From a virus, in IMG/VR virus record IMGVR_UViG_3300045970_000106, positions 1-33,440 of that record: 33,440 nt of DNA; one strand, written 5' to 3'. The translations under genes and the position numbers were made by a program. Shown here piece by piece: positions 1 to 33,440 of this stretch. Numbering within the stretch: the first letter of the stretch is position 1; the number at the start of each line of letters is the position of its first letter. The notes beneath the pieces were generated by a model. The model did not search any database. It saw nothing but the letters and a program-made list of their open reading frames with translations, and was not told where the DNA came from.

Positions 1-13
1 GAAACAAATTACA

Positions 14-844
14 ATGCCAATTTTTGCAAGTCAAGACAATGTTTCCGCGTCAGTAGCTCCTCTTAGCTATTTGACTGGTGTTGTGTCGCCGAGTGGTACT
101 CTAACAGTCTCTGGATCTGCGACGATTAACGGGATTGTCATAAGCAATAAGGGATTTGTAGAAAATACTGCTGTCGGTGTTGATGCAATGCTTATGAATA
201 TGACAGGTAATCATAACACTGCATTAGGTATTAACGCATTGTATGATAACACATACGGGTTCTCCAACACGGCTATAGGCGAAAACGCTCTGACGTTTAA
301 TATTACTGGCACTGGTAATACATCAGTAGGCGCGGATGCATTAAATGCGAATACATATGGATCATACAACACAGCTATAGGTAATTTAGCCCTTCCAAAC
401 AATAAGACAGGTTCGTTAAACGTATCTATCGGGTATAATTCTCTTGATTGGGCATTAGTGAGTGATAAAACTGTAGCAATCGGCGCGGAAGCCGGGAGCT
501 ATGCTACCTCTGGCGGTACACTTGTTGTCGAGTTTGCTTCGGGCTCAGTCTTTATAGGTACTAAAGCTAAGTCGTTGTTGTCATCAAGCACTAACGAAAT
601 AGTCATTGGCGCTTCAGCGGGCGGCCATGGCTCAAACACCGTAACTCTTGGCAACACAAACATAACGGGGACTTATCTTCAAGGTCAAGTCTATGCATCA
701 GGAAGTCCAGTGGGTCGTAAAGTAGCAGTTCCAGCAAGTGCAGCAGCAACAGGATCACCAGGAGACTTTGCAGTTGATGCTTCATTCTTGTACTTCTGCG
801 TAGCATCAAGTTCATGGGTAAGATCATCAGCATCAACATGGTAA
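14..844 (+). CDS. YadA-head-like repeat tail fibre protein
   Basis: Predicted virion fibre or adhesin subunit, probably trimeric. Residues about 50-150 are built from repeats of the form N-T-A-[IL]-G-x-N-A-L, about 20-25 residues apart (for example NTALGINAL, NTAIGENAL, NTSVGADAL, NTAIGNLAL). This pattern is typical of the left-handed beta-roll heads of trimeric autotransporter adhesins and is also found in phage tail fibres. The C-terminal 45 residues, from VAVPASAAATGSPGDFAVD onward and ending in an aromatic and serine-rich tail, match a short domain often seen at the end of phage fibre proteins. The ATG is 13 bases from the window edge, no Shine-Dalgarno is visible in those bases and the frame is open to the edge, so a further upstream start cannot be excluded. 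The next gene begins 8 bases downstream. Receptor specificity cannot be predicted. Confidence 0.75.
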   Translation: MPIFASQDNVSASVAPLSYLTGVVSPSGTLTVSGSATINGIVISNKGFVENTAVGVDAMLMNMTGNHNTALGINALYDNTYGFSNTAIGENALTFNITGTGNTSVGADALNANTYGSYNTAIGNLALPNNKTGSLNVSIGYNSLDWALVSDKTVAIGAEAGSYATSGGTLVVEFASGSVFIGTKAKSLLSSSTNEIVIGASAGGHGSNTVTLGNTNITGTYLQGQVYASGSPVGRKVAVPASAAATGSPGDFAVDASFLYFCVASSSWVRSSASTW

Positions 845-851
845 ATAAATC

Positions 852-3647
852 ATGACAACTAGAGTTATCTGGTCACCAGGACCATCAGGAACAACACAGT
901 ACAATGTCTTCAGTGGATCAACATCCACCGGAACATTCTATGCTCTATCAATCGTCTCTGCTACCTACACTTCAGATGTCTATGACTCTGCTTCAAATCT
1001 ATACTTCTACGATGATCTAAACGGAACTTCTAATAGTTGGTACAGCGTCACTGCAAGCAACGGAACAACAAGTCTAGGTAACTCATATCCCTTCCAAATT
1101 GGATTGTCTGCAGCTCCAACAGGGAGCTCTGGACGGTATATTACGAAGTCGCATACGTTTACACTTGAGGAAGCTGAGTTGAGTGACGGAGCGGCGTTGA
1201 TGCCACAGATGAACGATAGCATGTGGTTGTATCCGTCACTGCCGAAAAGAATAACTGCAGCTATAGATTACAAAAGTAAAGTTCTGTCTTTAAATCCCAG
1301 TGGCTACTGGCCACTTACGGGCACAGAAATAGTGTCAGGCAGTAACGTTTACATTGATTTGGCAAACTCCAATCATTTTACTGGGGCAAGGAATTCAGGA
1401 ATAGGAGCATTCATATACAACGATGTTGGTGATGATAATCATAGATCATATGAAGCAGTAACTCCAGCTCAATTTCTTTCGTGTAGTGTTACAACATCTC
1501 ATCACGCATTCAACAATACTTTTTTTGCAGTGTCGATGTGGATAAAGTTTCCGTGGGGAGTACCAAGTGTAGCGTTTTGTATAATCGGAACTCAAAACAA
1601 CATTTCTACTAATGACGGGTGGAGTGTAGTAACAACTACTAACGGTGGAATACTTGTTAGGTCTAAATACGGAGTGTACTCTGCTGGTGCTACGATGGGT
1701 AATGCTAGTTCTAACAAGTACGCTGTATCAAAATTGTTTGACGGTAAACATCATTTTTTTGCAGTCATATTTAATGGTGTGACTTTAAGTTTGATAATTG
1801 ATGACAACAAATACGATTATTCTGTACCAACTCCACCACCGAATTTAGCGATGTCATCGTTTCCGTTACGTCTTTTTCAAGCTGGTGCTTTGATTGCTGG
1901 TGTACAAGCCCAGCACGTTTGTGTTTGGGGTGGAACGTCGTCAATAGCTACATATGATATTACAAGATTGTTTCAATTATACGCAGAAGAATTACCGCGA
2001 ATAAAATTCACATTGCCAGTTAGCAGTGTAGATAGAGTTGTAAATAACATACATTTTGCTGGTGATTTTATGCGCAGTTTTTACATGTCTGAACAATCAT
2101 ACAATAACACGACGGCGTACCCATTTGAAAGATGTGACTTCAAATTTGCAGGTGACGTAACAAAGCATTCTGACAGTAAGTTTGATTATCACAAGATAAT
2201 TGATCGAATCAATACGTCTGGATCATTGAGTTCGTCTATTTTTGAGCAGCAATCTGATTGCATTTATATTTCTGACAGTAAGATTTTAATTCCTACTACT
2301 TCTATAGTGAGCATCAACAATACTACTGCTATATGGAATCACATTCCTGTGACATTAACTTCGTCAGATAACTGGCAGACATACACGACTATACAACACA
2401 CAAACGCGTACGGCCTTGGGAATGTTACACACTACATGAGATTGTTTAATACGGCCAAAACTTCGTATGTGTCAGGATCTACAATATTATTCTACGCAGA
2501 TGGTCTTCCAGGAAATCTTATAATATCGAATGACGCAGGACAAACACTTAGCGATATATCTCCTGATTTTCAAAACGATGAGGTTGGCGGACCAACACAA
2601 ATAACATTTAACAAAGTGTATAACGACACTGTTTATGCAATTGGATGCTCTGGAACAGTGACAAAATTAATAACGATGAATCTTTCAGGATCTGTACTTT
2701 CTAGAACAACATTACCAATTACTCAATCAACATCTTTTCCTAGCCCTGCTTACATAAACGGTGGACACATTGTGCTCAACTTTAATAGCGAATGTGTCTA
2801 CTCATTTGACAGCGGGACGACGTTTAACAAAAGCAACGTAGATTTTTCAGAAGGTGGAAATAGTGGAGCGTATGATTTTGAATACACCGCAGGTATATTC
2901 ACTGTTTTCAACGGGACAACAGGATCTTATTCTTCACTTGATGGTGGTGTGACATGGCAGAAAAGCAACAAAGGATTACAAGGTTCTTCTACTCAGATTT
3001 CTTCGCAAAGTGGAAGTAATATAGCTGTTGTACAGACAGACGCAACAAATTATTATGACGCAATACTTTTGTACATATCACGCGATTTTGGAGTTACGTA
3101 TAAACAAATTAAAGCAATAAAAGGATACGGCGACCCGTTTTATTTAAAGTTCTTAGGAGATGTAGTAGTTATTGGATGTTACGGAGTTGGAAAGAAACCT
3201 TACTCTACGGCCACTGGAAACAGTGTGTCTTGGCCGTGTGTATATATGTTATACGACATAAGCACAGAGGAGGTGCGTGTTATCAGTAGTGATGATTATC
3301 AATCAGCAGGGTACTCACAAATAGCTGTAACTGGTAGTTCTGCGACTATTATATTTACAGATACGTACTCCGCAGTACATATTAAAAAGACGTCAAACAT
3401 GTTTTCGTTGACGACTTTACCTCATCTAACTATGAAAGATGACGTCTCTATCAAAGTTCCAGCGAATAATGAGTTATACATAAACGCAACTTTAGATCCT
3501 AAGTATCCGCAATTGACACCTCATCTTACCTCTGGCCCTACCGTTTACTGGACTGAAGAACTACCTATAACAGTCGCTGCTCCATCAGGTGGTGCTCTAT
3601 TTGACCCAGTCCCACCACCACCTCATGCTTGGGCAACACCAGGATAA
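852..3647 (+). CDS. Large adhesin: FnIII-like, LamG-like and Asp-box propeller
   Basis: Predicted 931-residue receptor-binding or fibre protein of the virion. Residues 1-85 form a small beta-sandwich-like module (W-S-P-G start, Y-x-V-F-S-G, W-Y-S-V-T-A) closely resembling the first module of the next gene product. Residues about 145-375 look like a concanavalin A/LamG jelly roll: it opens with NPSGYWPLTG, has a central FFAVSMWIKFPW strand and the HHFFAVIFNGVTLSLIID strand pair. The rest carries at least five Asp-box-like motifs (SSDNWQTY near 504, SNDAGQTL near 559, SFDSGTTF near 651, SLDGGVTW near 695, SRDFGVTY near 743), the hallmark of BNR/sialidase-type beta-propellers. Asp-boxes are structural, so enzymatic activity should not be assumed. 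The C-terminus is proline-rich (DPVPPPPHAW). The stop is 3 bases before the next ATG, so the two are probably cotranscribed. Confidence 0.75.
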   Translation: MTTRVIWSPGPSGTTQYNVFSGSTSTGTFYALSIVSATYTSDVYDSASNLYFYDDLNGTSNSWYSVTASNGTTSLGNSYPFQIGLSAAPTGSSGRYITKSHTFTLEEAELSDGAALMPQMNDSMWLYPSLPKRITAAIDYKSKVLSLNPSGYWPLTGTEIVSGSNVYIDLANSNHFTGARNSGIGAFIYNDVGDDNHRSYEAVTPAQFLSCSVTTSHHAFNNTFFAVSMWIKFPWGVPSVAFCIIGTQNNISTNDGWSVVTTTNGGILVRSKYGVYSAGATMGNASSNKYAVSKLFDGKHHFFAVIFNGVTLSLIIDDNKYDYSVPTPPPNLAMSSFPLRLFQAGALIAGVQAQHVCVWGGTSSIATYDITRLFQLYAEELPRIKFTLPVSSVDRVVNNIHFAGDFMRSFYMSEQSYNNTTAYPFERCDFKFAGDVTKHSDSKFDYHKIIDRINTSGSLSSSIFEQQSDCIYISDSKILIPTTSIVSINNTTAIWNHIPVTLTSSDNWQTYTTIQHTNAYGLGNVTHYMRLFNTAKTSYVSGSTILFYADGLPGNLIISNDAGQTLSDISPDFQNDEVGGPTQITFNKVYNDTVYAIGCSGTVTKLITMNLSGSVLSRTTLPITQSTSFPSPAYINGGHIVLNFNSECVYSFDSGTTFNKSNVDFSEGGNSGAYDFEYTAGIFTVFNGTTGSYSSLDGGVTWQKSNKGLQGSSTQISSQSGSNIAVVQTDATNYYDAILLYISRDFGVTYKQIKAIKGYGDPFYLKFLGDVVVIGCYGVGKKPYSTATGNSVSWPCVYMLYDISTEEVRVISSDDYQSAGYSQIAVTGSSATIIFTDTYSAVHIKKTSNMFSLTTLPHLTMKDDVSIKVPANNELYINATLDPKYPQLTPHLTSGPTVYWTEELPITVAAPSGGALFDPVPPPPHAWATPG

Positions 3648-3650
3648 CCA

Positions 3651-5342
3651 ATGGCTAATACTATTTCATGGGCACAGTCAACTGATAACAATGTCTTCAA
3701 ATACGACATTTATTCTGGTCCTACGAGTGCTGGTGCTTGGACTTTCCTGAACTCCATTCCGAATGTCACCACATCAAACTATGCCTCTGGAGCCTTCTAT
3801 TACGCCGATGCTTTAGGTGCTGCCGGAACGTGGTATAAACTCAATGCAGTAGATACATTCTCTCAGACAGGTTCTTCTATCTTCCAGGTGGCAGCATCTG
3901 CTGGTGCAGTTCGTGGTGGCAACATCATTGCATGGGAGCCAAGTCAAGACCCGACAGTGACACCGGGTGGCTATTACATCATTGAGGCTGCAAAGCAGGT
4001 TGCTGGTCCGTGGTACCCGATAACAACAATCAATGCTACTTTGACTGGGGCGTTGTACAACCCTGTTGTTAACCGCTTTACCTATGGCGACGAGGCTAAC
4101 CCGTACAACACTTGGTACCACATCATCGATGTAGATCAGCAAGGCCACATGAATAGGCCTTCAGATCCGTTCATGACGCACCCAATGCCGTACTTCGTTG
4201 CCGGTGCAACGCCATTTGGTATCTTCGACGAAGACGTTCAGTTCCAGAGAGACGCTGACAGGAACGCTGACTACATCCGCAAGAAGTTGGGTGAACCAGT
4301 CATGGAAGTCCACATGTCTTCGTCTCAGATCTATGCAGCATTCGAAGAAGCATGTCTTGAATATTCAGCGATGGTTAACAGCTTCCAGGCTCAAAGCGTT
4401 CTGGCTTCGTTCCTTGGTGCTCCGACGGGAACTCTAAGTGGCTCAGAGAACAAGTACACAATACGAACACTTGCTATCGCTCGAGTTGCTGCTGACCCAT
4501 ACGCAGAGGCAGGCGGTGTAAACTCAAGCGTCCCTCATTATAGCGGAAACATCGACCTTACTGTAGGACAGCAAGATTACGACGTCCCAGCAGAGCTACT
4601 TCGCAGTGGACAGTGGGACGGCACAGGTACAGTCGTTCTTCACGACATCTATCACAAGTCGCCGATGCAGGCATATCGTTTCTTCGGAACGACGTCAGGT
4701 CTAAACTATCTAAATTCGCAGTTTAAGTTCGAGTCGTTCACGCCAGAGACGATGTTCTATCTCCTGCCAGTTTGGGAAGACATCCTCCGTGGCATGCAGT
4801 TCAAGACTTCTAACAACGTCCGCCGTTCAAACTACTCGTACGACATTCACAATAACAAGATAAGACTATTCCCTAGCCCACAAGGAAACTACAAACTCTG
4901 GTTTACGTACAGTCTTGAGAGCAACCCGACGAATGTTCTAACGACTACAGTCTCTGGTTCAGGTGTATCTGGTTCAATAACTAACACGAAATACGACGGT
5001 GTCTCAAACGTAAGCAACATCCCGTTCGGAAACATCGTTTACAGTCAGTTGAATAGCATCAGTCATAACTGGATACGTCGCATGACACTGGCGTACTCCA
5101 AGGAGATTGAAGGCCAGATCCGCAGTAAGATGGCGAGCATCCCTATTCCAAATGGTGAACTAACTCTCAACGGCCCAGAGCTTATCGCAGATGCTCGTGC
5201 TGACATGGAAAGTCTACGACTTGAGCTTAAGGAACTTCTTGGTGAAACAACGTACCAGAAGTTAATGGAAAAAGAAGCAGCCATGTCTGAGCAACTTCAA
5301 ACGACGTGGAAAGGTGTCCCAATGGGCATCTTTGTAGGATAA
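3651..5342 (+). CDS. Neck protein (T4 gp13-like) with two N-terminal FnIII-like domains
   Basis: Predicted head-tail connector or neck protein carrying an adhesin-like N-terminus. Residues 1-85 and about 92-180 are two beta-sandwich modules of fibronectin type III character (ISWAQSTDNNVFKYDIYSG; IIAWEPSQDP...YYIIEAA; a WY near the end of each). The first resembles the start of the preceding fibre gene. From about residue 190 the protein changes to a mixed alpha/beta domain (DADRNADYIRKKLGEPVMEV, SSSQIYAAFEEACLEYSAMVN, then a beta-rich region ending in KIRLFPSPQGNYKLWFTYSLE). I associate this with the gp13-like neck proteins of T4-related large phages. The position directly ahead of gp14-like and gp15-like genes supports that. 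The start follows AGGATAACCA at good Shine-Dalgarno distance. The neck assignment is family recognition without a database search. The N-terminal fusion is the odd feature. Confidence 0.65.
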   Translation: MANTISWAQSTDNNVFKYDIYSGPTSAGAWTFLNSIPNVTTSNYASGAFYYADALGAAGTWYKLNAVDTFSQTGSSIFQVAASAGAVRGGNIIAWEPSQDPTVTPGGYYIIEAAKQVAGPWYPITTINATLTGALYNPVVNRFTYGDEANPYNTWYHIIDVDQQGHMNRPSDPFMTHPMPYFVAGATPFGIFDEDVQFQRDADRNADYIRKKLGEPVMEVHMSSSQIYAAFEEACLEYSAMVNSFQAQSVLASFLGAPTGTLSGSENKYTIRTLAIARVAADPYAEAGGVNSSVPHYSGNIDLTVGQQDYDVPAELLRSGQWDGTGTVVLHDIYHKSPMQAYRFFGTTSGLNYLNSQFKFESFTPETMFYLLPVWEDILRGMQFKTSNNVRRSNYSYDIHNNKIRLFPSPQGNYKLWFTYSLESNPTNVLTTTVSGSGVSGSITNTKYDGVSNVSNIPFGNIVYSQLNSISHNWIRRMTLAYSKEIEGQIRSKMASIPIPNGELTLNGPELIADARADMESLRLELKELLGETTYQKLMEKEAAMSEQLQTTWKGVPMGIFVG

Positions 5343-5362
5343 CCAATGTCGAGAAAATTCAT
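5343..5362 (+). repeat. Left boundary repeat of GIY-YIG insertion 1
   Basis: This 20-base stretch contains the endonuclease start codon and first codons. It matches positions 5988-6007 at 15 of 20 bases, with the last eight bases identical. Both copies encode S-R-K-F-I. The pair brackets the endonuclease gene and marks where it entered the start of the gp14-like gene. Confidence 0.6.
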
Positions 5363-5987
5363 CTACGGCTTGATTGATCCAAGAGATGGCCAACTTAGAT
5401 ACGTTGGTCAGTCTAGCGTTGGAATGAAACGCGCAAAAGCATTACATTCTGCAAAGTGTATGTCATGGCAAAAGTCACTTCGTAGTAAGGGACTAGTAGA
5501 AGACGTAGAAGTGCTAGAGGAAACAGAGCAGTTAAATGACGCAGAAATTTTCTGGATCGCTTATTACAAAATGATTGGTGCAAATCTTACTAACTTGACA
5601 GACGGCGGAGACGGTTTGAAAAATGCATCTACTGAAACAAAAATGAAACTTTCAAAGATTTCAAAAGAAAGATGGGTTAAGTCTGAATACAGAGACGCTG
5701 TCATTTCAAAACTAACTGGAAGAGTGCAATCTGCTGAGACTATAGAAAAGAGAGCGTCACGACATCGTGGAAGAAAAAACTCTGACGACACACTGACGCT
5801 GATGTCAAAAACTAGAGTAGATAGACGTATTGGTTGTAAACGTGTGTTTCACGTCAATACAGGAACAACCTACTCCTCTATTTGGGATGCATCACAAGCG
5901 TGTGGAGTTAGCATGGTGTCTATCAGTCGTGTTTTGAAAGGTGAGTATGCGTCTGTAAAGAAACAATACTTTGAATGGGGGAAGTGA
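5346..5987 (+). CDS. GIY-YIG homing endonuclease with NUMOD-type DNA-binding tail
   Basis: Free-standing homing endonuclease of the GIY-YIG family, which makes breaks in related phage DNA lacking the gene and so spreads itself. The GIY element is IYGLIDPRDG at residues 6-15 and the YIG element is RYVGQS at 18-23. A basic stretch (KRAKALH) supplies the expected arginine region, and DAEIFW near residue 65 supplies the conserved glutamate. The middle part (STETKMKLSKISKERW, SAETIEKRASRHRGRK) is a NUMOD3-like basic region. The end (IWDASQACGVSMVSISRVLKG) is a NUMOD1-like helix-turn-helix segment. It starts 3 bases after the neck gene, using the AGGATAACCA initiation context that also precedes gene 3651, and it is in frame with the downstream gp14-like gene, separated only by one TGA. 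Its first residues MSRKFI copy the expected start of that downstream gene. Confidence 0.9.
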   Translation: MSRKFIYGLIDPRDGQLRYVGQSSVGMKRAKALHSAKCMSWQKSLRSKGLVEDVEVLEETEQLNDAEIFWIAYYKMIGANLTNLTDGGDGLKNASTETKMKLSKISKERWVKSEYRDAVISKLTGRVQSAETIEKRASRHRGRKNSDDTLTLMSKTRVDRRIGCKRVFHVNTGTTYSSIWDASQACGVSMVSISRVLKGEYASVKKQYFEWGK

Positions 5988-5993
5988 GCCATC
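5977..5993 (+). promoter_or_regulatory. Shine-Dalgarno GGGGGA placed 8 bases before an ATC codon
   Basis: GGGGGA at 5977-5982 can pair with the anti-Shine-Dalgarno core through five Watson-Crick pairs and one G-U pair. It lies inside the last codons of the endonuclease gene. Eight bases separate it from ATC at 5991, which occupies the exact position expected for the start codon of the gp14-like gene. No ATG, GTG or TTG occurs in that frame until GTG at 6147, well inside the conserved domain. AUC initiation is the simplest reading. Confidence 0.55.
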
Positions 5994-6007
5994 TCGCGCA
6001 AATTCAT
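5988..6007 (+). repeat. Right boundary repeat of GIY-YIG insertion 1
   Basis: Right-hand copy of the 20-base imperfect repeat at 5343-5362. It follows the endonuclease TGA immediately. Where the left copy has ATG this copy has ATC, so the ancestral start codon of the gp14-like gene appears altered. Confidence 0.6.
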
Positions 6008-6521
6008 AGGACGTAAAGAGATCGCGTTTGTAAACTCGATCAACAAAGAACTTATCCAACGAGTTATTGGACAGGAAGTCTATTACTACGCTATCCTTGC
6101 TGACAAGACGAAGACGAACGACTTATACAATGAAGCCATCACGAAGGTGTGGTCACCTGCTGTTAGGTGCAACGCTCTTATCATGTACGAGAACACGCAG
6201 GAACAAATCGGTACAATGGCACCTGATAGTAAGTTTAGCGTCGATGTGTATTTCCACACAGAAGAGCTCAACGACCGCAATGTTCTGCCCAAGATGGGTG
6301 ACTTCGTACAGTTTGGCGAGATAATGTACGAGATACACCAGGTCACGATGCCACAGATCGTCTGGGGATTGGTTGAGCAGAAGATAATGACTAAGTGTTC
6401 TTGCGGACCTGCTCGCAAGGGTCAGTTCGATCCAAAGAAGCAACCATCACCAACAACGCGTGGTGATCTCTTGGCACCAAGCTATCCAGAACAGCCACCG
6501 ACGAAAAGGCGACGGTCATAA
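5991..6521 (+). CDS. Neck/head-tail connector protein (T4 gp14-like), probable AUC start
   Basis: Predicted neck or head-tail joining protein. The frame is open from the TGA at 5985-5987 to the TAA ending at 6521. It reads with clear family character from SRKFIGRKEIAFVNSINK through ELIQRVIGQEVYYYAI, KTNDLYNEAI and VWSPAVRCNALI to MGDFVQFGEIMYEI. This pattern is what I recognise in gp14-like neck proteins of large myoviruses, including an N-terminus of the M-S-R-K-F type. The coding signal begins at 5991 but the codon there is ATC. A GTG at 6147 would remove about 52 conserved residues and is unlikely to be the true start. The C-terminus is proline-rich and basic. The gene stops immediately before the next ATG. 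Alternatives are UGA readthrough from the endonuclease, loss of function, or a sequence error at base 5993. Confidence 0.7.
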   Translation: MSRKFIGRKEIAFVNSINKELIQRVIGQEVYYYAILADKTKTNDLYNEAITKVWSPAVRCNALIMYENTQEQIGTMAPDSKFSVDVYFHTEELNDRNVLPKMGDFVQFGEIMYEIHQVTMPQIVWGLVEQKIMTKCSCGPARKGQFDPKKQPSPTTRGDLLAPSYPEQPPTKRRRS

Positions 6522-7370
6522 ATGGAACTACCAAACTACGAGAATGTCTACATCGAGACTATTGACCGCGCAATCCGTGACTGGCTTGACAAGACGGTCA
6601 ATGTTCGCGTGAAGGTGGCTGACGGCTCTTTGTTTAAAGTTCCTGTCCAGTTTTCACAAGGTGAGCGCTGGTCTGCTGGCCGCACGAAGCAAGCCTTTAG
6701 AGATGATAATGGTGTGCTCATCTTGCCTATCATTGCCGTTAGAAGGACTGGTATCAAGAATGACCCTACCAAGATGGCTCTTGGTGTCCAGACAGAGAAC
6801 ATCCAGATAGCAAAACTTGTAGACCCAAAGACAAATGAAATCAAGAACGCAGAGGGCCTGAAATCAGCAGCTCTGGCTAGAAAGTACCCTGCTATATATG
6901 ATGTCTATACTATCCCTTACCCAGACAGGTTGATAGGCAATTACCAACTCGTTATTCAAGCGCAATATATTACGCAGATGAACGAGATACTCCAGAAGAT
7001 CTGGCGTTCTCTTGATATTCAGAGAACCTTCGTAGCTCCATTCGAGAATGATGGACGGCGTACACCTAGGTCTGATCAGTTTGGAGGGCCGTACAGGGAG
7101 GCTGCTCCCTTGAGTAAGCCATATGTGGTTGGGTTTATGGAAGAGGATATGGCAGATGGCGGAAATCTAGAAGAATTCACTGACACAGAACGTATCATCA
7201 AGTACACAACTAACATTTCGGTGCCTTTTGCTTTGCAGACTTCACCAGAAGGAGAAGTCCCAGCAGTTCAAGTGACCAGAACAGCGTACAAAGCAGTTTT
7301 CAAAGACGAGAACTTCCACTTTGTAAATGACCCTGACGAGATGGATAAGATTTTTGGTAAGCTGAAGTAA
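6522..7370 (+). CDS. Tail completion / sheath stabilising protein (T4 gp15-like)
   Basis: Predicted protein that caps the neck-proximal end of the contractile tail and joins it to the neck, as T4 gp15 does. The 282 residues show the family layout: an N-terminal amphipathic region (IDRAIRDWLDKTVNVRVKV), a strand with FKVPVQFSQGERW, the segment GVLILPIIAVRR, then YTIPYPDRLIGNYQLVIQAQ followed by the helix QMNEILQKIWRSL, and a C-terminal beta region. Length is close to T4 gp15 (about 270). It begins directly after the stop of the gp14-like gene and is followed by a 113-base leader before the sheath gene, consistent with the gp13-gp14-gp15 order. The assignment rests on pattern and context. Confidence 0.75.
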   Translation: MELPNYENVYIETIDRAIRDWLDKTVNVRVKVADGSLFKVPVQFSQGERWSAGRTKQAFRDDNGVLILPIIAVRRTGIKNDPTKMALGVQTENIQIAKLVDPKTNEIKNAEGLKSAALARKYPAIYDVYTIPYPDRLIGNYQLVIQAQYITQMNEILQKIWRSLDIQRTFVAPFENDGRRTPRSDQFGGPYREAAPLSKPYVVGFMEEDMADGGNLEEFTDTERIIKYTTNISVPFALQTSPEGEVPAVQVTRTAYKAVFKDENFHFVNDPDEMDKIFGKLK

Positions 7371-7483
7371 GAAAATAATCCTAGAAAAATGCTTCTAGAG
7401 ATAAGTTCCTATACTTAGTAAGTATTGAGGGCTATATGCGCGTTATTTGAGCGTCCCTCCAACCTCTTCAGGAGAAATGACTA
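7371..7483 (+). promoter_or_regulatory. Leader of the tail sheath gene with two small inverted repeats
   Basis: This 113-base gap holds CTAGAA (7381-7386) facing TTCTAG (7393-7398) around a 6-base loop. It also holds GAGGG (7427-7431) facing CCCTC (7455-7459), with CGC/GCG possibly pairing inside. Neither is followed by a T-run, so terminator function is doubtful. A Shine-Dalgarno AGGAG at about 7470-7474 serves the sheath ATG at 7484. A long leader ahead of a highly expressed sheath gene suggests its own promoter, but I see no convincing -35/-10 pair. Confidence 0.4.
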
Positions 7484-9856
7484 ATGGCAAGAAAGTTCGT
7501 ATCGCCCGGCGTATTCACCCAGGAAATCGACAAGAGTTATCTTGCTCAGGGTGTAGCCAACATCGGAGCTGCTGTAATCGGCATCACTGGTAAGGGCCCG
7601 GCCTTCGCGCCGACTGTAGTTAGTGATTTCAATGAGTTTGCAGCCAGGTTCGGCGATGTTCATCCATCAAAGGTGATGCCTTACGCTGCCAAGAACTACC
7701 TGAAGAACTCGAATACGCTCACGACAGTTAGAGTGCTAGGTAGTCGCGATGGCAGCACGATTGCGACAAACGGCAATACTAACTGGGCATTCGCTGTTCT
7801 AGACAGCGCTCTTACAGCATCGGCTGTCGTTGTTGCTCTGCCAGGTATCACTGTGAACTTCACAGGTTCATCTTCTGGTTCTGAGTTCCGCTACTCATTC
7901 ATGAGTGGCGCAACAGTTTTGCAGGCTGGAACGGGTTCAATGCTTCCGTCGTCACCGTCATACATCGGAAAGATCTTCAACACAGATCCAACCAAGGCAA
8001 CGCTTTCACAGTATGGCCACTTCCTCTACAAGAACTTCCAGTGGAACGGAACGGGCAGCACGAACGGATTTGGGTTCGTCACTGCTTCAGTATCAGGTGC
8101 TGCAGCAACAGGAGTGTTCGATGCTGACTATGCATCAGCAAAGACTCCATGGGTTCAGTCTCAGTACTTTGGTAATCAGGTGTATAGCCTGTTCAAACTC
8201 CACGCAATCGGCGGTGGAAATGCATCGAATACGGATATCAAGGTAACAATCACAAACATTAGGCCTTCAAACTCTGTTACAATAACTCCATACGGAACGT
8301 TTGACCTGGTTGTTCGTGTATTCTCTGACACTGATTCTCGTCTATCACAGATTGAGAGCTACAGCAACGTCACGCTAGACCCAACCAGTCCTAACTACCT
8401 ACCGCGCGTTGTTGGTGATCAATACACAACGTGGAATAGCACAACACGCAAGAACACAGTAAATGGCACGTACAAGAATCAGAGCAAGTATATTCGTGTT
8501 GAAATGGGAACGCAGAATCCGTCAGAAGATGCTCTTCCATGGGGTCACGCTGGATACGTAGAGTTTGTACCAACTGGCGCAGGCGCAGATTTCCCTGCAA
8601 CTCCGATGGTCAGTGACAACGTAGACAACTCGTACAACATATCGTCAAATACATACTTTGGTATTGATCTAACGGCTGATGGTGTTGAAAGTCGTCTTGC
8701 TTGGACACTCAAGAATGGTTCAAGCGTTGATCCTGCAAATACGTATGTGTTTGCTGACGATGCATTCAACATGAAGTTCCTATCAGGAAATCTGGTGAGC
8801 GGAACATACTTCGCAGTTTACAACACTGCGTCAGTCCTAGCCACAGATCCTGGAAGCCCTTCAACAACTGGTCTTGCAGGTGCTGCTTATTCTGCTGCTC
8901 AACACGGCTTCACGCTCGCATTCCAGGGTGGCTTCGATGGGTGGGACCCGACGCAGGCTGATCCATTAGCAGCATCTGGTCCAAATACATCAGTTGCTAC
9001 CGTGGCTCTAAAGCTTGCTGTTGATACTCTCAGCAACCCTGATGAGCTCGACATCAACCTGCTAGTAATCCCTGGCGTCATTGATAGCAACGTTAATGCA
9101 TACGCTCGCTTGATGTGCAACACTCGTGCAGACTGCATGATGATCATGGACGTCGTAAACTCTGCGTCTACTGAGTCAGTAACTAGCGTCATTAGCAAGG
9201 TAAATACTCTTGGCGCTGACGACAACTATGCTGCAACATACTACCCATGCTTGAGATACAGCGACACCACAAACGGTGTGCTCGTAACTGTACCTCCTTC
9301 TGTGGCAGTAATCGGAGCATTCGCCTTTAGCGACCGCGTTGGACAGGTCTTCTTTGCGCCAGCAGGTCTCAATCGTGGTGGTCTCGCACAGTTCGGCATC
9401 GTCGATGTTCTCGACCGCTTGACATTCCAGGATAGAAACGATCTGTATGATGCTCGCATCAATCCGATCGCAACCTTCCCGAACGAAGGTATCAACGTAT
9501 TCGGTCAGAAGACACTGCAAGCACGTCCTTCTGCTCTGGACCGTATCAACGTTCGTCGTCTTCTCATCTACGCAAAGAAGACAATCGCATCTGTTGCTAA
9601 GTACCTGCTCTTCGAGCCGAACAATCCGGCAACCTGGCAGAAGTTCCTGTCGACTGTCAATCCTATCCTTGAGAAGATTCGTCAGGACCAGGGCATTGAG
9701 AGGTTCAAGGTTGTCATGGACAGCACTTCAAACACTCCTGACCTGATTGACCGCAACATCATGACTGGTAAGATCTTCCTCCAGCCAACTCGCTCAGCAG
9801 AATACATCGACCTGTCGTTCATCATCACGGCTTCAGGCGTATCATTCGAGGAGTAA
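7484..9856 (+). CDS. Contractile tail sheath protein (T4 gp18-like)
   Basis: Major tail sheath subunit, which polymerises around the tail tube and contracts to drive the tube through the cell envelope. The N-terminus RKFVSPGVFTQEIDKSY followed by GAAVIGITGKGPAFAPTVV is the classic sheath start. The C-terminal region shows the conserved core: NPIATFPNEGINVFGQKTL, SALDRINVRRLLIYAKK, YLLFEPNN and the closing beta-strand region ending in ITASGVSFEE. At 790 residues it is longer than T4 gp18 (659). The extra length lies in the central, surface-exposed domains (about residues 90-500), which are Ser/Thr/Asn-rich like the neighbouring fibres. AGGAG stands 9 bases before the ATG. The tube gene, normally next, lies 17 kb downstream. 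Confidence 0.96.
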   Translation: MARKFVSPGVFTQEIDKSYLAQGVANIGAAVIGITGKGPAFAPTVVSDFNEFAARFGDVHPSKVMPYAAKNYLKNSNTLTTVRVLGSRDGSTIATNGNTNWAFAVLDSALTASAVVVALPGITVNFTGSSSGSEFRYSFMSGATVLQAGTGSMLPSSPSYIGKIFNTDPTKATLSQYGHFLYKNFQWNGTGSTNGFGFVTASVSGAAATGVFDADYASAKTPWVQSQYFGNQVYSLFKLHAIGGGNASNTDIKVTITNIRPSNSVTITPYGTFDLVVRVFSDTDSRLSQIESYSNVTLDPTSPNYLPRVVGDQYTTWNSTTRKNTVNGTYKNQSKYIRVEMGTQNPSEDALPWGHAGYVEFVPTGAGADFPATPMVSDNVDNSYNISSNTYFGIDLTADGVESRLAWTLKNGSSVDPANTYVFADDAFNMKFLSGNLVSGTYFAVYNTASVLATDPGSPSTTGLAGAAYSAAQHGFTLAFQGGFDGWDPTQADPLAASGPNTSVATVALKLAVDTLSNPDELDINLLVIPGVIDSNVNAYARLMCNTRADCMMIMDVVNSASTESVTSVISKVNTLGADDNYAATYYPCLRYSDTTNGVLVTVPPSVAVIGAFAFSDRVGQVFFAPAGLNRGGLAQFGIVDVLDRLTFQDRNDLYDARINPIATFPNEGINVFGQKTLQARPSALDRINVRRLLIYAKKTIASVAKYLLFEPNNPATWQKFLSTVNPILEKIRQDQGIERFKVVMDSTSNTPDLIDRNIMTGKIFLQPTRSAEYIDLSFIITASGVSFEE

Positions 9857-9862
9857 TAAATA

Positions 9863-10246
9863 ATGGGTCTCGCATACGACAGTGGCTGGGTCCCTGTAGC
9901 GTCGGGAGCAATAAACACATCAGTTGATTGCAGTTCGTTTACACAACTGCAAGTCATCTTCGCAGCCTCCGGCGCTGCAGGAGCTGGTCTAACTCAACTT
10001 AGTTGGTCAGCTGGTGCGGGTACTCCCGTTCCGTGGGGCAAGAGAACGCCAGCGTACTCAATGACTCCGCCTATCACAGGAGCATTCACTCCAGCAGCTC
10101 CAGGTGCTGGTGTTGCTAACGTTTATTACATCGGGACTTCAATGTCTGGTGCTAACCACATCGGCGATTGGGTTCCGCAGAATGTTCAACTTTCAACAGT
10201 GGCGGGTGCTGCTTCATGGGCAAGAATAGTCGTTATAGGTAAGTAA
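9863..10246 (+). CDS. Small structural protein of unknown function
   Basis: A 127-residue protein not recognised by family. It is rich in Ala, Gly, Ser and Thr with alternating hydrophobic residues (DSGWVPVASGAINTSVDCS, TQLQVIFAASG, ASWARIVVIGK), suggesting a small beta-sandwich such as a decoration or fibre-tip protein. It has no signal peptide or membrane segment. GAGGAG overlaps the end of the sheath gene and lies 9 bases before the ATG, so translation is probably coupled to the sheath. A strong hairpin follows 26 bases after the stop, making this the last gene before a possible termination point. It may be a sheath- or fibre-associated decoration protein, but that is inferred from position only. 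Confidence 0.7.
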   Translation: MGLAYDSGWVPVASGAINTSVDCSSFTQLQVIFAASGAAGAGLTQLSWSAGAGTPVPWGKRTPAYSMTPPITGAFTPAAPGAGVANVYYIGTSMSGANHIGDWVPQNVQLSTVAGAASWARIVVIGK

Positions 10247-10256
10247 GTCTTAGCTT

Positions 10257-10326
10257 TTAAAGGAAGAATCATATAGGGGCCCTGCGGGACGAAACTACCC
10301 GCAGGGCCCTATCTATCTTTGCTATG
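10257..10326 (+). promoter_or_regulatory. Displaced Shine-Dalgarno with hairpin before the start codon
   Basis: The Shine-Dalgarno TAAAGGAAG ends at 10266, but the ATG is at 10324. The two downstream paralogous genes have the same AAGGAAG only a few bases before their ATG. Here a perfect 12-bp hairpin fills the gap. If the hairpin folds, with ATA 10273-10275 also pairing with TAT 10310-10312, the effective spacing drops to about 17 bases. T4 gene 25 is a known case where a hairpin brings a distant Shine-Dalgarno closer to its start. Confidence 0.45.
10273..10312 (+). terminator. Strong GC-rich hairpin, likely intrinsic terminator
   Basis: GGGCCCTGCGGG at 10277-10288 pairs perfectly with CCCGCAGGGCCC at 10298-10309 around a 9-base loop. 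Flanking ATA and TAT can extend the stem past a single bulged G. It is followed by the pyrimidine-rich CTATCTTT rather than a pure T-run. This is the strongest simple hairpin I found between genes. It sits where the neck-sheath module ends and the fibre module begins, so partial termination after the sheath transcript is plausible. Confidence 0.65.
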
Positions 10327-11850
10327 GCTGGCTTTTACCCTCATACAGGCAAGACATCACCTGGTGGCTTCGTGCCACTTCCTACTGTTTTTGTAACAGG
10401 AGTTCTTGACAGTCTTGTCGCTGATTTAGGGAACGGAGTTAACGGGTGGAGACTTTACGACGACTGCAGATCTCCAACTGGTACAACGTATCCCATCTAT
10501 CCACACCTCTACCATCCCTACGGGACAACAAACAACGTTCTGTACTTCTATAGTACTGTAGGTGGTCGTTTGTTTACGTCAGGAAATCAGCAGGCTCAGG
10601 GGCACGTAGCTAACGGGTACGCTTGGTATACATCAATTAGTGGCTTTTCTGGTTCGCGGACTCCTATCAGCGTTGACCTAGTAACATGGTATGACGCATA
10701 TTACTCTTCTGGATACGGTGTAACAACAAGCGACACGGCAACGCTAGACAGAAACTATCAAGGAGTTACAGGCAGGCCAGAACAAGTTTACCAGAAGTGT
10801 ACGAAGTATGTAGTCCTTGAGAGCAGCTCAAGCACAAAGACGTTCTACGTTCAGATCGCACAGATGGTTGAGCGAGCAGGGACTCCCGTTCTATTTGTTA
10901 GGCCATTCGAAACATGGAACTCAGCCACACACACAGGAACAAACGGCGGGTCAATGGAACACGTGAGGTTCTTTGCTGACGCAACAACTAATCTAGCTGC
11001 AAAGGCTCAGTACATTGTTTGGTACTTAAGTGGTGTGTTTTGTTTGTGGACGCGTGGTGCGTACGAAGGATACGAAACTTCACGCTGGAACCCAAATGTC
11101 GGGACAGCTTGTGAAAACTTCATGTATCTTGGCTTGTTAGACACTAGCGGATGCTACGACAATGACGCAGACGCTGTCGTCTGGATCACTGGTGACACGA
11201 CGTATTCTGGGATGCACGCAGCACCTAATTTGCCACTTTTTAACCAGTCTGGATCTGCTGCAACAATTGCTTATGCGATGTATTCACCAGTTCAGTGTAT
11301 GAGAACAGTGACAGGTACACTCCTCTGGGGTGCTCCTACAAGTTACGGATTTGCAGGAATGAACCCACTAAATCAGTATCACGTGTGGCCTAGAGGTCGG
11401 TGGTACGCGTTCGACACGTTCCAGGGCCAGACAGACAGTCAAGGAAAGTCGTATCTGCGTGAATTGGATTTGTGGCACGCTGGAAGTCCTAACCTCCCTG
11501 GAGTAAACGAGGGTCGCCGAGGCAGATTGCAGTACGTGAAAGTTCCGGATACATCGGCAAACAATATGAGTTTAATGTCTTTAGGTCCAGCGAATGACGG
11601 ATATTCATACATAGTTTTAAAAACAAGTACTGGATTCACGACTTCAGGTTACTCGACAGTTAACGCATCATTTGCTCCACAAATGCAAACTGTTGGTGGT
11701 ACACAATGGATGGCATCAGGCTGGGCGTTTAGTGCTAAATCAGGTCTATGCGGTCTGTCTGGGTCTGAAGGACCAGGCGACACACAATCATCAGACTTGG
11801 TCTCAAGTCAGGGCAACGTTTTAACGCTTATAGCGATGCCCATTATTTAA
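10324..11850 (+). CDS. Tail adhesin paralogue A (first of three in tandem)
   Basis: A 508-residue predicted virion adhesin or fibre protein. It is the first of three tandem paralogues that share an N-terminus (M-A-G-F-x-P-H, then SPGG, then GVLDSLVADLG and NGWRLYDDCR), a middle block (VVLESSSSTKTFYVQIAQ; ETWNSATHTGTNGG) and a C-terminal block (LDLWHAGSPNLPGVNEGRRG, then DGYSYIVLK). The YDD-x-R segment and the TKFVVL/FYV pair recur in phage structural proteins, but I do not recognise a named family. Composition (aromatic, Gly, Ser, Thr) fits an all-beta receptor-binding protein. The start codon was chosen because it aligns with those of the two paralogues. Unlike them it has no adjacent Shine-Dalgarno: the AAGGAAG lies upstream of a hairpin. 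Confidence 0.8.
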   Translation: MAGFYPHTGKTSPGGFVPLPTVFVTGVLDSLVADLGNGVNGWRLYDDCRSPTGTTYPIYPHLYHPYGTTNNVLYFYSTVGGRLFTSGNQQAQGHVANGYAWYTSISGFSGSRTPISVDLVTWYDAYYSSGYGVTTSDTATLDRNYQGVTGRPEQVYQKCTKYVVLESSSSTKTFYVQIAQMVERAGTPVLFVRPFETWNSATHTGTNGGSMEHVRFFADATTNLAAKAQYIVWYLSGVFCLWTRGAYEGYETSRWNPNVGTACENFMYLGLLDTSGCYDNDADAVVWITGDTTYSGMHAAPNLPLFNQSGSAATIAYAMYSPVQCMRTVTGTLLWGAPTSYGFAGMNPLNQYHVWPRGRWYAFDTFQGQTDSQGKSYLRELDLWHAGSPNLPGVNEGRRGRLQYVKVPDTSANNMSLMSLGPANDGYSYIVLKTSTGFTTSGYSTVNASFAPQMQTVGGTQWMASGWAFSAKSGLCGLSGSEGPGDTQSSDLVSSQGNVLTLIAMPII

Positions 11851-11859
11851 GGAAGACGA

Positions 11860-13305
11860 ATGGCTGGTTTTAATCCACATGTTGGAACTTCACCTGGAGG
11901 GTACACAGCCCTGCCATCACTGCAAGTTTCTGGCGTGCTTGACAGTATTGTTTCTGATCTTGGATCTGGGATAAACGGATGGTCGCTTTACGACGACGTG
12001 CGAGCAAATGGAGCAAGTTTTCCAATACTCGTTCCAATCTACACAGCTATGGGTGTGCTTGACAACTATTACACTGTTGGAAACTCATGGAATTTTATCA
12101 ACGGACAAAATAAAGCAGTGTCGTACAGTGGCTACGGACGCAATTGGGGTTACTCTATCAGCGCTTTATCTGGCGTTGGTCAGCCAACACCGATTACGAC
12201 AGACGGCGGAGTAAATTGGTATGATATGTTTTGGTCGGGCGCCGGCGGATCATTCATTACTGCATCTCTCGACAGAAACTACGCTGGGGCGACGGCTGGG
12301 TTTAGGGACGTGTTCACTAAGTTGACACGATACGTAGTCTTTAAACAATCAAGTGCCAACAAGGTTTTTTACTTGCTCGTTGGTCAACGCAATGAATGCA
12401 CTGGAACGCCTAACATTTACATGCAGGCATTCGAAGACTGGAATGCAAGCGTACATACAGGAACAAACGGAGGGCAGATTGATGCTCACCGTTTTTATTG
12501 GGAAGGGTCAACTCCACTGAGCGCAACGTGCAGATACATTTCGTGGTTTCTACCAGACGCATTTGCTTTGTGGACTGGTGGCGAGAAAGGGTGGGGAGCA
12601 ACTGTTCAGGAAAATTTCTCACTTATCAGTGTTCTAGACACATATGGAATGCGTTCAGGAGATAGTGACGCAGTGTGCGCAATACACAGTGATACGACAC
12701 TTAGCGGGTATCATATAGCAGGAACTATTGCATTCAACTCTGCCTTTGACCCTATGACTCTTGGTGCAATTCAATGTCTGCGTACTTTGAATGGAGAGAC
12801 ATGGTCGCAACCAAGCACGTATGGAGCTAACTACTTTAAACGAAATGCTTATCAGCTATTCCCACGAGGCAGACCATACAATATGGTTCTTAATCAACCG
12901 CTACTTGATTTATCAGGCAGGTTTGAAATCACGAGTCTCGATTTATGGCACGCGGGCTGGATGCAAACACAGACAGGACAAATGTCAGCTAATGAAGGAC
13001 GCCGTGGGAAAGTTAAATATGTGAAACTTCCATGTGGTAACCCGGCGTGGATGCATCTCGGAACAATGGGACCAGCTGAAGACGGAAATACGTATATTTT
13101 CTTACGAATTTCTCCAGGATTCCAAGGATTTCCTGGCAACTCTCTTGCTCCTGTTTTGCGTGAATTAAAGACAAACGGATGGACAACAGGTCTAATGTCA
13201 GGATGGGGTTGCGGGTCAATGAGTTTTGCAGATTGGCTCGGAGACTGGTATCCTGGAAATTCAACAACAATGCAATGGACCTATATGTTGATGCCAATTT
13301 CATAA
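11860..13305 (+). CDS. Tail adhesin paralogue B (second of three)
   Basis: A 481-residue paralogue of the preceding gene. The N-terminus MAGFNPHVGTSPGGYTALPS is nearly the same as paralogue A. The shared anchors are GVLDSIVSDLG, GWSLYDDVR, RYVVFKQSSANKVFYLLVG, HTGTNGG, a CLRTL-x-GETW-x-P segment, and LDLWHAGWMQTQTGQMSANE followed by GRRGKVKYVKLP. AAGGAAG stands 5 bases before the ATG, and the gene begins 9 bases after paralogue A. The conserved N-terminus probably docks all three to the same virion site. The less conserved middle and end would set receptor preference. No transmembrane or enzymatic motif is visible. Confidence 0.8.
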   Translation: MAGFNPHVGTSPGGYTALPSLQVSGVLDSIVSDLGSGINGWSLYDDVRANGASFPILVPIYTAMGVLDNYYTVGNSWNFINGQNKAVSYSGYGRNWGYSISALSGVGQPTPITTDGGVNWYDMFWSGAGGSFITASLDRNYAGATAGFRDVFTKLTRYVVFKQSSANKVFYLLVGQRNECTGTPNIYMQAFEDWNASVHTGTNGGQIDAHRFYWEGSTPLSATCRYISWFLPDAFALWTGGEKGWGATVQENFSLISVLDTYGMRSGDSDAVCAIHSDTTLSGYHIAGTIAFNSAFDPMTLGAIQCLRTLNGETWSQPSTYGANYFKRNAYQLFPRGRPYNMVLNQPLLDLSGRFEITSLDLWHAGWMQTQTGQMSANEGRRGKVKYVKLPCGNPAWMHLGTMGPAEDGNTYIFLRISPGFQGFPGNSLAPVLRELKTNGWTTGLMSGWGCGSMSFADWLGDWYPGNSTTMQWTYMLMPIS

Positions 13306-13312
13306 GGAAGAC

Positions 13313-14875
13313 ATGGCATTTTACGCTCACATTGGCAATGCATATGCCACCGCATCTAACCTTGGTTACACAGCCCTGGCAACTATCCCTATCACTGGCA
13401 TCTTGGACACCATAGTCAGTGACTTGGCTGATGCAACAGCGTCAGGAACAAATAATGGTTGGAGCCTATACGATGATATGCGGGCGAGTTCAACCAACCC
13501 AATTTTGCCGCAACTTGCTACAGCACGCGGAATCATGGGAAGGTATCCAACTGGGCAAGCGTACCAGTTTACGTTCATTTCGGCAAGCATAACAGCAACG
13601 TGTAACAGCAACTACGGATTTAACTGGTACCAAGCCATTAACGTCAGTAGTACATTGTACGCTGCAACTCCAACATCGATGTCGCTAGATGGTATAACTT
13701 GGTACACGGGATTGGCTACATCGATTGTCGCTGCTAACACATGGAACACAGCTACACTTGATCGACCGTATACAGGCACTACTGCATGGAGCTCTGCTGT
13801 TTACACAAAGATCAATAACTGGATTGTTCTAAAACACACAGGTGGCCAGAAGGAATTTTATGTTCTGTTGGGTTGTCCTCTAGACAGAACAGGAGGAGGG
13901 AGTCTATACATCCAACCACACGAGGTATGGGATGCAACAAATCACACGGGCGCAACTGGGATATGGGCGGGCAGAAATCCACCGCCACTTGAAACGCACA
14001 TTATATATGAATCAGCAGCAGCGAACCCAGCAACGTGTAAAGCACAAATGATGCTGTGGTTCATGACAAACGCACTTGGGATATGGACCGGTGGATTGGC
14101 TTCTGAGCGTATGTATTCGCTAAGATGTCTAACATACATCGGCAATTTAGATACTTCGGTTGTTAGATCGAATGACACTGACGCTTTAGCATTCATCCCG
14201 GGACAGTCAAATTATACGGGAATGAATTGTGGAGGAACAGACACCAGCGCTGCTACTGTGAATTGGGGTGGTGGCGCTATTCAATGTCTACGAACTATTT
14301 CTGGAGACCCGTGGGCGATGCCGACAGGGTTGTACCAATCTGCTGTTAATGCTCGCAACGAGTATCAAATCTACCCACGCGCGAGATGGTACGGGATGTG
14401 TCTTGACGCTCCAATTAAACAGGCAAACGACAAGTTCTATTTCACTGAGTTTGATGTTTTCCAGGCAACAGGAAATACAGATAACGCAATGATGTTTTCA
14501 AACAATGAAGGCCGGCGTGGTAAACTCAGATACGCAAAGTGTCCAATCAATGCACCACAATGGCAGCACTTGAATACACTTGACGCTGATGATGGATATA
14601 AATACATATTCGTAAATCAGTCTGTACCACAGTACACAGCATCAGGCAATACAACAGGTCCGTGGTGGTCATTTGACCTTTCTACAGCTAACTCACCGTT
14701 ATCAAGAATGACTGGGTGGGCCTTCGGAACGAGGGGCACAAGTGGACTGGCAACTGGACAAGCTGTGGGCAGCTTTTTTGGAGACTATCTAGCTTATTCA
14801 AGTGCTAACACAGGCGGCGGTTTCAGTGGTAACTTCAACTATATTTTGATGCCTATCTCTGGGAGTGGAGTGTAA
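13313..14875 (+). CDS. Tail adhesin paralogue C (third of three)
   Basis: A 520-residue third paralogue, the most divergent at its N-terminus (MAFYAHIGNAYATASNLGYT). It keeps GILDTIVSDL, NGWSLYDDMR, the NWIVLKHTGGQKEFYVLLG pair, HTGATG, IQCLRTISGDPWAMP, FTEFDVF and NNEGRRGKLRYAKCP followed by DDGYKYIFV. It lacks the exact WHAG motif of the other two. TAAGGAAG lies 3-4 bases ahead of the ATG. The ORF starts 7 bases after paralogue B. Divergence spread over the whole length indicates an old duplication and not a recent copy or a localised hypervariable cassette. Confidence 0.8.
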   Translation: MAFYAHIGNAYATASNLGYTALATIPITGILDTIVSDLADATASGTNNGWSLYDDMRASSTNPILPQLATARGIMGRYPTGQAYQFTFISASITATCNSNYGFNWYQAINVSSTLYAATPTSMSLDGITWYTGLATSIVAANTWNTATLDRPYTGTTAWSSAVYTKINNWIVLKHTGGQKEFYVLLGCPLDRTGGGSLYIQPHEVWDATNHTGATGIWAGRNPPPLETHIIYESAAANPATCKAQMMLWFMTNALGIWTGGLASERMYSLRCLTYIGNLDTSVVRSNDTDALAFIPGQSNYTGMNCGGTDTSAATVNWGGGAIQCLRTISGDPWAMPTGLYQSAVNARNEYQIYPRARWYGMCLDAPIKQANDKFYFTEFDVFQATGNTDNAMMFSNNEGRRGKLRYAKCPINAPQWQHLNTLDADDGYKYIFVNQSVPQYTASGNTTGPWWSFDLSTANSPLSRMTGWAFGTRGTSGLATGQAVGSFFGDYLAYSSANTGGGFSGNFNYILMPISGSGV

Positions 14876-14878
14876 ATC

Positions 14879-16876
14879 ATGGGTTATTACGAAGCAGTCT
14901 CTTCATCAGCACCCATGTTGTGGTGGAGGATGACTGAGCAAATAAATGATTTCACACCTCCCTCTGCTGTTGGAGCAGACAGTAGGTACTGGCGCGTTTA
15001 CCCGCTCACATCAGCTGGCAACACATCGTACTCGATCGCAGAGATGGAGTTTGCGACAGCATCAGGTGGGCCAAATATTCTAACACCAACATCGACCATA
15101 GCTGCAAGCACTGTTTTTTCAACAGGCATGGAAGCGAACAAAGCAATCGACGGCTTGTCTGGTACATTTTGGGCGTCTACTAACGTCTCTCCTCCGCAGT
15201 GGATAAGCGTCGACTTCGGAGCGGGTGTATCATGCACCATTAAGCAGGTGACTTTAAAGGCTCGCGCTGACGCTCCGTACTTCAACCAGTGTCCAACAAC
15301 ATTCTATGTTCAATATTCTTCAGACAACATCAACTGGTCAACATTTTTCCAAGCTTCAGCATCCCTTGTCTGGGCAGCGTCAATGACACAGACGGTGAAG
15401 TACGCTTCTACAAACACGTTCCTCGAAAGGCCAGCTCTGCAGTATCACTCAGGCAACACGTTCTCAGGCATTCAACGAGCATGCTCATGGTCATTTGATG
15501 GTGTTGCGGAGTTCGACTACTATACTCAGGGCGAGCAAAATTGGGATGGTTTATGGTTTACTCTGGATGGTGCAGGACCGGTTTCTTCAACACTTATCGC
15601 AGTCACTGCAGGACAGACTGGAACATACTCATTCAACGTTCCGTCTGGTTCGCATACAGTTGGTATTGGTTTTCGTAAGGACCCGACAATAGACGTTGGA
15701 CTTGACACAGGAAGGTTATACAGGTTTAGAGCCAAAGTAACAGGCACATCATTTGTTTCTGAGAGTTTTACAGGGATTACTGACGCTGGCGTTCTGCCCA
15801 CACCATGGGCAACATTGACAGCAACAGTTAGCTCATCCGGTGTCAATATGGGACCGTGGCTGTCAGTGCTGACTGTCCAAGCACAAGTCACTGCAGTATT
15901 AGATTATGGATACTCTAGTGGCACCAATGGACAATTTTACGGCACATTTACAACGTCGTCTGATGCAAACTTTAAGATTGTATCTGGGGCTGAGAATGTT
16001 TCTAACGTAGCATATAATCCGTCGGTTCCGCTTAGCTCGGCTTTTTATTGCAACAAGGCTGCATACAACTATGCTATTGTATCTCAGCAGACGCAAAAGT
16101 TTAACTTTTTCTGGCCGTTTGATCCAGCTAACACAGCAACGTTGGGAACAAGCGGCGGTCCCTCATCAGGATCAAATGGATACACTGTCGAGTGGTGGTA
16201 TAGAAACCCTCATCTTGCCAACAATAGTGCTTCAACATTGTGGTCGTGGGGAGGGTTCGACGCATACACTGAAAACGTTGCATTCGTAATGTATTCTGGT
16301 GATAGACCATCTGCTTCTAACTGCGCGCTGTCTATTTACTTCATCTCTGGAAACAATACAGCTTACAATTCATACCACGTCGATGGGATGTCGCCATGGG
16401 GAGTCCCTTATGGACTAAACGACAATAAATGGCATCACATGGCTCTTACAGTTATGTATCCACCATTTCCAAGTAGGCCAGTCTCAGTGCTGTACATCGA
16501 CGGATTTAGCCACGTGCCAACCAACAATCTAGTCAATTGGCCCACGCAGATGGGGACTGGGACATTATACTTCAATCGCAACTACGTTAATGGCTGTCGA
16601 GTTGCTGTTGGAACTAGTAATAACACGACGAACGGGTGGTATACACCAAACGCGTTCTACTTGGCTGAGTTCGCTGTATACCCACGTGTGCTGCCGTCAG
16701 AGGAGATCATAGGACATTTCATGACGACACGCCAGATGATAACATCAGGAACTTTATTTTCTACTGAACCCCTCTATACTGTATCTCTACCTATGAGAGA
16801 CAACATAGTTCCGACATCATCTTCTACTGGTGGGCGGGACGCTAGAGGTTCTAAGACTAACTCCGGAATGAACTGA
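14879..16876 (+). CDS. Adhesin with discoidin (F5/8 type C) and LamG-like domains
   Basis: A 665-residue predicted carbohydrate-binding fibre protein. Residues about 37-175 match the discoidin/F5/8 type C fold: YWRVYPLT, IAEMEFATASGG, a KAIDGLSGTFWAS loop, PPQWISVDFGAG, IKQVTLKARAD, CPTTFYVQYSSDNINWSTF. Residues about 195-290 form a second beta-sandwich (SWSFDGVAEFDYY, NWDGLWFTLDG, GSHTVGIGFRKDPT). Residues about 430-620 form a LamG/concanavalin A-like domain (GYTVEWWYRNP, KWHHMALTVMYPP, VSVLYIDGFSH, FYLAEFAVYPRVL). The first 20 residues (YYEAVSSSAPMLWWRMTE) look like the opening strand of such a LamG domain, so the other domains may be inserted into it. The ATG is 3 bases after the previous stop. 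Confidence 0.85.
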   Translation: MGYYEAVSSSAPMLWWRMTEQINDFTPPSAVGADSRYWRVYPLTSAGNTSYSIAEMEFATASGGPNILTPTSTIAASTVFSTGMEANKAIDGLSGTFWASTNVSPPQWISVDFGAGVSCTIKQVTLKARADAPYFNQCPTTFYVQYSSDNINWSTFFQASASLVWAASMTQTVKYASTNTFLERPALQYHSGNTFSGIQRACSWSFDGVAEFDYYTQGEQNWDGLWFTLDGAGPVSSTLIAVTAGQTGTYSFNVPSGSHTVGIGFRKDPTIDVGLDTGRLYRFRAKVTGTSFVSESFTGITDAGVLPTPWATLTATVSSSGVNMGPWLSVLTVQAQVTAVLDYGYSSGTNGQFYGTFTTSSDANFKIVSGAENVSNVAYNPSVPLSSAFYCNKAAYNYAIVSQQTQKFNFFWPFDPANTATLGTSGGPSSGSNGYTVEWWYRNPHLANNSASTLWSWGGFDAYTENVAFVMYSGDRPSASNCALSIYFISGNNTAYNSYHVDGMSPWGVPYGLNDNKWHHMALTVMYPPFPSRPVSVLYIDGFSHVPTNNLVNWPTQMGTGTLYFNRNYVNGCRVAVGTSNNTTNGWYTPNAFYLAEFAVYPRVLPSEEIIGHFMTTRQMITSGTLFSTEPLYTVSLPMRDNIVPTSSSTGGRDARGSKTNSGMN

Positions 16877-16878
16877 CA

Positions 16879-19125
16879 ATGCTAGAATTTACCAAATTGA
16901 CTAATGCTAGATTGCCGGTTATCCTAAAGGATTCGACCTCTAATCCAGTTATTGCCGCTCAATATAACGCTGTCCAAATAACAATCATCAAAGATGATGG
17001 CACGCAGGCTGATCTCACAGTGCTTTCTGCTAGCTGGTCTGAAATCACGGGAGCAGCGTATAGTTCTCAGGGTTATTACAACTACGTTCTAACTGGAACG
17101 TATCTTGACGTAACTGGCGTTTTTCAATACTCAGTCCTATACACTGGCTCCGTCCCATACTTCGGCGTCGTAAAAGTTACGGAAGGCGACACAGGAGCTG
17201 TGTTCAACCGTATTGGCATCCCGATCAGCGGAACAATATCAAATGACATCCAGAACGTGCCGGCGGCGGCATCTTCAGGTGGATTCACATCAGGAGACAG
17301 AGCGTACATCTCACAAACGTTCCACTCTGTTTCGCTGATGCCAGCTGACGTCGCGTCAAATACTCACGTTGATTATCAAATCTCGCAAAGCTTCTGGATT
17401 GGAGATAGACAGAATCTCACAGCTATTAAGGCAAAGACAGATCTACTGCCGTCAGACCCAGCGTCTAATGCAACGGTCAACGGTTACGTTAACAGTGCTG
17501 TCACGTCAATCAACAACAATGCTACCAACGGGTTTACACAAATCAAGGGTGCTTCGTGGGGAAGTGACCACACGCTGTATAACATCGGCGTCCACACAAG
17601 CTATTCATGGTCAAGTGGCGCATTGCAGAGTTTCCTGTCATATACATTTGCCACGATAACTGGCAACGGCTATGTTTCAGGAACAGACGACCTCCACGCC
17701 CTCTCTGTCGCTATACAAGGCATCACGCCAGGATCTGGTGGCGGTGGATTCTCGACGTCGGACAGGACGATGCTTCAGTCTGCATACTCACAGACGCTGC
17801 CGTTGCCCGCTGATCCTGCTTCACAGTCAGCTCTATCTCAAACTATTCATTCTGCGACACTCAAGATACAAGGTCTTTACCCGTATGGCGCAAGCACTGG
17901 TACAAACCCACTCTACCCAACGCTGTATAATATTCTCACAGCGTCTAATGCAATCAAGGCAAAAACAGATTTCATTCAAAATGTCAATTACGTTCCAACG
18001 TACACTGACCTCGTGAACGTAGTTACGTCAGGCGTCAACGTTTTGGCAGGAGCTAATTTTATTACCAATACATCGTCACTTGGTGGTATATACGCAGCTG
18101 GTACTGCATCTTCCTTCACATCACAGGACAGGACTTGGATATCACAGACATTTACATCGCAATCACTCATACGCGGTGACATTTCTACAGTTGGCAACAA
18201 CGTACTTAATATCAAGAGCAAGACTGACCTTCTGCCAAATGATGTTGTCTCTTCTGCTACGATCTTCCCATTGCTCTACGAAATCTCCGGTAACCTAGCT
18301 TCATCTGGTGGTTTCTCGACGTCGGATAGAAACAACATCACAGCGATCAAGACAAAGACTGACACGCTCCCAGCTCACCCAGCAGACGCAGACATAACGT
18401 TTAACACGTCTGACCGGTCGATAGCAAACCAGATCTACTCAAAGACGTCAAACCTGCCAGTTGACCCTGTTTCTACGACATACGTCACTCTTGTTAGCCA
18501 GTCACTTGCTACGACTGTAATTAACGGGAATGCATCTGTAAGTGGTGCTGTTTCATCTAGCAATAATACAATATTGGTTGCTGTGACAAACAGCAATAAT
18601 ACAACATTGGTAGCTGTGACAAATAGCAATAACACAATCTTAGTCGCTGTGACGAATAGCTTTAATTCTGTAGACTCGAAACTTGGGACGCCATTCTCTG
18701 GAACAGTCGCAGCAGCTCTTACTGCTACATACCACCAAGCTGCTCTGGCTGCAGCTGGTGGAGGTGGAGGTGGGTTCACAAGCACAGATCGCACGCTATT
18801 AAGTGACACGAAGACATCAGCAGACGCCGCCGCTGTGCAGGCAGAGTTTGCAAAGTCGTCTGCTGATAACGCTGCTAGCGCTGCAGCTGCGATAAATACT
18901 CTCATCGGTGTTCCATTCTCTGGATCGGTAGCACTAGCCTTGACTGCCACGTATCACCAGGCTGCACTGGCTGCTGTCGCCGGTGGTGGAGGAGGCCCAA
19001 CTGACCTAACACCTGTTTTGAATAGCTTGACTGCAGTGTCAAACAAGCTAGGAACTCCCGTAGATACTGTTTCAAGAGATGTTTATGAGGTTGCCAAACT
19101 GATAAGCAAATTGCCAAAGAAGTGA
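16879..19125 (+). CDS. Long rod-like tail fibre protein with degenerate repeats
   Basis: A 748-residue predicted fibre shaft. Residues 1-110 form a compact beta domain (LTNARLPVILKDSTSNPVIA, VQITIIKDDGTQ, GYYNYVLTGTYLDVTG) likely to attach to the virion. The remainder is a long rod with a recurring motif: GGF-[ST]-[ST]-x-DR, then 15-20 residues, then K-T-[DS]-x-LP-x-[DH]-PAS (for example GGFSTSDR and AIKAKTDLLPSDPAS). Near residues 560-600 there are three 11-residue repeats SNNT-[IT]-LVAVTN. Two copies of a block of the type LGTPFSGTVAAALTATYHQ follow, each ending in a glycine run, with an Ala-rich helical stretch (DAAAVQAEFAKSSADNAASA) between them. The glycine runs may be hinges. No enzymatic motif is visible. 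Confidence 0.75.
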   Translation: MLEFTKLTNARLPVILKDSTSNPVIAAQYNAVQITIIKDDGTQADLTVLSASWSEITGAAYSSQGYYNYVLTGTYLDVTGVFQYSVLYTGSVPYFGVVKVTEGDTGAVFNRIGIPISGTISNDIQNVPAAASSGGFTSGDRAYISQTFHSVSLMPADVASNTHVDYQISQSFWIGDRQNLTAIKAKTDLLPSDPASNATVNGYVNSAVTSINNNATNGFTQIKGASWGSDHTLYNIGVHTSYSWSSGALQSFLSYTFATITGNGYVSGTDDLHALSVAIQGITPGSGGGGFSTSDRTMLQSAYSQTLPLPADPASQSALSQTIHSATLKIQGLYPYGASTGTNPLYPTLYNILTASNAIKAKTDFIQNVNYVPTYTDLVNVVTSGVNVLAGANFITNTSSLGGIYAAGTASSFTSQDRTWISQTFTSQSLIRGDISTVGNNVLNIKSKTDLLPNDVVSSATIFPLLYEISGNLASSGGFSTSDRNNITAIKTKTDTLPAHPADADITFNTSDRSIANQIYSKTSNLPVDPVSTTYVTLVSQSLATTVINGNASVSGAVSSSNNTILVAVTNSNNTTLVAVTNSNNTILVAVTNSFNSVDSKLGTPFSGTVAAALTATYHQAALAAAGGGGGGFTSTDRTLLSDTKTSADAAAVQAEFAKSSADNAASAAAAINTLIGVPFSGSVALALTATYHQAALAAVAGGGGGPTDLTPVLNSLTAVSNKLGTPVDTVSRDVYEVAKLISKLPKK
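18559..18657 (+). repeat. Three tandem 33-bp repeats
   Basis: Three consecutive 33-base units start at 18559, 18592 and 18625. Each encodes the 11 residues S-N-N-T-x-L-V-A-V-T-N. Differences between units are mostly at third codon positions, so the protein repeat is maintained by selection. Confidence 0.8.
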
Positions 19126-19131
19126 GTTATC

Positions 19132-19158
19132 ATGAAACAAACTACGTATAGAAAATGA
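19132..19158 (+). CDS. Eight-codon leader ORF possibly coupling the next gene
   Basis: ATG at 19132 opens an eight-residue frame (MKQTTYRK) whose TGA overlaps the next gene's start codon as ATGA. The next gene has no obvious Shine-Dalgarno of its own, and an in-frame TAG at 19149 rules out any earlier start for it. Translational coupling through this mini-ORF is possible. There is no evidence that the peptide matters. Confidence 0.3.
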   Translation: MKQTTYRK

Positions 19159-19778
19159 CAACGTCATCAAACTATTCTGCAGATACATTCGTCACAGCAG
19201 CCAACCCGGCTCCTGGCCGCCAGATTGTCTATGAATATCCTGTTCGTTCAGGAACTCAATGGACCGTAGCATACACAACTCGTTCTGATGGGGGAATTGG
19301 TCAAAACGTTTACATCGCCGGTGGTTTAGGGCCCGGCGGAGTTATTCCAGTTAGCCAGACAAATCCGACGTCAATCTCTCTTTCTGGAGTGACGATTGGT
19401 GGCGTTCTAGAGGTCACAACAAGCGCTGGCAATCCTGTTGAAATTACAGGGTCTGTCTACGTTTTGAATCAATCTTCTGGATCTGGCGGTGGAGGCATGC
19501 TTCCGGCATCGGGAAGCGTCCACTATAGCATAGCGTTTTCCACGTTGTCTACGCCATTGCTGTCAGCTAATGCATCAAGAAAAGCATTATCTATTTATAA
19601 CGATAGTGACCAGACGTACCTAGTTAGGCTAGGAACGGGAGCATCCACGACATCGTGGTCATTCTCTTTGTTTCCACAGCAATTTTATGAAAGCCCTTAT
19701 CCAGGGTTTACCGGTGATGTTTCTGGAATAGGCTACACTTCAGGAAGTGGCACAATACACGTTGAGGAAATGACATAA
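19155..19778 (+). CDS. Short fibre protein sharing terminal modules with the next gene
   Basis: A 207-residue predicted fibre or fibre-tip protein. The middle carries GIGQNVYIAGGLGPGG followed by a VIPVSQTNP strand, resembling the first residues of the following 1321-residue protein. The last 70 residues (LSANASRKALSIYNDSDQTY, then LVRLGTGAS, then YESPYPGFTGDVSGIGY) match a small beta domain commonly found at the C-terminus of phage fibre proteins. The same domain ends the next gene product. A glycine-rich linker (SSGSGGGG) separates the two parts. The first possible start is this ATG, because an in-frame stop precedes it by two codons. Its stop overlaps the next ATG by one base (TAATG), implying coupled translation. 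It looks like a minimal version of the next protein without the long repeat shaft. Confidence 0.75.
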   Translation: MTTSSNYSADTFVTAANPAPGRQIVYEYPVRSGTQWTVAYTTRSDGGIGQNVYIAGGLGPGGVIPVSQTNPTSISLSGVTIGGVLEVTTSAGNPVEITGSVYVLNQSSGSGGGGMLPASGSVHYSIAFSTLSTPLLSANASRKALSIYNDSDQTYLVRLGTGASTTSWSFSLFPQQFYESPYPGFTGDVSGIGYTSGSGTIHVEEMT

Positions 19779-22700
19779 TGCCTATCACCTCAGGAATTGG
19801 ACAAAATGTTAACATTTATGCTGGTTTGACAGGGTCACTTCCCGTCACGTCAACCATAAGTGAGCCTGTGTGGGTTACAGGAACAGTTACAGCAGCAGTG
19901 TCCATTCCATCAATAACAACTTTAGAATCATCTGTAGGGGCCACTGGGGCCCTTGCACCACTTTCTGCTACAATGGTTGGTGGTTTGTGGCAGGATGGAA
20001 ACATTTATCCAGTTGCTGTAGATTCTGCCGGAGTTGTTCAGGTTGCGCTGGTTGCTATAACAACTCCTTTGACGGTTGACGGGCTTGTCGGTGTCTCAGG
20101 AGCAGTGGCAATAACATCAGGAGTTTTGACCAGCATAACGAATCCCGTCATCGTAACGAGTACACAAGGCTCGCCAGTCTGGATAACGAGTTCACAGTCG
20201 ACTGCACTTTCTATAACAGGAACTTTGCCAGTCACAGGGCTAGTTGGTGTAACAGGAGTTGTTGCGTTGAGCTCTGGCACTGTGACTGCTCATGTCGACG
20301 GACTTGTCGGAGTAACAGGAACTGTCCAGATTTCAAACTCTACAGGTACGCTGAATGTTGGTCAGACAGGTTCATTTGTCGTGACAGCGTCTCTTACAAA
20401 TCCGATACCCGTTTTTATCTCTGGCGTGATGTCTGCAAGCTTCACAGACACAATGACTGTGACAAGTTCATTAGCGTCTCCTGTCTGGACAACAGGAACA
20501 ACGACGATCGCTCTAACAGGCGCGTTGCCAGTCACTGGTCTCGTTGGTATTTCAGGAACAGTCGCGATAACTTCCGGTGTGCTTACGAGTGTCACAAATC
20601 CCGTGACTGTGACGTCAACATTCGCAAGCCCAGTGTATGTGTCGTCAACGCTCATAAATCCAGTTAACACAGTTGGCCTTCATGGAGTGACTGGCACAGT
20701 CGCTGTAAGCTCAGGTGTGATAACTGCTCATGCTGACGGCCTTGTCGGTGTTACTGGGGCTATTGCGATCACTTCAGGCGTCATCACTGCTCACTCAGAT
20801 GGTTTGCATGGAGTGACAGGAACAGTAGCAATAACTTCTGGCGTGCTGACGAGCATCACAAACACGGTTGTCGTGACGTCAACGGTCGCGAACCCGTCGT
20901 ACGTCACAAGCACAATCACAAGTCCAGTTAACGTGACAGCATCACAAAATAGTCCTGTTACAATAGCTGTGACTGGCGTTCTTCCTGTAACTGGAACAGT
21001 GACTGTTAGTACGACGTCATCTCTTGTCACTGTGGGATTGCATGGTGTAACTGGCACAGTAAACGTTCTAAACTCCACTGGTGTTCTCAACGTTGCTCAG
21101 ACGGGAGCGTTTGTTGTCACGGGAACAACAACCATCGCAACAACAGGAACACTTACGGTTAGCCAGAGCAATCCCGTCCTAACAGCTTCTGTTGCTCAGA
21201 CAGGTGCGTGGGTAGTTACAGGAACAGTAACGCAGAATGTTCCTGCATTCCCAAGCATTTCTGGTGCGATCACGAATGCTGGTGACATCGTTACTCTTGC
21301 GCTTGGTTCTGCTGTTGGTGCTGCCATGTCGCTAGAGGGCACATTCTCTGGCAACATACGCCCGCAGGTTTCCTATAACAACGGTGCAGATTGGCACATC
21401 GTCGAGGTCGTCAATCCAGACTACCGTGTCGAAAACTTATTTACTCGTGTTTCGTCATCTGGTATTTTCCTGCCATACTACACTGCCGGCGCAACTCACA
21501 TACGTCTAAGCGCAACTGCCATGGCATCGGGCCAGGCAAGTGTTTACATAAACACGAGTAACTCTCCACCTCACGTAGACATGACTGCTGTTGAAGATGG
21601 CGAAGGAATACCAAAGTACGGTAACATGGTCGGCGGTAACGATGGCGGCTTCTTCAGATTTGTCAAGGTAGACCAGTCTGGTGCTCTATACGTTTCTGCA
21701 TCGCAAGATCGTCCCGTCTGGATTACTGGCGTAATCACTTCGGTTTCGGCTGCAACAGGAACATTCGTTGCAGTAGAAAATTCTGTCGGCGGTGATGGTC
21801 AAATAACTCCTGTCTCTGCTACACTGGTTGGTGGTCACAATACAGGAAACCTACAGTCGTTTAACGTAACACCAAATGGAACAGTCGTTGTGACTGGCAC
21901 GATGACAGCGTATCAGACTGGCGCTTTTGTCATGACAGCCACACAGGCAAATCCTGTCTGGATAACTGGTTCAATCGCAACAACTGCCGGTACGCAGATT
22001 GTAACATCAACATTCGCCAACCCAGTCTGGATAACTGGAACATCGACTGTCACAGGAACAGTTAACGTCTTCCAAACCGGAGCTCTGCAGATAACTGGCT
22101 CGACAACAGTTTCTGGTGTAGTTACTGTCGGGTTGACAGGCGCACTCCCTGTCACGATGGGAGCAATCACAGGCACTGTGACAGTAGCACAGACAGGCGC
22201 ATGGGTCGTAACAGGAACACAAACAGTCACAGCGTCGCAAGGCTCGCCGGTTACAGTTGCTATAACAGGAACGTGGCCAGTAACTGGCACTGTGACAATT
22301 GGATTAACATCATCTCTTGCTACGACTACAAACGGCCTTGTTGGTGTGACGGGTGCTGTTGCTATAACTTCTGGCGTTCTGACAAGCATTACGAATACAG
22401 TTGTGATGACAGCAACGTTGGCTAACCCAGCATACGTCACTAGCACTGCTGCAAACCCAATAAGTAGTATCGGTCTTCATGGCGTGACTGGTACAGTTGC
22501 TATTAGTTCCGGTGTCCTGACAAGCATTACTAACAACGTTCACACTGATGGTTTGATGGGTGTATCAGGAACAGTGGCTATTTCATCAGGTGCTTTGACA
22601 ACACTCGGAACAGTCACAAACCCGGTCACAGTCACCAGCACATTTGCTTCGCCAGTCTATGTCTCATCAACATCAGGAAACCCAGTAAACACAGTTGGTT

Positions 22701-23743
22701 TGCATGGAGTGTCTGGCACTGTCGCTATCACATCAGGTGTTCTTACGAGTATAACGAACACAGTAGTCGTTACATCAACAGTCGCGTCTCCTGTACATGT
22801 GACTGCGTCAAGCGCAAGTCCGGTCTCTGTTGCTATTATTGGTGCTATCGCTGCGACTAACGCTGCTGCACTGCCAACAGCAACGCTGAACCCAGTCACT
22901 GGAACTCTTGCTCTTGCAATGAATGGAAACACAACGATTGCGTTGTCTGCTACAGCAGCAGGGTTCCTAGCAGTTTCTATGACAAACCCAGCATCTGCCG
23001 GAGCAGGTACTCAATACGGTTCTGGCGTTTTGATGGCGAATGCTACAGGAACTTTGATGGGTGGTGCTGGTGCAAGCAATGACTTCCAAGCCATCACAGC
23101 TCATGGCACAAACTTTGATGCTGAAGCAGTTCGTACGTCTGGTGCTCTTGAGGTTGATGCACACCTGAAGGGATACAACGGAACTACATTTGATCGTGTG
23201 CGAACACTCGGTGTAGGTATTTTGCAGGTTTCGTCAACCATCGCTGCACCAGTTAACGTGACAGGTGTTGTCACGTTGGGTATCACTGGCGCTCTGCCGA
23301 CAACAGGTCTAATGGGTGTTACCGGATCAAGCACACCTAGCGATGCATTTGCAAACCCGACAACAGCTCTTCTTGCATTTGCCCTTGGCGCTCAATGGGA
23401 CGGAACACAATGGGTTAGAACAAGAGGCGGTGTTTCAGGAACACTAGTCCAAACAAAGCCTGCTGCAACATCAGCTATCACTCAGGTTGCAGTAAACGGA
23501 AACACTGTCGTGACATTGCTAGCAGCAAACACAAACAGACTTGGTGCAACAATACAGAACGCAGGTTCTTCAACATTCGCATCACACGTCAAGTTGGGAA
23601 CTGTAGCAACGCTTGCATCATACACAGTTCGTATTGCTCAGAACGGCTATTACGAAGTCCCATCAAACTACAACGGTGCAATAACAGCAATAAACTCAGG
23701 CTCACAAGTGACTATTCTACACGTCACAGAAATAACACAGTAA
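19778..23743 (+). CDS. Giant VTG-repeat tail fibre protein
   Basis: A 1321-residue predicted fibre shaft, the largest gene here. Two tracts (about residues 95-490 and 680-1020) are built from short Val/Thr/Gly-rich beta repeats. The most regular is a roughly 20-residue unit G-L-x-G-V-[TS]-G-x-V-A-I-T-S-G-V-L-T-S-I-T-N, which I count about 13 times including degenerate copies, interleaved with [NS]-P-V-x-V-[TS] strands. A globular region around 490-660 (SLEGTFSGNIRPQVSYNNG, YRVENLFTRVSSSGIFLPYY) divides the shaft. Blocks like LSATMVGGLWQDGNIYPVAV and GTQYGSGVLMANATG are of a kind seen in phage tail proteins. The C-terminal 75 residues match the terminal domain of the preceding gene. The composition implies a long fibrous beta structure, perhaps trimeric. 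Several long antisense frames across it are by-products of the repeats. Confidence 0.8.
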   Translation: MPITSGIGQNVNIYAGLTGSLPVTSTISEPVWVTGTVTAAVSIPSITTLESSVGATGALAPLSATMVGGLWQDGNIYPVAVDSAGVVQVALVAITTPLTVDGLVGVSGAVAITSGVLTSITNPVIVTSTQGSPVWITSSQSTALSITGTLPVTGLVGVTGVVALSSGTVTAHVDGLVGVTGTVQISNSTGTLNVGQTGSFVVTASLTNPIPVFISGVMSASFTDTMTVTSSLASPVWTTGTTTIALTGALPVTGLVGISGTVAITSGVLTSVTNPVTVTSTFASPVYVSSTLINPVNTVGLHGVTGTVAVSSGVITAHADGLVGVTGAIAITSGVITAHSDGLHGVTGTVAITSGVLTSITNTVVVTSTVANPSYVTSTITSPVNVTASQNSPVTIAVTGVLPVTGTVTVSTTSSLVTVGLHGVTGTVNVLNSTGVLNVAQTGAFVVTGTTTIATTGTLTVSQSNPVLTASVAQTGAWVVTGTVTQNVPAFPSISGAITNAGDIVTLALGSAVGAAMSLEGTFSGNIRPQVSYNNGADWHIVEVVNPDYRVENLFTRVSSSGIFLPYYTAGATHIRLSATAMASGQASVYINTSNSPPHVDMTAVEDGEGIPKYGNMVGGNDGGFFRFVKVDQSGALYVSASQDRPVWITGVITSVSAATGTFVAVENSVGGDGQITPVSATLVGGHNTGNLQSFNVTPNGTVVVTGTMTAYQTGAFVMTATQANPVWITGSIATTAGTQIVTSTFANPVWITGTSTVTGTVNVFQTGALQITGSTTVSGVVTVGLTGALPVTMGAITGTVTVAQTGAWVVTGTQTVTASQGSPVTVAITGTWPVTGTVTIGLTSSLATTTNGLVGVTGAVAITSGVLTSITNTVVMTATLANPAYVTSTAANPISSIGLHGVTGTVAISSGVLTSITNNVHTDGLMGVSGTVAISSGALTTLGTVTNPVTVTSTFASPVYVSSTSGNPVNTVGLHGVSGTVAITSGVLTSITNTVVVTSTVASPVHVTASSASPVSVAIIGAIAATNAAALPTATLNPVTGTLALAMNGNTTIALSATAAGFLAVSMTNPASAGAGTQYGSGVLMANATGTLMGGAGASNDFQAITAHGTNFDAEAVRTSGALEVDAHLKGYNGTTFDRVRTLGVGILQVSSTIAAPVNVTGVVTLGITGALPTTGLMGVTGSSTPSDAFANPTTALLAFALGAQWDGTQWVRTRGGVSGTLVQTKPAATSAITQVAVNGNTVVTLLAANTNRLGATIQNAGSSTFASHVKLGTVATLASYTVRIAQNGYYEVPSNYNGAITAINSGSQVTILHVTEITQ
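20079..23330 (+). repeat. Degenerate 20-residue (about 60-bp) repeats in the giant fibre
   Basis: Degenerate units encoding G-L-x-G-V-[TS]-G-x-V-A-I-T-S-G-x-L-T-S-I-T-N recur through this span, in two tracts separated by a non-repetitive domain. Neighbouring units differ freely at synonymous positions, so they are old at DNA level while the protein motif is conserved. Spacing between units is variable because other short Val/Thr strands intervene. Confidence 0.7.
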
Positions 23744-23746
23744 AAT

Positions 23747-25129
23747 ATGCCATACTTTCCAGACACATCGGTCTTAGGACCAGGTTCACTAAACGGAGCA
23801 TTGTCGGGCGCAGTCGAACTGAGTTTCTCAGGTCCAGCTCAGTCGTCGTCTGTTGACGCGGCAGGTATTGGAACTGTATTTCTTTCAGGTGGTGCCAACA
23901 TTCAAAACGCAGGTGTACAAGTTGGTTACGCTGGCTACATCAATTTTGACGGTACTGCTCTAGCAAGTGTTGCCATCGCCGCCAACACAGCGACTATCAC
24001 TTACAACGGCGGAGCAGGTGGAGCAGCATTACTTGTTCAGGACGAGGGATTGAACACGCAAGCAGTTCAGTTGATGAACTTCGTGGGCACAGGCGTCACA
24101 GCAACAGTCTCGCCCGCAAACACAGCAACAATAACAATCAATGCTGGTGCTGCATCTGCTGGTGGTCTTGATAGATCTATTCAATACAATGACGCCACTT
24201 CTATATCTGGTTCTAATATTGTTGACATAGACTTGTCAGGAAATTTGAATTTGGCTTCTGCTGTTTCTGGTGGTTGGAGCCCGTTAACTCCTTCTGCTGA
24301 CTCGATCACGTTGTTTTCAAAAAAGCGTGGTGGACGAAACCTGCTGGGATTTATTGGTCCGTCAGGCCTTGATGTGATGGTTCAACCAAACATATTTTTG
24401 AACAAGGTTACGCTTCACAACGCAAGCGATGCCTCGACTACGATTACGTCATTTGGCGCTGCTGCCCCGGCCACGACAGGTACTGCTGTTGCAGCAGTTC
24501 AGGCAACCACAAACTTCTCGTCGACACTCGCTCGCATCAACTATGGTAACCCAGCCGGACCGGCTGGCACTACAGCTGGATGGGGGTCTCCTACTGCTCC
24601 GTATTGGATTGGTTCACGAGCTGGTGAAGGTGGCTTCTATTTCGTTGCTCGTGTTATTCTGGCTTCTTCAGGAACTGTTGCTGACAGGCGTTTCTTTTGT
24701 GGGTTCCAAACAGGAACAGCGTATGCTGCAACGTCACCAGGAAACCAGGATCCTACGTCTGTTGTTAACTGCTTTGGTGTTGCTAAAACAGCGACGGGCA
24801 CTCAGTATATCTTTACTCACACAAATGCAGCCGGCGCGAACGTCGCTGTCAATACAGGAATTACTCACAACTATGGCGATGTGTTAGAGGTGCGTATCTT
24901 TGCCAAACCGTCAGCCACGCAAATCAATATGTCTCTTGAGGTTTTGTCAGTCGGTGGCTCTGGTGTTGTCGGCGCTGGACCTCTGGCCGAATACGCAACC
25001 ACAGGAAATCTGCTAAACTTGCCAGCTAACACAACACCACTTGCGTGGAGAACATACATGCAGATGACTGGCACGACAGTCGGTAACCGTTTTGCTCCCA
25101 TGACAGTTTACACCGAACGGGACTACTAA
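23747..25129 (+). CDS. Tail fibre protein with GPSG receptor-binding region
   Basis: A 460-residue protein of a widespread phage tail-fibre type. The N-terminal half holds several copies of a module of the form [FV]-x-G-x-G-V-x-[AV]-x-x-x-x-A-N-T-A-T-I-T-[IY] (for example SVAIAANTATITYNGG and VSPANTATITINAG), plus the linker VQDEGLNTQAVQLMNFVGTG, which is very typical of this family. Around residue 190 lies LFSKKRGGRNLLGFIGPSG followed by LDVMVQP, the signature found in many T4-like and unclassified phage fibres just before the receptor-binding head. The C-terminal 230 residues form an aromatic beta domain (PYWIGSRAGEGGFYFVARVI, RRFFCGFQTGT, GDVLEVRIFAKP), probably the receptor-binding jelly roll. 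It begins 3 bases after the giant fibre gene. Confidence 0.88.
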   Translation: MPYFPDTSVLGPGSLNGALSGAVELSFSGPAQSSSVDAAGIGTVFLSGGANIQNAGVQVGYAGYINFDGTALASVAIAANTATITYNGGAGGAALLVQDEGLNTQAVQLMNFVGTGVTATVSPANTATITINAGAASAGGLDRSIQYNDATSISGSNIVDIDLSGNLNLASAVSGGWSPLTPSADSITLFSKKRGGRNLLGFIGPSGLDVMVQPNIFLNKVTLHNASDASTTITSFGAAAPATTGTAVAAVQATTNFSSTLARINYGNPAGPAGTTAGWGSPTAPYWIGSRAGEGGFYFVARVILASSGTVADRRFFCGFQTGTAYAATSPGNQDPTSVVNCFGVAKTATGTQYIFTHTNAAGANVAVNTGITHNYGDVLEVRIFAKPSATQINMSLEVLSVGGSGVVGAGPLAEYATTGNLLNLPANTTPLAWRTYMQMTGTTVGNRFAPMTVYTERDY

Positions 25130-25138
25130 GGAACGTAG

Positions 25139-25804
25139 ATGGGTAAGATTCAGATAGGCAGATGGGCTCCAACGTTAACAACTAAGATGGCGCTTGGGCA
25201 TTTTCTTACGTCAATTGGGCCTGTTGTATCTGCGAGCTTTACAGACAACTTCGACACTCCTCCATACCCGACCATCATTGACCTGTCTGCTAACTGGTCC
25301 ATACCAACGGGTGCGGGTCAGGTGCGATGCATCAGCGGGCTGGCTTACGCTCCTAGCTTAACCGGTCAGGCGTACTACTCCGGGGCAGGGGTGGTCGGGG
25401 CAGACCACTCGTCCGCAGTAAACTTGGGCCCGGGTCTGGGTTCAGGTCCGTCAGTTAGGCAGCAGGCAGATAATCAAGCTACTTACTGGCTTGATTCGGT
25501 TCAGATCTTAGATGAATCTAACCCTGACGCCACATTCTACTATTCGGTGATGTATCTGTACCGGCGAAGTTCGTCTGGAGTGGATATGCAGATTGGTTCG
25601 TGGACTGACGGGCTGACCGAACCACAGTACCTACGCTTGTCGGTGGCCGGTTCCACGCTGACACTCGCCACGTCCGACCTAGGTATCACTTGGATTGACC
25701 GAACCACGGTTGTTGACGCCACGCTAGCCAACGGGTTCCCGGGCATCGTCTGCAAGATCGGCAACATCAACTCGGCCACCGTGACATTTACGACGGGTGG
25801 TTGA
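25139..25804 (+). CDS. Jelly-roll-like fibre tip protein, GC-richer than neighbours
   Basis: A 221-residue protein, not assigned to a named family. After about 40 residues it reads as a single lectin-like beta-sandwich: FTDNFDTPP, LSANWSIPTGAGQVR, AYYSGAGVVGADHSSAV, ATFYYSVMYLYRRSS, PQYLRLSVAGSTLTLATSDL, GITWIDRTTVVD, NGFPGIVCKIGN. That strand order resembles laminin-type carbohydrate-binding domains. It begins with TAAGGAACGTAG before the ATG, 9 bases after the fibre gene. The DNA is visibly richer in G and C, with runs such as GGGGCAGGGGTGGTCGGGGC, than the flanking genes, which suggests a more recent acquisition. It probably forms the tip of a fibre or a separate adhesin. Confidence 0.7.
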   Translation: MGKIQIGRWAPTLTTKMALGHFLTSIGPVVSASFTDNFDTPPYPTIIDLSANWSIPTGAGQVRCISGLAYAPSLTGQAYYSGAGVVGADHSSAVNLGPGLGSGPSVRQQADNQATYWLDSVQILDESNPDATFYYSVMYLYRRSSSGVDMQIGSWTDGLTEPQYLRLSVAGSTLTLATSDLGITWIDRTTVVDATLANGFPGIVCKIGNINSATVTFTTGG

Positions 25805-25825
25805 AGTATCGCATAAGGAACATTT

Positions 25826-26269
25826 ATGACATTCAACGACACAACATTCATTATCTCAATCTTCTTTCTTCCCATCTGGTTAGTCTGGGAGCTTGTCGTT
25901 CTACTGTGGCTTCGTCCTAGAGGCGTGGTAATCGACGGACATCTGCCAGGCACAATCTCGATGATTATGCAGCAACGTGCTTATCAGATCAACGTTATCC
26001 CGTTCTTCTGGGCTTCGATGACTGCTCACTGGTGGTTCAACTGGATGCGTGTTTCAACGTGGAGCACACCAATTCCAGCAATAGTGTTCTGGGTTATTCT
26101 GGCGTCAATTCTTGCTTCTGACGTCTGGTTATGGAATGTGGCGTATCAACAACTTCCAGAATGGGCCAAGGTCTTTAGGGCTCCGATGGTTCAATCACTT
26201 CTAGGGTTTGTTTTGGCCTACACTCTCTTTCCACAGGAAGCACTTAAGGGTGGGTGGCGCTGGTGGTAA
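25826..26269 (+). CDS. Four-helix membrane protein of unknown function
   Basis: A 147-residue integral membrane protein. Four hydrophobic stretches are visible: residues about 8-30 (FIISIFFLPIWLVWELVVLL), 55-75 (INVIPFFWASMTAHWWFNW), 82-106 (IPAIVFWVILASILASDVWL) and 120-138 (MVQSLLGFVLAYTLF). It is rich in tryptophan and ends in GGWRWW. AAGGAA lies a few bases before the ATG. It closes the fibre island and precedes the second homing endonuclease gene. A role in lysis or in the host membrane (holin-like, or altering the envelope during infection) is possible. Nothing in the sequence decides between these, and no endolysin gene is visible nearby. Confidence 0.75.
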   Translation: MTFNDTTFIISIFFLPIWLVWELVVLLWLRPRGVVIDGHLPGTISMIMQQRAYQINVIPFFWASMTAHWWFNWMRVSTWSTPIPAIVFWVILASILASDVWLWNVAYQQLPEWAKVFRAPMVQSLLGFVLAYTLFPQEALKGGWRWW

Positions 26270-26276
26270 TTGATAT

Positions 26277-26317
26277 CATCTAGAGGTTTATTGAAAAAGT
26301 TCTAACGGGACTGAAAA
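26277..26317 (+). repeat. Left boundary repeat of GIY-YIG insertion 2
   Basis: CATCTAG at 26277-26283, and AACGG followed by GACTGAAAA at 26304-26317, recur in the same order at 26806-26859 just before the tail tube gene. The second GIY-YIG gene lies between the copies. The internal part differs in length and sequence, so the match is two short blocks and not a continuous repeat. Confidence 0.45.
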
Positions 26318-26324
26318 GGTTCTA
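26291..26324 (+). repeat. Two 14-base direct repeats 20 bases apart
   Basis: TTGAAAAAGTTCTA at 26291-26304 and CTGAAAAGGTTCTA at 26311-26324 agree at 12 of 14 positions. They lie in the short leader between the membrane protein gene and the GIY-YIG gene. This could be a protein-binding site or leftover duplication from insertion. Confidence 0.4.
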
Positions 26325-26341
26325 GGTTTCTTACTTACTCC

Positions 26342-26812
26342 ATGGGGTGCATTTACCATGTATTTGATGTTGTAAGAGGAATGTCCTATGTCGGGCAAAC
26401 TATAAAGACGCTGAAGCATCGTAAAGGTGCTCATCTTGGACTAGGAAAAAATACTCCATTCCACAATGCGCTTAGAAACCGCACAAGTGATTTTGTGTGG
26501 ACAACTCTTTTTTCATCAAATGATACAGAAGAACTTGATGCTGCTGAAATGTATTGGGGTAAGTTCTTTGATTGTCTATGGCCAACCGGTTATTGCCTTG
26601 TTATAGGAAGCGCAAATGGCAAGATGTCAGAAGAAACAAAGAACAAAATACGACGTTCAAAGACAGGCAAAAAGCTAAGCATTTCAACAAGACTAAGCAT
26701 TTCAAAAGGCAGGACAGGTCAAAAGCATTCTGATGAAACAAGAAAAAAGATGTCATTAGCCCTTCGTGCAAGAAATGCCAGGATAAGACAAACAACTGAG
26801 GCAAACATCTAG
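26342..26812 (+). CDS. GIY-YIG homing endonuclease with NUMOD3 repeats
   Basis: Second free-standing GIY-YIG endonuclease, 156 residues. The GIY part is CIYHVFDVVRG at residues 3-13 and the YIG part is SYVGQT at 15-20. The catalytic arginine is probably in KTLKHRKGAH, and DAAEMYWGKFFD near residue 66 carries the glutamate. The C-terminal half is NUMOD3-like: MSEETKNKIRRSKTGK and HSDETRKKMSLALRAR, both basic DNA-contacting repeats. It lacks the helix-turn-helix tail of the first copy and the two proteins differ considerably, so they are not a recent duplication. No strong Shine-Dalgarno precedes the ATG, consistent with low expression. It sits just before the tail tube gene, as the first sits before a neck gene. 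Confidence 0.88.
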   Translation: MGCIYHVFDVVRGMSYVGQTIKTLKHRKGAHLGLGKNTPFHNALRNRTSDFVWTTLFSSNDTEELDAAEMYWGKFFDCLWPTGYCLVIGSANGKMSEETKNKIRRSKTGKKLSISTRLSISKGRTGQKHSDETRKKMSLALRARNARIRQTTEANI

Positions 26813-26859
26813 GTATTCCAGAAGGGCCCGAATGCCCGCCTAAACGGAGAGACTGAAAA
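26806..26859 (+). repeat. Right boundary repeat of GIY-YIG insertion 2
   Basis: CATCTAG at 26806-26812 forms the end of the endonuclease gene. AACGG (26843-26847) and GACTGAAAA (26851-26859) lie immediately before the tube ATG. This copy has an added AG that completes the Shine-Dalgarno GGAGAG for the tube gene. The left copy at 26277-26317 lacks it. Confidence 0.45.
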
Positions 26860-27348
26860 ATGGCCGAGACACTAGAAGTTGGTTCACTGCTCGCAAACAC
26901 GTATGAGCCTAAGAGGAAGTTCCGGTGGATCCTGCAGATCAGGGGCATCGACGCTTACACGCTCAAGACTGCAGCACGCCCGCAGCTCACTTTTGATGAA
27001 GTCGTAATGGATTACATCAATACCAAGAGATACGTCTCTGGCAAGCAAACGTGGGGTCCTATCGCCATCACGACACACGACCCGATTGCTCCGTCAGCAG
27101 CTCAGAAGGTAATGGACTGGGTTCGCTTGAACTACGAGCCTCTAACTGGCAGAATGGGTTATGCTACATTCTACAAGCAAGACATCGTCCTCAAGCTTCT
27201 TGACCCACAGGGCACCGTGGTTGAGTATTGGGACATCATTGGTGCATGGCCTCAGGACGTCAATTTCGGTGACCTTGACTACGCAACCTCTGACAACAGC
27301 GAAATTTCATTCACTCTCCGCTTCGATAACGCGATCCTCCAGTATTGA
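26860..27348 (+). CDS. Tail tube protein (T4 gp19-like)
   Basis: Major tail tube subunit, which stacks as hexameric rings inside the sheath to form the channel for DNA. Length (162 residues) equals that of T4 gp19 (163). Family features include an N-terminal segment with YEPKRKFRWILQI, the strand-turn AARPQLTFDEVVMDYINTKRY, the loop VSGKQTWGPIAIT, and helix QKVMDWVRLNYEPLTGR followed by the closing strands IVLKLLDPQGTVVEYW and PQDVNFGDLDYAT. GGAGAG stands 8 bases before the ATG. In T4 and most relatives the tube gene follows the sheath directly. Here they are separated by the fibre island, the membrane gene and an endonuclease gene. Confidence 0.93.
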   Translation: MAETLEVGSLLANTYEPKRKFRWILQIRGIDAYTLKTAARPQLTFDEVVMDYINTKRYVSGKQTWGPIAITTHDPIAPSAAQKVMDWVRLNYEPLTGRMGYATFYKQDIVLKLLDPQGTVVEYWDIIGAWPQDVNFGDLDYATSDNSEISFTLRFDNAILQY

Positions 27349-27367
27349 GAAAGAAAGGTAGAAACAC

Positions 27368-27547
27368 ATGGAACCAGGAACAGTCGTAGCTCCCTTAGTA
27401 AAGGCTTTTGAAGAAACTCGTTCTCCTCTAGAATACACAGTCTTTTTTGGTGTCGTTGCTGTATTGTTCGTAGGCGTTTTCTTGTTCGGAAAATTCATTC
27501 TCCCGTTACTAAATAAGGCTCGAAAGACAGAAGAAAAACCAAAGTGA
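27368..27547 (+). CDS. Small single-TM protein
   Basis: A 59-residue protein starting at the ATG preceded by AAAGGTAG and ending in TGA. Residues 1-21 are moderately acidic (MEPGTVVAPLVKAFEETR). Residues about 23-45 form one hydrophobic helix (YTVFFGVVAVLFVGVFLFG), and the tail is basic (LLNKARKTEEKPK), suggesting an N-out, C-in orientation. It lies 19 bases after the tube gene and 33 bases before a terminator-like hairpin, so it is probably the last gene of the tube transcript. A small membrane protein of this type could be a holin, spanin-like or accessory factor. No decisive motif is seen. Confidence 0.65.
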   Translation: MEPGTVVAPLVKAFEETRSPLEYTVFFGVVAVLFVGVFLFGKFILPLLNKARKTEEKPK

Positions 27548-27580
27548 AATAGACAACCACAAAACTGTCAGTGCATAATA

Positions 27581-27620
27581 GCCTCCGTGATCTCTACTTA
27601 GTCACGGAGGCATTTCTTTT
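27581..27620 (+). terminator. Intrinsic terminator-like hairpin
   Basis: GCCTCCGTGA (27581-27590) pairs perfectly with TCACGGAGGC (27602-27611) around an 11-base loop, followed by ATTTCTTTT. It ends the tube and small membrane protein transcript. The right arm contains the Shine-Dalgarno of the following endonuclease gene. Confidence 0.8.
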
Positions 27621-27623
27621 GTG
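27606..27623 (+). promoter_or_regulatory. Shine-Dalgarno of the HNH gene, hidden in the terminator stem
   Basis: GGAGG at 27606-27610 is the only plausible ribosome site for the GTG start at 27621, with 10 bases between them. It forms part of the right arm of the hairpin. When the hairpin forms, the ribosome site is paired, so translation from read-through transcripts should be low. Confidence 0.6.
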
Positions 27624-28016
27624 AAGTTGATTACATGCCCAAACTGCAATACTCAAGTCAATAGACCTGCAAAGCATGCTCGTTTTTGTTCTGAAAAATG
27701 CAAACTTGAAAAGCGTAGTTCAAGACGCAGAGTTAGACAGCTACGAGACAGATACGGTCTTAGCATAGACTTGTACAACGACATGTTAAGAAAACAAGAG
27801 TGCTGTTGTGCTGTGTGCAGAGTGGAAGATCCAGGTGGTCATGGGTCTGGTAAGAAACAGGGCTGGCATGTTGATCATGATCACACAACAGGAAAAGTTA
27901 GAGGGTTATTGTGTTATAAGTGCAATCACGCGCAAGGATTGTTGATAACGGTGGAGATAGCAACAAGATTAGTTGATTATCTTCGCCATCACCAGAAAGA
28001 AGGAACACATGTCTGA
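27621..28016 (+). CDS. Endonuclease VII-type HNH endonuclease
   Basis: A 131-residue zinc-binding His-Me finger nuclease related to T4 recombination endonuclease VII. Residues 6-28 hold a CxxC...CxxxC zinc motif (CPNC, CSEKC). The endonuclease VII core follows: RYGLSIDLYNDMLRKQ, then CAVC near 63-66, then GWHVDHDHTTGKVRGLLC with the HVDHDH catalytic stretch, and CYKCNHAQGLL completing the zinc site. T4 endonuclease VII resolves branched DNA during packaging, but short copies like this, scattered between structural genes, usually behave as homing-type nucleases. The start is GTG directly after a terminator hairpin. The end overlaps the next gene by 8 bases, so it reads into the ribosome site of the gp26-like gene. 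Which role applies cannot be decided here; context favours a mobile nuclease. Confidence 0.88.
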   Translation: MKLITCPNCNTQVNRPAKHARFCSEKCKLEKRSSRRRVRQLRDRYGLSIDLYNDMLRKQECCCAVCRVEDPGGHGSGKKQGWHVDHDHTTGKVRGLLCYKCNHAQGLLITVEIATRLVDYLRHHQKEGTHV

Positions 28017-28815
28017 TCAACCTATTTCACTAAGCAAAGTTTCAAGCGTTACACCGCAGGAAATGCAGGTCCCAACTGACATCGTTCCACTTCCGTCGCA
28101 GGGCAGAGTGTATCCACCAGGAACACCACTCGCGGGAAAGCAGGGAATAGACATCAAGTCAATGACGGCAAAGGACGAAGACATTCTAACGTCTCGTGCT
28201 CTTGTGCGTTCTGGCAGAGTTATCAGCAGTCTTCTGCGCAGTTGCATCATTGACAAGACAATCGACCCTGAAAAGATGCTTGTCGGCGACAGAAACTCAG
28301 CACTAATCGGCATCAGGATCACTGGCTACGGGCCAGGTTATCCGATCAAGATTGAGTGCCCAGAGTGTGAAGCAGAGGTCAAGAAGGAAGTTGATCTGAC
28401 ATCGATGCCAATCAAGCCATTCCCAGAAGATCTTGTCTTCGAGGACGGTAAGAATGCATTCACATTCAATCTCCCAGTTAGCAAGAAAGTTGCAGTGTTC
28501 AAGCTTCTAACTGGTGAGGAAGAGCACGAGCTTATGCAGTCTATCGCTCGTGGTCGCAAGACGAATGTCGGTGAAGAACTTGTGACAGGTCGCCTCAAGA
28601 TGCAGGTCATCGAGTTATCTGGCGAGAAGGATCCTCAGAAGCTGGCCGGCATTATCCGCAATCTTCCCGCTCGTGACAGCAGAGAGCTGCGTAAATACAT
28701 CGACAAGATCACGCCGGGAATAGAGCTGAAGACACCATTCACCTGTGAAGTCTGCTCATTCCAGGGGGAGGTCGAAGTGCCACTAGGCACAGACTTCTTT
28801 TGGCCTGAAACCTGA
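28009..28815 (+). CDS. Baseplate / tail assembly protein (T4 gp26-like)
   Basis: Predicted baseplate-hub or tape-measure assembly factor of the T4 baseplate protein family. The family pattern is clear: VPLPSQGRVYPPGTPLAG, KSMTAKDEDILTSRALVRSG, LLRSCIIDKTIDPEKMLVGD, IGIRITGYGPGYPIKIECPEC. Two CxxC pairs (Cys117/120 and Cys246/249) form a probable zinc ribbon around a helical insert. The ATG at 28009 is chosen because GAAGGAA precedes it and homologues begin near there. An ATG 36 bases upstream would add 12 residues from within the HNH gene. The reading frame ends in DFFWPET just as a second frame carrying the expected C-terminal helices opens, so the 268-residue product may be the short form of a frameshifted pair. 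The gene lies between tube and tape measure, where tail assembly chaperones are usual. Confidence 0.8.
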   Translation: MSDQPISLSKVSSVTPQEMQVPTDIVPLPSQGRVYPPGTPLAGKQGIDIKSMTAKDEDILTSRALVRSGRVISSLLRSCIIDKTIDPEKMLVGDRNSALIGIRITGYGPGYPIKIECPECEAEVKKEVDLTSMPIKPFPEDLVFEDGKNAFTFNLPVSKKVAVFKLLTGEEEHELMQSIARGRKTNVGEELVTGRLKMQVIELSGEKDPQKLAGIIRNLPARDSRELRKYIDKITPGIELKTPFTCEVCSFQGEVEVPLGTDFFWPET

Positions 28816-28999
28816 AGATAAGAAATATATCCTCGAGGAACTCTTCTTGCTTACGGAGTATTGTCACATCTCATGGACTGAGGCGTGGCTTATTCCTATT
28901 GAATACAGGAAGTGGCTCATAAACCGCAAGCAAGAAGAGAACAAGAGGATCAAGGAAGCTAATGAGAAGGCCAAGAAGGCTAAACCTGGCAAGCATTAA
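28787..28999 (+). CDS. +1-frame C-terminal extension of the gp26-like protein
   Basis: An open frame shifted +1 from the gp26-like gene. From about 28802 it reads GLKPEDKKYILEELFLLTEY, then CHISWTEAWLIPIEYRKWLI, then a Lys/Glu-rich helix ending in KPGKH. A helix followed by a W-x-E-x-[WY]-x-x-P-x-x-x-R-x-W motif is characteristic of the C-terminal part of this baseplate/chaperone family. No ATG, GTG or TTG start with a ribosome site lies at its beginning, so a frameshift fusion of about 329 residues (264 plus 65) is the best explanation. Gene pairs fused by frameshift just before the tape measure gene are a conserved trait of tailed phages, and phage SPP1 uses a +1 shift. A CTG start or a sequencing error is possible. 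The stop overlaps the stop of the convergent minus-strand gene. Confidence 0.65.
   Translation, partial: AQTSFGLKPEDKKYILEELFLLTEYCHISWTEAWLIPIEYRKWLINRKQEENKRIKEANEKAKKAKPGKH
28795..28804 (+). other. Candidate +1 ribosomal frameshift site (UUC UUU U GGC)
   Basis: In the gp26-like frame the codons are TTC TTT TGG CCT GAA ACC TGA. A tRNA-Phe on UUU (28798-28800) can slide one base to UUU (28799-28801) with perfect pairing. Reading then continues GGC CTG AAA in the frame of the downstream extension. The upstream stop in the new frame (TAG at 28784) and the zero-frame TGA at 28813 confine the shift to 28787-28812. Confidence 0.55.
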
Positions 29000-29397
29000 C
29001 GCTTCATGAAGTAGCTAGCAAGAACGACCATAACAGCCATCCCGCAAATCCAAAGAACACCAGCAAGAATGGCAGTTCCAGCGATGTTTTCCTTTTGTGG
29101 TTCAGCGAATAGCCAGGCTGGCCAGTTCTCAGGATGCTTATCACGATCATCTGTGATGATAATGTTGGCTTTTCTGATGTGCTTACCATACTTCTCATAC
29201 TGAGCCCATCCTCCCTCTGGAACCTGCCCACGTCGGAGATTTCCCCTAAGTTCCTTAAACAACTCCTCTTCCTCCTCTGTTGGAAGAACTGCTGTGAAAA
29301 TCATGGTGCCGGCTCTCTCAGCAAAATCCTTTGCGAGATAGACGTTTATTGCATCATTTGCTGTCCAGTCACTCAACTTTTTGTTTAATAGTCCCAT
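28996..29397 (-). CDS. Minus-strand tail-anchored membrane protein
   Basis: A 133-residue protein and the only convincing minus-strand gene. The soluble part (residues 1-105) is charged and helical (LSDWTANDAINVYLAKDFAE; TEEEEELFKELRGNLRRGQ), then NIIITDDRDKHPENWPAWLF. One C-terminal hydrophobic helix follows (AGTAILAGVLWICGMAVMVV) ending in ASYFMKR, the layout of a tail-anchored protein with its domain in the cytoplasm. The sequence does not mirror a plus-strand gene, since this stretch has no good plus-strand coding frame. It converges on the gp26-like extension, with the two stop codons sharing TTAA. A perfect TATAAT lies 6 bases upstream of its ATG, with no Shine-Dalgarno. Function is unknown; it could be a lysis or envelope factor with its own timing. 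Confidence 0.6.
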   Translation of the reverse strand: MGLLNKKLSDWTANDAINVYLAKDFAERAGTMIFTAVLPTEEEEELFKELRGNLRRGQVPEGGWAQYEKYGKHIRKANIIITDDRDKHPENWPAWLFAEPQKENIAGTAILAGVLWICGMAVMVVLASYFMKR

Positions 29398-29403
29398 AGA
29401 TTT

Positions 29404-29426
29404 ATTATACTACAGAATACATCTAG
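29404..29426 (-). promoter_or_regulatory. Minus-strand promoter (TATAAT) for the tail-anchored gene
   Basis: Reading leftward, TATAAT occupies 29409-29404. A weak -35-like TTTCAA begins 17 bases upstream of it, just outside this span. Transcription would begin at or next to the ATG at 29397, giving a leaderless mRNA. A plus-strand TATACT at 29406-29411 overlaps it, so the site could be bidirectional. Confidence 0.4.
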
Positions 29427-29458
29427 TTGAAACTTCAATGGTAAGGGTATTTAGATTT

Positions 29459-31732
29459 ATGGCCGGCAAGAATAGTAAAAAACAACAGAAAGCTCTTGAA
29501 GCTCAGCAAGCTAAAGGTGCAGATTGGGCAGGTGCAATTGAACGTGAGCTTTCGCAAAAAAGCATGGATAAGCTTGACGCTAGTCTCAACGTCCATATGG
29601 GCTCGCTTTCAAGATACAATGCCTTGTCACTTGTTGAGAACGAGATTTCTGAAAAGCGTATTAAGAAACTTCAAAAACTTAAAAAGGCTGTTGAAGAAGA
29701 GATTAAACTAAATGAAAAGCTTTTTAGGCAAGGCGAAGAAAAAGAAGCATTGATGAAAAAACAAAATGACAAGCTCGAGTATTATAATGAATTGCTTGAA
29801 GAAGAAAAAGATAGAACAGAGATAAATCTGCGTAACTTGAGAAAGTATGGCGTCGCAACAATGGCGCAAATTACTGCAAAAAAGTTGCTTGGGAAATCAT
29901 ACGACGCTGTATTGATGGCCGCAGAAGCATATAAATTTATTTTGAAGAAGCTTATTCAGGTCCACGAACGCGTATTCAAGTGGCAAAATCAAATACAGGC
30001 AAGCCTATCAACTTTGGCAAAACGCTTTGGTTCGACAACCGATGCTATAGTTGAGATGCGAGATGAAGGGCTTAAGCAGTTGATGGACACAAATGGTCTC
30101 GGTGGTTTGGGGATGAGCCTTGAAGACATAACTGCTGGCCTCGGCGATTTTGCTGAGGCGATGGTGTGGACAAACAGGACGACACAACAGCAAGCAGCAG
30201 AGATGATTAAGTGGGGAACAGGCGTTCACATGAACGCTCAACAAGTTGGTGAGTTAACAAAAGCAATGATGCAGCAAGGCCAAACGCTGCAAGATGTCAA
30301 AGATTACATGTTCGACTTGGCAAAGCAGGCAAAACTTGCAGGTGTAAGCACGACTGCGCTGTCAAAACAATTCCAGGGTGCGGGTAAGGCTCTGTTTGAG
30401 TTGTCTGGTCCGTCAGCTCGTAAGCAACTTGTTGCAACAGCCAGAGAGCTCGCTAAAATAGGAACGGGTCTCGATAAACTTGCTGGGTTTATCGATATGA
30501 CAATGAGCTTCGACCAGACAGTCGAGAGTATGGCAAAGTTAAATACTGCATTTGGAACGCACATAAACGCGATGGACATGTTTATGGAGCAGGATCCGTC
30601 TAAGCAATTCGACAAGATAACAGATGCTCTACTAAACCAGGGTAAGTCCCTTGATGGTCTTTCGCGTTCAGAGAAAAAGTATTTGATGGATGTGACAAAG
30701 ATGGACGCTGAAACAATCGACGCGATGCTCAATCGTAAGAACATGACAGACGCTGAACGTGATAGTCTTGATAAGATGGCTCAACTGTCTGCGAATAAGC
30801 TAAAGTCAGAAAAGGATTATGAAAAGTCGTTGATGCGTTCTAAATCAATGCTTATTGCTGAGCAGGCTGTTACTGCGAACATCAATAACATGCTTACTAA
30901 GGGCATGGTACCATTCTACGATGGGTTTGCAAAGGGTGGAGGTCTTCTTGGTGGAGCTGAGATGTTTAATAGCTACGTAGAAAACTGGACAAAAAAGATA
31001 AACTCATTCGGTGAAAAGCTTGGACAGGCTGGACTTGGCGGCTACATGCTAAACATAGGCAGAACGTTTGGTCACATGTGGGATGTCATCACAGACTTTA
31101 TAACTAGTGGAGCTGTGGCAACATTCTTGTCTGGTGTGATGGCTACATTTGACGTCATAAGCGATGTCATAATGGGGGTGGTAGATTTCATAGCTCCTGT
31201 TCTAAAGCTTGCTGTATGGCTCATAGGAAAAATACTGCAAGTAATAAATCCAATACTGAAGCTTGTAAGCGCTGCTATTAAGTTCCTTGGCGGTGCAGCT
31301 GGCGCTACGATGGACTTTGTCGGCGACGCAATATTTGATCCAGCGAATGCAGAGAAAAATCTACAAAATAAAGCGTCAGAAGGATTTAGCCAATTTGCTG
31401 ACGGCGTGTCAAATTCATTTGGTGGTGCTGCTAGCGCAATTGATGGCAAAGATCGCACTTCTAAAAACATCTCTGACGCCATGGTCATTGTTCCGACGCC
31501 TCACGCACAAGGCGGCCCAGTTGCAGCAAGCAGTCCATACCTTGTCGGTGAGCAAGGTCCAGAACTATTCACACCATCATCTTCAGGAAACATCACACCC
31601 GCAGCACAGACTGCCAAGATGATGGGCGGTGGTGGAAGCAGCGAGATGGCCGAAATTCATGTCCACGTAACTCTCGATAGTGAGAAGCTGCAGGACACGA
31701 TGTATAAGGCATCACTCAGGAGACATCAGTAA
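29459..31732 (+). CDS. Tail tape measure protein
   Basis: Predicted tape measure protein, setting tail length and threading through the tube. The start at 29459 (MAGKNSKKQQKALEAQ) is preferred. GTAAGGG lies about 11 bases upstream, and earlier starts at 29381 and 29438 would overlap the minus-strand gene or its promoter. Residues about 50-130 form a charged coiled coil (EKRIKKLQKLKKAVEEEIKL). The middle is helical with repeated Gln/Met/Lys. Residues about 540-630 are a hydrophobic stretch (FLSGVMATFDVISDVIMGVV; AVWLIGKILQVINPILKLV), as in many tape measures. The C-terminus has GGPVAASSPYLVGEQGPELF, a very common tape-measure motif, followed by HVHVTLDSEKL. At 757 residues and about 1.5 angstrom per residue it predicts a tail of roughly 110 nm. 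Confidence 0.92.
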   Translation: MAGKNSKKQQKALEAQQAKGADWAGAIERELSQKSMDKLDASLNVHMGSLSRYNALSLVENEISEKRIKKLQKLKKAVEEEIKLNEKLFRQGEEKEALMKKQNDKLEYYNELLEEEKDRTEINLRNLRKYGVATMAQITAKKLLGKSYDAVLMAAEAYKFILKKLIQVHERVFKWQNQIQASLSTLAKRFGSTTDAIVEMRDEGLKQLMDTNGLGGLGMSLEDITAGLGDFAEAMVWTNRTTQQQAAEMIKWGTGVHMNAQQVGELTKAMMQQGQTLQDVKDYMFDLAKQAKLAGVSTTALSKQFQGAGKALFELSGPSARKQLVATARELAKIGTGLDKLAGFIDMTMSFDQTVESMAKLNTAFGTHINAMDMFMEQDPSKQFDKITDALLNQGKSLDGLSRSEKKYLMDVTKMDAETIDAMLNRKNMTDAERDSLDKMAQLSANKLKSEKDYEKSLMRSKSMLIAEQAVTANINNMLTKGMVPFYDGFAKGGGLLGGAEMFNSYVENWTKKINSFGEKLGQAGLGGYMLNIGRTFGHMWDVITDFITSGAVATFLSGVMATFDVISDVIMGVVDFIAPVLKLAVWLIGKILQVINPILKLVSAAIKFLGGAAGATMDFVGDAIFDPANAEKNLQNKASEGFSQFADGVSNSFGGAASAIDGKDRTSKNISDAMVIVPTPHAQGGPVAASSPYLVGEQGPELFTPSSSGNITPAAQTAKMMGGGGSSEMAEIHVHVTLDSEKLQDTMYKASLRRHQ

Positions 31733-33440
31733 ATGGCAACTCTCGGCGACTTCATGAAGCCTAAAAATCACAGCGAAGTGGTTGATCCTAATACTGTGCA
31801 ACCTGCTCCGTTGCTCTCGGTCCCTGCGACCAGTCCGTTTGAACCAGCTCCCACATTGAGTGTGCCTATGGCCGTGCAAATTGGTGCAAATCCGCTCCCT
31901 CCTGCTCCCTCTCTGCCCTCAATTTTGCCATTTGAGCCTGCACCGCCGCTTTCCACACCTGCTGTGATGCCTTTTGAACCGGCACCTCCACTTTCTACGC
32001 CCGCAGTCATCCCATTTGAACCTGCACCTCCACTTTCTGTCCCTGCGATCATACCTTTCACTCCTGCGCCCCCACTTTCAGTGCCGGCAGTGATGCCGTT
32101 CGAGGATGCACCGATTTTATCGTCACCAACACCTGTTAATCAAGGTCCAGCAAGCACTCCTGGGCCTAGCAAGTATTCTGACGGTCTTGATACTAGTTCT
32201 ACAAGTACACCGGGCCCTCTAAAGTTTGAAGACGCGCCGCCAGCACAAATAACTGAGCCACCTGTCTTGACAAACCCAGCAGATCTTAAGTTGGAAGATC
32301 AAAAAGCAGGAAAAGCACTTCCCGGAGACGCTACATGCATTGCTGAAGCAAATGCTGGGTTTGGTAAGGACGGTCAAGACACTCCCGGTGAGCCGCATAG
32401 CACAACTGTTGACTATAACGGTGGAGTTGGAACAAGTGTACCAACGTTGTTTGGGAACAAGAGTGGAATACGCTTCCAGTCTCTTGACACAGAGACGCTT
32501 GCTAGAAATGCAAAGTTAGAAGCCATCTCTCTTGCTCAGCAGGCGCTTGCAAGAACTGGCCTAATGACTTACGCAGAGAAAGCAAAGAACCTATACACCA
32601 TCGCAACAAAGCAGCAGTCGACATTGATAGATTTTGCAGTAGGTAAGGCAGCGAATGCGTTGTTCCCGCCAGGACCTCCTGAAGCGTATCACCCAGTCGA
32701 TGATAAGATAAATGCTCAGCAGCCCATAGACAAAAACATTGCTAGTGCAAATAGATACAAAGACACAGACTTTTCAGGGTTCCCAGCAGATAGAGACTCA
32801 ACCCACGTCACACCAGGTTCTATGGACCTGAGGATCTTAAACAATTCCGCTGTAAATAAAGAGTTGAAGATAAGATCACTTACTCAGATGTGGGAAGATC
32901 CACTCAACACGCCATCAAAATTACAGTACAAGCCAAACACGTCAGTTCCTGTTGTAAATCTAAATGATGATTCACTTACTGTGTCACTAAAAGATACTCC
33001 CTCTGCATTCAAGACAAGCAAGGGTAAGCAAGAAACTCGTGGTTATTTTGCTGTTCGTGGTACTGCCGGAACTTCTGACTCTTCATACGCTGATGATACA
33101 CCGTCAGACGATCAATCATACGTGCCACTTGTTTTTACTGATCTACGACCTATGCAGGGCGGAACGTTCCGCACAGTGTATTTCAGGCCGTTTATCAATA
33201 GTCTGTGTGAAGATTTTTCACCGCAATGGAACATGTCAAACTACTTTGGTCGTGTAGATCCAGTTGCAACTTACCAGAGCACGAACAGAACAATCAACCT
33301 GTCATTCAAGTTGGTAAGTTTCTCACCCGAAGATCTTGAGACTATATATCAAAAGTTGGGATGGCTTACATCCATGGTCTATCCTGAGTTTGAGAGTGGA
33401 GCGACATTGAGATACTTCTCTGGTCCTGTTATTAAACTTC
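31733..33440 (+). CDS. Baseplate structural protein with proline-rich repeats (partial, 3' end outside)
   Basis: An open frame from the ATG directly after the tape measure stop (one-base gap) to the window end: at least 569 codons, no stop seen. Residues about 20-130 are proline-rich and contain four 14-residue repeats of the type P-F-E-P-A-P-P-L-S-x-P-A-V-[MI]. Residues about 130-430 are mixed (LAQQALARTGLMTYAEKAKN; FAVGKAANALFPPGPPEAYH). The last part visible (VPLVFTDLRPMQGGTFRTVY, then FRPFINSLCEDFSPQWNMSN, then GRVDPVATYQSTNRTINLSF) is a beta domain I associate with baseplate or tube-initiator proteins of large myoviruses, where F-x-P-x-W and GR-[AV]-DP-x-x-x-Y-Q recur. Its place after the tape measure fits a baseplate hub or tube-initiation role. 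Which T4 counterpart it matches is unclear. Confidence 0.7.
   Translation, partial: MATLGDFMKPKNHSEVVDPNTVQPAPLLSVPATSPFEPAPTLSVPMAVQIGANPLPPAPSLPSILPFEPAPPLSTPAVMPFEPAPPLSTPAVIPFEPAPPLSVPAIIPFTPAPPLSVPAVMPFEDAPILSSPTPVNQGPASTPGPSKYSDGLDTSSTSTPGPLKFEDAPPAQITEPPVLTNPADLKLEDQKAGKALPGDATCIAEANAGFGKDGQDTPGEPHSTTVDYNGGVGTSVPTLFGNKSGIRFQSLDTETLARNAKLEAISLAQQALARTGLMTYAEKAKNLYTIATKQQSTLIDFAVGKAANALFPPGPPEAYHPVDDKINAQQPIDKNIASANRYKDTDFSGFPADRDSTHVTPGSMDLRILNNSAVNKELKIRSLTQMWEDPLNTPSKLQYKPNTSVPVVNLNDDSLTVSLKDTPSAFKTSKGKQETRGYFAVRGTAGTSDSSYADDTPSDDQSYVPLVFTDLRPMQGGTFRTVYFRPFINSLCEDFSPQWNMSNYFGRVDPVATYQSTNRTINLSFKLVSFSPEDLETIYQKLGWLTSMVYPEFESGATLRYFSGPVIKL
31928..32095 (+). repeat. Four tandem 42-bp proline-rich repeats
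   Basis: Units start at 31928, 31970, 32012 and 32054, each encoding 14 residues of the type PFEPAPPLSTPAVM. A partial fifth unit begins at 32096, and diverged copies precede from about 31800. The PFEPAP core is kept while silent positions vary, indicating selection on the protein. Confidence 0.85.

Follow-up and report, generated by a model that had tools for sequence, protein, structure and literature searches.

A T4-like phage neck gene with ATC at its start position, behind a homing endonuclease gene that may have taken its AUG and first codons

The window, by which we mean the whole stretch of 33,440 nt that was analysed, is the linear IMG/VR record IMGVR_UViG_3300045970_000106 of an uncultured phage and is probably a fragment. 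It contains a T4-like virion block in which a gp13-like gene (with homologues in 34 viral loci), an endonuclease gene, a neck gene, a gene in the gp15 position and the tail sheath gene (7484-9856) follow one another. The gene order gp13-gp14-gp15-sheath, by which membership of the T4 gp14-type necks was judged, is therefore present in the window, and the isolated Microcystis phage Mel-JY01 has the same order without the endonuclease. The features of the junction are listed in Table 1.

Table 1. Features at the gp13/neck junction of the window
Feature	Position	Strand	Basis or remark
gp13-like upstream virion gene (head-tail adaptor)	3651-5342	+	phrog_211 head-tail adaptor Ad2, E 3e-11; stop TAA 5340-5342
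Free-standing GIY-YIG-type homing endonuclease, 213 aa, starts MSRKFIYGLIDP	5346-5987	+	phrog_314 E 5e-17, phrog_7168 E 4e-8; stop TGA 5985-5987
5' direct-repeat copy ATGTCGAGAAAATTCAT, with ATG, codons M-S-R-K-F-I	5346-5362	+	82% identical to 5991-6007
Shine-Dalgarno-like GGGGGA, last codons of the endonuclease gene	5977-5982	+	anti-Shine-Dalgarno duplex -8.4 kcal/mol for start 5991
Out-of-frame GTG overlapping the TGA	5984-5986	+	frame ends at TAA 6014
ATC at the homologous neck start, proposed AUC start codon	5991-5993	+	alignment column 1 and survey of related loci
3' direct-repeat copy ATCTCGCGCAAATTCAT, ATC replacing ATG	5991-6007	+	pairs with 5346-5362
Neck gene, T4 gp14-like, 176 codons	5991-6521	+	predicted fold resembles T4 necks; flanked by gp13-like and gp15-like genes
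First in-frame ATG/GTG/TTG, a GTG inside the conserved domain	6147-6149	+	after 52 conserved codons; without Shine-Dalgarno (-0.2 kcal/mol)
gp15-position downstream virion gene, N-terminus MELPNYENV	6522-7370	+	89% identity to L002 3592-4437

The GIY-N10/11-YIG motif of the endonuclease family is found in the inserted gene as FIY-N11-YVG, alongside the phrog_314 match; the Pfam GIY-YIG model did not reach its threshold on 5346-5987. The gene is free-standing and not part of an intron or intein: it has its own stop, the neighbouring genes are intact, and a Rfam search of positions 5000-7000 matched no intron or other family. The same site is empty in two relatives, L002 (81% identical), which reads TAA GCA ATG GGA CGA AAG TTC ATT GGT CGT (protein M-GRKFIGRKE), and L120, which reads TAA ACC ATG TCC AGG AAA TTC ATT GGC (protein M-SRKFIGRKE). 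These empty sites and both borders of the endonuclease in the window, with gp13 and with the neck gene, have an identical stop-NNN-start geometry.

The original prediction claimed that the neck frame is open back to the endonuclease stop and encodes the expected S-R-K-F-I-G, and that no ATG, GTG or TTG precedes 6147. Both claims hold on reading the sequence: after TGA 5985-5987 come GCC ATC TCG CGC AAA TTC ATA GGA CGT, and the translation runs A-I-S-R-K-F-I-G-R-K-E-I. It had also placed ATC exactly where the start codon should stand, and the homologues in L002, L120, L088 and L089 agree with this, as does an alignment of 13 neck proteins in which column 1 is M in 12 of the 12 others and I in the window only. 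Thus the homologous start position carries a codon other than ATG, GTG or TTG, and no other canonical start in the frame fits the conserved protein. The next one, the GTG at 6147, was rejected as the neck start; it would cost the protein 52 conserved codons and the N-terminal helix, and it has no ribosome site.

The neck, gp13 and gp15-position proteins served as queries in profile searches for relatives, and neck starts were scored in 192 loci that matched gp14 (∼82 clusters at 90% identity). All readable loci have ATG, GTG or TTG in or close to the homologous start position, the exceptions being the window, with its ATC, and the frameshifted L095. In L179 the neck start is cut off by the end of the contig and hence unreadable. 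No neck start other than ATG, GTG or TTG was found among the ∼190 other relatives. The neck genes of L088 and L089 begin with GTG followed by (S/A)RKFIT. Genes are inserted between gp13 and the neck gene in L087, L088, L089, L092, L094, L096 and L097, all of which have kept ATG, GTG or TTG. The gp13/neck junction is an insertion hotspot, where several endonuclease types, RNA ligase-like and other genes are found. Non-ATG neck starts were counted in 6 of 16 inserted clusters versus ∼8 of 62 adjacent clusters; these counts ignore relatedness and are only suggestive of a somewhat more frequent use of GTG or TTG by displaced neck genes than by adjacent ones.

Two other candidates for a startless neck gene were considered and set aside. 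L003, L006 and L095 are one contig (IMGVR_UViG_3300020201_000071), and at L003 4991-5010 the neck gene begins with ATG but moves to the +1 frame after codon 5 (ATGCCACTATTTATTCGGACC). Because the hub gene on the same contig is also split between two frames, an indel error is likely there, and we treated the case as sequence error or decay. The neck gene of Flavobacterium immuto phages has an ATG; in L004, at 2995, the annotation omits it and places small minus-strand genes across its position. Peptide and DNA patterns were used to look for near-identical copies of the junction in the window, and none turned up; across the profile and pattern searches the junction is carried by one contig only, that of the window.

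Between the window and L002, codons 2-52 of the neck gene differ by 30 synonymous and 13 non-synonymous changes on ∼33 and ∼121 sites, respectively, with the synonymous sites saturated. On the window branch, with L120 as the outgroup, there were 10 synonymous changes and 1 non-synonymous change. Judged by these substitutions, codons 2-52 are under purifying selection, and the pattern on the window branch shows that for most of that branch the N-terminal codons were being translated, without dating the loss of the ATG. The structure of the neck protein was predicted with a mean pLDDT of 68. Residues 8-26 form a helix in the model, and the best PDB fold matches were the T4 neck structures 9mkb, 9lu7 and 9lu5 (E 3e-6 to 6e-5); as far as the modelled fold can tell, the neck gene is a homologue of T4 gp14.

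The expected N-terminus is found twice in the window, at 5346 in the endonuclease and at 5991 in the neck protein, a point that had been overlooked in the original prediction. The endonuclease starts ATG TCG AGA AAA TTC ATC TAC GGC (M-S-R-K-F-I-Y-G), and its first six codons copy the neck start (ATC TCG CGC AAA TTC ATA). Together the copies form a 17-nt repeat (82% identity, spacing 645) that is the longest direct repeat in 5250-6150. All differences within codons 2-6 are synonymous, and when these codons are aligned from the start 12 of their 15 bases are identical, which occurred in ∼6 of 100,000 draws from position-specific base frequencies. F-I-Y is also present in relatives of the endonuclease (MEQFIYTL in L085, METVFIYVL in L086); this part therefore belongs to the endonuclease family, and the independent evidence lies mainly in M-S-R-K and in the shared stop-NNN-start geometry. 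Since the repeat stands at both borders, it seems that the old ATG went to the endonuclease, and the displaced copy has ATC. A long-range inverted repeat (5383-5396 and 5982-5995) was at the level expected by chance.

A GGGGGA 8 nt before the ATC and inside the endonuclease gene had likewise been predicted, and the calculated duplex bears it out as a ribosome-binding site at the proper distance. The duplex is among the strongest of the window: -8 kcal/mol is reached at 1.1% of random window positions, so a match at 5991 by chance is unlikely. The site on the gp13 side, which serves the endonuclease start, has about half this strength (-4.0 kcal/mol). A hairpin is predicted around the endonuclease stop and the ATC and could lower initiation further.

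In our judgement the chances are about even that the neck gene is really initiated at AUC, in coupling with translation of the endonuclease. The GIY-YIG gene would have entered at the 5' end of the neck gene and would now use the original start signal of the neck gene (ATG 5346) and its first codons as its own beginning. A second copy of these codons, which we infer to have arisen by duplication, would have stayed behind as the displaced neck start, and the start codon there would have become AUC. Ribosomes that finish the endonuclease at UGA 5985-5987 would be held by the Shine-Dalgarno sequence GGGGGA, 8 nt before the AUC, and would re-initiate at AUC 5991, 3 nt downstream of the stop, using initiator tRNA, so that the neck protein begins M-S-R-K-F-I-G. 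T4-like phages need few copies of the neck protein per virion, and a lowered yield would for this reason be tolerated. In E. coli, ribosomes are well known to initiate again after a nearby stop, and a Shine-Dalgarno sequence makes this more frequent (PMC2268962). The yield from AUC should be low, as IF3 discriminates against weak third-position pairing (PMC10158994). Thus, of the AUC start with a ribosome site supplied by the inserted gene, as originally predicted, the position, the strong and well-placed site and the ATG in the endonuclease-free L002 stand; AUC may then be the codon in use, and the ribosome site may have been selected as a compensation.

The wider claim, that an essential virion gene starts at AUC because an endonuclease took its AUG and first codons and that it now needs the ribosome site encoded by the last endonuclease codons, falls a little short of an even chance. 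If it is true, an imprecise loss of the endonuclease would kill the phage, and a precise loss via the border repeats would return the neck gene to an AUG start. The junction would then be a natural experiment in which a selfish gene seized the start signal of an essential one, which, once displaced, persists with a near-cognate codon and a strong ribosome site. There would also be a practical consequence: gene finders miss AUC starts and would call the neck gene 52 codons too short here.

The most serious rival to AUC initiation is that base 5993 is a consensus error or comes from a defective minority variant, and that the neck gene behind the endonuclease has an ATG or other canonical start in the living phage. 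An AUC start and a base error are inseparable on a single metagenomic contig, and the other readable relatives, including those with insertions between gp13 and gp14, all have ATG, GTG or TTG. Errors do occur in the collection, the frameshifted neck start and hub gene on the contig of L003 being examples. However, no other damage was seen in the window genes examined, and mixing with relatives or with the 5' copy of the repeat would have brought in a G, which all of them have at this base. In bacteria, 1 to 2 in 61,358 AUG starts switch to AUU or CUG (PMC5622118), a rate that we estimate to be comparable with plausible consensus error rates; this puts AUC at about one half and leaves error or variant a substantial possibility at about one third.

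The remaining explanations are all improbable. Readthrough of UGA 5985-5987 to give an endonuclease-neck fusion, an alternative raised in the original prediction, has lost ground and is now unlikely. The two frames agree and no stop lies between the TGA and the neck gene, but this relation is inherited, stop-NNN-start being the arrangement of the native junction in L002 and L120; for this reason we reject readthrough as the main reading. Moreover, TGA is an ordinary stop that ends several other window genes, no readthrough element is known here, and a 213-aa nuclease on each neck subunit would be hard to fit. Neither a recoding element nor a fusion frame conserved in relatives was found, the close relatives being without the endonuclease. 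We also think it improbable that the neck gene is dead and that the contig represents a defective or helper-dependent lineage. The lack of a canonical start would be explained, but the 176-codon frame is intact, its N-terminal codons are conserved on the window branch and the adjoining virion genes are intact as well. A start at the overlapping GTG 5984, followed by a +1 shift of frame before TAA 6014, would make use of a GTGA overlap with a Shine-Dalgarno sequence, similar to the ATGA overlap that follows an HNH-type gene in L002. Only 2 nt separate GGGGG from this GTG, though, no slippery motif is known there, and the peptide VSHLAQIH is unlike any homologue, while the ATC frame encodes the conserved SRKFI; we consider such a start very unlikely.

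The least probable explanation, with hardly any weight, is that the endonuclease segment is bypassed or removed, by RNA splicing, ribosome bypassing or recombination between the 17-nt repeats, so that the 5' MSRKFI is joined to the neck protein. The repeats are in register at both borders and precise removal would restore M-S-R-K-F-I-G-R. Yet no intron or other Rfam family is found in 5000-7000, known bypassing spans 50 nt and not 645, the repeats are just 82% identical, and recombination would yield only an endonuclease-free phage. The bypass cassette of T4 gene 60 is associated with a homing endonuclease and with unusual translation of an essential gene, and in this respect the window is similar. 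The border repeats are the sole resemblance to gene 60-type bypassing; the short gap and the take-off and landing signals are missing, and the 645-nt segment encodes an intact endonuclease.

To our knowledge, natural AUC start codons have been documented for very few genes. Among natural start codons outside AUG, GUG and UUG, infC has ATC in Streptomyces and ATT in E. coli, and sigR of Streptomyces has GUC (PMC5472188). As in the neck gene, a near-cognate codon stands at the homologous start of a conserved essential gene; infC and sigR, however, are cellular regulatory genes with IF3 feedback, while the neck gene is a virion gene beside a mobile gene, with no known reason for such regulation. 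The seg and mob genes of T4-like phages resemble the window endonuclease in lying between conserved, often essential genes, without a promoter of their own and with downstream expression signals aboard: free-standing endonuclease genes of T4 carry promoters for essential downstream genes, and segG carries promoters of gene 32 (PMC2988022). In contrast to these genes, the window endonuclease provides a ribosome site from its final codons, and at its other end it opens with a copy of its target's first codons. In the portions of the literature on such genes available to us we found no description of a start codon seized by an endonuclease with an AUC remainder, and a text search of phage papers for an ATC start codon gave no relevant paper.

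A comparable case of a copied N-terminus was found at a second junction, that of an HNH-like gene (L002 3092-3595, 167 aa) before the gp15-position gene. Its first nine codons read MEQPDYKNV, while the gp15-position protein begins MELPNYENV in the window and MNIPNYHNV in L002; the likeness to the downstream N-terminus is expected in ∼5 in a million position-specific draws. No Pfam or NCBIfam model reached its threshold on this gene, and its HNH assignment comes from reading the sequence. Like the window endonuclease, it copies the downstream N-terminus, and it ends in GGGAGGG immediately before the next start, but the downstream gene, in an ATGA overlap, keeps its ATG. Endonuclease genes at the gp13/neck junction in L087, L089, L092, L094 and L097 have no copied N-terminus, so capture of an N-terminus would be one mode of entry and not a rule. 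Two endonuclease borders show such a capture, one in the window and one in L002, which points to a general route of entry at start codons.

Further genes of the window deserve mention. A second GIY-YIG endonuclease gene (26342-26812; Pfam GIY-YIG, NUMOD3) lies just before the tail tube gene and is without a copied N-terminus. An endonuclease VII-like gene with a GTG start (27621-28016) lies between the tube and hub genes and overlaps the start of the hub gene. At the other end of the hub gene (28009-28815, PF12322), a 70-codon frame (28787-28999, + strand) with no start before TTG 28847 overlaps it and continues it in the +1 frame. The same open +1 overlap at the conserved FFWP end (TTC TTT TGG CCT in the window) is present in five of the readable relatives (L206, L208, L210, L212 and L213), and from these reading frames it looks like a programmed +1 frameshift that would give a longer hub protein or its chaperone.
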